This document shows, in pieces, positions 1 to 64,000 of a stretch of 64,000 nt of DNA. Source of the stretch: an uncultured Spirochaetaceae bacterium. GTDB lineage: Bacteria > Spirochaetota > Spirochaetia > Sphaerochaetales > Sphaerochaetaceae. Within the stretch, counting starts at the first letter, position 1, and every line of letters begins with the position of its first letter. The DNA is taken from positions 62,001-126,000 of the forward strand of contig CALXLA010000020.1 of the NCBI GenBank assembly GCA_944389075.1, read 5' to 3'. The notes under the pieces were generated by a model that was not told the DNA's origin, did not search any database, and saw only the letters and a list, made by a program, of their open reading frames with translations. The position numbers were made by a program, and so were the translations under genes.

Positions 1-64
1 TAAGAAAAGATGTAAGCGAATTCGATACCTTCTGAGAGCTTGTGAGTTTGTTCTTTTCGGCCAT
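1..64 (-). CDS. start of an unidentified protein gene (partial, runs off the window)
   Basis: An ATG at 64 opens a frame that stays open to the window edge: 21 codons beginning MAEKNKLTSSQK and continuing with polar and hydroxyl residues. It lies 38 bases after the rpsA stop on the same strand, so it is probably the next gene of that operon. The only Shine-Dalgarno match (AAGGAG, 95-100) is separated from the ATG by a perfect 7-bp hairpin; see the separate entry. Too little is visible to assign a function. The charged cytoplasmic-type N-terminus would fit a protein with a membrane anchor further on, but that is a guess. Confidence 0.55.
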   Translation of the reverse strand, partial: MAEKNKLTSSQKVSNSLTSFL

Positions 65-74
65 CAATCAATAA

Positions 75-94
75 CTGCGGGCTTTCACCCGCAG
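75..94 (-). promoter_or_regulatory. hairpin between SD and start codon, or weak terminator after rpsA
   Basis: A 7-bp perfect stem (CTGCGGG 75-81 with CCCGCAG 88-94) and a 6-nt loop follow the rpsA stop codon. On the minus strand it is immediately preceded by AAGGAG (100-95) and followed by TTATTGATTG and then the ATG at 64. The tail is not a real U-tract, so a terminator reading is possible but weak. Folding would place the SD about 10 nt from the AUG. Confidence 0.5.
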
Positions 95-102
95 CTCCTT
101 TC

Positions 103-1806
103 TTACTCGTCGTCTTTCTTGGACTTGAGCATATCTGCAAACGGGTTGTAGGTATCATCCTCTTCCTTATCGTCTGCCATATACTTAGCCATCTCTGATT
201 CCTGAGACTTCTTGATCATCTCCTTGATTGAAAGGCTGAGCTTCTGTGCCTGTGGGTTGATATCGACAACCATGGCTGTGATTGGCTCACCGATCTTCTC
301 CTTGTATGACTCAAGAACCTTGTCGTTGTATTCTTCATCTGGTCCTACGAGGTTGTACTTTGAGATAAGGCCCTCGATATCGCCAGGAACTTTGACGAAT
401 ACACCGAAATCAGTTACAGAGGAAACTGTTCCCTGGATTGTGGAGAACTTTGGATAGTCCTTCTTGAGGTTGCTCCATGGATTTCCCTCAAGCTGCTTTA
501 CGGAAAGCCTGATCCTTCTGTTCTCTGGCTCAACACGTGAGACAACGACATCAATCAGATCACCTTCCTTGCAGAACTGCTCCATGTTCTTGATCTTCTT
601 TGTCCAGGAGATATCGTCGATGTGGAGGAATCCATCGATGCCATCCTCAAGATTGATGAATGCACCACTGTTAGTGACCTTCACGACTGGTCCCTTCACA
701 ACCTTTCCAACAGGATAGCGATCGGAGATTGTATCCCATGGGTTCTCCTGAAGCTGCTTGAGTCCGAGGGAAACCCTCTTCTTATCAAGATCATAACCAA
801 GAATCTTTGCCTCTACGACATCACCGATGTTCACGATATCCTTTGGATTTGTGACCCTCTTTGTCCATGAAAGCTCAGAGATGTGTGCAAGGCCCTCGAT
901 GCCAGGCTCAAGCTCGATGAACACACCGAAGGATGTGATCTTTGTAACAGGTCTCTTGACGACATCGCCGACCTGATACCTTTCCTCGAATGTTGTCCAT
1001 GGATCCGGAGTCATATGCTTGAGGGAAAGATTGATCTTCTGAGTCTCTGGATCGATATTGATCAGACGAAGCTGGATAACCTGTCCCTTCTTTACGAAAT
1101 CCTTTGGTCTTGTGACGTGGCCCCAGGACATATCATTGATGTGGAGAAGACCATCGAAACCGCCGAGGTCGATGAATGCGCCGAAGGATGTGAAGCTCTT
1201 CACCTCTCCCTGAACGACATCGCCGATCTGGACTGTCTGGAAGAAAGCATCCTTGTTCTCTTTGATCTTTCTCTCAAGATACTCGCGTCTTGAGACGACA
1301 CTCTTAAGCTTTGAGCCAGCGTGGAATTTGTCGATTACAAAGTAATCTGTCTTACCGATAAGTGACTGTGGATCCTCAACGCGGACGATATCTGCCTTAG
1401 AAAGCGGGCAGAACCCCTTGTAATCAGCTCCGAGGTCAACCTCATAGCCACCCTTGATCACCTTGATGAACTTGCCAAGGACAGGAGATCTGTCTTCAGC
1501 TGCCTTTCTGAGGATTTCTGTCCTCTCTTTTGCTTCAGCTCTCTTCTTGGACACAACGACCTGACCGCGTCCATCATCGAGCTTCACTATTGTAACAGCT
1601 ACCTTGTCACCGAGCTTAGGCAGTTCCATGAATTCGTCTACAGGGATTTTTCCTTCGCTCTTATAGCCGATATCAACTAAAACTGATTCGTCATTTGTCT
1701 GTACTACAGTACCGGTTACGATCTGACCGACTTCCAATTCGGGAATTGACATAAGATGCTGCTGCAGGTAAGACTGCTTTTCAGTCATCTGAGTTTCATT
1801 TTCCAC
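103..1806 (-). CDS. rpsA: 30S ribosomal protein S1
   Basis: S1 binds mRNA on the 30S subunit and helps recruit structured or SD-poor messages. Six tandem S1 (OB-fold) repeats are visible; the later ones carry the typical SFGxF/GxEGLxHISELSW signature (for example ITSFGVFIELEPGIEGLAHI). The last repeat is followed by an acidic/lysine tail (roughly residues 535-567). A GTG at 1806 is chosen because AGGAG lies 8 nt upstream; a TTG at 1824 has no SD, and the ATG at 1788 is further away. cmk ends 30 bases upstream, and the cmk-rpsA order is widespread. The length of about 567 aa is normal for six repeats. Confidence 0.97.
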   Translation of the reverse strand: MENETQMTEKQSYLQQHLMSIPELEVGQIVTGTVVQTNDESVLVDIGYKSEGKIPVDEFMELPKLGDKVAVTIVKLDDGRGQVVVSKKRAEAKERTEILRKAAEDRSPVLGKFIKVIKGGYEVDLGADYKGFCPLSKADIVRVEDPQSLIGKTDYFVIDKFHAGSKLKSVVSRREYLERKIKENKDAFFQTVQIGDVVQGEVKSFTSFGAFIDLGGFDGLLHINDMSWGHVTRPKDFVKKGQVIQLRLINIDPETQKINLSLKHMTPDPWTTFEERYQVGDVVKRPVTKITSFGVFIELEPGIEGLAHISELSWTKRVTNPKDIVNIGDVVEAKILGYDLDKKRVSLGLKQLQENPWDTISDRYPVGKVVKGPVVKVTNSGAFINLEDGIDGFLHIDDISWTKKIKNMEQFCKEGDLIDVVVSRVEPENRRIRLSVKQLEGNPWSNLKKDYPKFSTIQGTVSSVTDFGVFVKVPGDIEGLISKYNLVGPDEEYNDKVLESYKEKIGEPITAMVVDINPQAQKLSLSIKEMIKKSQESEMAKYMADDKEEDDTYNPFADMLKSKKDDE

Positions 1807-1836
1807 TTCGCTTGCTCCTACCAACTGATTTACCGA

Positions 1837-2472
1837 TTAGCACGTGCTTTTCACGGCTTTTATCACTTTCTCACAAACTTCATTTATGGTCAATAGAGTT
1901 GTGTCAAGTACTATCGCACCATCTGCGATTTTCAGCGCTCCTGTCTTCTTTTCCCTGTCCATCCTGTCACGCTCGAGAATCGCTTTGAGGATAGCTTCCT
2001 TATCAAGCTCTGGCTGGTCCTTTGCGCGCCGCTCTGCCCTCACCTCTGGATCGGCATCGAAGTAGAACTTTAAATCGGCATCCGGGAATATGACTGTCGT
2101 CGTATCACGTCCTTCCGTTACTATATCGAGCCCCTCTGCCAGCTTTCTGACTGATGAGTTGACCATCTCGCGGATTCTGGGATCCGAGCTGACCTGAGAG
2201 GCATAAGAATCGACCTGCGGAGTATGAAGCTTGTCCTCGACGCATTTTCCATCGATGCAGATAAGACCATCCTTGACTGTTATCGAGATAGTCTTCGCAT
2301 TATCATAGACCTTCTCTCTGTCCTCAGGATCTATTCCTCTTTCAATGGCAGAGAGAGTATATGCCCTGTAGAAGGAACCGGTATTGAGATAATAGATACC
2401 AAGGCGGCGGGAGAGTTCTTTCGCTATTGTGCTTTTCCCGGATCCCGCTGGACCATCAATTGCGATTACCAT
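1837..2472 (-). CDS. cmk: cytidylate kinase
   Basis: Phosphorylates CMP and dCMP with ATP in pyrimidine nucleotide supply. The P-loop GPAGSGKSTIAK is at residues 7-18. The NMP-binding signature TEGRDTTTVIFPDADLKF and the arginine-rich lid (RAERRAKD) follow; 211 aa is close to the family norm of about 220. The start overlaps the end of the upstream pseudouridine synthase gene by 17 bases, so translation is probably coupled. rpsA follows 30 bases downstream. Confidence 0.96.
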   Translation of the reverse strand: MVIAIDGPAGSGKSTIAKELSRRLGIYYLNTGSFYRAYTLSAIERGIDPEDREKVYDNAKTISITVKDGLICIDGKCVEDKLHTPQVDSYASQVSSDPRIREMVNSSVRKLAEGLDIVTEGRDTTTVIFPDADLKFYFDADPEVRAERRAKDQPELDKEAILKAILERDRMDREKKTGALKIADGAIVLDTTLLTINEVCEKVIKAVKSTC

Positions 2473-3247
2473 CCCCTCTCCTCTGAACAGATATCCTGTT
2501 CTTTCCTTTCTTTACGTTGTCCTTCCCGGAAAGGAGCATTGATATCTCCTCCCTCGTCAGATCCCTGAACTCGCCCGGCTCAAGAGTCCCGAGCTTCACG
2601 CCTCCGATTCTGATTCTGGTCAGTGATTTAACATCATAGCCAAGATAGGAGAATATCTTCCTTATCTCCCTGTTCTTTCCTTCGATGAGCGTGATCTTCA
2701 CGAACTGCTTCGTCCTCGGAATGAGATCATACCTGCGGATCCTGTATGGACGCGGCATATCTATATAGATGCCATCCAGTGCCCTGTTGAGATCAGCTAT
2801 CACGACATCCCTGTCGAGTTTGACGATATACTCCTTCTCGACTTCATAACGCGGATGCATCATCTTATTGGCGAAGTCTCCGTCATTTGTGAAGATGATC
2901 AGGCCATTTGAATCCTTATCGAGACGTCCGACATTGAAGAGAAGCCTGTTGTCCGCGATATCGATCAGATCCCTTGCGTACTTCTCCTCATTAGGGTCAT
3001 AGTTCGTGCAGACATAGCCCCTTGGCTTATTGAGCGCTATATAGTACTTCCTTGTCTCCGGCTCTATTGTCTCATGATCGACCTGGACGACATCATCCGC
3101 ACCTACCTTGACGCCCATTTCCCTGACGACTTTATTGTTGATCATGACACGGCCCTGCTTTATAAGCTCCTCGCAGCTGCGCCTTGAGCCTACTCCGCAC
3201 TTTGCCATATAGGCCTGCAGCCTTATCGGATAGAAATCATCATTCAT
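2456..3247 (-). CDS. rluB: 23S rRNA pseudouridine synthase, RsuA/RluB family
   Basis: Isomerises a uridine to pseudouridine in rRNA. An S4-like RNA-binding domain opens the protein (RLQAYMAKCGVGSRRSCEEL). The catalytic domain contains GRLDKDSNGLIIFTNDG, whose Asp is the expected nucleophile, and the late motif EGKNREIRKIF. The RluB assignment rather than RsuA/RluE/RluF comes from adjacency to scpA-scpB, a common pairing. Three in-frame ATGs (3262, 3253, 3247) crowd the start; GGAGG and AGGAG favour 3253 or 3247. The gene overlaps the scpB stop. Confidence 0.88.
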   Translation of the reverse strand: MNDDFYPIRLQAYMAKCGVGSRRSCEELIKQGRVMINNKVVREMGVKVGADDVVQVDHETIEPETRKYYIALNKPRGYVCTNYDPNEEKYARDLIDIADNRLLFNVGRLDKDSNGLIIFTNDGDFANKMMHPRYEVEKEYIVKLDRDVVIADLNRALDGIYIDMPRPYRIRRYDLIPRTKQFVKITLIEGKNREIRKIFSYLGYDVKSLTRIRIGGVKLGTLEPGEFRDLTREEISMLLSGKDNVKKGKNRISVQRRGDGNRN

Positions 3248-3824
3248 CTTCATTCTCCTCATCCTCCGTCAATCCGAACCTGATTCTGTCGATCTCCGAA
3301 AGCTTCGGCAGATCCTGTATCGATGTCAAGTTGAATTCGTAGAGGAACTTCCTTGTCGTATAATATAGGCAAGGATGCCCTTTTGTCTCCTTGCGCCCTC
3401 TTACCATTATATATTCCTTGTCACGAAGAAGCTTGACAATTGAGTCCGAGCCGACTCCCCTGATCTTCTCGATATCAGCTCTGGTAATCGGCTGCCCATA
3501 TGCAACAATCGCAAGTGTTTCCATCGCAGCTCTTGAAAGCCTTCTGTCAACCTTGCGTCCGTAGCTCTGCTTGAGCTGCGGATAGAGGTCAGGCGCCGGC
3601 ATGAATGAGAACATCTCATTCTCATCCTCAGTCAGTATCAGTCCGCTGCCACGCTCCGAATAGTCATCCCTCAGCTCCTGAAGCGCATCCTCCACGATAT
3701 CAGGCTTCAGTCCTGTCAGTTCCGAAAGCCTGTCAAGCGATGTCGGTACATTCTCGACAAAGAGAATCACCTCGCAAAGCCTTGCTTCCTCGCTGAGCAT
3801 CTCACTCTTCGCTGTCTTCTTCAT
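3240..3824 (-). CDS. scpB: segregation and condensation protein B
   Basis: ScpB is a winged-helix kite subunit that, with ScpA, bridges SMC dimers during chromosome condensation. Typical ScpB features are LCEVILFVENVPTSLDRLSE near the start and ETLAIVAYGQPITRADIEKIRGV in the second winged-helix region. It overlaps the 3' end of scpA by about 20 bases. Start choice is uncertain: 3824 has a GGAG 9 nt upstream, while 3800 (MLSEEARLCE) matches the N-terminus usual for the family. Confidence 0.93.
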   Translation of the reverse strand: MKKTAKSEMLSEEARLCEVILFVENVPTSLDRLSELTGLKPDIVEDALQELRDDYSERGSGLILTEDENEMFSFMPAPDLYPQLKQSYGRKVDRRLSRAAMETLAIVAYGQPITRADIEKIRGVGSDSIVKLLRDKEYIMVRGRKETKGHPCLYYTTRKFLYEFNLTSIQDLPKLSEIDRIRFGLTEDEENEDE

Positions 3825-4779
3825 CTGCATCATCTCCAAGATCTATCTCTTCTTCCTCGCCCACATACTCTTCTGTCCTGGATGCTTCCTCTTCCTTCTC
3901 TTCCGCTTTCCTGATTGCGTCAAGGGCTTCCTGCGTAAGGACTGAATAGCTTGAGGCTTTTCCTTTCGCTGGCTTCAAGCCGCTTCCATCCTCGAAATCA
4001 TGAGCATGGCGCTCTGTAAGGACATCGTCCCAGTCATCTGGCCTTTTCCTCAGCCAGATTGTCCCGAACTCGCCTTCCTGCTCTATGAGGATCGTCTTCT
4101 CCATGGACATCTTCAGAATCGCGAAGAACGCGGTGATTATGTGCATCACCAGGTCATCTGGATTGTCCGCATGCCCGAATAGCTCCATGAGATCCACACG
4201 CTCCTTGACATCGAGAAGCTCAAAAAGCAATACCTCCTTCTCCTCGACAGAGACGACTTCGTGGATATTGAACATCTTTCCTTCTGAGTTGCTCTTGAGC
4301 CTGAGCTGGACGTATGTCTCGCGAAGCATCTCGAGAGTAACGCCATTGAAAAGCTCGCTGTCATCATAAGGCACTGCGAAGAAGTTCTCGTTCCTGCTTA
4401 CATACAGCCTGTCCCCGGTTCCTCCATTCATCAGGAGATCCGTGTACTTCTTGTACATCTGATACTCGATAAGGCGCTCGACAAGCTCTTCTCTGGGATC
4501 CTCATAAGTCTCATCGAGCTCTGTGGTGACAGGAAGGAGCATCCTGCTCTTTATGTACAGGAGCTCCGCGGCCATCTTGTAGAATTCGGAAAGCTCTCCA
4601 AGCTCAGCCTCATGCACAGAGATATATTCCAGGAACTGTTCGGTAATGAGGGAAATGTCAATATTATAGATATTGATCTTGTTTTCCTGAATCAGATACA
4701 GAAGCAGATCCAGGGGTCCATCGAACTCCTGGATATGGAACTGGTGCTTTTCTTTATGCGGTAAGAGGTTTTCAGCCAT
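3802..4779 (-). CDS. scpA: segregation and condensation protein A
   Basis: Kleisin subunit of the SMC-ScpAB condensin. The N-terminal FDGPLDLLLYLIQENKINIY is the family hallmark, and LYIKSRMLLP marks the helical domain. The protein is longer than usual (325 aa against about 250) because of an acidic, Glu-rich tail after residue 280 that is typical of neither kleisin end. It starts 9 bases after the recA stop with no SD. Instead a perfect TATAAT, which includes the recA stop codon, lies 8 nt before the ATG, with TTCACA 17 nt further up. Confidence 0.95.
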   Translation of the reverse strand: MAENLLPHKEKHQFHIQEFDGPLDLLLYLIQENKINIYNIDISLITEQFLEYISVHEAELGELSEFYKMAAELLYIKSRMLLPVTTELDETYEDPREELVERLIEYQMYKKYTDLLMNGGTGDRLYVSRNENFFAVPYDDSELFNGVTLEMLRETYVQLRLKSNSEGKMFNIHEVVSVEEKEVLLFELLDVKERVDLMELFGHADNPDDLVMHIITAFFAILKMSMEKTILIEQEGEFGTIWLRKRPDDWDDVLTERHAHDFEDGSGLKPAKGKASSYSVLTQEALDAIRKAEEKEEEASRTEEYVGEEEEIDLGDDADEEDSEE

Positions 4780-4787
4780 GGGTGATG

Positions 4788-4816
4788 ATTATACATTCTC
4801 GGGCTTGCGCTGTGAA
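4788..4816 (-). promoter_or_regulatory. candidate scpA promoter inside the recA 3' end
   Basis: TTCACA (4811-4816, five of six matches to TTGACA), a 17-nt spacer, then TATAAT (4788-4793), all within the last recA codons and stop. The ATG of scpA is 8 nt after the -10, so any transcript would be essentially leaderless. Coding constraint on recA makes chance occurrence possible. Confidence 0.45.
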
Positions 4817-5829
4817 GGGAACATCATATCCCTGAGCTTAGCCTCAAGCTCATCGGTAAACTCCTTGTTCTCATTGAGGTAATCGATGGTCTTCTCCCTT
4901 CCCTGCCCGATCTTCTCGCCATTGTATGAGTACCATGCGCCTGACTTCTCAATCAGATCATACTTCAGGGCCGCATCAAGTATCGAGCCTGTGCGTGAGA
5001 TGCCGGAACCGAACATAAGGTCAAGCTCACACTTGCGGAAAGGAGGAGCGACCTTGTTCTTGACGATCTTGATCCTGATCCTGTTGCCGGTGACCTCATC
5101 AGCTGTCTTGCCGATTGATTCTATACGCCTCACATCCATCCTGACGGAAGCATAGAACTTCAGCGCATTGCCGCCAGTAGTAGTCTCAGGATTGCCGAAC
5201 ATCACACCTATCTTCATCCTTATCTGGTTGAGGAAGATTATCGTGGTATTGCTCTTCGAGAGTATGCCTGTGAGCTTTCTCAGCGCCTGGCTCATGAGCC
5301 TTGCCTGAAGTCCTACATGGCTGTCTCCCATATCACCTTCGATCTCAGCCTGAGGCGTAAGTGCCGCAACGGAATCAACGACTATGATATCCACAGCGCC
5401 TGAGCGGACAAGGGACTCAGTAATCTCCAGAGCCTGCTCTCCTGTATCAGGCTGCGAGATCCAGAGCTCATCGATATTAACTCCGAGATTCCTGGCATAG
5501 ACAGGATCGAGCGCATGCTCTGCATCGATGAATGCCGCGATGCCACCTCTCTTCTGGCTTTCCGCTATTGCCTGAAGCGCAAGCGTTGTCTTCCCCGAGG
5601 ACTCAGGTCCATAGATCTCGATTATCCTTCCCTTAGGATAGCCACCTACCCCGAGTGCCTCATCAAGGAGTATCGATCCTGAAGGTATCACCTCAACATC
5701 AAGGATATCCTTGTTATCGCCAAGCTTCATCAGAGAGCCTTTGCCGAACTGCTTATCTATCTGCAATCTGGCAGCTTCCAGCGCCTCGCGCTTTCCTCTT
5801 TCCTGATTCTCGTCTGTATTCTTCGCCAT
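4789..5829 (-). CDS. recA: recombinase A
   Basis: Forms nucleoprotein filaments on ssDNA, catalyses strand exchange and triggers SOS autocleavage. The Walker A GPESSGKT is at residues 74-81, followed by [19 protein letters not shown] and the L2-region motif [20 protein letters not shown]. The length of 346 aa is typical. A strong AGGAGG precedes the ATG at 5829. I see no obvious SOS-type operator in the 48 bases between dtd and recA. It sits among rpe-dtd and scpA-scpB on the same strand. Confidence 0.98.
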
Positions 5830-5877
5830 TTATAATCCTCCTGCTTACTTTACGCTCTGATATGCTGTTCCTGACAG

Positions 5878-6327
5878 TCAGAAAAGGTCCCCGGAGTCTG
5901 CGATTATCGTCACAGGTCCATCATTCTGATAACGTATCTTCATATCTGCGCCGAAAATACCTGTCTCAACCTTGAAGCCTTTATTTCTTAATATGGAAAT
6001 CGCTTCATTGTAGAAGATTTCCGCATCCGCCGCACCCATGGCCTTGTCGAACGAAGGTCTCCGCCCACGTCTTATATCAGCAGCCAGCGTGAACTGGCTG
6101 ATGAGCAGGACAGAACCGCCGACATCTGCCAATGACAGATTCATTTTATCATTTCCGTCGCGGAAAATCCTGAGCGATGATATCTTCGAGATGAATGGCT
6201 CGATCATATCCTCCCTATCTCCTGCTTCTGCGCAGAAATAGATGAGGAGGCCCTTCTCTATCTCGCCTGTTACTTTCCCGTCCACTGTGCATGATGCATC
6301 AGAGACGCGCTGGATCACGGCTTTCAA
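5878..6327 (-). CDS. dtd: D-aminoacyl-tRNA deacylase
   Basis: Hydrolyses D-amino acids (and Gly) mischarged on tRNA. The catalytic/chirality signature SQFTLAADIRRGRRPSF begins near residue 77, and the C-terminal cross-subunit NDGPVT motif (Gly-cisPro) is present. At 149 aa it matches the homodimeric bacterial family. Its ATG overlaps the rpe stop by 4 bases, so the two are probably translationally coupled. A second, unrelated trans-editing enzyme (ProX-type) is encoded near 11 kb. Confidence 0.95.
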   Translation of the reverse strand: MKAVIQRVSDASCTVDGKVTGEIEKGLLIYFCAEAGDREDMIEPFISKISSLRIFRDGNDKMNLSLADVGGSVLLISQFTLAADIRRGRRPSFDKAMGAADAEIFYNEAISILRNKGFKVETGIFGADMKIRYQNDGPVTIIADSGDLF

Positions 6328-6998
6328 TTCCTGCCCTCCGCGCTCTCCAGCATCTCATCAAGGAAGCCGACCTTATCGGATGCACGGAAGAATGACGTCC
6401 CTATTGCCGCAATGTCCATACCGGCTCTGTAAAGGCTTCCGATATTATCAAGGCCGATACCTCCATCTGCCTGTATGCGGAAGGAATAGCCGTTTTCCTC
6501 CCTGAGCTTATCAAGATACTCTATTTTCTCAATCATCGACGGGATGAACCGCTGGCCACCCCATCCGGGATTCACCGTCATCACAAGCACATAGTCCGCA
6601 ATCTCAAGAAGCGATGTGACTGCATAGGCAGGCGTTCCCGGGCATATCGCGACACCGGCCTCAGCTCCGTTTTCATGAATCAGATCAAGGCATCTGTATA
6701 TATGCTCGGTCGCCTCATAATGCACAGTCACGATTCCGGCCCCTGCATCGCAGAGTGATGGTATCATGTTCTCCGGCTTCTCCGCCATGACATGGACATC
6801 GAATACCAGATCGGTTTCGGGTCTGAGATCCCTTATGAATTTTGCACCGAAAGTCAGCTCAGGTACGAAATGGCCGTCCATGACATCCAGATGTATGTAA
6901 TCAGCACCAGACTGGCTGATGGTCTCAGCTTCTTCCTTTGCTTTGGAGAAATTACCGCCAAGGATTGATGGCGAAAACAGCAGATTGCGAACGCTCAT
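6324..6998 (-). CDS. rpe: ribulose-phosphate 3-epimerase
   Basis: Interconverts D-ribulose 5-phosphate and D-xylulose 5-phosphate in the pentose phosphate pathway. This TIM-barrel enzyme has the metal-site motif HLDVMDGHFVP (His36, Asp38), DVHVM, NPGWGGQRF and QADGGI phosphate loops, with a normal length of 224 aa. No SD precedes the ATG. A near-consensus promoter ends 6 nt before it, so the mRNA is predicted to begin at the start codon itself. It is the first gene of the rpe-dtd-recA-scpAB-rluB-cmk-rpsA run. Confidence 0.96.
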   Translation of the reverse strand: MSVRNLLFSPSILGGNFSKAKEEAETISQSGADYIHLDVMDGHFVPELTFGAKFIRDLRPETDLVFDVHVMAEKPENMIPSLCDAGAGIVTVHYEATEHIYRCLDLIHENGAEAGVAICPGTPAYAVTSLLEIADYVLVMTVNPGWGGQRFIPSMIEKIEYLDKLREENGYSFRIQADGGIGLDNIGSLYRAGMDIAAIGTSFFRASDKVGFLDEMLESAEGRN

Positions 6999-7004
6999 AT
7001 GACG

Positions 7005-7033
7005 ATTATATCAATATGCATGATATTTGCCAA
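7005..7033 (-). promoter_or_regulatory. rpe promoter, predicted leaderless
   Basis: TTGGCA (7033-7028), a 17-nt spacer and a perfect TATAAT (7010-7005). The A of the rpe ATG is the seventh base after the -10, the usual start-site distance. The -35 overlaps the -35 of the opposing greA promoter within TTTGCCAAA. Confidence 0.72.
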
Positions 7034-7055
7034 ACTGAAAGGGCTGTGCTATCAT
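7027..7055 (+). promoter_or_regulatory. promoter of the greA-fusion gene
   Basis: TTGCCA (7027-7032), 17-nt spacer, TATCAT (7050-7055). The predicted start site gives a leader of roughly 68 nt, containing a small GCAGA/TCTGC hairpin and then the SD. It is back-to-back with the rpe promoter. Confidence 0.65.
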
Positions 7056-7129
7056 TTATGTATAGCCGAGCAGATGGTCTGCCCGGTGCTTTATTTTTGA
7101 CATCAAGTCGCAGATTAAGGAGGCGGCAC

Positions 7130-9838
7130 ATGATAGATTTCAAAGCATTGCTTAATGAAGAGAAGAATCTTGGCAAGAATCCGGCGGCCCTGTATAAGAC
7201 AGAGGCTTTCCAGAATCTTGATTCTCAGCTTGAAGCGCTTTCTCCTGAAGAGAAGTCAGATACAAGAAGCCAGGCCCTTGAGGCTCTTGAGGAACATAAG
7301 GACAGCATAATCCTGCCTTATATCGCGGGAAGGCTTCTCCTGATGCTCCGCCCTCATGAATACAACATGAGGCTCAACAACATCCTTCTTTCGTTCTATG
7401 AGGCACGTAACTGGGATGTGGTCAAATATATCGGAAACGTAATACTCTCCGTATCAGAGTCTTCGAAGGCGCTCCGTGTCCTTGGCGATGTCGCTGGACA
7501 GCAGGGCGATGAGGACCTGAAATGGAATTACTATGAGCGTCTTGTAAGGACAGACAGCCAGGACCATGACATCATCGTTGAGGTTGCTGACCATTATGAG
7601 AGCATCGGCGATAAGAAGAACGCCATGAACTGCTATCAGAGGGCACTCAACCGCCTGATGAAGAGCGGAGAGTATGAGAATCTCGAGAAGATATTCGCTA
7701 AGCTTCTTGCAAACGGCAAGAGCGATTTCCCATTCTACTCATCATTCCTCGAGACTCTTTCAGAGAGCAGTAAGGAGACTGCTCTCAAACTCTACAAAGA
7801 GCTCCATGGCTACATGATGAATATAAAGAGGACAAGCGACAAGGACAGCACTGAGTATGCGAGGAACCTCGACAACCTCATCGAAGTCACAAGAAGGATA
7901 TTCATGATCGACAGAAGCGATGACAGCATCAGGGAGGATCTTCTCGATGTGCTGAAGGGAAAGTACCATGCCTCCCCACGTCTTGGAGAATGCCTCAGGC
8001 GCTACAACTTCGCAAAGTCAGACAATCCTGTTAAGTCTCTCGATGATTTCGAGAAGGATATCTCATTCGCACCTGGTACATATGTATTCCAGAAAGCGCT
8101 GAACAGAGTCGGACTCATCATTGATGTGAAGGGCGGAAAGGTCTCTGTACGTTACTCTGCTAGCGATGTCCAGAACATAGATCTCGATGCGGCTTTCAAC
8201 AGCCTCAATCCGCTTACGAAGCAGAATCTCAAGGCCATAAGGAAAGGTGTGCCTGCTGAGAAGATCAAGGCGAAGATAATGGGAAACGGCGGAATCGAAT
8301 GGCTTGTGAGGACTCTTCTCTACTCTGCACCTGAGCACCAGGCAGGACTCAAGGATATGAAGGCCGAGATCGTACCGTCAATCCTCAAGGAAAGCGAATG
8401 GAAGTCAATCCTCGATAAGATCAAGACTGAGCTCCGGACCAACAGCCATGTCCTCATACTCTCTTCGGGACGCACTGATGTATATCGCCTTACAGCATAT
8501 CCTGTGACTCCTGAAGAAAAGACGCTGTATGCGTTCCGCAACCAGCAGATCTTCACTGAGAAGATATCGATTCTTTCCGATGCTCTTGAGAACCAGTCCC
8601 TAGATATCTCAAGCGATGCTATCCTTGAGATGGTATCGTTCTTCGAGCAGACGCTGGACAATGAAAAGAGACCTATGCAGAACAGGATTGCCTCTGCGCT
8701 CTTCCTCGACTGGCTTTCGGAAAAGGGTGCTGCAGTATCGTTCGACACATCTGTCGATACTCTTATCCAGATGATGAGCGACAGCGAGATAAAGGAAGTG
8801 TTCAACTACCTTCCTGTCTTCCTCAAAAAGGAGTTCGTCAATCATGCAGCAGAAACGAAGAGAGCCGCAGACCTTCTTATCCTCGTATTCCCGAGCTACA
8901 TCTCTTCCTATATTCCTTCCAAGCTGAAGAAGATAAACAAAGGTGCTGACTTCATTGCATACGCCAGGAAGTGCCTTGAGTCCTACAGGGACAATGTGCC
9001 TGCATTCGTATTCTTCGCGACGCAGTACCAGTTCTCCCCTACGGATATCAGGAAGATAGGGATTGACTGGAACAGGATCATCAAGTCAGAGCTTACCGCG
9101 CTCTCCACAATCAGGGATGACGGAAGCAAGGCAAAGCTCCGCAAGGATCTTCTCGATGACGGAAAGATCTTCTCCTTCATCAAGACAGCGGATGAGGATG
9201 ATGTTGAGTCGATAATACCTCTTGTCCTTGCGAATGAAGGTCTTGATTCCTCAGAGAAGGACAGGATAAAGGCAAGGATCAAGGAAAGGCTTCCGCAGGT
9301 CCAGTTCGATTCTCCTAAGCCGCAGGTACAGACTGTGAAGGCTCCTGAGATCAAGGCAGCCAGCGGATTCCTCTGCACTGAGGAAAGCTATAACAGGAAG
9401 ACTGAAGAGCTTAAGGATATAAACACGAACCAGATTCCTGAGATCCTGAAGGAAATCAACTTCGCGCGCGAGCTCGGAGACCTCAGGGAAAACAGCGAGT
9501 ACCAGTACGCGAAGGAGCATAAGAGAGAGCTTGAGAGACGCATCGGTGAGCTGAACAACGATCTCTCCACTGTAAGGATCATGCATCCTGAGGATGTGGT
9601 GGATGGCCTTATCGGATTCGGAACCGAAGTCAAGCTTCATGACAATCTTGAGGACAAGGACATCACATATACATTCATGGGCAGATGGGAATCAAAGCCG
9701 GAGGAAGGCATCATCGATATCAATGCGCCTCTCGGAAAGATGCTCATCAACCACAGGACAGGAGACAATATCGTCTTCGACATCAATGACAGGAAGTTCG
9801 ATTTCACGGTCCTGTCAATCAGCAAAGTAGAGTTCTGA
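7130..9838 (+). CDS. greA: long helical-repeat protein with C-terminal GreA domain
   Basis: The last 150 or so residues are a complete GreA-type transcript-cleavage factor: the coiled-coil tip GDLRENSEY (residues 783-791) with the acidic residues that enter the RNA polymerase secondary channel, then the globular FKBP-like domain (PLGKMLINHRTGD). About 740 residues of TPR-like helical repeats precede it (CYQRALNRLMK; FAKLLANGK). E. coli GreA is 158 aa; the 902-aa form is, from memory, shared by treponemes. The ATG at 7130 is preceded by AAGGAGG (7117-7123) at good spacing, so longer upstream readings are rejected. It has its own promoter, divergent from rpe. The long extension may tether the factor to other proteins, which is untested here. 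Confidence 0.9.
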   Translation: MIDFKALLNEEKNLGKNPAALYKTEAFQNLDSQLEALSPEEKSDTRSQALEALEEHKDSIILPYIAGRLLLMLRPHEYNMRLNNILLSFYEARNWDVVKYIGNVILSVSESSKALRVLGDVAGQQGDEDLKWNYYERLVRTDSQDHDIIVEVADHYESIGDKKNAMNCYQRALNRLMKSGEYENLEKIFAKLLANGKSDFPFYSSFLETLSESSKETALKLYKELHGYMMNIKRTSDKDSTEYARNLDNLIEVTRRIFMIDRSDDSIREDLLDVLKGKYHASPRLGECLRRYNFAKSDNPVKSLDDFEKDISFAPGTYVFQKALNRVGLIIDVKGGKVSVRYSASDVQNIDLDAAFNSLNPLTKQNLKAIRKGVPAEKIKAKIMGNGGIEWLVRTLLYSAPEHQAGLKDMKAEIVPSILKESEWKSILDKIKTELRTNSHVLILSSGRTDVYRLTAYPVTPEEKTLYAFRNQQIFTEKISILSDALENQSLDISSDAILEMVSFFEQTLDNEKRPMQNRIASALFLDWLSEKGAAVSFDTSVDTLIQMMSDSEIKEVFNYLPVFLKKEFVNHAAETKRAADLLILVFPSYISSYIPSKLKKINKGADFIAYARKCLESYRDNVPAFVFFATQYQFSPTDIRKIGIDWNRIIKSELTALSTIRDDGSKAKLRKDLLDDGKIFSFIKTADEDDVESIIPLVLANEGLDSSEKDRIKARIKERLPQVQFDSPKPQVQTVKAPEIKAASGFLCTEESYNRKTEELKDINTNQIPEILKEINFARELGDLRENSEYQYAKEHKRELERRIGELNNDLSTVRIMHPEDVVDGLIGFGTEVKLHDNLEDKDITYTFMGRWESKPEEGIIDINAPLGKMLINHRTGDNIVFDINDRKFDFTVLSISKVEF

Positions 9839-9847
9839 AAAACGAAG

Positions 9848-9870
9848 TCCCTTCCTCGCGGAAGGGATTT
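9848..9870. terminator. hairpin between convergent greA-fusion and araD genes
   Basis: An 8-bp perfect stem (TCCCTTCC with GGAAGGGA) and a TCGC loop sit midway between the two converging stop codons; a short TTT follows on the plus strand. It probably works mainly for the plus-strand gene, and possibly in both directions. Confidence 0.65.
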
Positions 9871-9872
9871 CA

Positions 9873-10571
9873 TCATTCTGACATCACCTGTTCCTGTATC
9901 GTATTCTTCCTGTGTTTCCTGAAATAGCATTTCTCCTGCATCTCAGGATACAGCGGCGATGCGTTGCTGTTTATCATCTCAGTACGCACTGCAAGCGCTG
10001 CAGCAGTCTCAAGCACGACAGCATTATGGGCCGCATCCATTGCGCTTATGCCCCAGCTGAATGTGCCATGTCCCTTGAGAAGAACTGAAGGCATTGCCAT
10101 CGGATCCTTTCCCTTGAAAGTCTCGACTATTATCTTCCCTATGTTCTTCTCATAATCGGCACCAAGCTCATCTGGTCTCATGTCCCTTGTTATAGGAATC
10201 TCGCCATGGAAGCAGTCTGCCTGAGTAGTCCCATAGCATGGGATTGCCCTGCCGGCCTGAGCCCATGCGGTTGCCCATGGAGAATGGGTATGGACTATAC
10301 CGCCTACATGCTCGAATGCCTTATAGATTTCTATATGGGCATCGATATCCACAGATGGCTTGTAGTTACCATCTATGATATTCCCATCAAGATCGACAAC
10401 GACGAAATCATCCCAGGCCATCCTGTTGTACTGGATGCCGCTTGGTTTTATCGTTATATATCCTGTAAGCCTGTCTATCTCCGAGATATTCCCCCATGTA
10501 TATGTAACAAGCCCATTGTTCAGCAGAAGCTTATTCGCATCTGCCATGTTCTTCATCTTACGCTCGAACAT
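9873..10571 (-). CDS. araD: L-ribulose-5-phosphate 4-epimerase (class II aldolase family)
   Basis: Interconverts L-ribulose 5-phosphate and D-xylulose 5-phosphate by retro-aldol chemistry. The zinc motif HTHSPWATAWAQAGR, the GNISE loop, the downstream GHGTFSWG and QADCFHGEIP match the AraD/UlaF/SgbE group rather than fuculose aldolases. The ATG at 10571 (232 aa) has GGAGG just upstream. No arabinose or ascorbate genes are nearby, so the sugar source is unknown; the product would feed the same xylulose 5-phosphate pool as Rpe. Confidence 0.88.
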   Translation of the reverse strand: MFERKMKNMADANKLLLNNGLVTYTWGNISEIDRLTGYITIKPSGIQYNRMAWDDFVVVDLDGNIIDGNYKPSVDIDAHIEIYKAFEHVGGIVHTHSPWATAWAQAGRAIPCYGTTQADCFHGEIPITRDMRPDELGADYEKNIGKIIVETFKGKDPMAMPSVLLKGHGTFSWGISAMDAAHNAVVLETAAALAVRTEMINSNASPLYPEMQEKCYFRKHRKNTIQEQVMSE

Positions 10572-10648
10572 CTTTCCTCCACTTCCTTTATGATGGACGC
10601 AAAACACCGAAAAGTGAACTGCATTTTATCAGATTTCATCAATAACCT

Positions 10649-11146
10649 TCAGCAATCAGCTGCATCCATATCAATGAATGATGCATCTGTTCCATTTTCA
10701 GATAAGACGGAAAGAAGATCCTCGGCTCTCAGGAACACAGTCGCTGTATTCGTATTCGGATGAACTCCTATGATTCCGCCTGAGAAGAAACTGTCTATGA
10801 ACACCTTTACCCTGTGACTGCTATCATTGAGAACACCAAAGGGAGTCACCTCCCCTTTCCTCAGCATCAGCATGCTTTCAAGGTCTTCCTCGGATGCAAA
10901 AGAAAGCGGACGCGAGCCGATTATCCTCCTTATGGCCTTCAGGTCCGCTTTCGCATCAGGACGCACAGAGATGATGAAGTACTCCCTCTTCTTGTCATCC
11001 CTGAGAAAGAGATTCTTGGCAATGCGCTCCCTGTGCGGTATCTCATAATCCATAAGCCCGTCGATTGTGAATACAGGAGGATGCTCTGCAAGCTCATGAA
11101 ACATATCATCAAACATAGAGAGGATCTCAGCCTTGCTTACTGGCAT
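10649..11146 (-). CDS. ProX/PrdX-type prolyl-tRNA editing deacylase (YbaK fold)
   Basis: Trans-editing enzymes of this group hydrolyse Ala (or Cys) mischarged on tRNA-Pro. The signatures of the PrdX/ProXp-ala branch are visible: KNLFLRDDKKREYFI near residue 43, the catalytic-lysine region LRKGEVTPFGVLND, and GGIIGVHPNTNTATVFL. The length of 165 aa fits the free-standing form. It overlaps the 3' end of tgt by 20 bases, so it is the tail of that operon. Substrate specificity (Ala against Cys) cannot be settled by reading. Confidence 0.85.
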   Translation of the reverse strand: MPVSKAEILSMFDDMFHELAEHPPVFTIDGLMDYEIPHRERIAKNLFLRDDKKREYFIISVRPDAKADLKAIRRIIGSRPLSFASEEDLESMLMLRKGEVTPFGVLNDSSHRVKVFIDSFFSGGIIGVHPNTNTATVFLRAEDLLSVLSENGTDASFIDMDAADC

Positions 11147-12257
11147 AGAACCTCCTGAGATAGCTTTCCTTGAATTCCTTGAAGCGGTCTTCCCTTATAG
11201 CCTGCCTCACCCTCACCATGAGATCATACAGATACTGAAGATTGTGCTCAGTCGCAAGCATTCCGCCGAGCATCTCATTGCACTTCACGAGATGATGCAT
11301 ATATGCGCGTGAATACTCCCTGCAGAGCGTACAGCCGCAGCCTTCCTGCACAGGACCATGATCGAACTTGTATATCGCCTTCTTGAAAGGAATCACTCCG
11401 TCATCTGTGAAAAGGCTGCCGTTCCTTGCCATACGTGTCGCAAGCACGCAGTCGAAGAGATCGATTCCGTTCTCAACAGCCTGCAGGATATAATCCGGGT
11501 AGCCTATCCCCATGACGTATCTTGGCTTCTCCTCTGTTATGTACTGTGCTGTATAGCAGAGCATATCCTCGAACTGGTTCTTCTCCTCACCGACTGAAAG
11601 CCCTCCTATCGCGACTCCTGGGAAGTCCATCGAGGAGATTACCTCTGCGCTTTCCTTTCTCAGATCCTTGTAGAAGTTTCCCTGGACAATACCGAAGAGA
11701 TTCCCTCTGAAACGCTCTCCGAGCCTGTTTCTTTCCTCTATGGAACGCTCGGCCCAGAGTTTCGTGACCCTCCAGGCTTCCTTCGCGTTTTTGTGCTCAA
11801 TGCCAGGTGGCGTACAGACATCCAGGACCATCGCGATGTCGCTCCCGATGATTGACTGGACATCCACGACCTTCTCAGGCGTGAATATATGCTTTGAACC
11901 ATCGATATGGCTCTGGAACGTCACTCCGCTGTCCTTGATCTTCCTCAATCCTGAGAGTGAGAACACCTGGAATCCGCCAGAGTCTGTGAGTATGTTCCCA
12001 TCCCATGCGGAGAAATCATGGAGTCCGCCGAATGATTCGAGCACTTCCGTTCCTGGCCTCAGATACATATGGTACGTATTCGCAAGGATAATCTTATACC
12101 CTATCTTCCGGATGGTATCATGGTAAATACCCTTTACTGTCCCATTAGTGCCTACAGGCATGAATGCAGGCGTTTCGACATCACCATGAGGCAGAGAGAG
12201 TATCCCGAGCCTCGCTTTTGTCTGCTGATCTTTCTTTATTATCTTTATTATGCTCAT
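11127..12257 (-). CDS. tgt: tRNA-guanine transglycosylase
   Basis: Exchanges G34 of tRNAs for preQ1 in queuosine synthesis; queA, the next enzyme, is at 37-38 kb. Motifs: LTDSGGFQVFSL (Asp92 region), GGLSVGEE, the nucleophile region DCVLATRMARNG, and the zinc site CGCTLCREYSRAYMHHL with downstream His. The ATG at 12257 (376 aa) has GGAAGG upstream and forms an ATGA overlap with the lptG stop; the longer upstream reading lacks family similarity. Confidence 0.96.
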   Translation of the reverse strand: MSIIKIIKKDQQTKARLGILSLPHGDVETPAFMPVGTNGTVKGIYHDTIRKIGYKIILANTYHMYLRPGTEVLESFGGLHDFSAWDGNILTDSGGFQVFSLSGLRKIKDSGVTFQSHIDGSKHIFTPEKVVDVQSIIGSDIAMVLDVCTPPGIEHKNAKEAWRVTKLWAERSIEERNRLGERFRGNLFGIVQGNFYKDLRKESAEVISSMDFPGVAIGGLSVGEEKNQFEDMLCYTAQYITEEKPRYVMGIGYPDYILQAVENGIDLFDCVLATRMARNGSLFTDDGVIPFKKAIYKFDHGPVQEGCGCTLCREYSRAYMHHLVKCNEMLGGMLATEHNLQYLYDLMVRVRQAIREDRFKEFKESYLRRFYASKQG

Positions 12258-13333
12258 ATCTTCCTTCCCAGGAGTGACAGGACAAGCGAGAGAAGCAGTG
12301 TCATGGCTATAGGCCAGATCACAGCTCCGATCGGCGTGACGACTCCCTGGTTTCCCATAATCGAGAACACCATATCCGCAACATAGTATATTACTGCAAT
12401 CGAAAGCGACTGTATAACTGAAAAGAGAAGCACATTCTTCTTGAATCGATAGTTCATCGCAGATGAGATGAACATCAGAACGAAGATCGCCAGAGGGCTG
12501 CATATCCTTCTGTAGTATTCGGTAGCCCTTTCCTGCCATGTATTCCTGTTCGTGGTCTCAAGCCCTTCAAGATATGCCTTTGCGGTTTCCCTGTCCATTG
12601 TGTCTATTGAGATGTTCTGGCTTCTGAAAAGCGATGGATCCACATCGAAAAGCGGCTCTGAGTATTCAGCATGCTGGGATGTCTCTACCCATGAGCCATC
12701 CTTTATTTCATATACAGATGCATCTGTGAATATCCACTGACCATCATCCCAGTAAGCAGATGAGGCATCGATTCTCATGAGTATTGATCCCGAATCATCA
12801 TACTTGAGAAGCACAGGCGAGAATACTGTCTCAGTCGATTCCTGGAAGCGCTGCGTATAGATCATATAGCCATCGCTGTCCTCAAGCACGAGATTGCGGT
12901 AATCCCTTGTCGATGATGAACCGAAAAGCTCTGCCTCCACCACATCGCGCCTTGAATTGATCCGTATCACAGCTTCCTCCTGGAAAACAGATCCGAGGAC
13001 CGTCAGGACACCTGCAAGCACTATGATCGGGAACTTGAGCCGTGCGGGGCTGACACCTGCATTGAGTATCGGAATGAGCTCATTGTTCGCAGTAAGAGAT
13101 GAGAGGAAGTATGTGACTGCGAAGAGAAATGAAATCGATGCTACCATAAGAAGGTACTGCGGAATCGAGAGAAGAAGGTAGTATATGATGCTCAGAGCCG
13201 GAATGGAACCATTCATGATTGCATCCATCCTGCTGAAAAGCTCTACAGCCGCAAGTATGAGGGCAAACATCAGGATTGCGATGATAGCTACCTTCAGTAT
13301 CGATGATATTATGTATCTCGTGAGTATCTTCAT
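12254..13333 (-). CDS. lptG: LptF/LptG-family permease, second copy (LptG position)
   Basis: Inner-membrane subunit of the LPS transporter, partnering LptB to extract lipid A-type lipids. An N-terminal hydrophobic helix (residues 10-32), two more up to about 118, a periplasmic jelly-roll region (about 125-265) and three C-terminal helices give the YjgP/YjgQ layout at 359 aa. The ATGA overlaps with lptF upstream and tgt downstream show tight coupling. Sphaerochaetes are thought to have unusual envelopes; whether this pair moves LPS or another glycolipid is open. Confidence 0.85.
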   Translation of the reverse strand: MKILTRYIISSILKVAIIAILMFALILAAVELFSRMDAIMNGSIPALSIIYYLLLSIPQYLLMVASISFLFAVTYFLSSLTANNELIPILNAGVSPARLKFPIIVLAGVLTVLGSVFQEEAVIRINSRRDVVEAELFGSSSTRDYRNLVLEDSDGYMIYTQRFQESTETVFSPVLLKYDDSGSILMRIDASSAYWDDGQWIFTDASVYEIKDGSWVETSQHAEYSEPLFDVDPSLFRSQNISIDTMDRETAKAYLEGLETTNRNTWQERATEYYRRICSPLAIFVLMFISSAMNYRFKKNVLLFSVIQSLSIAVIYYVADMVFSIMGNQGVVTPIGAVIWPIAMTLLLSLVLSLLGRKI

Positions 13334-14616
13334 CTTGCTTTCCTGAACCTGATTATCAGTGCGACTGCGATAGCGGCTATGGCTATATCTGGAAGTGCCA
13401 TCAGCAGATAAGGATCCGACGATATCGAGAATATCTGCAGCTGGACTCCGAATATCATGTACCAGTAAGCGACAGCAATCAGAAGCGAAATCGCAAAACC
13501 TGTGAGCTTTCCATGCTTCACCCTGACCATGGAAAGAGGAAGGGTTATCAGAGTAAGGCAGAAGCAGGCCGCAGAAAGGACAAACTTCTTAGCAAGCTCA
13601 GCCTTGTAGTACTGACTGAAAAAGTTTATAGGCGGATTCTCGCCATAGATCCCATAGCGGCTATAGGCATCTGCCGCGTTCCTTGATGCATCATTTACTG
13701 TTATGATCCCCCTCTCTCCATCCTTCATTGCCTGTGCGAGATCAAGCATCGAGCTTTCTCTGCTTTCATTCCAGTACTTCCTATCATTCCTGACGCGTTC
13801 CTGTCTGTCCCTGATTCCGGAAATCAGGTCCCTTGATGAGAGATTCATCGGGGCATTTGATGTGAGAGCAGGAATCTGCGATGAGAAATCGAGATAGAAA
13901 ATCGCCTTGTCAGCATGCGAGAATCCATAGCTTGCCCTATCTGAAGGATCTGTTATGAGAATCTCAGGAGACTCGAGTTCCAGAGAGTATATATAGCTGT
14001 TTTCATCAACAAGTGTCAGATATCCCTTTTCTGATGTGACCACCCTGTTCTGATGGGCAGAGGAATCATCGGAAATCAGCATTATCTCATCTATTTCATT
14101 TCCGGAGCTCGCTCCATTGGATAATACGATATTGCCAATCGTATTGACTGAATTCGGCTGTATCTCGAAAGTCGGCATATCGCGCATTATATCATTTAGC
14201 TTGTTCTGGTACTCTACGGAGGACCATGGAAGCACGACATCTGCAAAGAAGAACGTGACAGCGGAAAGAATGAGGGAGATCATCATCAGAGGATAGAATA
14301 CCTTTGATGAGGGAATTCCGGATGAGCGCATCGCAAGAAGCTCATTGGTCGAGCCAAGGTCTCCAAGGACCATTGAGGATGCAGAAAGCGATGCGAATGG
14401 GAAAGTATAAATCAGGAACTGAGGCATTGAGAGCGAGACAATCTGGAGCATTGTCGCTATATCTATATTCCTCAGCAGTATCCTCTGCACGAGAAGAAGT
14501 ATTGAGTTGATGAAGAATATACAGAAAAAGAAGGAGAAAGACACAGCGAAATTCTGTGCGAACTCCTTCGTTATGTATCTGTATAGCAGTCTGTAAGAAC
14601 TCCGGGCACTGACCAA
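13330..14616 (-). CDS. lptF: LptF/LptG-family permease, first copy (LptF position)
   Basis: Partner of the following permease in the LptB2FG transporter. Six hydrophobic segments flank a long periplasmic domain that carries a charged helical insertion (RDRQERVRNDRKYWNES, near residue 280), making it longer than LptG (about 428 aa). Start choice is uncertain. A TTG at 14616 has GGAG 9 nt upstream and directly follows the dut stop; a GTG at 14652 would add 12 residues but its purines abut the codon. The assignment between LptF and LptG follows gene order only. Confidence 0.83.
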   Translation of the reverse strand: MVSARSSYRLLYRYITKEFAQNFAVSFSFFFCIFFINSILLLVQRILLRNIDIATMLQIVSLSMPQFLIYTFPFASLSASSMVLGDLGSTNELLAMRSSGIPSSKVFYPLMMISLILSAVTFFFADVVLPWSSVEYQNKLNDIMRDMPTFEIQPNSVNTIGNIVLSNGASSGNEIDEIMLISDDSSAHQNRVVTSEKGYLTLVDENSYIYSLELESPEILITDPSDRASYGFSHADKAIFYLDFSSQIPALTSNAPMNLSSRDLISGIRDRQERVRNDRKYWNESRESSMLDLAQAMKDGERGIITVNDASRNAADAYSRYGIYGENPPINFFSQYYKAELAKKFVLSAACFCLTLITLPLSMVRVKHGKLTGFAISLLIAVAYWYMIFGVQLQIFSISSDPYLLMALPDIAIAAIAVALIIRFRKAR

Positions 14617-14620
14617 CTTC

Positions 14621-15052
14621 TCAGACTCCGGTCGAACCGAATCCCCCTGCACCTCTCTCTGTGCCAGAGATTTCGTCTACAGCAATGAAATCAGCTACGG
14701 CTACAGGCGCGAGCACAAGCTGTGCGATCCTGTCGCCTCTGTGGATCTCAAATGGCTCTGTCCCATGGTTTATAAGTATCACCTTGATTTCGCCTCTGTA
14801 GTCTGAATCTATAGTGCCAGGTGTATTCAGCACTGTGACAGAATGCCTTGCAGCCAGTCCTGAGCGAGGCCTGACCTGGATCTCATAGCCAGCAGGAATC
14901 TCAGGATGAATTCCTGTCGAGACCATAGCTGAACGCCCTGGTGCAATGACGATATCCTCTGCTGATGAGATATCCGCACCAGCAGAGCCTGCTGTCCTGT
15001 ATGAAGGGACAGCAGCATTATCATCAAGCTTTATCCTTACAGGAACGCTCAT
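14621..15052 (-). CDS. dut: dUTP diphosphatase
   Basis: Hydrolyses dUTP to dUMP, keeping uracil out of DNA and supplying thymidylate synthesis. All trimeric dUTPase motifs are present in order: [46 protein letters not shown] and the C-terminal arginine-finger region [10 protein letters not shown]. At 143 aa it is of normal size. Its ATG overlaps the pnp stop by 4 bases. Confidence 0.97.
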
Positions 15053-17169
15053 TTCTTCTCAGCGCTCTCCGGCTGTGCATCGATATATGAGAGATTAAGC
15101 CTTCCCATCCTGTCGATCTCAGTCAGCTTCACATCCACCTGCTGACCTACTGAAAGAACATCAGAGACATTCTTGACTCTGGTCTTCGCAAGCTTGGAGA
15201 TGTGACAGAGGCCTTCCTTTCCAGGGAGGATCTCAATGAATGCACCAAAATCGACAATGCGCTTTACAGTACCATGATAGATATGGCCGACTTCCGGCTC
15301 CTCGATGATTGCAAGGACAAGGCGCTTTGCTTCCTGTGCTGAAGCATTGTTCCTGCCATAGATCATCACGGTTCCGTTGTCTTCGATGTTGATCTCTGCA
15401 TTGGACTGGGCTGCGATTGCCTTGATTGTCTTTCCGCCAGTACCGATTACAGCACCGATCTTATCCTCTGGAACTGTGAGCGTAAGAATCTTCGGAGCAT
15501 ACTCGCTGATGTCAGAGCGTGGCTCGCTGATGGTATTTGCCATGATCGAAAGGATGTGCATCCTTCCCTCTTTTGCCTGCTGGAGAGCCTTGCTCATGAT
15601 CTCAGGCGTGACTCCCGCAATCTTTATATCCATCTGGAATGCGGTGATGCCATCCTTTGTTCCTGCTACCTTGAAGTCCATATCACCGAGGTGGTCCTCC
15701 TCACCGAGGATATCGGAGAGAATCACATAGCGTGAGTAATCAGCGCCCTCAGTGATAAGTCCCATTGCGATACCTGCAACTGGCTTGGAGATAGGAACGC
15801 CAGCGTCCATAAGGGAAAGACAGCCGCCACAGACAGATGCCATCGATGATGATCCATTGGATTCCATGATCTCAGAGACTACACGGATCGTATATGGGAA
15901 CTTGTCCTTCTTTGGCACAACAGCCTCAAGTGCGCGCTGTGCAAGATGTCCATGCCCGATCTCCCTTCTTCCTGTTGTGAGCCTTCCGCACTCACCTACC
16001 GAATATGGAGGGAAGTTGTAATGGAGCATGAAGTTCGAATATGTCTTCTCGCCATCAATTGTATCGAAAAGCTGCTCATCCTGGACAGTTCCGAGAGTCG
16101 TGACAGCAAGGGACTGTGTCTCACCACGTGTGAAGAGCGCAGAGCCATGTGTGCATGGCAGAAGACCTACTTCACATGTGATCGGCCTGATCTCCGTTAC
16201 CTTCCTGCCATCTGTCCTTATGCCATCATTGAGGATTGATGAGCGGAGGATCTCATACTCCATATCCTCAAAAAGCTTTGAAATCTCTCCTGGACGCTTC
16301 TCATCCTCTGCAATGAGATCTGCGAATTTCTCCTTGATGTCCTGATGGGCTTTTTCGAGTGCCGCATAGCGGTTCTGCTTTCCCTTGACGAAGGATGCTT
16401 CCTTGATAAGAGGATATGCATATTCCCTGACAGGCTCCAGCCATGAGAGATCCTTGTCCTCGATTTCCATCAGAGGAAGCTTCTCCTTGCCGCAGATCTT
16501 CCTGAGCTCTTCCTGAGCCTCGCAGATTTCCGTGATTACAGGCTGGGCTGCAGCGATTGCATTGAGCATATCGTCCTCGGATACTTCCTTTGCACCGCCC
16601 TCAACCATCGTAATGCCGTCATGAGTTCCCGCGACAACGATATCGAGAGAAGCCTCTGGCATCTGCTGGAATGTAGGATTGATGACGAACTTGTTGCCGA
16701 TCTTCGCAACCCTGACAGCTGCGATAGGACCATAGAACGGAATATCGGAAATCGTGACAGCACAGGAAGCTGCATTGATTGCAACGATATCAGGCGTATG
16801 GCACATATCTGATGACACTACCGTAGGAACAATCTGGATCTCGCGGCCGAATGCCTTATCGAAAAGCGGCCTCATAGGGCGGTCGATAAGCCTTGATACG
16901 AGAATCTCCTTATCCTTTGGCCTTGACTCCCTCTTCAGGAATCCTCCAGGGATCTTGCCTGCTGCATAGTATTTCTCATTGTATTCAACCGATACTGGCA
17001 CATAGTCAATCGGTTCTGATGGTGCTTCACCACAGCAGACTGTGGCGATTACTGCAGATCCAGCATAGTGTGCATAGACAGCACCATTTGCCTGCTTTGC
17101 GATTTTCCCAGTCTCGAATACGAGGTCAATGCCGCCGACAGAGACTGAAACTTTCTTTACTTCTGCCAT
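15049..17169 (-). CDS. pnp: polyribonucleotide nucleotidyltransferase
   Basis: Phosphorolytic 3'-5' exoribonuclease of mRNA decay. Two RNase PH domains with a helical linker, a KH domain ([12 protein letters not shown] near 560) and a C-terminal S1 domain ([20 protein letters not shown]) give a standard 706 aa. The conserved FFRRRG-type site reads [16 protein letters not shown] here. It lies 79 bases downstream of rpsO, separated by a hairpin and three AAGAACAA repeats, reminiscent of the rpsO-pnp leader that PNPase itself regulates in E. coli. Confidence 0.97.
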
Positions 17170-17181
17170 AAATTTCCTTCT

Positions 17182-17214
17182 TTGTTCTTTTCTTGTTCTT
17201 TTTTATTTGTTCTT
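17182..17214 (-). repeat. three AAGAACAA direct repeats in the pnp leader
   Basis: Exact 8-mers AAGAACAA at 17207-17214, 17193-17200 and 17182-17189 (minus strand) make a purine-rich, unstructured stretch between the post-rpsO hairpin and the pnp SD. Spacers are 6 and 3 nt. Confidence 0.75.
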
Positions 17215-17244
17215 GCAAACAGAAAAGCCAGACAAGCTGGCTTT
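17215..17244 (-). terminator. rpsO-pnp intercistronic terminator-like hairpin
   Basis: Stem AAAGCCAG/CTGGCTTT (17224-17231 with 17237-17244), loop CTTGT, followed on the minus strand by TCTGTTTG as a weak U-tract. It lies 4 bases after the rpsO stop. No separate pnp promoter is evident beyond it, so it is probably a partial terminator or processing site. Confidence 0.65.
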
Positions 17245-17248
17245 ACTA

Positions 17249-17515
17249 TTACTTTCTCAGGCCAAGATCAGCGATGAGCTTTCTGTATTCATCGATGTCT
17301 CTGTTCTTGATGTACTTCAGGAGGCGGCGGCGCTGTCCGACCATCTTCAGAAGTCCTCTTCTTGATGCATGATCCTTAGGATTAGCCTTGAAGTGTCCCT
17401 GAAGGTCGTTGATGCGTGCTGTAAGAAGCGCAACCTGCACCTTTGCATCACCTGTGTTCCTGGCATCATTGCCATACTTTACCACGATATCGTGCTTGAC
17501 ATCTCTTGTAATCAT
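17249..17515 (-). CDS. rpsO: 30S ribosomal protein S15
   Basis: Primary 16S rRNA-binding protein of the central domain. The 88-aa sequence has the full S15 pattern: [39 protein letters not shown] and [15 protein letters not shown]. Its ATG overlaps the ribF stop by 4 bases and pnp follows, giving a ribF-rpsO-pnp order common in bacteria. Confidence 0.98.
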
Positions 17516-18348
17516 CTTTTCTTCTCCAGAAATAATGAATCTAATTGCAGCATTCCGTTCCCCTTACCCTCTTCAGAGCCGAATACAGAGAAGTCCGAAG
17601 GCACAGAAAGATGAAGAAACTCTTCATCTATCATGGCAATACATGCGGATCTTCTCCCGTCTGAGAAGAGAATCTGGGCATCATAAGCTCCTTGTGGCGG
17701 AAGAAGCTGATGAATAGGTCCTCTGCTGATAATCAATCCATCAGAGCAGGATCTGTAGGGTAAAGGCACAAGATCAACCCTGTAGAATTGACCGGAGAGC
17801 TTCAGGAAACACCTGAGATCTCCTTTTTCTATCAACTGCCTCAGATGAGTGGATGAGACCTTGATCCCATATTCATCCAGGACAGAATCGGCTATATATG
17901 TATCGCAGCTCACACCATTTTCAGCAAGCAGCCTCGAAAGGTCCGCAGCCGATGCTGATTCAGATGGGTTGCCGAACCTGAAGTCGGCTCCGACAACTGC
18001 AATGCATGGTACGCATATCTTCGTTAGAAGATGAGCAAATCCCCACGCTGTAGTTTTACTGAATTCATCAGAAAAGTCAATCACAGTCAGGAAATCTATC
18101 CCGAACGATCCGATGTATTCAGCTCTGAGCCGGAGCGTATCGAGATTACCTGCGGATGAAGGCTTCGGATTTACGGAAAATGAGATGGCCATCGTCCTGC
18201 ATCCATACTCATCGCCCTTTGCCTTGAGCATTGAGAATATCTTCTGATGGCCTCTGTGCACACCATCGAAGACACCGATAGTCAGGGCAATGCGCTCACC
18301 GCTGAGCTCACCGCTCTCCATGAGCTCCATGAAGTCAGATATCCTCAT
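17512..18348 (-). CDS. ribF: RibF-type FAD synthetase, riboflavin-kinase half degenerate
   Basis: Bifunctional RibF phosphorylates riboflavin and adenylates FMN. The N-terminal adenylyltransferase domain is intact: [12 protein letters not shown] near residue 24, VVGADFRFG, and [14 protein letters not shown]. The C-terminal region (about 190-278) keeps roughly the right length but I cannot find the riboflavin-kinase signature (GRxLGFPTANL-like) after the GQFYRV segment. The protein may make FAD from FMN only, with kinase activity lost or supplied elsewhere. It overlaps truB (14 bases) and rpsO (4 bases). Confidence 0.85.
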
Positions 18349-19180
18349 CTGACATCCTCATGAAAAGCTTTATCCTGCCATCCCTTTTCTCGCCTATACC
18401 GAACATCTCACCAGAAAACCTGATGAAGCAGAAAGGCCTGTCCGGATCTGTATCAGAAAGAATGAATTCATTGCCTATATAACCATTCTCGGCTTTCTTT
18501 CTTGATGCAGGTGCTAAAGATACATCTGAGAAAAGCCCTGTAAGGGAGAGAAGCTCACCAGTTTCCTTCCCTATATCGCCAAGTGTCCATGGTCCTACCG
18601 ATATGCGCCGGAGATTCAGCAGATGACCTGCGGAACCGCATGCGGCCGCGATATCCCTGGCAAGAGATCTTATATATGTACCTTTCGATACAGCCGCTTT
18701 TATCACAGCCCTGTCACCGCTGAATGAAAGAAGCTCAAGCGATGATATCTCGACTTTGCGGGATGGCATCTCTATCTCGTTTCCTGCCCTTGCTTCCCTG
18801 TATGCCCTTTTGCCATTGACATGGATGGCACTGTAAAGAGGAGGAACCTGCTCTATGATGCCAATGAAAGACGGAAGAACACTCCTGAAATCCTCTTCAG
18901 ACGGAATGGCTGCCGTTCTTATCACAGATCCTTCTGGGTCAAGCGTATCGGTCTCCGTGCCAAGCTGGATCTCCGCGACATATTCCTTTCCGAATGATGT
19001 GAAAGCAGGACACAGCTTCGTGCAGCTGCCTGTAAGGATCACCATAAGGCCGGATGCGAACTTGTCCAGAGTCCCTGCATGGCCTATCTTCTCCTTCCTT
19101 CCAAGCTTCTTCCTCTCCCTGTATACCAGGTCAAACGAAGTGATACCTGCTTCCTTATCCATCAGAATGACTTTGTTCAT
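18335..19180 (-). CDS. truB: tRNA pseudouridine-55 synthase
   Basis: Makes pseudouridine 55 in the T-loop of tRNAs. The catalytic motif GHAGTLDKFASGLMVI carries the nucleophilic Asp (near residue 41), with VPPLYSAIHVNGKRAYREAR and SKGTYIRSLARDIA following. At 281 aa there is only a short C-terminal extension in place of a full PUA domain. It overlaps rbfA and ribF by a few bases on either side. Confidence 0.96.
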   Translation of the reverse strand: MNKVILMDKEAGITSFDLVYRERKKLGRKEKIGHAGTLDKFASGLMVILTGSCTKLCPAFTSFGKEYVAEIQLGTETDTLDPEGSVIRTAAIPSEEDFRSVLPSFIGIIEQVPPLYSAIHVNGKRAYREARAGNEIEMPSRKVEISSLELLSFSGDRAVIKAAVSKGTYIRSLARDIAAACGSAGHLLNLRRISVGPWTLGDIGKETGELLSLTGLFSDVSLAPASRKKAENGYIGNEFILSDTDPDRPFCFIRFSGEMFGIGEKRDGRIKLFMRMSDEDI

Positions 19181-19527
19181 TTACCGTGGACAGCCTCGTC
19201 GATAAGCTTGTTGATTCTCTCAGCCTCCCTGTAGCTGTCATCCCTGAAAAACTCCAGAACCGGTGTGTTCTTCGTTCTCAGGACATCTGCAATGCGGTGC
19301 TGGATGAATCCCTTTGCGCTGTTGAGTGCGCGAACAGAAGCATCTATACGCTCCTCAGGCATCGAAGAGACATAGATTCTCGCGGATGTATTGTCCGGTG
19401 CAAGCTCCACCCTTGTCACGGATGTGAATACCGAGAGATGCGGATTCTTTATCGCACCGGATATTATAAGCGATGAGATTGACTCCATAAGCTTTGATTC
19501 AAGCCTTGACTGCGAGAACTCACTCAT
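19177..19527 (-). CDS. rbfA: ribosome-binding factor A
   Basis: KH-fold assembly factor for the 5' helix of 16S rRNA in late 30S maturation. The SRLESKLMESISSLI start, TSVTRVELAPDNTSARIYVS and FRDDSYREAERINKLI near the C-terminus match RbfA at 116 aa. It is encoded between infB (8-base overlap) and truB (4-base overlap), the classical order. Confidence 0.94.
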   Translation of the reverse strand: MSEFSQSRLESKLMESISSLIISGAIKNPHLSVFTSVTRVELAPDNTSARIYVSSMPEERIDASVRALNSAKGFIQHRIADVLRTKNTPVLEFFRDDSYREAERINKLIDEAVHGK

Positions 19528-22153
19528 TGACTTCCAGTTTCCTCCTGACCTCTTCTGTCTCTACGATCTCAAGGATATCACCGACCTGGAGATCCTGCCA
19601 GTTCTCAAGTCCGATACCGCATTCGAAGCCTTCATTGACTTCCTTAGCATCATCCTTGAATCTCTTCAGGGACGAAATGCGGATCATATCCTTGTTGAGC
19701 TGGATCGAATCCCTGATCACGCGCACAAGGCTGTTGCGCTTGACTTTGCCTTCAAGCACATATGCACCTGCGATGACACCGACCTTCGGGACCTTGAATG
19801 TATCGCGGACCTCGACCTTTCCGATATCGACTTCCTTGATCTCAGGCGAGAGCATGCCTTCCATAGCTGCCTTGATATCATCGACGACATCATAGATGAC
19901 ATTGTACTTCTTGATCTCGACCTTCTCCTGTTCTGCGAGAACCTGGGCACGCGGAGTCGGACGGACATTGAAGCCGATGACGATAGCAGAAGATGCTGAT
20001 GCGAGAGTGATATCGCTTTCGATGATCGCACCTGCTGATGCCCTGAGCACATTGAGCTTGATCTCATCAGTGCTGAGCTTCTCAAGAACACCCTGGAGAG
20101 CTTCGACAGAACCCTGCACATCGCCCTTGATGACGACATTGAAGTCAGTGACCTGTCCTTCGCGGATCTTGGCATTGAGATTCTCAAGCGTGATCTTGTT
20201 GTGGCCACCACCTTCACCGATTCTCTCGAGTTCCTGCCTCTTAGCACCGACCATTCTCGCCTGCTTCTCATCCTCAGTGACCTGGAACGGATCGCCTGCC
20301 GATGGGATATCGGAAAGGCCGATGATCTCCACAGGATCCGAAGGATAAGCGCTCTTTATCTTCTTGCCCTTATCATCGAACATCGCCCTCACGCGGCCAG
20401 GATAGATGCCCGCGACATAGTAGTCGCCCTGATTGAGGGTTCCTTTCTCGATGATGACAGTCGCGACAATGCCCCTGCCCTGATCGATCCTGGATTCAAG
20501 GACCTTTCCAACTGCACGGCAGTTCGGATTTGCCTTGAGCTCAAGCATCTCAGCCTGAAGAAGGATCGTATCAAGAAGATCATCGATACCTTCCTTCTTA
20601 AGAGCGGAAATCCTGCAGTAAAGCGTCTGCCCGCCCCATTCCTCAGGAACAAGACCGAGCTCTGAGAGCTGCTGCATAACCCTTTCCGGATTAGCCTCTG
20701 GAAGATCGCACTTGTTGATTGCGACTATGATAGGGACCTTGGCAGCTTTCGCATGATCGATGGCTTCCTTTGTCTGAGGCATGACACCATCATTAGCAGC
20801 GACTACAAGGACAACGATATCTGTGACCTGAGCGCCTCTTGCCCTCATCATCGAGAATGCCGCATGTCCCGGTGTATCAAGGAATACGATATCGCCCTTC
20901 TCAGGAACGGATACCTTGTAAGCACCTATGTGCTGCGTGATTCCACCGAACTCGCCCTCCGCGACATTCGAAGAGCGTATTGCGTCGAGAAGCTTGGTCT
21001 TTCCATGGTCGACATGACCCATGATCGTGACAATCGGAGCACGAGGGACCATATCCTCTGGCTTATCCTCTTCCTGTGCGATGATCGTCTCGTCATAAAG
21101 CGATACGAGATGCACGGAACATCCATATTCACTGGCTATGATCTCAGCCGTCTCATGATCGATCTGCTGGTTGATGGTGACCATCATGCCCATCTTGAAC
21201 AGCTTTGAGATGATATCGCTGGCCTTGAGATTCATCTTCTTGGCAAGATCTGCCACAGTGATGTTCTCCATGATGTCGATTGTCTTGGGAACAGCTGCGA
21301 GCTTCTGCTCTTCCCTCTTCTTCTTCTGGAACTGGAAGTCGAGCTCTTCATCGCGAGAATACTTGTCAGAGTAATCCTTGCGCTTTGAAGCGTTCTGAGG
21401 TCTCTTTCCAGGTCCTTTCTGATTGATCTCAGGACTTACAGGCTGCACCATCGGCCTTCCGCCTGAGCGCGGAGCAAAGCCAGGACGAGACTGTCCATCC
21501 CTCCTGAACTGAGGGCGGCCTTCGCCATTAGGCGTATAGCTCTGGCCAGCACGTGGCATCTTCTGTCCATCCTGGCGAGGCTTCTGTCCCTGGAAGCGGC
21601 CTCTTGCCATATTCCCCTGGGCTCTGCCTGCAGCTGGCCTGCCTCCGACTATGCCGGCAACCCTCGGACGAGACGGGGTCTTTTCCTCAGCACCCTTCTG
21701 TCCGGGAATCGGCGGAAGATTCTGGCTCTTTATGATGATAGGGCCATTATGAAGCGTGGACTGTATCCTCGTATTCTGATGGTTGACAGCTGTGTTGGTC
21801 ATATAGCTCTTGCCTGTAAGGACATTGAGCTTTTCCTTCTCCTTTGGAGATTCCTTCTTCTCAGCTGGCTTCTTCTCAGGATTGAGAGGGGGAAGATTAT
21901 CAGGCCTTGTAATCACAGGTGCCTTTATGTCCTTGCTTGCAAGTTCCTCATGGCCGGGTCTTGTATCGAGAGGCTCTACATGCTTCTCTTCTTCCTTCTC
22001 CTTGACCTTGACGACGACAGGCTTCTTCTTAAGGACGATAACCTTCTTCTCAACAGAGCTCTTCTGCTCCTTCTCAGGAGCTTTCGGCTGTGCAGGCCTC
22101 TTGATTACATTGACCTGCTTTACTTCGTTCTTTATATCCTTTTCTTCCGACAT
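19520..22153 (-). CDS. infB: translation initiation factor IF-2
   Basis: GTPase that delivers initiator tRNA to the 30S subunit. The first 280 or so residues are a charged, low-complexity Pro/Lys/Arg/Gly-rich tail. The IF2_N motif ([17 protein letters not shown]) and the G domain with [20 protein letters not shown] and NKCD follow, then domains II-IV. The G1 motif has Lys-Leu where most have Ser/Thr-Leu. The ATG at 22153 (877 aa) has AAAGG 5 nt away; a GTG at 22168 overlaps the nusA stop but lacks an SD. Confidence 0.97.
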
Positions 22154-22164
22154 ATGCACCTTTA

Positions 22165-23706
22165 TCACTCGAATTCGAACTCTGCGCCGCAGTTAGGACA
22201 GACTGCTGTTCCAGCGGCAAGCATCTGATGACAGACAGGGCATTCGAATTCCTCTTCATCTCCCTCTTCCGTGATGACTACGCTATCCTTGACCTGATTG
22301 ATCTCGTCCTGGCTGAGACCAAGGCTGAGAAGCTCATCCTCCGGATAGTCGAAGAACTCCTGGATCGACCAGATATCCACATCATGTAGCTTCTTGATAA
22401 GCGACTCTGGAAGCCCGATATCAGTAAGCGGTGTATCATCAGGATCTATACCGATATCCTCGTTCGTGAGCACATGCTCTTCAGCAGGAGCCTCTTCCTC
22501 AGGCTTGAAGAGATTATCGACATTCCTGTAGATCTCGATTGTCTCTTCCATCTCATTGAACTGGGCCTGTGTCTTGACTTCGATATTCCAGTCCGTAAGA
22601 GCTTTTGCAAGTTTTACATTCACACCACCCTGTCCGATTGCGATTCCAAGCTGGTTGTCATCGACTATGGCAACGACATGCTTTGTCTGAGGATCGATCG
22701 TGACGACTCTCCTGACCTGTGCAGGGATAAGCGAGTTCGCGATGAATGCAAGCGGGTCAGACGAGAATCTTATGATATCGATCTTCTCGCCTTCGCATTC
22801 CGCCATGACTGTCTGGATCCTGGAGCCTGACTTTCCGACAGTGGCTCCGACAGGATCGAGATCTGCCTTCTTCGTATCGACTGCGATCTTCGTCCTGATG
22901 CCGGCCTGGCGTGCGATTGATACGATCTCCACATCCCCCGAAGAGATCTCCGGCACCTCATTCTCGATGAGGGCTTTTACGAACTCCTTGGAAGCTCTTG
23001 TGAGTATGATGCGGACGCCGCCTTTCTTGGTCTGCATCCTTCCATCCCTTCCACGCTTCTGTACATCCTCGCCTTTGTCCACCTTCTCGACGAAGAACTT
23101 GTATCTCGTTCCTTCAGAGTAGGTTTCCCTCGGGCTCTGCCCACGAAGAGGGAAAAGCGCATCCTGCTCCATGCTTCCATCCTTCTCCTTGAGATTGAGG
23201 TCTACAAGATAGTCTGATGTGTTGTGCTTCTGATTGCGCTTGATGACACCATAGACAAGCTTCCCTTCCATGGCCTTTGCTTCCATGTAGATCCTGTCCG
23301 TGTTGTATTCCTTGACAACCTGCTGCGAGCGCTGCTTTGCGGACTGTACGGCTGAGTATTCGAATGTAGATGGGTCAATCGGAATCTCAAGATAATCGCC
23401 TACATCGACATCCTCGGCAAGATTCCTGGCATCCTCAATGGAAATCTGCCTGACAGCGTCATACCAGTTCTCTTCCTCAACTACTTCCTTAACAGAGTAG
23501 ACCTCCACTTTCCGCATCTTCCCGGTCTCATCAGGGAAGAACTTGATAGAAACATTGTCATCTGTCCCGAACTTGCGCTTATATGCGCTAGTGAGCATGT
23601 CCCTTACCAGGTTGAGGACAACGTCCTCTTCCATGTGGTTCACCGAGATAATCGAATTGATTGCTTCTGTCAGATCAAGCACTTCATGCCTCCCATCTAT
23701 ATTCAA
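22165..23706 (-). CDS. nusA: transcription termination/antitermination factor NusA with C-terminal zinc ribbon
   Basis: NusA binds RNA polymerase and controls pausing, termination and antitermination. The order is: N-terminal polymerase-binding domain, S1-like domain (about 135-215), KH1 (VGATVGKSGSRIQTV) and KH2 (IGQGGVNVKLAKAL), then a helix-hairpin-helix region (TDIGLPESLIKKL, about 430-475). The last 30 or so residues form CPVC-x13-CPNC, a zinc ribbon. E. coli NusA instead ends in two acidic repeats. It overlaps rimP upstream (23 bases), and infB follows. Confidence 0.96.
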   Translation of the reverse strand: MNIDGRHEVLDLTEAINSIISVNHMEEDVVLNLVRDMLTSAYKRKFGTDDNVSIKFFPDETGKMRKVEVYSVKEVVEEENWYDAVRQISIEDARNLAEDVDVGDYLEIPIDPSTFEYSAVQSAKQRSQQVVKEYNTDRIYMEAKAMEGKLVYGVIKRNQKHNTSDYLVDLNLKEKDGSMEQDALFPLRGQSPRETYSEGTRYKFFVEKVDKGEDVQKRGRDGRMQTKKGGVRIILTRASKEFVKALIENEVPEISSGDVEIVSIARQAGIRTKIAVDTKKADLDPVGATVGKSGSRIQTVMAECEGEKIDIIRFSSDPLAFIANSLIPAQVRRVVTIDPQTKHVVAIVDDNQLGIAIGQGGVNVKLAKALTDWNIEVKTQAQFNEMEETIEIYRNVDNLFKPEEEAPAEEHVLTNEDIGIDPDDTPLTDIGLPESLIKKLHDVDIWSIQEFFDYPEDELLSLGLSQDEINQVKDSVVITEEGDEEEFECPVCHQMLAAGTAVCPNCGAEFEFE

Positions 23707-24169
23707 GCTTCGCTTTCGCGATATCGGAAAACAGCAGCGTTATAGCCTTGCCGCTTTCATCTTTGCCTTCCTTGCTGTAGTCAGAAAGCGTTACGGACTC
23801 ATCATCGCACGACTCTATAGTCCCTATGATATAGCATGAATCCGGAACGCTGTAGCAGCGCACGCCTTTTCCCCTGAAAACGGAGAATTCAATTACATCC
23901 TTTAACGTACGCTGCAGGCCTGGGGAAGATACCTCAAGCTGAAGATCCCTGTCGGAGAAAATCACGCTGTACCGTGGATAGATTATATTATATGCAGTGG
24001 CAAGGTCATCTGTATTGACCTCGCTTCCTTCCTTATATACTACCACCTTCAGCATCTTGGAGCCCTGGATATCTGCGGCAGATGCCTCGACAGTCCTGAG
24101 GCCGATAGCGCTCATCAGCTGCTCGATTTCCTGATACAGCCTGCTCTCTTTGACAGTATTTGTCAGCAT
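23684..24169 (-). CDS. rimP: ribosome maturation factor RimP
   Basis: Assists 30S assembly (S12 incorporation). The 161-aa protein shows the RimP pattern: LYQEIEQLMSAIGLRTVEA, a central YPRYSVIFSDRDLQLEVSSPGLQRTLK and the C-terminal Sm-like domain (RGKGVRCYSV). It opens the rimP-nusA-infB operon. GGAGG lies just before the ATG, and a hairpin separates it from a strong promoter upstream. Confidence 0.94.
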   Translation of the reverse strand: MLTNTVKESRLYQEIEQLMSAIGLRTVEASAADIQGSKMLKVVVYKEGSEVNTDDLATAYNIIYPRYSVIFSDRDLQLEVSSPGLQRTLKDVIEFSVFRGKGVRCYSVPDSCYIIGTIESCDDESVTLSDYSKEGKDESGKAITLLFSDIAKAKLEYRWEA

Positions 24170-24187
24170 ATTCCTCCATCATTAATA

Positions 24188-24210
24188 AAGGGACCGTTCG
24201 CAGGTCCCTT
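24188..24210 (-). terminator. hairpin in the rimP-nusA operon leader
   Basis: Perfect 8-bp stem AAGGGACC/GGTCCCTT with a 7-nt loop, followed by TATTAAT and then the rimP SD. It can end transcripts from the cyuA-like gene, but it lies downstream of the TTGACA promoter, so the operon's own transcripts must pass it. Confidence 0.65.
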
Positions 24211-24235
24211 AAATTACTTTAATGAAACTAAGCAA

Positions 24236-24265
24236 TTTATAGCAGTACAAGAGGATTCGTGTCAA
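24236..24265 (-). promoter_or_regulatory. promoter of the rimP-nusA-infB operon
   Basis: Perfect TTGACA (24265-24260), 18-nt spacer, TATAAA (24241-24236), located just after the stop codon of the cyuA-like gene. It predicts a leader of about 60 nt containing the hairpin. Confidence 0.65.
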
Positions 24266-24273
24266 TACCGGAC

Positions 24274-25548
24274 TCATTCCTCAAGCATGAGATGGAGGAT
24301 TTCTATATCGGTTTCCTTCATCCCCTCCTTTCCGACTTTCCCGAATGTCTCTATGGTCTTCTCTATATCGTTCTTCACGAGCCCATCTCCTCCCTCAAAG
24401 GCCTTATCCTCATCAAGAGCAAGCTCCAGGCCGAAGATGGCGGCTTCCAGGGATGATGAGATCTTGGCAGCGCAGGATGACTTGGCGCCATCGCACACAA
24501 TACCTCCGACAGAGGCAAGCGTATTGGTTATCGCGCCTGAGATCACCTTGGGATCACTTGTCATGAGGAATGCTATGCCTGCAGCTGCTCCAGCGGCGGC
24601 CGAAACGGCTCCACAGTAAGCTGAGAGCGGTCCGATGAACTGCTTCTGATGGATTGCTATCAGATTCGATACGGCAAGCGCCCTCAGGATCTCTTCCCTG
24701 CTCTTTCCCATCTCATTTCCGAACTCGATGACGGGAAGGGAGACAGTAAGTCCCTGATTGCCACTTCCCGAGTTGATCACTACTGGAAGCGGACAGCCTG
24801 ACATCCTCGCATCAGAACCTGCTGCAGCCTTCGCCCTTGCACGTATCCTGACATCCTTTCCATCATAATGCTCAAGCAGCGTCCTGCCGACAGACACGCC
24901 ATAGCCATCCGCAAGCCCTTCCTCAGCTATCGCCTCATTAAGCTCCCACTGTCTTGAAAGCACAGGCTCTATGGAACCGATCGGGATCTCTGATGCATAT
25001 TCGATGATTCCCTCGACAGAAAGGAGATCCTTCCTCTCGTCCGCATCCTGGGTTCCCTTTGCATTGCCTGTTCTCGAAAACACAGTCCTTCCGTTATGGA
25101 TAAGCGATGATATCTCATTATGGCAGTCAACTATCTTGGCGGTGACTTCATCGCTACCCTTCTTCAGGGTTGCTGAGATATAGAGGCCAGGGACTCCTTC
25201 AGCAAGTTCCGTTCTTGCGATTCCTTCGGCAAGGAGTCTCCTCGCCTCATCCAGCTGCTCCGGCGAAACTGATGATATGACTTCGAGGGCCGCATCAGGA
25301 TTTCCTGCAACAGTTCCGATCACGGCAGCGGTCTCTATCCCCTTCATTCCTCCGGAGTTCGGAACAGTCACTCCTTTCACATTCTTCACTATATTGCCGC
25401 TGCATGATATGAGGATGGATTCAGGCATAGTGCCAAGTTCCTTCCTTGCAGCTGCTGATGCAAGCGCGATTGCAATAGGCTCAGTACATCCGAGAGCCGG
25501 TTTCAGCTCATCAATCAGTATGGATGTATATGCCTGATTCCTGTCCAT
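24274..25548 (-). CDS. L-cysteine desulfidase family protein (UPF0597, CyuA/YhaM-like)
   Basis: Members of this family are iron-sulfur enzymes degrading L-cysteine to pyruvate, ammonia and sulfide; the fold resembles the alpha chain of anaerobic serine dehydratase. Characteristic motifs are LKPALGCTEPIAIALASAAA at the start, the NSGSGNQGL loop and the C-terminal VCDGAKSSCAAKISSS, whose cysteines fit cluster ligation. Length 424 aa. AGGAGG precedes the ATG. It is the last gene of the tamB-bamA-mutS run. The precise substrate is not provable from sequence. Confidence 0.82.
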   Translation of the reverse strand: MDRNQAYTSILIDELKPALGCTEPIAIALASAAARKELGTMPESILISCSGNIVKNVKGVTVPNSGGMKGIETAAVIGTVAGNPDAALEVISSVSPEQLDEARRLLAEGIARTELAEGVPGLYISATLKKGSDEVTAKIVDCHNEISSLIHNGRTVFSRTGNAKGTQDADERKDLLSVEGIIEYASEIPIGSIEPVLSRQWELNEAIAEEGLADGYGVSVGRTLLEHYDGKDVRIRARAKAAAGSDARMSGCPLPVVINSGSGNQGLTVSLPVIEFGNEMGKSREEILRALAVSNLIAIHQKQFIGPLSAYCGAVSAAAGAAAGIAFLMTSDPKVISGAITNTLASVGGIVCDGAKSSCAAKISSSLEAAIFGLELALDEDKAFEGGDGLVKNDIEKTIETFGKVGKEGMKETDIEILHLMLEE

Positions 25549-25556
25549 AGGTCCTC

Positions 25557-26066
25557 CTAAAGATCCCTGTCATACAGGGATGTATATCTCATTCCGCCAT
25601 CTTCCCTTTCCGAGAGCATGAGGCTGACAGATGTCACATGGAACGACAGCTTCGCAATATGGCATGCCGGTGCATCTGTGACGACATTGCGGCCAAGCGT
25701 TATATGCGGGACATACTTCCTCTTCTCAAGAGACAGCCCCTCTTCCATGAAAAGCCTGTGGAGCCTGGCCTGCAGAACCATCACAGGATTGTCCGCCTCG
25801 ACCCCGATCCACCATGTATCGCCATCGGGACGATGAAAGAACCCGATTCTATCCATGACAAGATCGAATGGCTTGAATTCAAGGCGGGAAAGCGCTCTTA
25901 TCGCTGATGAAGGGTTATCGATCTCTCCCTGGAACTCAAGCGTCAGATGCAGATTATCCCTTTTAGGGAATCTTCCTCTGGAAGATGCATCGTGAAGCTG
26001 ATCCCTGTACGATGAGATGACATCCAGTGTGGCCTCATCGAAAAGCACCGCAGAAAACAATCGCAT
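25557..26066 (-). CDS. thpR: RNA 2',3'-cyclic phosphodiesterase (2H/LigT family)
   Basis: Opens 2',3'-cyclic phosphates on RNA ends to 2'-phosphates. The two catalytic HxT motifs are present: HLTLEFQGE near residue 41 and HITLGR near 123. Length 169 aa. Its ATG overlaps the stop of the hypothetical exported-protein gene upstream. Bacterial members can also show weak RNA ligase activity; the physiological substrate is unknown. Confidence 0.88.
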   Translation of the reverse strand: MRLFSAVLFDEATLDVISSYRDQLHDASSRGRFPKRDNLHLTLEFQGEIDNPSSAIRALSRLEFKPFDLVMDRIGFFHRPDGDTWWIGVEADNPVMVLQARLHRLFMEEGLSLEKRKYVPHITLGRNVVTDAPACHIAKLSFHVTSVSLMLSEREDGGMRYTSLYDRDL

Positions 26067-26896
26067 CAGATATAGCCTTCCGCAAGTGACAGATAGATGC
26101 CGAGGGATGCTGCGATATCCGCATCAACAGGTATTCCATCCTGATACACTTCTGCTCTGAATGCAGGGAGAAGGAGACTGTAATCCTCCGTATACTCAAT
26201 CACGCTGATGATGAACGCCGCAGGATATGCAAGCCTGTCGAAATCCGCTTCCGGGATGTCATAGTCAGACTCATCCGCGATAGCAGCAATAGCTTCTTCC
26301 GGACTGATCCCAAAGTGTCCGAAGAAATCATCGGCGACTGCCTTATCGAAGAATATGTCGATGCGGAATTCAGAAGCATCATATGCCTCATCGCCGATTC
26401 TTATCCCATCAGTTCCGACAGCTATCGACAGCAGGATCTCATCGGATGAATCCACCCATCCATAGACATTGCCATCGATTTCGAAGCTTCCGGCTTTCTC
26501 ATCCGTAGAATATGCGAAAGAGAAATCGATGTAGCTGATATCATATCCGATCCTGCCACGTGAATCTGTGATCGACGGGATTATGAGGCCTCTCGACGCA
26601 TAGACCTCGAAATTCCCTGTCTCGGCTTCAAGGAGGATGAGGTCAAGCAGGGCTGCCGCAATTGTATCCTCATCGCCAGAGATGAAATCCTGGAAATGGA
26701 TATCGGTTCCAGAAATAAGGGCACCAAGTGCTATCGGCAGGACATCCTCCCCATAGAGCTCATCTCCGGATAAAGCCGGATAGCCTGAGAATGTGACAGG
26801 ATAGCCAAGAAGTCCCGCAACTGCAGGATCGATGGAGGCTGAAACCGGAACAAGCACGCACAATGCGGCAATAAGCACAGCAGCAAATCTCTTCAT
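26066..26896 (-). CDS. exported protein of unknown function
   Basis: The 276-aa product begins with a clear Sec signal peptide (MKRF followed by a hydrophobic core, probable cleavage after VSA or SAS). The mature part is acidic with alternating short hydrophobic stretches and Asp/Glu/Ser-rich segments, more like a beta-rich periplasmic or outer-membrane lipid-binding protein than an enzyme. I do not recognise the family. It starts 9 bases after the mutS stop with no SD; the mutS stop is part of a TATAAT 7 nt before the ATG. Confidence 0.75.
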   Translation of the reverse strand: MKRFAAVLIAALCVLVPVSASIDPAVAGLLGYPVTFSGYPALSGDELYGEDVLPIALGALISGTDIHFQDFISGDEDTIAAALLDLILLEAETGNFEVYASRGLIIPSITDSRGRIGYDISYIDFSFAYSTDEKAGSFEIDGNVYGWVDSSDEILLSIAVGTDGIRIGDEAYDASEFRIDIFFDKAVADDFFGHFGISPEEAIAAIADESDYDIPEADFDRLAYPAAFIISVIEYTEDYSLLLPAFRAEVYQDGIPVDADIAASLGIYLSLAEGYI

Positions 26897-26903
26897 AATA
26901 GGG

Positions 26904-26909
26904 ATTATA
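26904..26909 (-). promoter_or_regulatory. TATAAT overlapping the mutS stop, 7 nt before the next ATG
   Basis: The final Val codon and TAA stop of mutS form GTA-TAA-T, a perfect -10. No convincing -35 is found 16-18 nt upstream, so this is weaker than the other leaderless candidates. Confidence 0.3.
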
Positions 26910-29484
26910 CACTATTTCCTGAAATCTTCTTCCTCAGCTCTGAAATGAAAAGAAGCGCATCAAGAGGAGTCGACCGCTCAAGATCGAATGCCTCGATATC
27001 GGCAAGAATCTCCTTCTCAAGGCTCTCATCCTCCTCAGGTACGGCATCTATGAAAAGATCTCCCTGCCCTGTTTCGAATGAATAATCTGCGAAGTGCTTC
27101 CTCTGGAATGACTGTGCATCCTTTATGACATCGCGTGGCAGTCCGGCAAGGCGCGCGACATGTATTCCATAGCTTGAGGCGGAGACACCTGATTCTGCCT
27201 TCCTGAGAAATGCTATCGTATTCTTCTCTTCCCTGACTGCCATATGGAGAAGCTGTATGCCGGATGTATCGAGAAGCGTAAGCTCATGATAATGAGTCGC
27301 GAAGAGCGTCACAGCCCCGAGCTTCTTCAGATACTGCATGACAGCGTAGGCTATGGACATTCCATCCTCTGTGCTGGTTCCCCTTCCTATCTCATCCATT
27401 ATAACGAGGGACCTGCGGGTGGCAGAGCGAAGAATCATCGCAGTCTCTGACATCTCCACAAGGAATGTGGACTCTCCCCTGTAGATGTTATCGCTTGCAC
27501 CGACTCTGCAGAAGATCTTGTCTGTAAGAGGTATGACAGCCTTCGCAGCTGGAACGAACGAGCCCATATGCGCCATAAGGGTGATGATCGCTATCTCCCT
27601 CAGATATGTGGACTTGCCTGCCATGTTCGGACCTGTGATCAATGCAAAACGTGACTGCGCCGATGAGAATGAATTTGATACATACTCTGCCCTGCCTGTA
27701 TACGCCTCGACTACAGGATGGCGGCCATCTATGATATCAAGATCGCCTTCCTCTATTATCTGAGGCTCAGTGTATGAGCATTCCGAGGCAAGATATGCAA
27801 GTGAAGTATAGTAATCCAGAAGCGATATGATATCGCCCATCGCGCGAAGAGCATCGGAAATGTCATAAGCACGTGAAAGGAATGATGTGAAAAGCTCCCT
27901 TTCCCTCTCCGCGGCCTCTCCTGCCGCATTCGATATCCTCGCCTTTATCTCTTCCAGCTCTGGTGTCGTGAATCTCTCGCCGCCGACCAGAGTCTGCCTT
28001 CTGACGAAATAGTCAGGAACAAGCTGAAGCTGCCCCTTGGACACTTCGATGTAAGAGCCGATGATCCTGTTCTCACCGCTTTTTATGTTTGTGATCCCTG
28101 TCTCAGTGCGTATCTTCGCAAGATAATCGGAAAGCATGTCATTGCCATGCTCAAGATAGCTCCTTATCTCATCAAGCTTCTGATCATAGCCTGTGAGGAT
28201 TATAGTCCCTTCGTTGTTTATGTTCGTGCATTCCCTGCTGATGGCCCTGAGGGCATCTGAAGAGAATGAGATCACATCATCGAAATAGCTGCTGAAATCA
28301 TCTGTAAGCGAGAGATAGTCCTGATTCTCCGCAATCAGCGGAAAGAACGATGATGCAGTGTCAGCAATCGCAAGGATGTCCCGTGGAGTCAGCCTCTTCA
28401 TCGATGCCTTAGATGAAAGACGCTCAAGATCCGATGATGACGACAGCATTGTCCTCACTTTGTCGCGCTCGGCATTATTATCATGGAATCTCCTGACCCA
28501 GCTGAGCCGTTCCTCGATCTTCGAAGCTGATGAAAGCGGGTGTATGATCTGTTCTTTCAGGAAACGTGCGCCAGATGGTGTGAGCGTTCTGTTCATGGCA
28601 TGGAAAAGCGAACCCTCCATACGTCCCTCAGCATTGGACTTTATGAGCTCAAGATTCCTGATTGCAGCCGCATTGAGGAAAAGATATGAGCTCTCATCTA
28701 CAGCTTCAATAGCCCTGAGCTGTGGAAGCTCTGCCTTCGTATTGCTCTTTATATATGACAGAAGCGCGCCTGCAGTACCTACAAGAGTATCCTTCCTCTC
28801 CAGTCCGATCTGCTCAAGCATCGCAGGCGGGAACTGCCTGTCTATCTCCTTCACGCCTTCCTTTGCGGAGAAATTCCACACAGGAAGCTTTGTGACAATA
28901 GCGGCAGATGAATCAACTACTCTCCTGAACGCCTTCTCCGAGAAGTAGACATCATCAGGAACGATTATCTCCTTAGGGGAAATCGATGAAAGAGCTGTCT
29001 CGAAATCAGAGAGATCAGTAGAAGGCCTGAGTTTCCTTACATAGAACTCACCTGTCGAGATATCGCTCCAGGCAAGCATTATGCCTTTCCTGTCAAAGTT
29101 CGCAGCAAGCACGAATGACGTCGAGATGCTGTCAAGATATGCATCATCAACAACAGTTGCAGGCGTATATATCTCGGTCACCTGACGATCCGCAATCTCC
29201 TTCGAGGATGCCGGAAGCGAAAGCTGTTCGCATATAGCGACTTTCTTTCCAGCATCAAGCAATCTCTTGAGGTAGTTCTTCGCTGCATGGTATGGAATGC
29301 CGCACATAGGTTCGCTTCCCCTATGTGTCAGCGTGAGATTGAGAAGCTTCGATACTTCAAGCGCATCGGAGCCGAACATCTCATAGAAATCTCCGAGACG
29401 GAAGAAAAGCACCATATCCTGATGCTTTTCCTTTATTGCCATATATTGACGCATCATTGGCGTCAGTTCTTCTTTTCCACTCAT
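26905..29484 (-). CDS. mutS: DNA mismatch repair protein MutS
   Basis: Recognises base mismatches and small loops and recruits MutL. The mismatch-wedge motif FYE (Phe33, Glu35 in GDFYEMFG), ATPase Walker A GPNMAGKST, Walker B LVIMDEIGRGTSTEDG and the ATHYHEL loop are intact; 859 aa is typical. Its ATG overlaps the bamA TGA (TGATG). No mutL is in the window. Confidence 0.97.
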   Translation of the reverse strand: MSGKEELTPMMRQYMAIKEKHQDMVLFFRLGDFYEMFGSDALEVSKLLNLTLTHRGSEPMCGIPYHAAKNYLKRLLDAGKKVAICEQLSLPASSKEIADRQVTEIYTPATVVDDAYLDSISTSFVLAANFDRKGIMLAWSDISTGEFYVRKLRPSTDLSDFETALSSISPKEIIVPDDVYFSEKAFRRVVDSSAAIVTKLPVWNFSAKEGVKEIDRQFPPAMLEQIGLERKDTLVGTAGALLSYIKSNTKAELPQLRAIEAVDESSYLFLNAAAIRNLELIKSNAEGRMEGSLFHAMNRTLTPSGARFLKEQIIHPLSSASKIEERLSWVRRFHDNNAERDKVRTMLSSSSDLERLSSKASMKRLTPRDILAIADTASSFFPLIAENQDYLSLTDDFSSYFDDVISFSSDALRAISRECTNINNEGTIILTGYDQKLDEIRSYLEHGNDMLSDYLAKIRTETGITNIKSGENRIIGSYIEVSKGQLQLVPDYFVRRQTLVGGERFTTPELEEIKARISNAAGEAAERERELFTSFLSRAYDISDALRAMGDIISLLDYYTSLAYLASECSYTEPQIIEEGDLDIIDGRHPVVEAYTGRAEYVSNSFSSAQSRFALITGPNMAGKSTYLREIAIITLMAHMGSFVPAAKAVIPLTDKIFCRVGASDNIYRGESTFLVEMSETAMILRSATRRSLVIMDEIGRGTSTEDGMSIAYAVMQYLKKLGAVTLFATHYHELTLLDTSGIQLLHMAVREEKNTIAFLRKAESGVSASSYGIHVARLAGLPRDVIKDAQSFQRKHFADYSFETGQGDLFIDAVPEEDESLEKEILADIEAFDLERSTPLDALLFISELRKKISGNSV

Positions 29485-32030
29485 CAGTATAGCTGTGTCG
29501 TGATCGCAAGGACGATCTTCACGCCGGAACCCGGCCTGTTCGGATCATTGAAGAGGAATCCATCGCTCCACTGGAATCCATTATTGCGGTCCCATGTCGC
29601 ATTCTTGACGATATAGAGTCCGAGCGGGAATCCCGGGATCTGCATCTTCAGTCCGATTCCTGCCGCGAAATACCAGTCGATGTTGTAGAAGGAATTAAGC
29701 TCGGAAAGTTCCGACGTTACGCCTGTTGCGGAAACGAATCCCTCGACTGCAAGCACCTGATAGACAATCGGCCATGTGAGATCTATCTCATTATGCCACA
29801 GGAACGACTTGTCGTACTCGACATCGAATCCCCTTCCGATGTTCATTCCATCGATATAGAGCATCTCGTACTTCGTCGCACCCATCTTCGCATTGTACCA
29901 TCCCCATGATCCGTCTTTGTTCCAGTACTGATCGAACATGAATGATACGGAGGAATTGAGAGAGAGGACAAGGTTGTATGGCCTTCCCTCCTCATCTGTG
30001 TATCCGAAAAGCGAGACATAGCCGGATGCGGATGCTGAGAGTTTGTTATAGTTTGAAAGACCTCCGAGAATACCGCCTGCATATGTGTATGAGAGCGAAA
30101 TCATGTAGCCTCTCGTAGTATTCCTGACAAGATCCCTGCCATCCCATGTGAGACCAAGAGAGAGTCTGTTGGACCACTGCCATCTCTCATGGTACTTCAT
30201 GATGAGTTCTTCATATGGATCATAAAGATTATCATCATAGACAGCATGATTGAGACCGAAGGAGATGCCACCGGAAATCGTCAGGTTGCCTGGATCGAAT
30301 GCGAATGTGTAGCCTGTATTGTATCCGAGCGAAATACGCCAGAAATCATAGGCCATCAGATCAGAAGAGGTTGGATAGATAGGATTGTCCGATGAATACC
30401 ATGCATCAGCATTCGGATATCCCCTCGGATAAGTCATCATGTCCTCATCGCGTCCATCATAGTAATCAGAACCAAAGCCTCTCTGAAGAGTGTTGTCCCT
30501 ATAGGAGTGTTCAACTGAGAATGTCACTCCGTTCGACCATCTCTGGTCCCCCACCCAATTATCAGAAAATGATAGAGATATAGACTGTGTATCGGGAGAG
30601 AGTGTAGTGGAGATGGACAGACTACGGGCAGTCCCTCCGAGATTCCTATCGGCCCAGGAAACGAATCCGGATATGGGAAACCCGTCGACAGTACCTCCGA
30701 AGGTGGCTCCTACCTGGAGCTCCATCTGGCTGCCTTCCTCCACGATGAACTCTATTACGACACCATCTGCGGTGCTGCCATACAGAAGCTCGGCCCTGAC
30801 ATTTGAGACAAGACCGGTGTTCATTATATTCTGCTGGCTTCTTATCAGGCGGGAACGCGAGAATACATCGCCTGGCTTGAGCGTTATCTCACGCCTGATC
30901 ACATATTCCTGGGTCTTCGTAAGGCCCGTGATTATTATATCCTCGACAATACTCTGGGTGCCTTCGGTTATCCTGATATCATAATCAATCGTATGGGTCT
31001 CCGGATTCCTGGTGGTATTGAAGTTGATGGATGATCTTATGTATCCATTGTCATAGTAAAGCGATGCGATGCCCTCATACTGCCTCATTATGTCATCGCC
31101 ATTGTAGATATCTCCTGACTTCATAGTCAGAAGCGCGCCGATCTGCTCATCGCTGTAGATCTCGTTTCCGGAGAACGAAACATTGCCGATAGTCCATCTA
31201 TCGCCTTCTGTTATCGTGTATATGATGTCGACATAGATCGTGTTGTCATCCTCTTCCCCTGTAGGAACGACATCAACATTGTCGACAGTTGCATCAGGAT
31301 AGCCTTCCCTTCCATAGAGAGCCAGGACCTTGTCCCTGTCAGCCTGGAGATCGGACATCACGAGATTGCCATTGTTGAAGAAAGTCCTCTCCTTCACAGC
31401 CATCTCGCCTTTGATTGTCCCTGCATCCAATCCTGAAATGCCTTCGAAGAGAATGCTCCTCACCTTATACTGCTTCCCTTCCGTGACAGTATATGTGATG
31501 GATACGGTATTCGCCTCCGTATCCTCTGTGTACTCAGCTTCCACCTGTACATCCCTGTAGCCGCGGGAAATGTAATGCTCCTTGATTGAATCAGCATTGA
31601 CATTGAGACGCCCTGGGGTGAAGAACTCCCCTACGCTGTATTCCTGCGCCTCAAGCGCAGAGCGCGCCGTGAGCCTGCTGCAGCCAACAGCCGAGACAGA
31701 TGCGATCATCGGATTCTCGACGACATTGATCTGAATGACAAGATTCTGCTCAGGGCCTTCTGCCAGTGCTTCCGCAGACATGTAGCTGAGCCATGACTGA
31801 GCATAGAGAACATCATTTATCTGAGCAAAGAGAGCATCTGAATAAGCTTCTCCCTCATAAGGCTGAAGAAGGTCATTGATGGTTCTCTCTGATACATTCT
31901 GCAATCCGGAATACCTGAAATCCGTGATTACCTTTCCATTCCACCAAACATCATCTGCAGCTGCAAGCGGCATAGCGATAACGAGCAACAGCACTGCTGC
32001 AGACAGGAGTATTTTCGATATGATATTCAA
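29484..32030 (-). CDS. bamA: outer-membrane assembly factor BamA (Omp85)
   Basis: Folds beta-barrel proteins into the outer membrane. Signal peptide (residues 1-25), five POTRA repeats (about 26-430, for example EGDRWTIGNVSFSGNEIYSD), then a 16-strand barrel. The L6 lid motif reads GRGF (family VRGF) in NIGRGFDVEYD, and the chain ends in ITTQLY as a beta-signal. A TTG at 32030 is chosen: GGGAG lies 7 nt upstream and the signal peptide then begins correctly; the upstream ATG at 32075 gives an implausible leader. tamB is immediately upstream. Confidence 0.95.
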   Translation of the reverse strand: MNIISKILLSAAVLLLVIAMPLAAADDVWWNGKVITDFRYSGLQNVSERTINDLLQPYEGEAYSDALFAQINDVLYAQSWLSYMSAEALAEGPEQNLVIQINVVENPMIASVSAVGCSRLTARSALEAQEYSVGEFFTPGRLNVNADSIKEHYISRGYRDVQVEAEYTEDTEANTVSITYTVTEGKQYKVRSILFEGISGLDAGTIKGEMAVKERTFFNNGNLVMSDLQADRDKVLALYGREGYPDATVDNVDVVPTGEEDDNTIYVDIIYTITEGDRWTIGNVSFSGNEIYSDEQIGALLTMKSGDIYNGDDIMRQYEGIASLYYDNGYIRSSINFNTTRNPETHTIDYDIRITEGTQSIVEDIIITGLTKTQEYVIRREITLKPGDVFSRSRLIRSQQNIMNTGLVSNVRAELLYGSTADGVVIEFIVEEGSQMELQVGATFGGTVDGFPISGFVSWADRNLGGTARSLSISTTLSPDTQSISLSFSDNWVGDQRWSNGVTFSVEHSYRDNTLQRGFGSDYYDGRDEDMMTYPRGYPNADAWYSSDNPIYPTSSDLMAYDFWRISLGYNTGYTFAFDPGNLTISGGISFGLNHAVYDDNLYDPYEELIMKYHERWQWSNRLSLGLTWDGRDLVRNTTRGYMISLSYTYAGGILGGLSNYNKLSASASGYVSLFGYTDEEGRPYNLVLSLNSSVSFMFDQYWNKDGSWGWYNAKMGATKYEMLYIDGMNIGRGFDVEYDKSFLWHNEIDLTWPIVYQVLAVEGFVSATGVTSELSELNSFYNIDWYFAAGIGLKMQIPGFPLGLYIVKNATWDRNNGFQWSDGFLFNDPNRPGSGVKIVLAITTQLY

Positions 32031-32142
32031 TTTCCAGCTCCCTGCATGCCATGATAGCAGAAAGAAAGGAAGCATTCCATATAGAGAATGCAGTAAGGAA
32101 AGCCTATAGGAAAAACATAGGATAAATACACAGAAAAGCCAC

Positions 32143-35100
32143 TCACCAGACTATACGCTTCATAAATCCGAATCCGAACGAGTCAATGAAATCATAGAAT
32201 GTGAAGTTGCTGGGTTCTGTGAAGAATCTGAATGTGCACATCGGAGTCTCCCATTCCAGGGAGAACTCGATATCGAGATTGAGATCATCAGCGATGAATG
32301 TGCTCTTCTCATCCGTGGAATCCGCATTAGCCGTCAGATGGATCATTGCCTCAAGGTACAGCTGAGGCACCAGATACTTGCCCATGTAGATGGAGGTGCC
32401 ATTCAGGTATCTTGCCATCGGCGTGAGATTGTCATCCATTGAAGACGATACGAATGATACTGTATCAAGGAAGATGTTCTGCACTATATTCGAGTGAAGG
32501 GAGAATGTATCGAGGTTGAGAGCTGATCGCACAGTCTGCTCAAGTCCCATGCTCTGGCTGTCAATCACGCCGAATGTCGAAAGAAGATCCATCGAAGCCG
32601 TGACAAGCGATGCGACAGATGTGGCCGATATGTTTCCATATGCTGTCGATGGCAGGATAGCGCTACCAAGTATCGTCATTATCTCATTGATATCCTTGAC
32701 AGGGGAGCTTTCGAATGTCGGACGGAGATCGCTGAGCGTGGAATTGCGAAGCACAAGATAGATGTCAACGCTCTCCCCGTTGCTGTCGAAATCGCGGAGC
32801 CTTGCCCTGAGGTTGATGAGTGGATCGAATCCGGACTCAGTCTGCTGGAAGCCTATATTTCCTTCCGTAATATAGAAATTCTTCTGGAAATAGTAGAACT
32901 CTCCGCTCCTTATATCAAGATTTCCTGAAAGATTCAGGCCATCTCTCTTGCTATACTGAATCTGTATACGCTGATTCTCATCCATGTTCGCAGTAAGAAT
33001 CGGATTCGCCCTGAGCGGGAATACGAAGCTGACATCCTCCTTCAGAACGACATCGAATGATGCTGTCGCATTGATATCATCCTCTTCCCACCAGTCCGGA
33101 AGAGGTGCCATCCCGACGCTCATCATCGTATTCTCAATGCTCACCTCCCCTGAGAAATCCGCATTCACGATATCGGAGGAGAATACGAAGTGACCTGATG
33201 CATAGCCATTCATATCTATATTGGCCTCAACCATCGGCACCCTCACGAAGACCTCGCTGCCCTCCTCCACGAATGCCTCGATGGAATATGACTCGAATGC
33301 CAGGGTCCTGTCGAAGTCTGCAGTAAGCCTGGCCCGTACCGGAACCCTCCTGTAGTCATCAAGGAAGACAACGGAACAGTCCGTTATATTCGAGGTGAGC
33401 GTATTGTCCCAGACAGTGAATGTCGGATTATGGATGACTATCATCTGATCAGGCATCCAGAAGAGACTGAGGGCAGCCGTTTCAGCAGAAAGGTAGCCTG
33501 AGAGATTCCAGTCCCGGGCCTCCCTTTCAAGCCACAGCCGTCCAGAGACCACGGAAGGCTCATAGAAGACCACATTGGGCCTTCTGATCAGCATATTGAT
33601 GACACTTATCTCCAGCATATCCACATCAAGGCCATAGCGGCCGGTGTCCAAGCTGCCATATGCCCTGAACTTGGCAATCGGAGAAAAATCGAACTGCAAG
33701 CTGAACGCCCTGGAGACCGCATCAGCCGTACCGGAAATGAAATCGCCTGTGAATTCAACGAATCCACCTGAATACGTAAAAGACGAAGTCCTCTGCCCTG
33801 CATGGAACCGGCCATCAGCATCCAGGCTTTCAAGCACGATATTCCCGGAAAGCTCAAACCCTGATGCGATGAACGATGAGATGGAATCGAATATGCTGCT
33901 TCCTTCAGGAAGATCAAAGTTCATTCCGAATGATATATCCGCTTCATCGCCATAAGAGATATCAAGAGATGCAGACAGGAGGCCATCCTCCGAGACGAAT
34001 GCGATATTCGGAGAGTAGACTGTGAGATCCTTTCTGATGAATGTGAGGTCCCTAAGCTCGAAAGTCCCGGAATCCACGTACATCATGGCATTTATATTCC
34101 CCGGATTATTCGCCATATCCTTGCTTTCAAGCGCAATTGTTCCGGAAAGGCCTATATCTGAAAGAGTACCGCCGTTTCCTGTCAGGTTGACATCGCCTCT
34201 GTAGTTATAGATCCCGAATCTTGCCATATCGAAATCATCAAGGCGGAAGATGCCTGTGAACGAATCACCTGATAATACAGCAGAACCCATCAGCTCTTCT
34301 GTCGATGATGTGAGATATAAGGCATAGCGGTTTTCCCCGAATCCGAGATTCAGAGTGCCTCTCAATGGCTCTGTATCTATTCCAGCAAGGATTATATCGC
34401 TGAATATGATACCGTTGTTATCGCCTTCAGCAGAGAATGAGAGATCAGGGGATGTAGGAAGATACCTCATATTGACAATCTGGAACGATGGTATCGAAAT
34501 GGAAAGAGTCTGGCTTGCGAAATCAAAGCCAGCTGATATCGTTCCGGAAAGGACACATGGCGCCACATCGGAAGATGGTACAGGAAGGGCAAATTCATCA
34601 AATACAGCGGAACCCTCGATCCTCTGTCCATAGCTGAGCGCGATATTGAGCGCATCATTCGAGATATCGATATGCTTCTCTTTCTTATCGGCACTGACAG
34701 TGAATGGATAAAGCGTGTCTGCCACAATGAAGTCGGCATCAGCCTTGACAATGCGCTCATCCGAGAAATCAACGTTCCCTGTGATCCTGCTCCCATAGAA
34801 TGAAGGAAGATATGCACTGAACGAATACGTATCATCCTCCGAAAGCGCAAGCGATGCCTCGAAAAGATGCTCACCTGAGTTTGTAGACGATATTATGAAA
34901 CGCCCGTCAGGAAGCATCCTCTCCAGATCTATGGATCCCGTCCATGATGCCCTGCCCCAGTCTGTCGTAAGCGAGAGATCCGAAACGACCAGTCTGTTTC
35001 CAGTGAACTCGGCGATTGTATATGCACCTGCAGAGAAGGAGAAATCACCGAAGCTTATATCCGAGACGGCAAGCGCAAGGGATACAGGACCTTCTATCAC

Positions 35101-36624
35101 TTCACCGGCATCCAGATCTGCGGAGACAAACCCTGTGAGTACCGTATCATCGCCTATATACCTGCTTATCGCTGGAAGATATGCCTCGGCAACAGGCCTG
35201 AGCTGCTTCAGCCTGAAGTCATTTACGGAAAGATTGAGATACAGGCCGTCATCATAGCTGCCTTCACCATTCAGAACGGAACCATAGCGTATGGAGAATG
35301 CATATGTCCCATCTTCAGCAGAGAATGCGAGGCGTCCCGTACCATCGATGAATGGAAGATGGAAATCCGATATATCCGCAGAAAATGATCTGAGCTCCTT
35401 TCCGCTTATCTCTGCATTGACGAGCACATTGCCATATGAGTTGTCTATGATGACATCATCTGCATCTGCTTCGACAGAGGATGAGAACGTTATTCCATAA
35501 TTCCCGTCATTGCTTGTGACAGATGCATCGATGCTGCCCAGCATCAGCGATGCCTTATCAGGAACCGACAGGTTCATCTCATCGGACGAGAGCGAGACTG
35601 ACTTCGCGCCAGCATCAAGATGGATATAGACAGCATCGCTTCCTGCTTCAGCCGCAGAGTCCCTGACAGAGAGGGAATCAATATAGACATCAGCAGAACT
35701 TGCATCCCTGAGCACCAGATCCATACGCCCGAATGAGAAATCTCCGCGCCCGTAGCTTCCGCTTCCATCAATCAGAACGGCAGTGAGCATCTGAGGAAGG
35801 TATGAAAGCGAAAGCGATTGCAAACCCATCGAGATATCATCATATGAGAATGAGACAGAGCCAAGAGAGGCCCTCGCCTCAGTGATCTCAAAATCTTCTG
35901 TAAGCCTGATATCCCCCCTTCCATCAAGGACCGTAGCCGAAATTCCGCTGCCTTCGATTGAAATGCCAGGAAAAAGCAATTCAATCCTGATGTCGCTTCC
36001 GATTGCGGCTTCCACCATCGGATCCGAGATCCTCAATGTGCCACGCTCAGTGACAGCCTCTACAGATGAAGAGCTGAATGTGCATGATATATTCCCAAGG
36101 CCTTCCGATATATATAGAGAAAGCTCCGCATTTTCCGCGGAAATGCCATGAGGAAGGGAAATCGAGAAATCATGGAGATGGATGGAGAACGCATAGCGGG
36201 ATATGACATCCAGAAGCGCGGAACTGCCTCCATCTCCCCTGCTTAGTGCAAGCGCATCAGGGATGTTTATGCAGCCATCATATCCCTCTACCGCGAGATT
36301 GCCATCTGACGATGCGAGATACTTTATCAGGGAGAAAAGCCCCATATGGATGCGCAGCGTCTGGAATGATGCGATGTCCTCATCCTTGTATGAGACTTCG
36401 ATATCCCTTATCGTTATTCCATCGCGGAAGCTCCTGTCAATTGAGCCGAATGACAAAGAGAGGTCGCTGTCTGCTGCTGCGATCTCTTCAAGAAGCTTTT
36501 CCGTTATAATCAGCGTCGGCGATGTCATCGAAAGATTCGAGACGGTGAAAACAGCTGCAGCGGCGAAGACCAGAAGGACTATCAGCGAAATAATAATCGT
36601 GGAAAATGATGCATGGTATTTCAT
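32143..36624 (-). CDS. tamB: TamB/AsmA-like translocation and assembly protein
   Basis: A 1,493-residue protein with one N-terminal membrane anchor (residues 8-30) and a very long repetitive beta-rich periplasmic region, ending in the conserved TamB C-terminal domain (about 1100-1493; NLRARLRDFDSNGESVDIYL and the terminal FMKRIVW). TamB-like bridges carry phospholipids and help insert certain outer-membrane proteins. It is directly upstream of bamA, the usual TamB-Omp85 pairing where TamA is absent. No TamA is seen here, so BamA may be the partner. Confidence 0.9.
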   Translation of the reverse strand: MKYHASFSTIIISLIVLLVFAAAAVFTVSNLSMTSPTLIITEKLLEEIAAADSDLSLSFGSIDRSFRDGITIRDIEVSYKDEDIASFQTLRIHMGLFSLIKYLASSDGNLAVEGYDGCINIPDALALSRGDGGSSALLDVISRYAFSIHLHDFSISLPHGISAENAELSLYISEGLGNISCTFSSSSVEAVTERGTLRISDPMVEAAIGSDIRIELLFPGISIEGSGISATVLDGRGDIRLTEDFEITEARASLGSVSFSYDDISMGLQSLSLSYLPQMLTAVLIDGSGSYGRGDFSFGRMDLVLRDASSADVYIDSLSVRDSAAEAGSDAVYIHLDAGAKSVSLSSDEMNLSVPDKASLMLGSIDASVTSNDGNYGITFSSSVEADADDVIIDNSYGNVLVNAEISGKELRSFSADISDFHLPFIDGTGRLAFSAEDGTYAFSIRYGSVLNGEGSYDDGLYLNLSVNDFRLKQLRPVAEAYLPAISRYIGDDTVLTGFVSADLDAGEVIEGPVSLALAVSDISFGDFSFSAGAYTIAEFTGNRLVVSDLSLTTDWGRASWTGSIDLERMLPDGRFIISSTNSGEHLFEASLALSEDDTYSFSAYLPSFYGSRITGNVDFSDERIVKADADFIVADTLYPFTVSADKKEKHIDISNDALNIALSYGQRIEGSAVFDEFALPVPSSDVAPCVLSGTISAGFDFASQTLSISIPSFQIVNMRYLPTSPDLSFSAEGDNNGIIFSDIILAGIDTEPLRGTLNLGFGENRYALYLTSSTEELMGSAVLSGDSFTGIFRLDDFDMARFGIYNYRGDVNLTGNGGTLSDIGLSGTIALESKDMANNPGNINAMMYVDSGTFELRDLTFIRKDLTVYSPNIAFVSEDGLLSASLDISYGDEADISFGMNFDLPEGSSIFDSISSFIASGFELSGNIVLESLDADGRFHAGQRTSSFTYSGGFVEFTGDFISGTADAVSRAFSLQFDFSPIAKFRAYGSLDTGRYGLDVDMLEISVINMLIRRPNVVFYEPSVVSGRLWLEREARDWNLSGYLSAETAALSLFWMPDQMIVIHNPTFTVWDNTLTSNITDCSVVFLDDYRRVPVRARLTADFDRTLAFESYSIEAFVEEGSEVFVRVPMVEANIDMNGYASGHFVFSSDIVNADFSGEVSIENTMMSVGMAPLPDWWEEDDINATASFDVVLKEDVSFVFPLRANPILTANMDENQRIQIQYSKRDGLNLSGNLDIRSGEFYYFQKNFYITEGNIGFQQTESGFDPLINLRARLRDFDSNGESVDIYLVLRNSTLSDLRPTFESSPVKDINEIMTILGSAILPSTAYGNISATSVASLVTASMDLLSTFGVIDSQSMGLEQTVRSALNLDTFSLHSNIVQNIFLDTVSFVSSSMDDNLTPMARYLNGTSIYMGKYLVPQLYLEAMIHLTANADSTDEKSTFIADDLNLDIEFSLEWETPMCTFRFFTEPSNFTFYDFIDSFGFGFMKRIVW

Positions 36625-36637
36625 CGCTCAGCCTTGG

Positions 36638-36666
36638 TTGCATTATCACATAGCGGACAATATAAT
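36638..36666 (+). promoter_or_regulatory. tmk promoter
   Basis: TTGCAT (36638-36643), 17-nt spacer, perfect TATAAT (36661-36666). It overlaps the opposing tamB promoter almost completely: each -10 falls on or beside the other's -35. Confidence 0.7.
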
Positions 36667-36670
36667 TCAA
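36642..36670 (-). promoter_or_regulatory. tamB promoter
   Basis: TTGAAT (36670-36665), 17-nt spacer, GATAAT (36647-36642), 17 nt before the tamB ATG. The same 33 bp also carry the tmk promoter on the other strand, so the two cannot be occupied together. Confidence 0.6.
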
Positions 36671-36691
36671 TCTTATGGCCATGGAGGGTTT

Positions 36692-37309
36692 ATGGAGAAT
36701 ATCCTGAAGTCATTTATTGTATTCGAAGGACTTGATGGTGCTGGCACCACAACCCAGATAATGAATCTTGCCAGATACTATGAATTCAATAAAAGGGAAT
36801 ATTTCCTGACAAGGGAACCGACTGACAGCCCGATCGGACAGCTTGTGAGGAAAGTACTGCAGAAGAAAGTATCGACAACGCCCGAGGCGCTTGCGCTTCT
36901 TTATGCAGCCGACAGGCATGATCATCTCTACAGCGAAAGCCATGGCATCGTAAGGATGACAGAGGAAGACAGGATAGTCATCTCCGACAGGTATTTCTAT
37001 TCATCAATCGCATATCAGAGCGTTGAATGCAATCCGGAGTTCATACGTCTCATAAATGCATTTCCCTCTCCTGAGTTCATCATTTTCGTAGATACTCCGG
37101 TGGATGAATGCCTGGAGCGCATAGAAAAGCGCGGAGAGGAGAAAGAGCTGTTCGACAGGAAGGAATTCCTTGAGAAAGTGAGGGAGAACTATCTGAAGGC
37201 TTTCGAGAAGCTTCCTGATGGTGTGAAGCTAATGAAAGCCGATGGTTCAAAGCCAATTGCCGAGGTGGAAGCCGAAATAAGGAAATGGCTTTCCTCTTTC
37301 AGCCTCTGA
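36692..37309 (+). CDS. tmk: thymidylate kinase
   Basis: Phosphorylates dTMP to dTDP. P-loop FEGLDGAGTTTQ (residues 10-21), the DR(Y/F) motif in ISDRYFYSSIAYQ, and TREPTDSPIGQ are all present; 205 aa is normal. The P-loop reads GAGTTTQ rather than the usual GAGKTTQ/GSGKST, so the invariant P-loop Lys appears replaced by Thr; I cannot tell from reading whether activity is kept. The ATG at 36692 has GGAGGG just upstream. The 3' end overlaps queA tail-to-tail by 11 bases. Confidence 0.9.
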   Translation: MENILKSFIVFEGLDGAGTTTQIMNLARYYEFNKREYFLTREPTDSPIGQLVRKVLQKKVSTTPEALALLYAADRHDHLYSESHGIVRMTEEDRIVISDRYFYSSIAYQSVECNPEFIRLINAFPSPEFIIFVDTPVDECLERIEKRGEEKELFDRKEFLEKVRENYLKAFEKLPDGVKLMKADGSKPIAEVEAEIRKWLSSFSL

Positions 37310-38339
37310 TATACATGGCATCACCATAGCTGAAGAAGCGGTATTCCTTCTCTATGGCATGGCGATAGGCAGAGAATATAAGATCCTTTCCTGCCAGTGC
37401 GGATACAAGCATCAGCAGCGTCGATTCCGGCGTGTGGAAATTTGTGAGGAGATCCGAGACAAAGCGGAAACGGTAACCCGGCTTGATGAAGATATCAGTA
37501 TCGCCATATAGCTTTGACAGCACACCATTCTCATCTGCAGCGCTTTCAAGCGTACGGACAGATGTCGTACCGACAGCAAGAATCCTCTTTCCAGACTGCT
37601 TTGCCTCATTGAGAGCAGCCGCAGTCTCTGCAGGTATCTCATAGTGCTCTGTATGCATATGATGGTCCTCGACATTCTCCGTCCTGACAGGAAGGAATGT
37701 ACCGGCTCCCACGTGAAGGGTCACTTCATAAATCGGGAATCCCATCGTCCTCGCCTTCTCCATCAGCTCCTTGGTGAAATGAAGGCCTGCGGTCGGAGCT
37801 GCAACAGAACCAGGCATCTTCGCATACACTGTCTGATACCTCGACTCATCCTGGAATGAATCCTCCCTCTTTATATATGGCGGAAGCGGAACATGTCCGC
37901 AAAGCGAGAAGAAGCTCTCATCTATAGGCTCAGAAAACTGAAGAGTTCGCGTGCCATCGGCATTTTCACTGACAATCCTCGCGCTCCTTACGGGATTCCC
38001 ATCCCTGTCCTCGAATACATAGCCTTTCCCTTCTCTCTGCTTCTTTGACTTCTTTGCCATGCATCTCCAAGAGCCATCTGCCTCAGGGGAAAGGAAAAGG
38101 AACTCAACGATGCCGCCGGTCTCAGCCTTCCCATAGACCCTTGCCTTGCGCACCTTTGAGTTGTTTACGACTATGACGGAATCCTCTGCAATAAGAGAAG
38201 GAAAGTCAGACATCATGTAATCTGAGAAACTTGACTCTTTCCTGTCGAGAAGCAGAAGCCTGTCCTCGCCTCTCTTCTCAGATGGAACCTGAGCTATAAG
38301 ATGCTCAGGAAGATCAAAATAGTAATCCCTGGTCAGCAT
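37299..38339 (-). CDS. queA: S-adenosylmethionine:tRNA ribosyltransferase-isomerase
   Basis: Builds epoxyqueuosine on preQ1-tRNA using the ribosyl group of AdoMet. [13 protein letters not shown] at the N-terminus, [24 protein letters not shown] and [12 protein letters not shown] are diagnostic; 346 aa. The ATG at 38339 has AGGAG upstream and lies inside the ruvB 3' end. tgt, the preceding pathway step, is encoded near 12 kb. Confidence 0.97.
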
Positions 38340-39366
38340 GTGCACTCCTGATTCCAAGCAGTTCATAGGCTTTCTCTGTCACGCATCTGCCTCTCGGAGT
38401 GCGCTTAAGATATCCCTGCTGGATAAGATACGGCTCATAGAAATCCTCAAGGCTCTCGACAGCCTCGCCTACGGATATCGAGAGGGTATCGGCACCGACA
38501 GGACCACCTCCATAGAACTCTATGATTGTCCTGAGTATGTTCCTGTCCATGTTCTCAAGGCCATTATGGTCAATCCCGAGTCGCCCCAGCCCCTCATCGA
38601 CGATTGACGCAGTGATCCTGCCATCGCCGAGAACGGCTGCGAAATCCCTGAGCCTCCTGAGAAGTCTGTTCGCGATCCTCGGCGTTCCCCTTGAGCATCT
38701 TGAGAGAAGATCTATAGCTTCGTCATCGATATCTGTCTCAAGGATCTTGGCAGAACGGGAGATGATCGATGCAAGTTCTGAAGGCGAATAGAAATCAATA
38801 TGGAGATTGATTCCGAAACGCGATGCAAGCGGTGATGATACAGAGCCTGCTTTTGTGGTTGCCCCGATGAGAGTGAAATGAGGAAGCGGTATCCTCATCG
38901 TCCTTGCAGCAGGCCCCTGTCCGATTACCCAGTCAATCTCGAAGTCCTCCATCGCGATATACAGCATCTCCTCCAGTGCCGGCTTGAGACGATGTATCTC
39001 ATCGATGAAGAATATGGAATTCTCGGAGACATTGGTGAGTATCCCCGCAAGGTCCTTGGGCTTATCAAGGGCAGGAGCTGACGTCATCCTTATCTCACTG
39101 TGCATCTCATTTGCGATGATTGATGCAAGCGTAGTCTTCCCAAGCCCCGGCGGCCCGACTATGAATGTATGATCGAGAGCATCACCGCGTGCTCTTGCGG
39201 CTTTTATGAATATCCCGAGATTGTCCTTTATCGTCTGCTGTCCCTGGAAATCCTCGAGATACTGAGGTCTCAGGATGTTCTCCTGTTTATCCTCTTCCTG
39301 ATAAGAAGCATCAACCGGCCTTGCAGATGCAAGGATTTCCATATCATCGCTATTATCAAGAATCAT
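38314..39366 (-). CDS. ruvB: Holliday junction branch-migration helicase RuvB
   Basis: AAA+ motor that drives branch migration with RuvA. Walker [10 protein letters not shown] near residue 71, Walker [11 protein letters not shown], the [18 protein letters not shown] sensor and arginine-finger region, and the C-terminal winged helix ([10 protein letters not shown]) are intact; 350 aa. Overlap with ruvA (4 bases) and queA (26 bases) indicates one operon. Confidence 0.98.
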
Positions 39367-39980
39367 CTGGTCATCCTCTTGAGCATCAGCGGAAGAAGGA
39401 TATTCTCAGACTCTTCCCTGCTCTTTCCATCGATAAGAAGCGCATTTTCCCTGATGACCTCATTGAGTGTCCTCGCAACGAGCTTTCTGTCAAAACCCAT
39501 CTGCACGAATGAATCAATCAGATCACGGTATCCCTTATCCTCAGCAGCGCCTGTCTCCTCCTCATCGTCGAGCACAAGCACATTGCGAAGCTGGAGGACA
39601 AGCTTCTGCGCAGTCTTCGGTCCTATGCCGGATACTTTCGAAAGCGCCTTCACATCCTGCGCATCAAGAAGCTTCACAAGATTCTGCACAGTGATTCCCG
39701 AAAGGATCTTCTGAGCCTGCTTCGCGCCGATTCCAGGAACAGTCTGTAGCTGTTCGAAGCAGAAGCGCTCATCTTCGTCATAGAAGCCGAAAAGCACCAT
39801 CGCATCTTCCCTGTGCTGAAGAAATGCAAGGATCCTGACCCGTTCCTTGCCGGTATCTGCCGAAAGCTTAGATGAGGTATTCTGGGAAATCTCAAGCCTG
39901 TATTCTATCCCTCCTGGGGTAAGAACAGTGACATAATCAGGCTGCAGCTTGACAATCTTCCCGACAACTGCATTGATCAT
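39363..39980 (-). CDS. ruvA: Holliday junction-binding protein RuvA
   Basis: Tetrameric junction-binding subunit. OB domain ([23 protein letters not shown]), tandem helix-hairpin-helix motifs ([16 protein letters not shown] and [15 protein letters not shown]) and the C-terminal RuvB-contact domain are present in 205 aa. No SD precedes the ATG; a TTGCAA-17-TAGAAT promoter ends 6 nt before it, immediately after the ruvC stop. Confidence 0.97.
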
Positions 39981-39986
39981 ATGAGG

Positions 39987-40015
39987 ATTCTACCTTCTTG
40001 GTATCGCGATTGCAA
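39987..40015 (-). promoter_or_regulatory. ruvA promoter, predicted leaderless
   Basis: TTGCAA (40015-40010), 17-nt spacer, TAGAAT (39992-39987), and 6 nt to the ATG at 39980. It occupies almost all of the 39-base gap between ruvC and ruvA and would uncouple ruvAB-queA from yebC-ruvC. Confidence 0.65.
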
Positions 40016-40019
40016 TATA

Positions 40020-40508
40020 TCAGCGGGAGAGGCTGCGCGTAAGATTATGGGTGCAGTAGCATATGCAATCAGCCAGTGCATCCGCCGCATGGTCCGGCTT
40101 GGGTATATCCTTGAGCTTGAGGAGAATCTTCACCATTTCCTGAACCTGAAGCTTCTCAGCCCTTCCCATCCCTGTGACTGCCATCTTCACCTCGAGCGGC
40201 GAATAAAGATATACGGGTATTGATACTGTGGAGAAAGCATGCAGGGCAGCACCGATCACCTTAGCGACAGGAATTGCCGATGTGATATTCTTCGTGAAGA
40301 AGATATCCTCCATTGAGACAACCGATGCATTGTGCTTCGATGCAAGCGAAAGCAGGTCTTCGGCAATCGTGTATACCCTCTTCTGCTGGCTTTCCTTGGG
40401 ACTTGTCTTTATAGTCCCATAAGAAACAGGCCAGTAATGCTGCCCATCGAAACCGACAACACCCCAGCCTGTATCTGCAAGTCCTGGATCCACTCCTAGG
40501 ATTATCAC
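40020..40508 (-). CDS. ruvC: Holliday junction resolvase RuvC
   Basis: Endonuclease that cuts junctions after RuvAB migration. The catalytic acidic residues are visible: Asp7 in GVDPGLADTG, Glu in SMEDIFF (near 67), and the C-terminal KPDHAADALA pair. Length 162 aa. Its ATG overlaps the yebC stop by 4 bases. Confidence 0.96.
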   Translation of the reverse strand: MIILGVDPGLADTGWGVVGFDGQHYWPVSYGTIKTSPKESQQKRVYTIAEDLLSLASKHNASVVSMEDIFFTKNITSAIPVAKVIGAALHAFSTVSIPVYLYSPLEVKMAVTGMGRAEKLQVQEMVKILLKLKDIPKPDHAADALADCICYCTHNLTRSLSR

Positions 40509-41245
40509 TCTTCTTCCTGGAAATCATCAGGCAGCTCAAGGTTCGTTGAAACCTGCTGCACATCATCGAGATCCTCAAGCCTGCTGACAATCTTCAGAAC
40601 CTTGTTAGCCTTCTCATTGTCGAGAGTGACTGTCTGATCTGCGATCTTCTGGACATCAGCGCTGTCCTGCTCGAATCCAGCATTCTGCATCGCCTCGAGG
40701 ACCTGGGAGAAATCCGCAGGAGAGGTTGTGACTTCAATCACATCATCTTCCGTGGAGACATCCTCAGCGCCATTCTCAAGAGCCGCCTCAAGGATCTGGT
40801 CCTCAGTATACTTCGATGCATCATATGTGATGACACCCTTTGTCTGGAACATATAGCTGACACAGCCAGTGGATCCAAGTGAACCGCCAAGCTTCGTAAG
40901 AGTCGATCTCACATCCGCAGCTGTCCTGTTCTTGTTATCTGTAAGCGTGTCGATGATGATGGCAACTCCACCTGGTGCATAGCCTTCATATGTAAGCTCA
41001 TAGAATGTAGCATTGCCGAGCTCTCCGCTTCCCTTCTTGATAGCGGGGTCGATGTTGTCCTTCGGCATGTTCTCGGCCTTTGCCTTGAGTATAGCTGTCC
41101 TGAGACGTGCATTCGAATCCGGATCCGCACCATCCTTTGCAGCTACTGTGATTTCCTTGATGAGCTTCGTGAACTTCTGTCCGCGCTTCGCATCAGCTAT
41201 TCCCTTCTTGTGCTTGATTGTTGCCCATTTGCTGTGGCCAGACAT
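40505..41245 (-). CDS. yebC: YebC/PmpR-family protein (TACO1-like)
   Basis: The near-invariant N-terminus MSGHSKWATIKHKKGIADAK and KENMPKDNI-type segment (ENMPKDNIDPAIKKGSG) identify the family. These proteins were annotated as transcription regulators; recent work links some to relief of ribosome stalling at proline runs. The length of 246 aa is typical. AGAGG lies before the ATG. The yebC-ruvC pairing is widespread. Confidence 0.95.
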   Translation of the reverse strand: MSGHSKWATIKHKKGIADAKRGQKFTKLIKEITVAAKDGADPDSNARLRTAILKAKAENMPKDNIDPAIKKGSGELGNATFYELTYEGYAPGGVAIIIDTLTDNKNRTAADVRSTLTKLGGSLGSTGCVSYMFQTKGVITYDASKYTEDQILEAALENGAEDVSTEDDVIEVTTSPADFSQVLEAMQNAGFEQDSADVQKIADQTVTLDNEKANKVLKIVSRLEDLDDVQQVSTNLELPDDFQEEE

Positions 41246-41315
41246 TTTATACCTCTGCTTAGATTAAGTCTTATTGTACCGACAAAACATACCATAATGA
41301 AAAATCTGCTGTCAA

Positions 41316-41771
41316 CTATCTCCGCCCAATGGCATCGACAAGCCGGGGAAATGTCTCCTGGACAATCAACCTTATATCAGTCCAGCTTGTATAGCGTCCC
41401 GGAAGACGCTCAATGCTTTCAGCGAACCTTCTGATAGCTCGATCTTCCTCATAAGTGAGATCCAGTCCTGAGATGACATCCCTCATATCATGAAGGAGCG
41501 AGGAAACGAATTCCCTCTCGTCATAGCCGAACTCCGATGGATTATCTGCAAGATATGCATAGAGGTACAGAACAGATACAAGACGCGCCCTTCCGTAATC
41601 AAGATCATGGGTCGATGAGATGACCTTCTCGAGCGTTCTTCCTGGCATATGGGATTCCACATGACTGTGATATGGTCTCCTGTATCCAGTTGCTGCCTGG
41701 TAAGGATTAAAAGCTGAAAGCGATGAGACAAGGAGCATTGCTGCTGTGATGATTGCGACTGACTTTCTCAT
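41316..41771 (-). CDS. small exported protein of unknown function
   Basis: 151 residues: a Sec signal peptide (MRKSVAIITAAMLLVSSLSA, cleavage likely after SLSA) followed by a helical, Arg/Asp/Glu-rich mature part (for example LLHDMRDVISGLDLTYEEDR). I do not recognise it. The ATG at 41771 lies 8 bases after the hemW stop; no SD is present, but the hemW stop is part of TATAAT 7 nt before the ATG. A GTG two codons upstream is the alternative start. Confidence 0.7.
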   Translation of the reverse strand: MRKSVAIITAAMLLVSSLSAFNPYQAATGYRRPYHSHVESHMPGRTLEKVISSTHDLDYGRARLVSVLYLYAYLADNPSEFGYDEREFVSSLLHDMRDVISGLDLTYEEDRAIRRFAESIERLPGRYTSWTDIRLIVQETFPRLVDAIGRR

Positions 41772-41778
41772 ATTCACG

Positions 41779-41784
41779 ATTATA
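41779..41784 (-). promoter_or_regulatory. TATAAT overlapping the hemW stop, 7 nt before the next ATG
   Basis: The last Ile codon and TAA of hemW give ATA-TAA-T, a perfect -10. Upstream -35 candidates are poor. It has the same geometry as the mutS/hypothetical and recA/scpA junctions. Confidence 0.3.
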
Positions 41785-42904
41785 TAGCCATTGCAAGCTC
41801 AAGTATAATCCTATCTAGAAAAAGGAATCCGGCCTCTGTGAGGGAGAAATGATCATCGTCATTCACATACCAGTTCTTCTCAAGCTTATCGATGAATGCA
41901 CCATAGCGCTGGTCAAAGGAATGGGAGAACCTTTCCCCATACTCCCTTTTCTGGATTCCGGAAGCCGTGCGGAGCGATACAAGAAGATATTCCTCTTCAG
42001 TCTCATCTTCACTAAGGAATGACACTGTCTGCTCAGGTCTTCGCAGAAAGCCATCAAGAGTATCGGAATCACGCATGGAGACAGCCTTGCGGTAACCTAC
42101 TGAACTTTCGGCACCCGGTCCGAATCCGATATACTGCCCGAGATTCCAGTAAACCTTGTTATGGAGGCACTCCTTTCCAGGCTTCGCGAAGTTCGAAATC
42201 TCATAATGCCTATAGCCAAGCTCCCCAAGAAGCTTCCAGCATGAGGTCAGGAAATCAGCCTCTTCATCACCATCAAGGGGCACAAGCTGCCTCGCAAGCG
42301 GAGTTCCTTCTTCGAATGTAAGACAATAAAGCGATATATGTCCCGGACCATATGATGCAATCTCCTCGATATCATGCAAGGACGATTCGATGCTCTGTCC
42401 GGGGACTGCCGTGATTATATCCGCATTGAAATCGAAAGGCAGCCCGCTGAGAACCGAAAGCGCTTTCCGTGCAGCCTCAGCTGAAGCATTCCTGCCGAGT
42501 GTCCTCAGCGTCTTCTCGTCAAGACTCTGTATTCCAACCGATACACGGGTAAGAAGACCATCAAGCATCATGATCTCATCGTTCACGTTCTCAGGATTGA
42601 TCTCTATAGTGACTTCCTCGGGCTTTCCGTTCTCACATGCGATGGAAAGCATCTCCTTCAGGCGCCTGTAGCCAAGGATTCCTGGATTTCCGCCGCCTAT
42701 GAAGACAGTATGATATGGCTTCTTCCATTCCCTGCTGAGCGCTGAGATCTCTGCCTTTATGAAGTCCGTATATCTTTCAACCGCATCATTTCCGGCAGAT
42801 GATAGCGGAAGCGAATAGAATGCGCAGTAGCTGCACTTGGAAGCGCAGAAAGGCACATGTATATATAAGGACAAGGGCCTTTCCTGATCCAGTCCTTCAA
42901 TCAT
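41780..42904 (-). CDS. hemW: radical SAM heme chaperone HemW (coproporphyrinogen dehydrogenase-like)
   Basis: Binds a 4Fe-4S cluster and AdoMet through CASKCSYC (Cys-x3-Cys-x2-Cys, near residue 18) in the HVPFC context, with GGGNPG and the HemN_C domain following. HemW proteins bind heme and are distinct from true HemN oxidases. I see no other heme genes here, so the role is inferred from the family. It overlaps the lepB stop by 4 bases. Confidence 0.88.
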   Translation of the reverse strand: MIEGLDQERPLSLYIHVPFCASKCSYCAFYSLPLSSAGNDAVERYTDFIKAEISALSREWKKPYHTVFIGGGNPGILGYRRLKEMLSIACENGKPEEVTIEINPENVNDEIMMLDGLLTRVSVGIQSLDEKTLRTLGRNASAEAARKALSVLSGLPFDFNADIITAVPGQSIESSLHDIEEIASYGPGHISLYCLTFEEGTPLARQLVPLDGDEEADFLTSCWKLLGELGYRHYEISNFAKPGKECLHNKVYWNLGQYIGFGPGAESSVGYRKAVSMRDSDTLDGFLRRPEQTVSFLSEDETEEEYLLVSLRTASGIQKREYGERFSHSFDQRYGAFIDKLEKNWYVNDDDHFSLTEAGFLFLDRIILELAMAI

Positions 42905-43908
42905 ATGTTGTCCGCAAGCGATGAAACCGCGCTGAGCGGCCAGAATCTTCCGACTACCCTGCCATTGATCCTCGACTCGGCAACCGGACCGAAATAGCGG
43001 CCGTCATGGGAATTATCCCTGTTGTCCCCAAGAGGAAGGACATGATCCTCTGGAACATATATGCCATTGTCATAATGCGCCCTGTCAGATCTGAGGGACA
43101 TATCGGAGGGATCGAAAGATGCGCGCGCATCGGTTCTTGCCTTCTCAAGCTCATAGCGGTCGAAAACCCAGTCGTTCTCTGTACCCATGATCGTCTGGTA
43201 TTCAGCCACAGTGTGAAGCGGCACACGCCCAGATAGACCTGCCTCCTGATAGGCCGTAAGCCTTCCAGCTGCCCTGAGTCCCGGATAATTTGCCTTATCG
43301 ACAGAACGGGAAGGACCATCGACAAGAGATGAAGCTTTCCTGAAATCGCTTTCGGCTATGAATCCGTCAGTTCCGGAAAGCTCGATATATGCATCGCCTT
43401 CGCTGAAATTGACAACATCGCCAGGCATACCGACAGCTCTCTTGACGTAAAGCCTCTCAGCCGGAGTGCCATCATCATTCCTGTCTATGTTCACGAGAGT
43501 CAACGTTCCCATATAGACAACCTGTGAGAGGATATCGAAGAGAGGACCTTTTGAATCATATTCCGGATTATAGAATGTGATGATCTGGTCCCGCTGGACG
43601 CGCCTCGCATCCGTAAAGACCTTTGTCCCCGCAGGATAGAGCTCAACTCCGTAGCTGTCCTTGTTCACAATCACCCTGTCGCCGACATTAAGCGTATCGA
43701 CCATCGAAGGAGATGGAATGACGAAAAGCTGGAACAGATACTGATTTATTATGATCACCCAGAATATCGCGAAGACAAGGGCATCTATCCAACCCTTTAT
43801 CTCGGAAAGGACCGTACGCTTCTGACTCTTCTCATACAGCTTGATCCTTCTGCGTTTCGTAAGATGTTTTTCTGTGCTTCTCTCGAGAAAGCCAAGGAAT
43901 TTATCCAT
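42901..43908 (-). CDS. lepB: signal peptidase I
   Basis: Removes Sec signal peptides at the outer face of the inner membrane. A single membrane helix (residues 42-62) leads into IPSPSM with the catalytic Ser68. The Lys box reads YVKRAVGMPGD and the C-terminal box GDNRDNSHDGRYFGPV. At 335 aa it has a long N-terminal cytoplasmic segment (40 residues) and an insertion between the Lys box and the C-terminal box. No SD; a consensus promoter ends 6 nt before the ATG. Confidence 0.95.
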   Translation of the reverse strand: MDKFLGFLERSTEKHLTKRRRIKLYEKSQKRTVLSEIKGWIDALVFAIFWVIIINQYLFQLFVIPSPSMVDTLNVGDRVIVNKDSYGVELYPAGTKVFTDARRVQRDQIITFYNPEYDSKGPLFDILSQVVYMGTLTLVNIDRNDDGTPAERLYVKRAVGMPGDVVNFSEGDAYIELSGTDGFIAESDFRKASSLVDGPSRSVDKANYPGLRAAGRLTAYQEAGLSGRVPLHTVAEYQTIMGTENDWVFDRYELEKARTDARASFDPSDMSLRSDRAHYDNGIYVPEDHVLPLGDNRDNSHDGRYFGPVAESRINGRVVGRFWPLSAVSSLADNI

Positions 43909-43914
43909 ACCGTG

Positions 43915-43943
43915 ATGATATCTTCACATCAGGCTGTTTGCAA
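43915..43943 (-). promoter_or_regulatory. lepB promoter, predicted leaderless
   Basis: TTGCAA (43943-43938), 17-nt spacer, TATCAT (43920-43915), 6 nt to the ATG at 43908. The -35 hexamer is self-complementary and is also the -35 of the opposing promoter. Confidence 0.7.
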
Positions 43944-43967
43944 TATCCAAGCCGATGTTGCTACAAT
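43938..43967 (+). promoter_or_regulatory. promoter of the PEGA/SUMF1-smpB operon
   Basis: TTGCAA (43938-43943), 18-nt spacer, TACAAT (43962-43967), start site about 6 nt before the ATG region, with GAGGA serving as SD. It shares its -35 base pairs with lepB. Confidence 0.62.
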
Positions 43968-43979
43968 AAGCGAGGAACT

Positions 43980-45326
43980 ATGAAAAAGAAAATAGAACTT
44001 CCGGAAATCGAGCCGGTACGTCTCAGGCCTGTCCATGGCATAAGGCCAGGTGTATACATCCTCGCATTTCTTGCAGCTGCTGCGATTCTTGCTGTATTCA
44101 GCATATTCTTCCTTCCTGGCATATTGTCCGATGGAAGCTATGTCTCGTTCTCGCTGAATACGGAATCAGCCGCAATCTACATGGATGGGAAGTACCTCGG
44201 GTCCGGCAAAGGCTCAGTATACTATATACCTGCCGGAGAGCATGAATTCTCGTTCAGTGTCTATGGCGCGGACGGCGGTTCTGTGAAAAAGAATATCGGA
44301 AAGCACATCTTCGCGACTCTCTTTGTCCACAGAGTTGAGGAAATTCCCTATGACATCCCATATACCGAAGATATCGAGAGAAGTGTAATCGGGCATTTCG
44401 CATCATCCATAGCATCGTGGTCAAGGGTCCTTGATTTCTCGGATCGCTATCACTATCCTCCCCTTTTCCAGGATCTTGCATCGGATGCGATCGCATTCGG
44501 CTTCGCGGATATCTCGGACGCAATGCTTTTCGGAGCGCTTCATGTGACATCCGAGACAATATACAGTGACTTCGCATCATCGGTTTCGATGCTTTCCTCA
44601 TCAGACACGGAATACAGAACAGATGAATTCAATGATATAGAGAACATTCTTGAGGATGTCTATGTAAACGGGACGACATCAAGGACATACGCATCTGGAT
44701 CATCGGATAATGAATATGTACCTGAATCTCAGGGCAGCTTCATCACATTCCCTGCTATCAATATGACTGTGGGAACAACAGATGAGATAACATTCCCTGA
44801 GGTGAAGGACTATTGCAAGGATGTCGATGTGCCTGCATTCTCAATATCATCAGGCATGGTCAGCGAATATGACTACGCGCTCTTTGTCGAAGATAATCCC
44901 TACTGGGCAAAGAGCAATACCAGCAAGCTGATTGAAGATGGAATGGCAGATGACAACTATCTTGCAGGAATAAGGCTATCCACCAATGTCAATTCGACAG
45001 CTCCGATAAAGAACATAAGCTGGTATGCGGCAGATGCATATGTGAAATGGCTTTCCGGGAAGGAAGGCATCGAGTATGATCTTCCGGATGAATATCAGTG
45101 GACGGCTGCATCCGGCGGAAGCGCATCGATGATATGGGAATTCACATCATCCCATTTCTTGCCATATGGAAGGCTTGTAAGCGATGAAACCATTTCAAGG
45201 CTTACATCGCTATTCCCTTATGACGATGCCATAGTCAAAGGCAGGGACAGGAACACCACAGGTGCAATGGATCTCAGCCAGTGTTCGGAATATGCGGGAT
45301 TCAGGGTTGTGAGAAATGCAGACTAA
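43980..45326 (+). CDS. membrane-anchored PEGA plus formylglycine-enzyme-like (SUMF1) protein
   Basis: The 448-aa product has an N-terminal cytoplasmic segment, one membrane helix (about residues 25-46), a PEGA domain (AIYMDGKYLGSG) and, after a long linker, an FGE-sulfatase/SUMF1 domain (about 290-448: NISWYAADAYVKWLSG, LPDEYQWTAASGG, EYAGFRVVRNAD). Paired catalytic cysteines are not evident, so it is probably a binding or structural member rather than a formylglycine generator. The ATG at 43980 has GAGGA upstream. It overlaps smpB by 11 bases. Confidence 0.78.
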   Translation: MKKKIELPEIEPVRLRPVHGIRPGVYILAFLAAAAILAVFSIFFLPGILSDGSYVSFSLNTESAAIYMDGKYLGSGKGSVYYIPAGEHEFSFSVYGADGGSVKKNIGKHIFATLFVHRVEEIPYDIPYTEDIERSVIGHFASSIASWSRVLDFSDRYHYPPLFQDLASDAIAFGFADISDAMLFGALHVTSETIYSDFASSVSMLSSSDTEYRTDEFNDIENILEDVYVNGTTSRTYASGSSDNEYVPESQGSFITFPAINMTVGTTDEITFPEVKDYCKDVDVPAFSISSGMVSEYDYALFVEDNPYWAKSNTSKLIEDGMADDNYLAGIRLSTNVNSTAPIKNISWYAADAYVKWLSGKEGIEYDLPDEYQWTAASGGSASMIWEFTSSHFLPYGRLVSDETISRLTSLFPYDDAIVKGRDRNTTGAMDLSQCSEYAGFRVVRNAD

Positions 45327-45771
45327 GCTCATTCAGAAAAACAAGAAAGCATACTTCAACTATGAAATCGTTGAGGAACTGGAAGTCGGGATGGCTCTTC
45401 AGGGAACTGAAGTCAAGTCAATCAGGGACAGCAGATGTTCATTCTCAGACAGCTATATAGAGCCCAAGAACGGACAGCTTGTGCTTAAAGGCTTCCTGAT
45501 ACAGCCATATTCCCATGGCAACATCTTCAACCATGAGACAGCAAGGAACAGGATCCTTCTTGCTCACAAGCAGGAAATAAAGAAGCTCACAAGACGTGTC
45601 AACGAGAAAGGCTTTACGCTCGTTCCTCTGGAGATATATCTCAAAGGCAACCATGTGAAGATGAAGATAGCCCTAGCCCGCGGAAAGAACGTGCGCGATA
45701 AAAAAGATGCAATCAGGGAGAGGGACCTCAATAAGGATGCGAGAAGGCAGCTCAGGGATATGAACAGCTAA
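45316..45771 (+). CDS. smpB: tmRNA-binding protein SmpB
   Basis: Carries tmRNA into stalled ribosomes for trans-translation. NKKAYFNYEIVEELEVGMALQ-like opening (NYEIVEELEVGMALQGTEVK), SFSDSYIEPKNGQL, and the C-terminal basic tail KDAIRERDLNKDARRQL that enters the decoding centre are complete; 151 aa. Its partner RNA gene lies only 1.2 kb away on the other strand. Confidence 0.97.
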   Translation: MQTKLIQKNKKAYFNYEIVEELEVGMALQGTEVKSIRDSRCSFSDSYIEPKNGQLVLKGFLIQPYSHGNIFNHETARNRILLAHKQEIKKLTRRVNEKGFTLVPLEIYLKGNHVKMKIALARGKNVRDKKDAIRERDLNKDARRQLRDMNS

Positions 45772-45797
45772 AGAAAGCGCCCATATCCCCGGAGTCT

Positions 45798-46202
45798 TCA
45801 GCCAAGAGAAGCGCCGCATCCAGGACAGAACCTGTCATGCTCATCCGCATCCTTGCCGCAGCTTGCACACCTCTTCACGAAGGAATGCCCACAGCCCGGA
45901 CAGCACCTGTCCTTTCTTCCTGCATAGGCACCGCATTCAGGGCATTTCCTGCGGATCAGCGATCGCACGACAAGCAATGCCGGTATTGCCAGGACATTGC
46001 AGAATATCGCTATGACTGCCCACAAAACCGGAATCATCCTGGCCTCTGAAGCAGACTGATAGACCCAAAGCACTGTACATGCATAGATAAGCAGCGCAAC
46101 AACTCCATCCACGATTCCTATTGCTTCGGTAGCTATACCGAAAGCCGTAGGTTCCCATCCCCAGGTGTCTGCCATCCGCATCTGGTTCAGTTCAATTGAC
46201 AT
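45798..46202 (-). CDS. membrane protein with C-terminal double zinc ribbon (5' end apparently frameshifted)
   Basis: The readable frame gives two membrane helices (about 24-47 and 55-80) and then two zinc ribbons: CPEC-x8-CCPGC and CASC-x11-CPGC. Function is unknown; such ribbon-tailed small membrane proteins are common. The ATG at 46202 has no good SD. The same frame stays open upstream to 46304 and encodes another hydrophobic helix, but without a start codon; a good SD-ATG at 46303 is one base out of frame. See the next entry. It converges with smpB, 26 bases away. Confidence 0.65.
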   Translation of the reverse strand: MSIELNQMRMADTWGWEPTAFGIATEAIGIVDGVVALLIYACTVLWVYQSASEARMIPVLWAVIAIFCNVLAIPALLVVRSLIRRKCPECGAYAGRKDRCCPGCGHSFVKRCASCGKDADEHDRFCPGCGASLG

Positions 46203-46303
46203 GAATCCAGCGCCAGCTGCCGTAAGGTAGACGAAGACAGCAAAAAGGACAACAAGGCACTTTCCATAGCTGAAACCAAGGATTTTTCCTTTGCATTGCT
46301 CAT
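46203..46303 (-). pseudogene. displaced 5' part of the zinc-ribbon membrane protein gene
   Basis: The ATG at 46303 is preceded by AGGAGA at 7-nt spacing and reads MSNAKEK, then a run of five A (46287-46283), after which its frame soon stops. Adding one base at that run (or a -1 slip) joins it to KILGFSYGK and the hydrophobic CLVVLFAVFVYLTAAGAGF, continuing in frame into the downstream protein. The restored product would be about 168 aa. Confidence 0.55.
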
Positions 46304-46387
46304 TTTATCTTCTCCTTTCCCAGACATCATTGAAGGAAAAGATAAAAAGAACAGAACATCAGGATAAACAGATAGTGAACTGAGGAC

Positions 46388-46972
46388 TTATTCGTGGCTC
46401 ATGCTGCAGCGTGATGCGAGACGCTCCTGCGCGCCCTCGATCATCAGCGTCATTCTTTCAGCAACCAGCCCAGTATCCTCCGCAAAGCCGGAACCGACCC
46501 AGGCACGGATTACAGAAACAGCACCACCAGAGATGAAATTGAACAGGAAGCCAGCATCCTGTACGGAGATTCCAGCTGCCCTGCACCATGTATCAGTAGC
46601 ACTTGCATAAATCTCATTCAGGATATCAGTCATAAGATCCGAGCTCGTACCGGAAAAGAGGAGCACGCACATATCCCTGTTGTTCTTCGCGAAGTTGAGG
46701 ACAACATCCATCAGCGTCTTTATCGATGTGATATACTCACCCTTGATTCTTATTGAATCTATGAGATTCGCAGTGAAGGCGGTCTCAGTCTCCTTCATAA
46801 GTTCTTCCGCTGAAGTGTAGTGGGCATAGAAGGTATTCCTGTTCACACCTGCCTTCTGGCATATTTCACAGACAGAAATCTGATTAAGCGACTTAACAGA
46901 AAGAAGATCCAGAAGAGCCCTTCTGAATTTTCCCTTTGTCTTCAGTATCCTGATATCTGTCTTCTCGCTCAT
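46388..46972 (-). CDS. TetR/AcrR-family transcriptional regulator
   Basis: 194 aa with an N-terminal TetR helix-turn-helix (ISVCEICQKAGVNRNTFYAH, about 31-50) and a helical ligand-binding domain that I cannot assign. AGGAG lies before the ATG at 46972. The tmRNA 3' end is only 10 bases upstream with no terminator between, so the gene is probably read from the tmRNA promoter. The zinc-ribbon membrane gene follows 84 bases downstream and is a possible target. Confidence 0.88.
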   Translation of the reverse strand: MSEKTDIRILKTKGKFRRALLDLLSVKSLNQISVCEICQKAGVNRNTFYAHYTSAEELMKETETAFTANLIDSIRIKGEYITSIKTLMDVVLNFAKNNRDMCVLLFSGTSSDLMTDILNEIYASATDTWCRAAGISVQDAGFLFNFISGGAVSVIRAWVGSGFAEDTGLVAERMTLMIEGAQERLASRCSMSHE

Positions 46973-46982
46973 ACAGCTCCTA

Positions 46983-47351
46983 TGGAGGCGGGGAGAGTCG
47001 AACTCCCGTCCTGACAGTCCACCCGCAAACGTCTACGGATATAGTCCCATTTCAGTCTTAGCCAGCCTTCGGCAGTGGAACCAGCGTCCAGCAGGAGCAT
47101 CACCTAAGTCTCCTCCAGCTCCCGGTGAACTGAACTGAAGAAAGTCCCCTAAGTCAAAGAAGCGCAGGAGTCAGAGACTTAACTCAGACGCTTCCGCTCA
47201 TAAACCGCGATTAAGCAGCAAGAGCAAATGCTTCGTCAGAGACGAACTCGTCTTCTTTCTTTGCATTTAATTTTTTTTGCCGGTTTTACAAGTCAGCTCT
47301 TGATCCGCAGTCTACGGCATAGCAAAGCCAGTCGAAACCAGATACGCCCCC
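46983..47351 (-). ncRNA. ssrA: transfer-messenger RNA (tmRNA)
   Basis: Both tRNA-like ends are readable on the minus strand: 5' GGGGGCGTA..GGTTTCGAC and 3' GACGGGAGTTCGACTCTCCC followed by CGCCTCCA, giving the 7-bp acceptor stem (one G-U), a T-arm with GTTCGAC and an encoded CCA at 46985-46983. The length of about 369 nt is normal for a one-piece tmRNA. The tag frame and several pseudoknot-forming inverted segments lie between. A promoter sits just upstream, overlapping the sirtuin stop. Confidence 0.95.
47211..47264 (-). other. tmRNA proteolysis-tag reading frame
   Basis: The resume codon GCA at 47264 begins AKKEDEFVSDEAFALAA, then TAA (47213-47211). The ALAA end matches the ClpXP/ClpAP degron of other bacteria; the 17-residue acidic tag is longer than the 11-residue E. 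coli form. Confidence 0.85.
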
Positions 47352-47367
47352 TATTTCTGCAAGACTA

Positions 47368-47396
47368 AAAATAGCTAAAAAAACAAAAATCATCAA
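47368..47396 (-). promoter_or_regulatory. tmRNA promoter
   Basis: TTGATG (47396-47391), 17-nt T-rich spacer, TATTTT (47373-47368), with a predicted start about 9 nt before the mature 5' end. The -35 overlaps the stop codon of the sirtuin gene. Confidence 0.55.
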
Positions 47397-48148
47397 GCAC
47401 TAATCACAGCTGAGAGCTTAGTGAAGAACTCTTCGAGATCAGTGAATCTCAGTGCGGCATAACGGTCTATGTATGTCTCTGTCCTGTTTACAATAACGAT
47501 ATCCTTCCCTGCCCTTACAGAATTATAAGGAAGAGATGCCGCAGGATTGACGACAAGCGATGAGCCGAGGATGATCGCAAGATCTGCATTGGTGAATGCA
47601 TTCTCTGCCCTCATGAGCATCGTCATGTTGAGACTTTCGCCATAGAACACGATATCGGGCTTGATGACCGATCCGCATGAAGGACAGCGAGGAACCTCCC
47701 CGTTTCTTACAGCTCTCTCCATCTGGCTGTATTCAGCCATTCTGCCACATCCGGTGCAGAAACCTCGTTTCAGCGATCCATGGAGCTCAAAGACACGTTT
47801 CGACCCTGCTCTCTGATGAAGATAATCTATGTTCTGGGTATAGATTCCCTCAGAAAGTTTTCCGATTTCCTCCATCCTGCTGAGCGTCCTGTGTATGATA
47901 TTCGGTTCGAATTCCTCCATATGATACCAGTAAGGCTCTGCCCATCTGTAGAAGACATCAGGATGCTGATTGAAGAATCCTATATCAAGGATCTCCTCAA
48001 CGGACATTGAACCGAAATCCTTCGAATAAAGGCCGGAAGACGAGCGGAAGTCAGGAATCCCTGAAAGCGTGGAGACTCCTGCACCAGTAAGCACTGCTAT
48101 TCTCGATGATTTCGAGAAAAGCTCCATGAAGCGTGTGAAATCATCCAA
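47393..48148 (-). CDS. cobB: NAD-dependent protein deacylase, Sir2 family
   Basis: Sirtuins remove acyl groups from lysines using NAD. Motifs: GAGVSTLSGIPDFRSSSGLY, TQNIDYLHQRAG, catalytic His in ELHGS, and the zinc site CTGC-x16-CPSC, then GSSLVVNPAA. A TTG at 48148 is preferred (about 251 aa): it lies inside the miaB 3' end with GGGGG upstream. Longer readings extend through miaB; the first in-frame ATG (48127) lacks an SD. Confidence 0.92.
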   Translation of the reverse strand: MDDFTRFMELFSKSSRIAVLTGAGVSTLSGIPDFRSSSGLYSKDFGSMSVEEILDIGFFNQHPDVFYRWAEPYWYHMEEFEPNIIHRTLSRMEEIGKLSEGIYTQNIDYLHQRAGSKRVFELHGSLKRGFCTGCGRMAEYSQMERAVRNGEVPRCPSCGSVIKPDIVFYGESLNMTMLMRAENAFTNADLAIILGSSLVVNPAASLPYNSVRAGKDIVIVNRTETYIDRYAALRFTDLEEFFTKLSAVISA

Positions 48149-49430
48149 TTCTCGACCCCCTGAATGTATTTCCCGAAAGCTCCTCCGCCCTGACACGGAC
48201 CATGTCGCCAGGAGCAAGAGAATCATCCGAGCTGAAAGCTATGAAGTCATTGTGCTCGCCACGTCCGAGGTACATAGACTTATCATCTCGTGTCATCTTC
48301 GTGACAATGACATCTGCTTCATATGGAAGCATGGCAGATTTGATTGTTCCTTGCCTCTTCATCTGCTCATCTATAAGGCGCTCAAGCCTCCTTATCTTCT
48401 CACCTTCTTCTATCTGTCCATCCATTGATGCTGCTCTTGTGCCTTCCCTTGGATTGAAGTAATACATGAATGCCTCAGTGCATCCCATGATTTCCATCAT
48501 GGAAAGAGTCTCTTCGTACTCAGCTTCAGTCTCTGTAGGAAAACCGACCATCACATCTGTAGAAAGAGTAAGCCCGCTGATCTCTGTCTTCATCTTCTCG
48601 ATAAGAGCTATGGTATCCTCCCTTGTCGTCTTCCTGTTCATAAGCTGAAGAATCCTTGTGGAACCTGACTGGATAGGAAGATGGATATGCTTCGCGATGC
48701 GCTTCTCGGAAGCAATCATCCTGATGAACTTATCGGAGAAATCCTTGGGATGCGGCGATTCGAATCTCACGAACTTTATCGAACTCATTCTCGGAAGGAT
48801 CAGAGACAGGAGATCGGAAAGGTCAATCTTCTTCCCTCTGTACTCACCGCGATATGAATTTACATTCTGGCCCAGGAGCGTGATGTCCTTCACGCCTTTT
48901 CCCTCAAGGAAATCTATCTCCCGGATTATGTCCTCAGCAGACCTCGATACCTCACGTCCCCTTACATATGGAACTATGCAGTATGAGCAGAAGTTGTTGC
49001 AGCCGTTCATTATAGGGACGTAGCTCGACCAGGAACCTTCCTTGTAATAGCTGTCAAGGAATCCATATGCATCGAGATGCTCAAGAGCATTTCCAGAAAG
49101 AAATGCGGGAATCTCGGCCTTCTCATTAGTACCGATCACAGCATCGACAGCAGGTGCCTCTGCCTTAAGCTCATCTTTCATGCGCTCTGCCATGCATCCA
49201 GTGACTATCAATGTGAATGGATGCTTCTTCTTCTCGGCTGCATAGAATCCGAGCCTTCCCCATATCCTGTTCTCCGCAGTCTTCCTGACAGAACATGTAT
49301 TGATGATTACCGCATCAGCCTTGTCAGGATCCTCAGTCTTCTCAAATCCCTGTCCTGTGAGTATTGTCTCTATCGCATCTGATTCAGCTGCATTGAGCTG
49401 GCATCCATATGTCTCGATGAGGAATCTCAT
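48141..49430 (-). CDS. miaB: tRNA-2-methylthio-N6-dimethylallyladenosine synthase
   Basis: Methylthiolates i6A37 of tRNAs using two 4Fe-4S clusters. The N-terminal cluster cysteines (YGCQLN, NTCSVR, TGCMAE), the radical SAM motif CNNFCSYC, and a C-terminal TRAM domain (about 365-425) are in order; 429 aa. CSVR after NT is MiaB-like rather than RimO- or MtaB-like. It overlaps the folD stop by 4 bases. Confidence 0.95.
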   Translation of the reverse strand: MRFLIETYGCQLNAAESDAIETILTGQGFEKTEDPDKADAVIINTCSVRKTAENRIWGRLGFYAAEKKKHPFTLIVTGCMAERMKDELKAEAPAVDAVIGTNEKAEIPAFLSGNALEHLDAYGFLDSYYKEGSWSSYVPIMNGCNNFCSYCIVPYVRGREVSRSAEDIIREIDFLEGKGVKDITLLGQNVNSYRGEYRGKKIDLSDLLSLILPRMSSIKFVRFESPHPKDFSDKFIRMIASEKRIAKHIHLPIQSGSTRILQLMNRKTTREDTIALIEKMKTEISGLTLSTDVMVGFPTETEAEYEETLSMMEIMGCTEAFMYYFNPREGTRAASMDGQIEEGEKIRRLERLIDEQMKRQGTIKSAMLPYEADVIVTKMTRDDKSMYLGRGEHNDFIAFSSDDSLAPGDMVRVRAEELSGNTFRGSRIG

Positions 49431-50302
49431 CTTCCCCTCCTCTTCACTGCAGCTTCCAGTGTATTCTCCATCAGCATGGAAACTGTCATTAGCCCGACTC
49501 CTCCTGGAACCGGAGTTATCATGACATCCCTGTCCTTGAATGAGCTGTAGTCAGCATCTCCTACAAGCCGGAAACCTTTTTCCCTGGTTTCATCCTTTAT
49601 TCTGTTCACGCCTACATCAATCACTGCCGCACCATCTTTGACATACGATGAATCTATAGTTCCTGGATGCCCTGTCGCTACTATTATGATATCAGCATCC
49701 TTGGTATATTCCCTGAGATCAGGTGTCTTCGTGTTGCATACAGTCACAGTCGCATCAATGCCTTTCTGCATAAGAAGGAGGGCCATTGGCTTCCCGACTA
49801 TATTGCTTCTGCCGATTACTACAGCCTTTTTCCCAGCTGTCTCGATGCCATAATAGCTCAGAGTTCTCATGATGCCCTTAGGCGTACATGGGATGAATGA
49901 TTCCTCACCTATGGCAAGACGGCCCATGTTCACCGGGGAAAATCCATCCACATCCTTTTCGGGGGATATCGCATCGATTATTTTTTTCTCGGAAATATGC
50001 GAAGGAAGTGGTAACTGGACGAGAATTCCATCCACATCTTCACCTTCATTGAGCTTTCCGACAAGGGAGAGAATATCATCCTCCTTTGAATCTTCATCAA
50101 ACGTGTATTGAAAATGCAGAAAGCCAAGAGATTCGGCAGCTTCTGCCTTTTTCCGCACATATGTCTGGCTCGCAGGATCCGAACCGACAAGCACAACAGC
50201 AAGCGACGGAGCCCTATTTCCTTTATCGATAAATGCTTGCGTCTCTTTTCTTACGTTTTCGAGCACACTTTCCGCAACACAGCGGCAACCTAATCTTGTC
50301 AT
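49427..50302 (-). CDS. folD: methylene-tetrahydrofolate dehydrogenase/cyclohydrolase
   Basis: Interconverts one-carbon folates between methylene- and formyl-tetrahydrofolate. Motifs: SQTYVRKKAEAAESLGF (catalytic Lys region near 55), VDGILVQLPLP, PEKDVDGFSPVNMGRL, VIGRSNIVGKPMALLL and the late VPGGVGLMT. The ATG at 50302 (291 aa) has no SD but a promoter ends 6-8 nt upstream; the longer upstream reading adds a non-homologous hydrophobic stretch. It is followed by miaB and the sirtuin gene. Confidence 0.96.
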   Translation of the reverse strand: MTRLGCRCVAESVLENVRKETQAFIDKGNRAPSLAVVLVGSDPASQTYVRKKAEAAESLGFLHFQYTFDEDSKEDDILSLVGKLNEGEDVDGILVQLPLPSHISEKKIIDAISPEKDVDGFSPVNMGRLAIGEESFIPCTPKGIMRTLSYYGIETAGKKAVVIGRSNIVGKPMALLLMQKGIDATVTVCNTKTPDLREYTKDADIIIVATGHPGTIDSSYVKDGAAVIDVGVNRIKDETREKGFRLVGDADYSSFKDRDVMITPVPGGVGLMTVSMLMENTLEAAVKRRGR

Positions 50303-50308
50303 AAGCAA

Positions 50309-50339
50309 ATTGTATAGGAAATAAATGGAAAATAGGCAA
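50309..50339 (-). promoter_or_regulatory. folD promoter, predicted leaderless
   Basis: TTGCCT (50339-50334) with TATACA (50316-50311) at 17 nt; the overlapping TACAAT (50314-50309) is the alternative -10 at 19 nt. The ATG is 8 or 6 nt further, and A50302 is the nearest purine start. Confidence 0.58.
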
Positions 50340-50344
50340 TCGCT

Positions 50345-50372
50345 TTGAAATATCCCCAGTATCATGTATAAT
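50345..50372 (+). promoter_or_regulatory. promoter of the beta-barrel/lipoprotein pair
   Basis: TTGAAA (50345-50350), 16-nt spacer, perfect TATAAT (50367-50372). The predicted leader is only about 10 nt, so the SD (CGAGGA) sits at the very 5' end of the mRNA. The -35 is 5 bp from the folD -35. Confidence 0.68.
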
Positions 50373-50388
50373 CGCTGCGAGGATATCA

Positions 50389-50970
50389 ATGAAAAGAGTC
50401 TTTACGGTGCTTTTAGCCGCTTTGCTGCTTTCGACTGCACTATCTGCGGCACCTTATTACGATATAGGAGACCAGTTCCTGACAATCACGGCAGGACCGA
50501 CGACACCTGTCTATTATTATAACAACGAAGACCAGTCTTCTGTAATCGGACCTGGCAGCGGTGATGGCAGGATTTCTGAAGGCGGCATAGTATCAATTGG
50601 CTATGAAGTCTTCGTAACGAACTATCTTGCAGTAGGCGGTGAGCTTGGATATCAGTTCAATTTCGCAAGCAATGGCAATGTACTCACCTCAGTGCCTATC
50701 CATGCAAAGCTCACGTTCCTCCCGATTCAGGGACAGTTCGAGCTTCCGATATCATTCTCGATCGGAGCAAACTACATAGCATTCGAAGATCTCGCCCAGA
50801 TCACATTCAGCGCAACGGTATCAATCGGCTTCAACTATTTCTTCGACAGACACTGGGGTATCGGAATAAATGCCGGCCTTTCCGTCCTTCCGGAACTATA
50901 CACGGATTCTACGAAGAACAGCGTAAGACTCGATGTCCCGACAACCATCTCAGCAATATACAGGCATTAA
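50389..50970 (+). CDS. small outer-membrane beta-barrel protein
   Basis: 193 aa: signal peptide (MKRVFTVLLAALLLSTALSA) and then about 170 residues of alternating amphipathic strands with Gly/Tyr/Phe-rich segments (VGGELGYQFNFASNG; ISFSIGANYIAF), the look of an eight-stranded OmpX/OmpW-type barrel. Exact function is unknown. GAGGA lies before the ATG. The last residue is His rather than Phe. It is followed 11 bases later by a lipoprotein gene. Confidence 0.78.
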   Translation: MKRVFTVLLAALLLSTALSAAPYYDIGDQFLTITAGPTTPVYYYNNEDQSSVIGPGSGDGRISEGGIVSIGYEVFVTNYLAVGGELGYQFNFASNGNVLTSVPIHAKLTFLPIQGQFELPISFSIGANYIAFEDLAQITFSATVSIGFNYFFDRHWGIGINAGLSVLPELYTDSTKNSVRLDVPTTISAIYRH

Positions 50971-50981
50971 GCGGAGGATTC

Positions 50982-52352
50982 ATGAAAAAACTTATTTTTA
51001 TTTTTTTCATTACAATTCTTGCAATCCTTGCTTCCTGCAATGACTCAAATCAGGGAGTACTTCAGTCAGCACATAATGCAACAGCTGAAGAGCGCCCTAT
51101 CTCATCGTATCTTGGCTTCTTCGATAGCATGATTTATGTCATCAGAGATGGAGATCTGTTCAGGGCATCAACAAATGGTAGTGGAACTGTTGAATACACA
51201 AAGATACTTGAAGTCACATACCAGACAGAAAGCACAGAAACTGCAAATCATGACTTTCCATTCCTTGTCTATGATAAGTATGTCTATATTGCTTCTAATG
51301 CTCCTGAAACTACTAGCAGCGATAATGAGAGCTCTTCCTCTGATGAACATCAGGATCCTGCTCCATATAAGTTCTATCGTGTACTTATATCAGATATTGA
51401 AAAACATGTTACAAATAAAAATGGAGAAACAATATATCCTAAGCCGAGTGATATTCCTGAAAATGAGAAGGAATCCTTCAGTATTACCAGTACTCCGATT
51501 ACTCCTGATAAACCTATAGTTGAATTCTATAGTTCAAATATTGCTTCAGGAAAAGTCCAGATACTCTATAAAGTCCTTGGTGAAGAAAGAGGTGGTGCAA
51601 ATTACACGACAACAAGACACTATGGAGTTATTGAGTGGACTGAGTTCAGCTCGCTTTCCAAAGATGGAACTATCACTCTTACTAATCAGGATGATACAAT
51701 TCCGACAAATGCAATCATCATTGGAGATGGTGTTCTGAAAGCAACAACAGATGATCCAGAGATCGAAGACTTCGAAGATGATCTCAATGATCTTTACATA
51801 TGGCGCAATGGCAAGATGTATACAGTAAGGACAGGAACTACATACAGCAACTTCCCACTTGGATCAGATGGTGCCTATGCCCTTCTTGCTGATGGTAAAA
51901 TCTACTCAATCAACTATAACTACAGAGAAGGTAAGTATAATGCAACTCTTACCAATAACGATGCATTCACATTCGATGTCTACAAGAGAGAAGGAAACTA
52001 TGTTCCATTCTACAGAGATGAAACGACTACTCGTCATCATATTGTCGGTTATATTTCTGGAAATGGCATTTACTGGGTTGAGGATTTTACTGATGACACA
52101 CTCTCAGATCAGAGCAAGGCTATTCCGAAGCTTCTTGGCATAAGCAATGACAATGACATCATCCCAATAGCATTCATCGGTACATATGAAAGAACTATTA
52201 ATGGTGAACCTCATCCAGAGTATCTCATTGTCACACAGAACAATGGCTTCTATGTCCTTCAGCCTACTCAGGGTGATAACAACAGAGGCAAGATGACGAA
52301 AGTCGAAGCTGATGCAGGTTATAGTTTCTCTCAGTTTGAATTCATTGAATGA
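50982..52352 (+). CDS. large lipoprotein of unknown function, AT-rich gene
   Basis: 456 aa with a lipoprotein signal peptide; the lipobox LASC places the lipidated Cys at residue 19. The mature protein is Asp/Asn/Thr/Ser-rich with repeated aromatic-Gly motifs (FLVYDKYVYIA; YLIVTQNNGFYVL) that suggest beta-propeller-like blades, though I cannot show the fold. The gene is visibly more A+T-rich, with AAT/ACA/GAA-type codons, than its neighbours, which may mean recent acquisition or relaxed selection. GGAGG precedes the ATG. Confidence 0.8.
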   Translation: MKKLIFIFFITILAILASCNDSNQGVLQSAHNATAEERPISSYLGFFDSMIYVIRDGDLFRASTNGSGTVEYTKILEVTYQTESTETANHDFPFLVYDKYVYIASNAPETTSSDNESSSSDEHQDPAPYKFYRVLISDIEKHVTNKNGETIYPKPSDIPENEKESFSITSTPITPDKPIVEFYSSNIASGKVQILYKVLGEERGGANYTTTRHYGVIEWTEFSSLSKDGTITLTNQDDTIPTNAIIIGDGVLKATTDDPEIEDFEDDLNDLYIWRNGKMYTVRTGTTYSNFPLGSDGAYALLADGKIYSINYNYREGKYNATLTNNDAFTFDVYKREGNYVPFYRDETTTRHHIVGYISGNGIYWVEDFTDDTLSDQSKAIPKLLGISNDNDIIPIAFIGTYERTINGEPHPEYLIVTQNNGFYVLQPTQGDNNRGKMTKVEADAGYSFSQFEFIE

Positions 52353-52373
52353 CAATTCAATTATCAAACAACA

Positions 52374-52410
52374 ATCCCATTCTGGAAGCTGATTCTAGAA
52401 TGGGATTTTC
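52374..52410 (+). terminator. intrinsic terminator between convergent genes
   Basis: Perfect 10-bp stem ATCCCATTCT/AGAATGGGAT (52374-52383 with 52397-52406), a 13-nt loop and TTTTCTTTC after it. It terminates the lipoprotein transcript and, by symmetry, may act on the opposite one too. Confidence 0.85.
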
Positions 52411-52422
52411 TTTCATTCATTC

Positions 52423-52890
52423 TCAATGTCTTTTTGCTGTGTAATCAGATGAACGTATGGAAAACACGGCCACAGCATCAAGGGCTTTGTCAGGGAAGGT
52501 TGGATTATCGAGATTACCTACATGCTTCATCAGACGGGAAAGAGCATGACGCTTCTCTTCATGAGTCTCAAGGAACACAGCCCTTCCGCTACCCATTATG
52601 CTCTGATAGCCAAATGAATATGAGCAGGCTGAATCGCCTTTTATGAGTTTATGCGATGAATCAAGCTCGAAGAAGACCTCAGGATTCTTTCTCAGAATAT
52701 CGACCTTCCTACCCTCTTTCGCTGAATGGAAATACAGGATTATGTCTTTGCCATCAGTCTCGAATCCGAAATTCATCGGAACGACATAAGGCCTGCCATC
52801 ATCCACCATGGAAAGATGGATGACTGTAGATGATGAGAGTATGTCGATTATATCAGGGAATGAAGTCACTTCCCTGTCCATGCGTCTCAT
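52423..52890 (-). CDS. pyridoxamine 5'-phosphate oxidase-like flavin-binding protein
   Basis: 155 aa with the split-barrel PNPOx fold as in NimA-type proteins: MDREVTSFPDIIDIL, GRPYVVPMNFGFE and FHSAKEGRKVDILRKNPEVFF. Such proteins bind FMN or heme; the nitroimidazole-reductase label is only by similarity, so no gene symbol is given. Its ATG overlaps the preceding phosphoribosyltransferase stop by 4 bases. It is the last gene before the convergent terminator. Confidence 0.82.
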   Translation of the reverse strand: MRRMDREVTSFPDIIDILSSSTVIHLSMVDDGRPYVVPMNFGFETDGKDIILYFHSAKEGRKVDILRKNPEVFFELDSSHKLIKGDSACSYSFGYQSIMGSGRAVFLETHEEKRHALSRLMKHVGNLDNPTFPDKALDAVAVFSIRSSDYTAKRH

Positions 52891-53501
52891 TTGAGTATGG
52901 AGTGAAGGATTTCCCTCACCTCGGGATCTGTATAGACCTGATCGATCTCATCATGCTCAAGGCCTATGAATTCATGGCATGTGTAATGAATCCACTGAGA
53001 CTCAGAAGGATGGTTTATCACATGCTTCCGGCACCAGTAGTCAGGCTGGACAGGAAGAGGTGGCTCATCCTTGTATGTGAGAACCTTGTAGTCATATACA
53101 GCCACCTTTATGTCTTCCCTAGGGATTCCATACTTCATGACAGTCCCGGTAAGCGCATTCACTGTCATTCCTGTATCGAAGATATCATCAACGATAAGGA
53201 CCTTCTGGCCCTTCTTGAGGTTCTTAGGAGACCAGGTCCATCCATCGATATCAACATGGGAGGAGTGCTCTCTGACATCGCCATAGGATCTTGCCACCAC
53301 AGCCGCATAGAAGACAGGCTCACGTCCTTCCTTCATAGCGATGAGCTTGTAATATTCGCTCATGACGTTAGCCATATATGCACCGCCTCTGAGCGAATCA
53401 TATATGACATCCGGAACGAAGTGATCTTCGGTGTACATCCTGTGGACAAGCTTCAGCGCTGCATCCCTGATTTCATCGCATGTGATGAATTCCTTGGCCA
53501 T
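52887..53501 (-). CDS. purine-type phosphoribosyltransferase
   Basis: The PRPP-binding signature VLIVDDIFDTGMTV and an aminoacyl flank (YDSLRGGAYMANVMSEYY) identify a type I phosphoribosyltransferase, most like xanthine/hypoxanthine salvage enzymes; the base cannot be fixed. The ATG at 53501 (204 aa) has GGAGG upstream. guaB, acting on IMP, is in the same long minus-strand region. Confidence 0.82.
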   Translation of the reverse strand: MAKEFITCDEIRDAALKLVHRMYTEDHFVPDVIYDSLRGGAYMANVMSEYYKLIAMKEGREPVFYAAVVARSYGDVREHSSHVDIDGWTWSPKNLKKGQKVLIVDDIFDTGMTVNALTGTVMKYGIPREDIKVAVYDYKVLTYKDEPPLPVQPDYWCRKHVINHPSESQWIHYTCHEFIGLEHDEIDQVYTDPEVREILHSILK

Positions 53502-53509
53502 AAAACCTC

Positions 53510-54268
53510 CTAAAGCTGGGTAAGGATCTCCAGTCCGTTCTCTGTGATGGCTACGGTATGCTCCCAATGACAAGCAGGCTTGCCATCAGCTGTCTTCACA
53601 CCCCATCCATCAGCCATTGTCTTGATTTTATACGTACCCATGCAGATCATAGGCTCAATTGCGATTACCATGCCCGGCTTGAGGCGGGGATTCGGATTCG
53701 CAAGCGATACATAGTTCGGGATATCAGGCTCCTCATGCATCTCAAACCCCACACCATGACCACAGTAGTCACGGACAACGCCATAGCCATTCTGTATTGC
53801 GCAGTAGCTGTATACGGCCTTTGCTATATTCTGTGTCCTTGCGCCTTTTGCAGATGCGGCCTCAATACCGAGATACAGAGCCTTCTCTGTCACTGTATTC
53901 AGTTTATGGACCTCATCGCTCACCTTCCCGATTTCATATGTGTGCGTTGAATCTGATATGAATCCATTGCGCTCAAGGCAGATATCCACGGAAACGATAT
54001 CGCCATCGGCAAGAACCTCGCTCTTCGTAGGAATGCCATGGATGACCATATCATTGACGCTGACGCAGGTTGCGGCAGGATACCCCATGTAACCTACGCA
54101 AGGAGCCCCGAAATGGCGCTTCTTCATCCACTCATGGAAAAGCTTGTCCACATCGTATGTGGACATTCCTGCACAAATCTGAGGACCGATTTCCTCAAAC
54201 ATCTCGGCAAGATAATGGCCGCTAGTTCTGATGCCATCTATCTCCTCATCATTTTTCAGCATTATCAT
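53510..54268 (-). CDS. map: methionine aminopeptidase, type I
   Basis: Removes the initiator Met. The five metal ligands are recognisable: Asp in VSVDICLE, Asp in FISDSTHT, His in GHGVGFEMHEEP, Glu in AIEPMICMG and Glu in HWEHTVAI. The ATG at 54268 (about 252 aa, MIMLKNDEEID) with GGAG about 10 nt away is preferred; the alternative 6 bases downstream changes little. It overlaps the nusB 3' end. Confidence 0.96.
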   Translation of the reverse strand: MIMLKNDEEIDGIRTSGHYLAEMFEEIGPQICAGMSTYDVDKLFHEWMKKRHFGAPCVGYMGYPAATCVSVNDMVIHGIPTKSEVLADGDIVSVDICLERNGFISDSTHTYEIGKVSDEVHKLNTVTEKALYLGIEAASAKGARTQNIAKAVYSYCAIQNGYGVVRDYCGHGVGFEMHEEPDIPNYVSLANPNPRLKPGMVIAIEPMICMGTYKIKTMADGWGVKTADGKPACHWEHTVAITENGLEILTQL

Positions 54269-54689
54269 GGGAAAGATTCTCCTTTCTGTATGCATCAAGA
54301 AGTCCATTGATGAATCTGAATGAGACATCGTTGGAAAGCTCCTGACTGAGTTTCACAGCCTCATCAATGACGACAAGAGGATGCACATCCCTTGAGATTG
54401 CAAGCTGATAGAATGAAATGCGCAGGATGTTCCTGTCAACGATATCGATCTTATCAATAGGTCTGTTGAGGGAATATCTTGAAATGAGCGAGTCTATTTC
54501 AGCAAGATTCTCAAGCGTACCGACAACAAGGAAGCGGACAAATGCCTTATCCTCCTCATCGAGAGAAGCGACCTCTTCCTCGCTCATGCCTTGAAAGAGG
54601 TCAATATCATCGGTAAGCTCCATTGAATTATTGAAGTCTAGGGAGTACAGCGTAGAGACTGCGATCTCCCTGTCACGGTGTCTTTTCAT
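54249..54689 (-). CDS. nusB: transcription antitermination factor NusB
   Basis: Helical RNA-binding protein that, with NusE (S10), binds boxA in rRNA leaders. RHRDREIAVSTLYSLDFNN at the start, YSLNRPIDKIDIVDRNILRISFYQL and FINGLLDAYRKEN mark NusB; 146 aa. Its ATG overlaps the upstream chaperone stop. NusA is encoded elsewhere in the window. Confidence 0.94.
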   Translation of the reverse strand: MKRHRDREIAVSTLYSLDFNNSMELTDDIDLFQGMSEEEVASLDEEDKAFVRFLVVGTLENLAEIDSLISRYSLNRPIDKIDIVDRNILRISFYQLAISRDVHPLVVIDEAVKLSQELSNDVSFRFINGLLDAYRKENLSHDNAEK

Positions 54690-55750
54690 CAGTTAGCTGT
54701 TCCGTTGTAAAGTATATTTATCCTTGCTTCGCTTCTGAGCTCTTCCACCATATCCTGAAGAGCCTGTGAGCTCGCCACCTGCATCTGGCGCTCTGTCAGA
54801 AGCTGTGAGATGAACTGCCTTACAGTGACATTCTGATCAGGAGCGATGTTATCATCGAGAGTCAGGATCTTCGCAGGATTATGCACAGATACCTTTACGA
54901 TATGGTATCCGACATTCGATTCAAGCACATCGGAAACCTGTCCGGGCTGCATTGCAAGGACTGCATCACAGAATGCATCGCCGAAGCCCTGACGCGCTCC
55001 TGCATCATTGTATGCAAGCCATCCGATCTCACCGCCATTAGGCACACTAGCTGCATCCTCGCTGAGAGGCACAGACGCCTCGAATGTCGTAGCGCCGGAC
55101 TTGATATCAGCGCTGATTGCCTCGATAGCAGCCTTCTTCTCAGCATTGACCTCCTCAGCATTCTCTGCATCTGCGGCAGCCTTTGCCATATAGATGTGAG
55201 CAAGGCGGACATTCTCAGGCTGGAAGAACTGCTGCTGGTTCTGCCTGTAGAATGATGAGATCTCATCCTCAGTAGGAGCAGTGATCGAATTCTGGATCTC
55301 CGTTCCCTTTTCCTGATAGAGATATGTCTGCATGATGGCCTGATTTCTCAGTGCGTCCATATATGCATCCATCGATCCGAACTGCCTGATCACCTCTGCA
55401 TCAAAATCCTCACGAGTCAGAGTCTGTCCATACTGGGCAGCCTGCTGAACGGCATTGTTGTAGACCTGATTGTAGTTCGATGACAGCTGGCTATCGGTGA
55501 TGACCACTCCATCGCGCTCAGCGCCCTGAAGGAATACTCTGTCATTGATGAGTGTCTGAAGTGCATCAAGAGGATTCACATTCTGCGCACCAGCTGCTTC
55601 AAGACGCGCAACCTGCTCATCGAGCTGATCCATCGTTATCACTTCATTGCGGATAAGATTGACAGTAGCTGCAGGCTGGGAAATCATTGATGCAGCACAG
55701 AGAGATGCAGCTGCCAAAAGCGCAGCGGCTATCGATGCAATCTTCTTCAT
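54689..55750 (-). CDS. periplasmic peptidyl-prolyl isomerase (SurA/PrsA-like)
   Basis: 353 aa: signal peptide (cleavage near residue 20), a SurA_N-like helical chaperone domain (MDQLDEQVARLEAAGAQ) and one parvulin domain (about 185-300: VRLAHIYM, NGGEIGWLAY, SNVGYHIVKV). Probably escorts outer-membrane proteins to BamA. AAAGGAG precedes the ATG. nusB follows with coupled start. Confidence 0.88.
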   Translation of the reverse strand: MKKIASIAAALLAAASLCAASMISQPAATVNLIRNEVITMDQLDEQVARLEAAGAQNVNPLDALQTLINDRVFLQGAERDGVVITDSQLSSNYNQVYNNAVQQAAQYGQTLTREDFDAEVIRQFGSMDAYMDALRNQAIMQTYLYQEKGTEIQNSITAPTEDEISSFYRQNQQQFFQPENVRLAHIYMAKAAADAENAEEVNAEKKAAIEAISADIKSGATTFEASVPLSEDAASVPNGGEIGWLAYNDAGARQGFGDAFCDAVLAMQPGQVSDVLESNVGYHIVKVSVHNPAKILTLDDNIAPDQNVTVRQFISQLLTERQMQVASSQALQDMVEELRSEARINILYNGTAN

Positions 55751-55767
55751 TTTATCTCCTTTTCACC

Positions 55768-56187
55768 TCAGAGGTTTCTTTCGACATTGAGACGCTTTCC
55801 AATTGCCATTGCAGCGTCTGCTTTCGTGATGATTTCAGAGGTCCTGAGCATCATTCCCTCACCTTCCATCACCTTCATCAGATTAAGAAGAGCCTTGCTC
55901 TTCCTAAGGCCACCGGATATGAAAGCCATGCACCTTTTTCCTGAGACAGTTCCGGCCTCTGCCAGATACTTTGAAATGACATCCGGGACTTTCGCAGAAA
56001 AAAGGGAGACAGTTTCCGTTCCGATTATAACATAATCGTAAATGGAAAGCCTCTCATGTTCAGCATTCATGTTGATAACAGTGGGTATATGCCCCTGAGC
56101 TGATATGCCTTTAGCAAGCGAATCCGCAATTGCCTTGAGCTTGTCCGACTCACGGTTTCTACTTGCATATAGAATACAAACCTGCAT
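55768..56187 (-). CDS. flavodoxin-like protein
   Basis: 139 aa beginning ILYASRNRESDKLKAIADSLA, a degenerate FMN phosphate loop (flavodoxins have TGNT), with YVIIGTETVSLFSAKVPD in place of the usual GSPTYG loop. FMN binding is thus uncertain; an atypical flavodoxin is the best reading. GGAG lies before the ATG. It follows secG, with a hairpin between. Confidence 0.72.
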   Translation of the reverse strand: MQVCILYASRNRESDKLKAIADSLAKGISAQGHIPTVINMNAEHERLSIYDYVIIGTETVSLFSAKVPDVISKYLAEAGTVSGKRCMAFISGGLRKSKALLNLMKVMEGEGMMLRTSEIITKADAAMAIGKRLNVERNL

Positions 56188-56213
56188 AAATTATTCCTTT
56201 TTACAAATAATAA

Positions 56214-56243
56214 GCCGGCCAATCCAAAAAGGAAAGAGCCGGC
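56214..56243 (-). terminator. possible terminator after secG
   Basis: GCCGGC at both ends (56243-56238 and 56219-56214) with an inner TCC/GGA pairing and TTATTATTTG after it. Stem is short, so this is tentative. Confidence 0.4.
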
Positions 56244-56261
56244 ACACTTCTGGATAAGGAA

Positions 56262-56600
56262 TCACTCTGCAATTGGCTCTGCAGCAGACTCTGTGCTAGC
56301 TGAATCAACCCAGCTTGTCGTCTCAGCCGGAGCTGTGACAGCAGCTGTTCCCTCAGGAACCTCATATGTTGTCTTGTTGACAAAAGCGACCACAAGGGCA
56401 AGTACCATGAAAAGGACCGCGAGGATTGTAGTTGCCTTTGAAAGTACAGTCGATGTACTTGAACCGAATGCAGAATCGGAGCTGCCTCCGAAAATGCCAC
56501 CGAGACCAGAGCTCTTCTCATCCTGTACAGCAACAAGGAAAATCAGAAGAAGCGCGATAATGCAGAAAAGCACAAGCAGTATGATACCTAGAATACTCAT
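56262..56600 (-). CDS. secG: preprotein translocase subunit SecG
   Basis: Small auxiliary subunit of SecYEG. Two membrane helices (about residues 3-24 and 58-78) flank the characteristic SSGLGGIFGGSSDSAFGSST loop. At 112 aa it has a long Thr/Ala/Glu-rich C-terminal tail. The tpiA-secG order is common in several phyla. GGAG lies before the ATG. Confidence 0.94.
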   Translation of the reverse strand: MSILGIILLVLFCIIALLLIFLVAVQDEKSSGLGGIFGGSSDSAFGSSTSTVLSKATTILAVLFMVLALVVAFVNKTTYEVPEGTAAVTAPAETTSWVDSASTESAAEPIAE

Positions 56601-56611
56601 ATCTATCTCCG

Positions 56612-57370
56612 TTATTTATCGTATGTGATTATAGGAAGGAACTGTTCCAGCGAAAGAGAGGCTCCGCCTACAAGTGCGCCATCAACATTTTCCTTAGCCA
56701 TCAGAGCCTTCACATTGCCAGCCTTGACTGAACCACCATACTGTATTACGAGATTTTCTGCAATAGAAGATGAGTATATTGCAGCTACTGTTGAGCGGAT
56801 GAACTTGTGCGCTGCATCAGCATCCTCGGGGGTAGCAGTCTCCCCTGTGCCGATTGCCCATACAGGCTCATAAGCAATTGTGATCTTCTCCATCTGCTCC
56901 GGCTTTACATCTTTGAGACCGACTTCAAGCTGCCTCTTGAGCACATTCTCAAGATTGCCGCTCTTCCTTTCCTCAAGCGTCTCACCAACACAGAGAACTA
57001 CATCCATGCCAAGTGAAAGAGCAAGAAGGACCTTTGAGTTGATGATCTCATCAGTCTCGCCATAGTACTGCCTTCTCTCACTGTGGCCGAGGATGACTGT
57101 CTTCACGCCAAGATCAAGAAGCATCTGACCTGAGACCTCACCGGTGTAGGCACCGGCAAGGTGGTCAGCCATATTCTGGGCAGCGACGATGATATCAGAG
57201 CCCTTGACTGCCTCAAGGACAGCAGGAATCGATACAAAGGACGGAGCGATCATGATACGGCATGAAGGCTTTTCCTTCGCGACAGCCTCAGCGAGCGATG
57301 CTGCATATGCAGCACCTTCGCTCGGTGTCAGATTCATCTTCCAGTTACCTGCGATATATGGCCTTCTCAT
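56612..57370 (-). CDS. tpiA: triosephosphate isomerase
   Basis: Interconverts dihydroxyacetone phosphate and glyceraldehyde 3-phosphate. GNWKMN at the N-terminus (catalytic Lys), VILGHSERR (His), YEPVWAIGTG (Glu) and YGGSVKAGN are complete; 252 aa from the ATG at 57370, with GGAG upstream. It follows pgk with a 1-base gap. Confidence 0.97.
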   Translation of the reverse strand: MRRPYIAGNWKMNLTPSEGAAYAASLAEAVAKEKPSCRIMIAPSFVSIPAVLEAVKGSDIIVAAQNMADHLAGAYTGEVSGQMLLDLGVKTVILGHSERRQYYGETDEIINSKVLLALSLGMDVVLCVGETLEERKSGNLENVLKRQLEVGLKDVKPEQMEKITIAYEPVWAIGTGETATPEDADAAHKFIRSTVAAIYSSSIAENLVIQYGGSVKAGNVKALMAKENVDGALVGGASLSLEQFLPIITYDK

Positions 57371-57371
57371 C

Positions 57372-58550
57372 TTATTTCTCCAGAGCCTTGATGCCAGGAA
57401 GAACCTTGCCCTCAAGGAACTCAAGCGATGCACCGCCACCTGTCGATACATGGCTGATCTGTGCTGCGAGGCCGAACTTATTGATAGCTGCTACGCTGTC
57501 TCCGCCGCCAACGACTGTCGTTGCATCAGATGCAGCAAGCGCCTTTGCGACTTCCTCTGTGCCCTTTGCGAAAGAAGCGAATTCGAATACGCCCATAGGA
57601 CCATTCCATACAACGCTCTTTGCGCTCTTGACAGCTTCAACGATCTTTGCAGTTGTCTTCGGTCCGATATCCATGCCCATGAGATTCTCAGGGATATCGA
57701 TGGAATCAACAGCAACAGGTGCCGCATCTTCCTTGAACTCCTCAGCGCAGACATGGTCAACAGGAAGAATGACCTCAACGCCCTTCTCCGCAGCTTTTGC
57801 AAGGAATGCCTTTGCAGTATCGAGGTAATCATCCTCAACAAGGGACTTTCCGATCGAATGGCCCTGTACCTTGAGGAATGTATAAGCCATGCCGCCGCCG
57901 ATTACGACTGTGTTGCATGTCTTTACGAGAGACTCGAGGACTGTGATCTTGGAAGAGACCTTGGAACCGCCGATGATCGCGACGAAAGGCTTCTCCGGAT
58001 TCTCAAGAAGAGGTGCCATGAACTTGACTTCCTTCTCAATGAGGAAACCTGCATAAGATGGAAGATAGTGTGAGACACCTTCTGTCGATGCATGAGCGCG
58101 GTGTGCTGTTCCGAATGCATCATTGCAGTAGATATCGCCATAGGATGCAAGTGTCTTTGCAAACTCTGGATCGTTAGCTTCCTCTTCCTTATAGTATCTG
58201 ACATTCTCAAGGAGGAGGACATCACCTGGCTTAAGTGCCTTCACATCAGCCTCTACCTCAGGTCCGATGACATCAGATGCAAGCTTGACTTCCTTTCCGA
58301 GAAGAGCCGAGAACTCCTTTGCGACAGGTGCAAGGGAGAAATCAGGATTCTTCTGTCCCTTAGGGCGTCCGAGGTGTGTCATCACGACAAGCGAAGCACC
58401 ATTGTCGAGGATGTACTTGATTGTAGGAAGAGCGGCCTTGATTCTTGTGTTGTCAGTAACCACGCCATTCTTGAGAGGTACGTTGAAATCTACGCGGATA
58501 AGGACTTTCTTGCCTTTGAGATCCGCTTCATTGATTGTATTGAGAACCAT
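57372..58550 (-). CDS. pgk: phosphoglycerate kinase
   Basis: Transfers phosphate from 1,3-bisphosphoglycerate to [35 protein letters not shown] and the C-terminal [11 protein letters not shown] are present; 392 aa. AGGAG precedes the ATG at good spacing, and a terminator-like hairpin separates it from gapA, so readthrough or an internal promoter is required. Confidence 0.97.
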
Positions 58551-58566
58551 AAGAAAACTCCTATTT

Positions 58567-58593
58567 CAAAAAAGGCCTGCGCAATGGCAGGCC
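58567..58593 (-). terminator. gapA-pgk intercistronic terminator or attenuator
   Basis: Perfect 7-bp GC-rich stem GGCCTGC/GCAGGCC, 6-nt loop, then six T on the minus strand (58573-58568). A textbook intrinsic terminator between two glycolytic genes of one strand; it would make gapA mRNA more abundant than pgk-tpiA mRNA. Confidence 0.85.
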
Positions 58594-58624
58594 CGTGTCT
58601 CCGGGCTAAGCCGGATAAGCTATC

Positions 58625-59668
<1,044 letters not shown>

Positions 59669-59683
59669 TCAAAGTCTGTCTTT

Positions 59684-59712
59684 TTATTATCACCTTTGGC
59701 GGAAAATAGCAA
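59684..59712 (-). promoter_or_regulatory. candidate gapA promoter
   Basis: TTGCTA (59712-59707), 17-nt spacer, TAATAA (59689-59684), leader of about 45 nt ending in AGGAGGAG. Moderate match. Confidence 0.42.
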
Positions 59713-59729
59713 CTCACCTGAAGGCTTAT

Positions 59730-59747
59730 ATGATTGTACACAATCAT
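59730..59747. promoter_or_regulatory. 18-bp palindrome between guaB and gapA
   Basis: ATGATTG-TACA-CAATCAT: perfect 7-bp arms around 4 bases, 18 bp upstream of the gapA -35. It has no U-tract, so an operator is more likely than a terminator. Confidence 0.5.
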
Positions 59748-59765
59748 CCTCTCAAAGAAAACACC

Positions 59766-61274
59766 TTACTTTATATCAAGATTGAGCTTGTCCTTGAGAA
59801 TGACATCATGTGCGCCGCCTTCGACAATCGATGTCGGTGATACTATCGTGAGCTTTGCCTTCCTTCTGAATTCCTCAAGACTGAGTGCTCCGCAGTTGCA
59901 CATAGTCGACTTTATCTTCGAAATCGTAAGAGCGACATTGTCCTTCAGAGCACCTGCATACGGAACGTATGAATCGACACCTTCCGGGAATGAAAGCTTC
60001 TTGTCGCCACCAAGATCATAGCGCTGCCAGTTGCGTGCCCTCTGCGATCCTTCGCCCCAGTATTCCTTGAGATAGTTTCCATTGATGTTCACGAGATTGG
60101 AAGGAGATTCATCGAAGCGCGCGAAGTATCTTCCCAGCATCACGAAATCCGCACCCATGGCAAGCGCAAGTGTCATATGGTAATCAAAGACAATGCCGCC
60201 ATCTGAGCAGACCGGAACGTATATACCTGTTTCCTCAAAATATCTGTCACGCTCCTGGCATACATCGATAAGCGCAGAAGCCTGCCCTCTTCCGATTCCT
60301 TTCGTCTCACGTGTTATGCAGATCGATCCGCCACCGATGCCAACCTTGACGAAATCAGCCCCGCAGTCAGCAAGGAAGCGGAAGCCTTCGGCATCGACGA
60401 CATTGCCAGCACCCACCTTCACACTGTCCCCGTATTTCGAGCGGATCCATGAAAGCGTCCTCTTCTGCCATTCTGAGTATCCTTCTGAGGAATCGATGCA
60501 GAGGACATCAGCTCCAGCATCGAGAAGCTTGGGGACCCTTTCCTCATAATCCCTCGTGTTTATGCCGGCACCAACTATATAGCGCTTCCTGGAATCAAGC
60601 AGCTCAAGTGGATTGTCCTTGTGGCTTGAGTAATCCTTCCTGAATACAAACGAGACAAGACAGCCGTCATCATCGATGATCGGAAGCTGATTGAGCTTAT
60701 GTTCCCAGATTATGTCGTTTGCTTCGGAAAGCGTCATCCCCTCCTTTCCGTAGATGACCCTTGAGATAGGAGTCATGAACTCAGATACCGGAATATCCTC
60801 GGTCATCCTCGAGACCCTGTAATCACGTGACGTGACCACACCGAGGAGCTTTCCCCTGGGAGAGCCATCAGATGTAATGGCAATCGTCGAATGTCCTGTA
60901 CGTGCAGTAAGCGCAAGCACATCGCCGAGGGTGTTGTCAGGCTTCAGGTTTGAATCGGATTCTACGAAACCCGCTTTGGAAGCCTTCACCCGGCTGATCA
61001 TCCTTGCCTCATCATCGGCAGTCTGTGAGCCATAGATGAAAGCGACACCACCTTCCTTGGCAAGCGCCTCGCCCATTTTCTCGCCAGAGACAGCCTGCAT
61101 TATAGCGCTGACCATCGGTATATTCAGCGATATTCCGGGCTCTTCCCCTTTCCTGTATCTTACAAGCGGCGTACGCAGAGAGACATTGGAAGGAATGCAT
61201 TCAGCAGATGAATATCCCGGAACAAGAAGATATTCGCTGAAAGTACGAGAGAGTTCATTGAAAAAATAAGCCAT
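59766..61274 (-). CDS. guaB: IMP dehydrogenase
   Basis: Oxidises IMP to XMP, the committed step to GMP. After a short N-terminus ([19 protein letters not shown]) come the barrel with two inserted CBS domains (about 115-230), the catalytic loop [17 protein letters not shown] with its Cys, and [21 protein letters not shown]. The ATG at 61274 (502 aa) has AAGGAG upstream. It belongs to the divergent clade with an EYLLVPGYS start rather than the E. coli type. Confidence 0.94.
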
Positions 61275-61326
61275 AGGATCTCCTTGGCTTATTATTAATC
61301 GCACAAAAATCGCATCTTTGCAATTA

Positions 61327-63207
61327 TCAGCTGATCACGAGATCTGACCCGCCATCGCGCTCTGAGAGAAGGAACAATGCGCTCTCATATGCCTCAAGCT
61401 TGACAGAAATGGTCCTCCCTTCGATTCCCGCATTGTGTGATGAGAAAATACCCCTTGCCACATTTGAAGGCATTGCAAACAAATCAGCGGATACTGTCCT
61501 GGATCTCGGGCATCTGTTGATAAATGCTATAAGCGCATATCCGGAGCCTATCCTCTTTATCGCAAAAGCCTCGCTATCGATTGCTTCAACCGAGAATGCG
61601 GAATATGGGAGGAAAGGAAGCTTCCTGACATCGCCCAGCTTCGAATAGAATGCAAGCATATCGCGGTCCCAGCTTTCCTCTGTCCAGTCCATAGGATACC
61701 TTGCACCTTCAACAGAACCCATCCTGCCTTTTATCTGGACCTCATCTCCATAGTAGACAGATGGCATGCCAGGAAGAAGATACATGCACATCACAGCGCC
61801 TTTATAGATTTCCCTGTTCATCACTCTCTGATTGCAGTGAAGGCGCGGCGTGTCATGGGAATCGATCAGATTCATCTGGAAGTAGGCAGCCTGATCAGGT
61901 ACAGAGCAAACAGCATCTGACAATGCTTTCTCCATCTCATCGCCAGTGAAAGGCTGAGTCCTTCCAGGATCATGTCCCCATCCCGAGGATAGGAATCTGT
62001 CGCACTCTCCCATCCAGCTTCTGAGGATCCTGCTCACGCCATAGTAGTTCATAGTGGCATCCCACATATCGCCCTGCATGTACTCAGTGCTGTCATCCCA
62101 GTCCTCACCCACAAGATAAAGATCATGCTTTATTCCCTTAAGGCTCTTGCGCACTTCCTTCCACACATCGCGGCAAAGCTGGTCAGCACCTGCACGTCCG
62201 ACCTCAGGAGCTACATCAAGGCGCCATCCATCAATGCCGAAAGGAGGCCTGATGAACTTCTGCATGGCGCTGTCCGGATTCCTGTAGATGATATCCCTGA
62301 GCCTGTTGCTTCTGTAATTAAGCTGAAGCAGAGTCTCGACACCTTGCCAGAACCGTGGCCTGCCATTCTCAAGATAATAGAATCCAGCCTCATCCGAATC
62401 AGGATCCTCAATAGCCCTTCTTATCCATGGGCAGTCACTTCCGGTATGATTTATCGAGATATCGAGAATGACCCTTATACCCTTCTCATGCATTGTCCTT
62501 ATAAGTGAAGAGAATGCCTCATTGCCACCGAGGCGCGGATCGACATTGAAGAAGTCTATGGCATCATACCTATGAACAGTCCGTGCATTATTGATCGGAT
62601 TGAGATAAATCGCATTCACACCAAGGGCAAGCAGATAATCAGCCTTATCCTCTATTCCTCTGAGGTCACCATTGTAGAAATCAAGGCATCTGGACTGCTC
62701 GAAAGGCTTTGGTTCCGATTTGACATCAGGAGTAGTGACCATTCCACCATCGAATTCATACTCGCCTTCCTTCGCGCCTACCGACATATCGCCTTTCGCG
62801 AACCTGTCTGGGAAGATCTGGTAGCATGTTGAGCCTGCGACCCAGTCAGGGGCATCGAGAGACGGAATCACGGAGAAGCGGTCAGCCCTCTTCGGGCAGT
62901 TTCTCTGTATGCCATTCTTCGCATAATAAAGATATGTGCCATGATATGAGAATACGAAGAAATAGCGGAAAATCTCATCGGAAAGCGGAATCTCGGCCTC
63001 TGCGCTGTAGAGGTAGGCTCCATTCAGCCGCCCCTTCTCCCTCATCTGATACGAATAGACAAGGCCTGTATTGCCATCAGCGCGGAGGATCACGGAATCA
63101 GGCTTTTCCGAAAAGACAATAGAAAGCGTCACCAGTTCCCCTTTCTTAGGGAAAAGCGGTGACGCGAATGGTTCTGAAAATGATGAGAATGCTTTTATAT
63201 CATACAT
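61327..63207 (-). CDS. GH13 alpha-glucan hydrolase (neopullulanase/cyclomaltodextrinase-like)
   Basis: 626 aa with an N-terminal beta-sandwich (about 1-125, CBM34-like) and a GH13 barrel. Catalytic residues: nucleophile Asp in GWRLDVAPE, acid/base Glu in VGEDWDD, and stabiliser Asp in DSHDTPR. No signal peptide, so cytoplasmic; likely acts on maltodextrins or cyclodextrins. Subfamily 20 is probable, not proven. No SD is evident before the ATG; a weak promoter overlaps the adk stop. Confidence 0.88.
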
Positions 63208-63218
63208 AGGCCACTACT

Positions 63219-63247
63219 ATGTTAAGCCGTGGCCATCCGCAATTCAA
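63219..63247 (-). promoter_or_regulatory. candidate promoter of the GH13 gene
   Basis: TTGAAT (63247-63242, overlapping the adk stop), 17-nt spacer, TAACAT (63224-63219), 11 nt before the ATG, so the leader would be about 4-5 nt without an SD. Confidence 0.38.
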
Positions 63248-63873
63248 GCTTTCAGAGCAGCGACAACAGATGCAAGGACTTCTTCAGGAGAAACAGATGC
63301 ATCGATATTCTTCAGGAGTCCCTTGCCGCTATAGTATTCGATAAGCGGTGCCGTAGATGCCTGATAGACCTCAAGACGATGCTTTATTGCCTCAGGCTTG
63401 TCATCGTCTCTCTGGATAAGAGGCTCGCCTGTCTCATCATCGATTCCGTCGACCTTGGGCGGATTGGAGACAATATGATAGATCTTGCCTGTTGACTTGC
63501 AGATACGGCGGCCTGAAAGCCTCTTGATGATCTCCTCATCGGAAAGCACGAAGCATACAGCTGCATCGATATCAGCGAAGAATGAGAGCGCCTCAGCCTG
63601 TGCGATCGTGCGCGGGAATCCATCGAGGATATATCCATTCTTCACATCGTCTTTCGAAAGTCTGTCCTTGACGAGCTCGACAGTGACATCATCAGGCACA
63701 AGCGCACCAGATGCCATGATGGATTCGACTTTCTTTCCAAGCTCAGTTCCGTTCTTGATGTTCTCGCGGAAGATATCGCCAGTAGAGATGTGCGGTACAT
63801 CAAGTTCTTTCTTCAGCAGAGCTGCCACAGTTCCTTTTCCGGCTCCCGGAGGGCCAAGAAGTACAATATTCAT
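63244..63873 (-). CDS. adk: adenylate kinase
   Basis: Equilibrates ATP, ADP and AMP. P-loop GPPGAGKGTVA near residue 7, DGFPRTIAQAEAL, and a LID segment (GRRICKSTGKIYHIV; cysteine set incomplete, so no zinc LID is expected); 209 aa. AGG lies close to the ATG. The promoter is shared-region divergent with the last gene of the window. Confidence 0.97.
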   Translation of the reverse strand: MNIVLLGPPGAGKGTVAALLKKELDVPHISTGDIFRENIKNGTELGKKVESIMASGALVPDDVTVELVKDRLSKDDVKNGYILDGFPRTIAQAEALSFFADIDAAVCFVLSDEEIIKRLSGRRICKSTGKIYHIVSNPPKVDGIDDETGEPLIQRDDDKPEAIKHRLEVYQASTAPLIEYYSGKGLLKNIDASVSPEEVLASVVAALKA

Positions 63874-63890
63874 TTATTCACCTCGCTTCG

Positions 63891-63918
63891 ATTATAGCAG
63901 GAAGAAGCCACTTGGCAT
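63891..63918 (-). promoter_or_regulatory. adk promoter
   Basis: Perfect TATAAT (63896-63891) with a weak -35 ATGCCA (63918-63913) at 16 nt. The short leader (about 12 nt) carries GAGG. The -35 overlaps that of the opposing promoter. Confidence 0.55.
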
Positions 63919-63940
63919 ACATCAATAGCTTGGCTAGAAT
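63912..63940 (+). promoter_or_regulatory. promoter of the gene at the right edge
   Basis: TTGGCA (63912-63917), exactly 17 nt, TAGAAT (63935-63940). The leader would be about 10-15 nt, ending in TTGAGG as SD. Confidence 0.65.
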
Positions 63941-63956
63941 CCAGATTGAGGTCATG

Positions 63957-64000
63957 ATGCACAGGCTATTTACCGCAGCAGCTCTTATTCTCCTTCTTAT
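63957..64000 (+). CDS. start of an exported-protein gene (partial)
   Basis: A pair of ATGs (63954 and 63957) follows GAGG and reads MHRLFTAAALILLL to the window edge: a basic start and a hydrophobic run typical of a Sec signal peptide. GAGG spacing (5 nt) favours 63957. Nothing more can be said about the product. Confidence 0.6.
   Translation, partial: MHRLFTAAALILLL

Follow-up and report, generated by a model that had tools for sequence, protein, structure and literature searches.

In a group of uncultured gut spirochaetes, we find that the gene for tmRNA (ssrA) runs directly into the coding sequence of a TetR family regulator, and it is well supported by sequence comparison that a hairpin within the first codons of this regulator is selected beyond what the protein sequence needs. 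We favour, as the rather probable explanation, that the hairpin is a leaky in-frame terminator which ends most ssrA transcripts, and that readthrough together with an RNase Z cut yields the tetR mRNA. If true, a housekeeping RNA gene would end within the coding sequence of a transcription factor, and a single sequence would be both protein code and the stop signal of the neighbouring gene. The junction lies in the window, by which we mean the whole 64,000-nt stretch of DNA that was analysed; it comes from a 2.2-Mb draft genome, and its relatives are spirochaetes.

In the window, ssrA occupies 369 nt of the minus strand (46983..47351) and is recognized by ARAGORN, by Rfam RF00023 (covariance-model score of 138.7 bits against a gathering score of 47) and from the sequence itself, with AKKEDEFVSDEAFALAA as the tag peptide frame (ARAGORN). 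A gap of 10 nt, TAGGAGCTGT (46973..46982, minus), separates it from tetR (46388..46972, minus), which encodes 194 amino acids with TetR_N and TetR_C_8 domains and is identified by Pfam, alignment and profile matches. Within the gap lies the SD AGGAG (46977-46981, minus), and the presumed RNase Z cut is at the gap's upstream edge. The preliminary description of this DNA had already placed a tmRNA gene and a TetR gene next to each other across a 10-base gap containing AGGAG, which the sequence bears out; the minus strand of both genes was left unstated there. An island at the tmRNA 3' end was ruled out, given that the order is conserved in the genus and that tetR, not an integrase, follows, and a plasmid origin was rejected because a distant search gave no match among plasmids. 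On the far side of tetR, smpB (45316..45771, plus; Pfam SmpB, 175 bits) is convergent with it, and between them lies a zinc-ribbon membrane-type protein (45798..46202, minus) whose frame seems to have no start. Upstream of ssrA is a SIR2 family gene (47393..48226, minus), with miaB and folD further upstream. At 45798-46310 (minus), the zinc-ribbon frame offers no start codon ahead of a hydrophobic segment, and a good SD and ATG just upstream of it are in another frame; the frame may be broken near an A run, or the assembly may be at fault.

The acceptor stem of the tmRNA is formed by the seven-base arms GGGGGCG and CGCCTCC, and the final base of the gene is the discriminator A, followed by TAG. 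CCA is not encoded, and the tmRNA CCA of the preliminary description has to be withdrawn, as its A is this discriminator. The same holds for the tRNAs, with an encoded CCA in none of 35 distinct tRNA genes read from 30 loci of the window's own genome. RNase Z is encoded in this genome (332 bits against a cut-off of 293), as are two members of the CCA-adding/poly(A) polymerase family. RNase Z cuts its substrates after the discriminator. In bacteria other than E. coli it cleaves CCA-less tRNA precursors, according to PMC2777011. A CCA-less 3' end and an RNase Z gene, both found here, are features of a tRNA-punctuated dicistron cut by RNase Z. Since CCA is not encoded, we expect that RNase Z would cut past the discriminator, freeing the tmRNA for CCA addition and releasing a tetR mRNA with a leader of 10 nt in the window; across the clade of the window (9-24 nt) this leader would hold little beyond the SD.

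The regulator looks like a working gene under purifying selection, because dN/dS is 0.014-0.070 in the four closest genome pairs. TetR_N scores 25.5 bits against a cut-off of 24, TetR_C_8 is also over its cut-off (Pfam), and the motif NRNTFY is invariant in 32 TetR sequences. The start is supported by an alignment of 31 relatives that begins at about the same place. The best profile matches are PDB 3kkc and 4mk6. With the DhaS-like regulators (PDB 4mk6, 2iu5; TIGR02366), which are among the best profile matches, the protein shares TetR_N and TetR_C_8, but it reaches only 50.3 bits against the equivalog cut-off of 129 for TIGR02366, the nearest curated model, and no dha gene is among the neighbours named at the window locus and at the loci of relatives. 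Hence, it was not assigned as DhaS.

The ssrA-tetR pairing is conserved across the genus. A tmRNA over cut-off is present in 45 of the 48 genomes sampled (all except G006, G026 and G040), and 39 of these 45 have tetR directly downstream of ssrA in the same orientation. The remaining six form one clade that lacks tetR; there, ssrA is followed by a hairpin and a T-rich tail. Outside the genus, tetR was found behind ssrA at 0 of 66 loci; at four of these the contig stops immediately behind ssrA. Conservation of the pairing in relatives had been proposed earlier as a check, and with 39/45 in the genus against 0/66 outside it the pairing exceeds chance. A further 20 loci from the class are not counted in the 66; five of these 20 have no ARAGORN tmRNA although there is an Rfam match. 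Start positions of tetR were corrected in three genomes (G014, G038 and G044), and the tmRNA end used for G043 is approximately 10 nt short, so that its gap is 13 nt by eye, not 23.

Among the 39 genomes, four states of the junction can be told apart. In state (a), the tight group, 27 genomes of one clade that includes the window have a gap of 9-24 nt with nothing between the genes. In state (b), the gap of six genomes measures 42-55 nt and holds a hairpin, with a clear T run in five of them. State (c) is a gap of 41-42 nt without a strong hairpin in four genomes (L070, L071, L072 and L073), and state (d) is a 17-nt gap in two close relatives (G019 and G020). In the four genomes of state (c), the G-rich SD could pair with the tmRNA acceptor strand CACCTCC.

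The gene order outside the genus suggests how the junction arose. Many contigs outside the genus are cut; at 24 of the 66 loci there, smpB precedes ssrA in the same orientation at a distance of no more than 150 nt, apparently the older arrangement. In the sister group the same tetR lies between smpB and ssrA in 3/3 genomes, with tetR and ssrA divergent; this orientation is repeated in eight named loci, three of which are the same contigs. Based on gene order and a tree of six neighbouring proteins, from which G049 was left out for having no aligned genes, the simplest history would be an inversion of ssrA in situ in the common ancestor of the genus, after which it ran into tetR.

As the ssrA promoter we propose a -35-like hexamer, TTGATG (47391..47396, minus), which overlaps the end of the SIR2 gene, and a -10-like hexamer, TATTTT (47368..47373, minus), at a spacing of 17 nt and 16 nt before the mature tmRNA 5' end. 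The site falls below a 9/12 threshold, and a similar site is found in relatives. Of the 45 genomes, 41 entered the promoter table (G003, G005, G031 and G043 have too little upstream sequence), and in 40 of these the best promoter-like site is 9-20 nt before ssrA, which is the best of a scan and so not independent proof. Under an 8-of-12 rule, 24 of the 27 tight genomes have a promoter-like site upstream of ssrA, whereas none of the 27 has one in the stretch made up of the final 200 nt of ssrA and the 60 nt behind it. This speaks against a promoter of tetR's own inside ssrA, with the neighbourhood merely passive, an explanation we find very doubtful even though simple promoter scans miss weak promoters and the same stretch does give a match in three of the four long-spacer genomes, in G019 and G020, and in one of the six genomes with a hairpin before tetR. 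A tetR promoter inside the 10-nt gap was dismissed for want of space. Since the gap has no room for a promoter and none was found in 27/27 tight genomes, co-transcription with ssrA or readthrough is the likely source of tetR mRNA.

The start of ssrA was also considered as a site for a TetR operator, which was rejected because the candidate motif does not seem to keep the constant spacing that an operator would require. At 15 of 45 loci, a GRACAC near the presumed transcription start has a GTGTTC opposite it at the 5' end of the tmRNA, at variable spacing; all of these loci (for example L022, L038 and L054) are in the tight clade.

The preliminary description had stated that there is no terminator. 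This is correct for the gap and not for the junction as a whole, as a candidate hairpin with a T-rich tail lies inside the tetR frame (46928-46907). In the window it reads ATTCAGAAG-GGCT-CTTCTGGAT (46907..46928, minus; codons ~15-22), with an extended stem also possible, and is followed by the tail CTTCTTTCTG (46897..46906, minus), for which T enrichment across the group is modest. A scan found four terminator-like sites against 1.8 expected. By itself the hairpin of the window is borderline and only modestly unusual: dinucleotide shuffling gives a z of -1.67, with equal or greater stability in 11 of 200 shuffles, codon permutation gives a p of 0.12 at 33 nt, and the hairpin-plus-tail score gives a p of 0.010. 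Its reality rests on the comparison with relatives, in which a GC-rich hairpin selected at this site is found over the 27 genomes of one clade and is marginal for the window's own sequence.

In the 27 tight genomes a hairpin lies at tetR codons ~12-22, in a region starting 45-57 nt past the tmRNA 3' end (59 nt for G043, with its short tmRNA end). When each gene was resampled 200 times with synonymous codons drawn by genome codon usage and compared in 33-nt windows, the tight group had a mean Z of -2.30 and a mean energy of -14.1 kcal/mol at codon 12. In the controls, the mean Z at this codon was +0.19 for state (b), +0.19 for state (c) and +1.03 for the divergent sister group; the two genomes of state (d) had a Z of -0.57 there and dipped to -2.28 at codon 32. 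Codon permutation at four window sizes gave -1.90 to -2.14 for the tight group, -0.34 to +0.52 for states (b), (c) and the sister group, and -0.70 to +0.78 for state (d), with p<0.05 reached singly in only 14-16 of the 27 tight genomes. Across 100 windows each in smpB, SIR2, miaB and lepB (27, 23, 23 and 23 genomes), no window fell below -1.01. As a group, the 13 relatives with another terminator position or a divergent ssrA do not have the signal. Thirteen extra tetR relatives were drawn from 80 named loci (five from the divergent sister group and eight others); among these, one (L197) has a Z of about -3 at codons 9-11 and the others are near 0 or at most -1.7.

The tight clade is diverse, with a median fourfold-site difference of 0.71 among its genomes, which merge into 25, 19 or 6 groups at fourfold thresholds of 0.40, 0.50 and 0.55. 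Within it, columns 7 and 21 of the tested stem face each other and both change: the first base of an Arg codon (AGG or CGN) covaries with the third base of the Ala/Ser/Thr codon opposite, giving 15 A-U pairs, 6 C-G pairs and 5 unpaired cases in 26 distinct rows, and both bases are mostly silent. One covariation control (b) partly favours the tested structure by construction. RNAalifold found no common structure in the 27-row alignment, and the pairing register of the stem varies between subclades. Synonymous-codon identity over the hairpin is 0.61, the second highest among the 8-codon windows of tetR, and for being only second highest it was set aside as independent proof.

These data bear directly on whether the hairpin is simply a by-product of conserved helix-1 residues (K-E-R-L-K) and codon habits. 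The same residues do recur, and the tests on the window's own sequence are marginal. Both null models, however, keep amino acids and codon usage, and the hairpin is kept where residues and register differ: the window's own genome and G024 have KGKF, G011 has EDRL, and G029 and G041 have KERLSA, with the residues over the hairpin differing between G000/G024, G011 and G029/G041. A by-product was thus already disfavoured, and we consider it highly improbable.

Selection on the hairpin leaves its function to be weighed, and the strongest argument for a role in termination comes from the position of the candidate stop signal, which appears to shift with the lineage. Six genomes have their best signal before tetR, 27 have it within the gene and four have it beyond the tetR stop. 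In state (b), the hairpins before tetR have a median terminator score of 5.0 (the weakest -24.6). In state (c), hairpins such as TGGGGTGGTGACACCCCA lie between tetR and smpB and score -3.6 to -32.1. In the tight genomes, no better terminator was found at the end of tetR or before smpB (median -48.7). State (d) counts against a strict rule, as no terminator was found in any zone in G019 and G020. Outside the genus, 33 of 62 loci score above 0 after ssrA.

For the tight group itself, the median terminator score is -25.8, weak next to those outside loci, the tails being short and broken. Scored together, hairpin and T tail exceed the synonymous recodings at p<0.05 in 23 of the 27 tight genomes and in 1 of 15 controls. 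The tails hold 5.96 T out of 12 against 5.03 expected (mean Z 0.96), and a T excess is also seen in the four long-spacer genomes of state (c) that have no hairpin there (mean Z 1.80), so that the T excess alone is not specific. Weak and interrupted tails would fit a hairpin that is selected for a post-transcriptional task, such as an RNase III site, a barrier to 3' exonucleases or tuning of tetR translation, and the excerpt of PMC10107115 describes the E. coli arfA stem-loop as both terminator and RNase III site. We see this as possible, although with clearly less weight than termination: the signal is missing where the terminator sits elsewhere or ssrA is divergent, the tails of the tight group do have a mild T excess, and these genomes offer no better terminator ahead of smpB. 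Rho, whose gene is present in the window's genome (626 bits), could finish untranslated readthrough RNA.

The preliminary description held that mature tmRNA has to be processed out of a joint message with tetR or that tetR is expressed only by readthrough. Its further proposal, a TetR level that follows the synthesis or processing of the rescue RNA, is a conjecture. Co-transcription or readthrough is likely, as stated above; cutting would concern only the readthrough fraction, because the candidate terminator inside tetR makes termination with leaky readthrough the expected default. An unterminated dicistron that is always cut to give both products agrees with the gap, which has no terminator, and with the four relatives with 41-42 nt spacers, in which a hairpin comes only after the tetR stop and which show that such a state exists in the genus; ssrA also leads into a Bax1-I type gene without a strong terminator in three genomes of another spirochaete family. 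For the window we think such a dicistron unlikely, given the selected terminator-like hairpin at the start of tetR in its own clade. 'No terminator in the gap' should not be equated with 'cotranscribed'.

In the leaky-terminator model that we prefer, ssrA would be transcribed from its own promoter, with no room for a terminator ahead of tetR. The hairpin at tetR codons ~12-22 and the T-rich stretch behind it would halt most transcripts ~75-95 nt past the tmRNA 3' end, and a minority would read through and carry the whole of tetR, so that TetR would be made at a low level, by readthrough from the tmRNA promoter. To open the hairpin, a ribosome would need to get to about codon 7. Translation would seldom be in time, since the ribosome site emerges just ahead of the hairpin and against the folded tmRNA, and termination would be the default. 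The hairpin may also limit antisense transcription into the convergent smpB. The stop codons of tetR and smpB overlap in 32 of 39 genomes, and in 25 of the 27 tight genomes (the exceptions are the window itself and G033), so that tetR readthrough would be antisense to smpB.

An ssrA transcript ending at the hairpin would carry a ribosome-binding site and an ATG that opens about 22-25 sense codons with no stop codon. We mention as a speculation, and a quite unlikely one, that the trailer once cut is a nonstop mini-message and a substrate for its own tmRNA, which with a terminator opened by ribosomes would make a small sensor: production of TetR would depend on RNase Z, free ribosomes and readthrough, and the rescue RNA would be tied one-to-one to a test message in need of rescue.

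The truncated ArfA product of E. coli is functional, and arfA is the nearest precedent. According to the excerpt of PMC10107115, its in-frame stem-loop is an intrinsic terminator and an RNase III site, the nonstop mRNA is under trans-translation, and zntR, a regulator gene upstream of arfA, is co-regulated. As far as that excerpt goes, both cases share a terminator-like stem-loop in frame, a ribosome-rescue context and a transcript with a start and no stop, but the product of arfA is a rescue factor and the gene lies apart from ssrA, whereas here the preceding RNA is the tmRNA itself. A functional truncated product of the arfA type is unlikely here, because a cut at about codon 25 removes most of the TetR DNA-binding domain. 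According to the excerpts of PMC7815308 and PMC10319736, premature 3' ends inside open reading frames occur in E. coli and Borrelia, some with terminator scores, and Borrelia is also a spirochaete; unlike the present case, those excerpts contain no tmRNA-regulator pair. The smpB-rnr pair is co-transcribed, according to PMC3534368. Among the titles and abstract openings listed by literature searches no ssrA-tetR junction was found, which is no proof of absence in print.

Two further known arrangements resemble parts of the junction. The E. coli tRNA-tufB unit is a tRNA-mRNA dicistron whose mRNA is released by tRNA processing; in such dicistrons, as here, a stable RNA is followed at once by a coding region and the tRNA-like 3' end is the processing site, but here the stable RNA is tmRNA and a terminator-like element lies inside the downstream frame. 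In operons of the smpB-rnr-ssrA type, ssrA likewise shares transcripts with protein genes, but it comes last there and first here. If the hairpin is a terminator, scans restricted to intergenic gaps can miss cases such as the present one. The genus is a natural experiment in which the stop signal is before, inside or after the regulator, so that the cost and use of leaky termination can be compared.

tmRNA genes leading into coding genes probably arose more than once, because in another spirochaete family ssrA lies 24-26 nt before the Bax1-I type gene in 3/3 genomes (G099, G124 and G142). The junction there (loci L232, L101 and L233, respectively) has a good SD and no strong stop signal, and the Bax1-I identity rests on a Pfam run on G124. 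At all three loci the Bax1-I gene is followed by an overlapping frame, which we take to be RsmD-like. At L145 (1475-1515) in the window's own genome, a GGAGGG site and an ATG that opens only a short frame come no more than about 16 nt behind a tRNA-Arg(CCG) gene, possibly another junction of a stable RNA with an mRNA.
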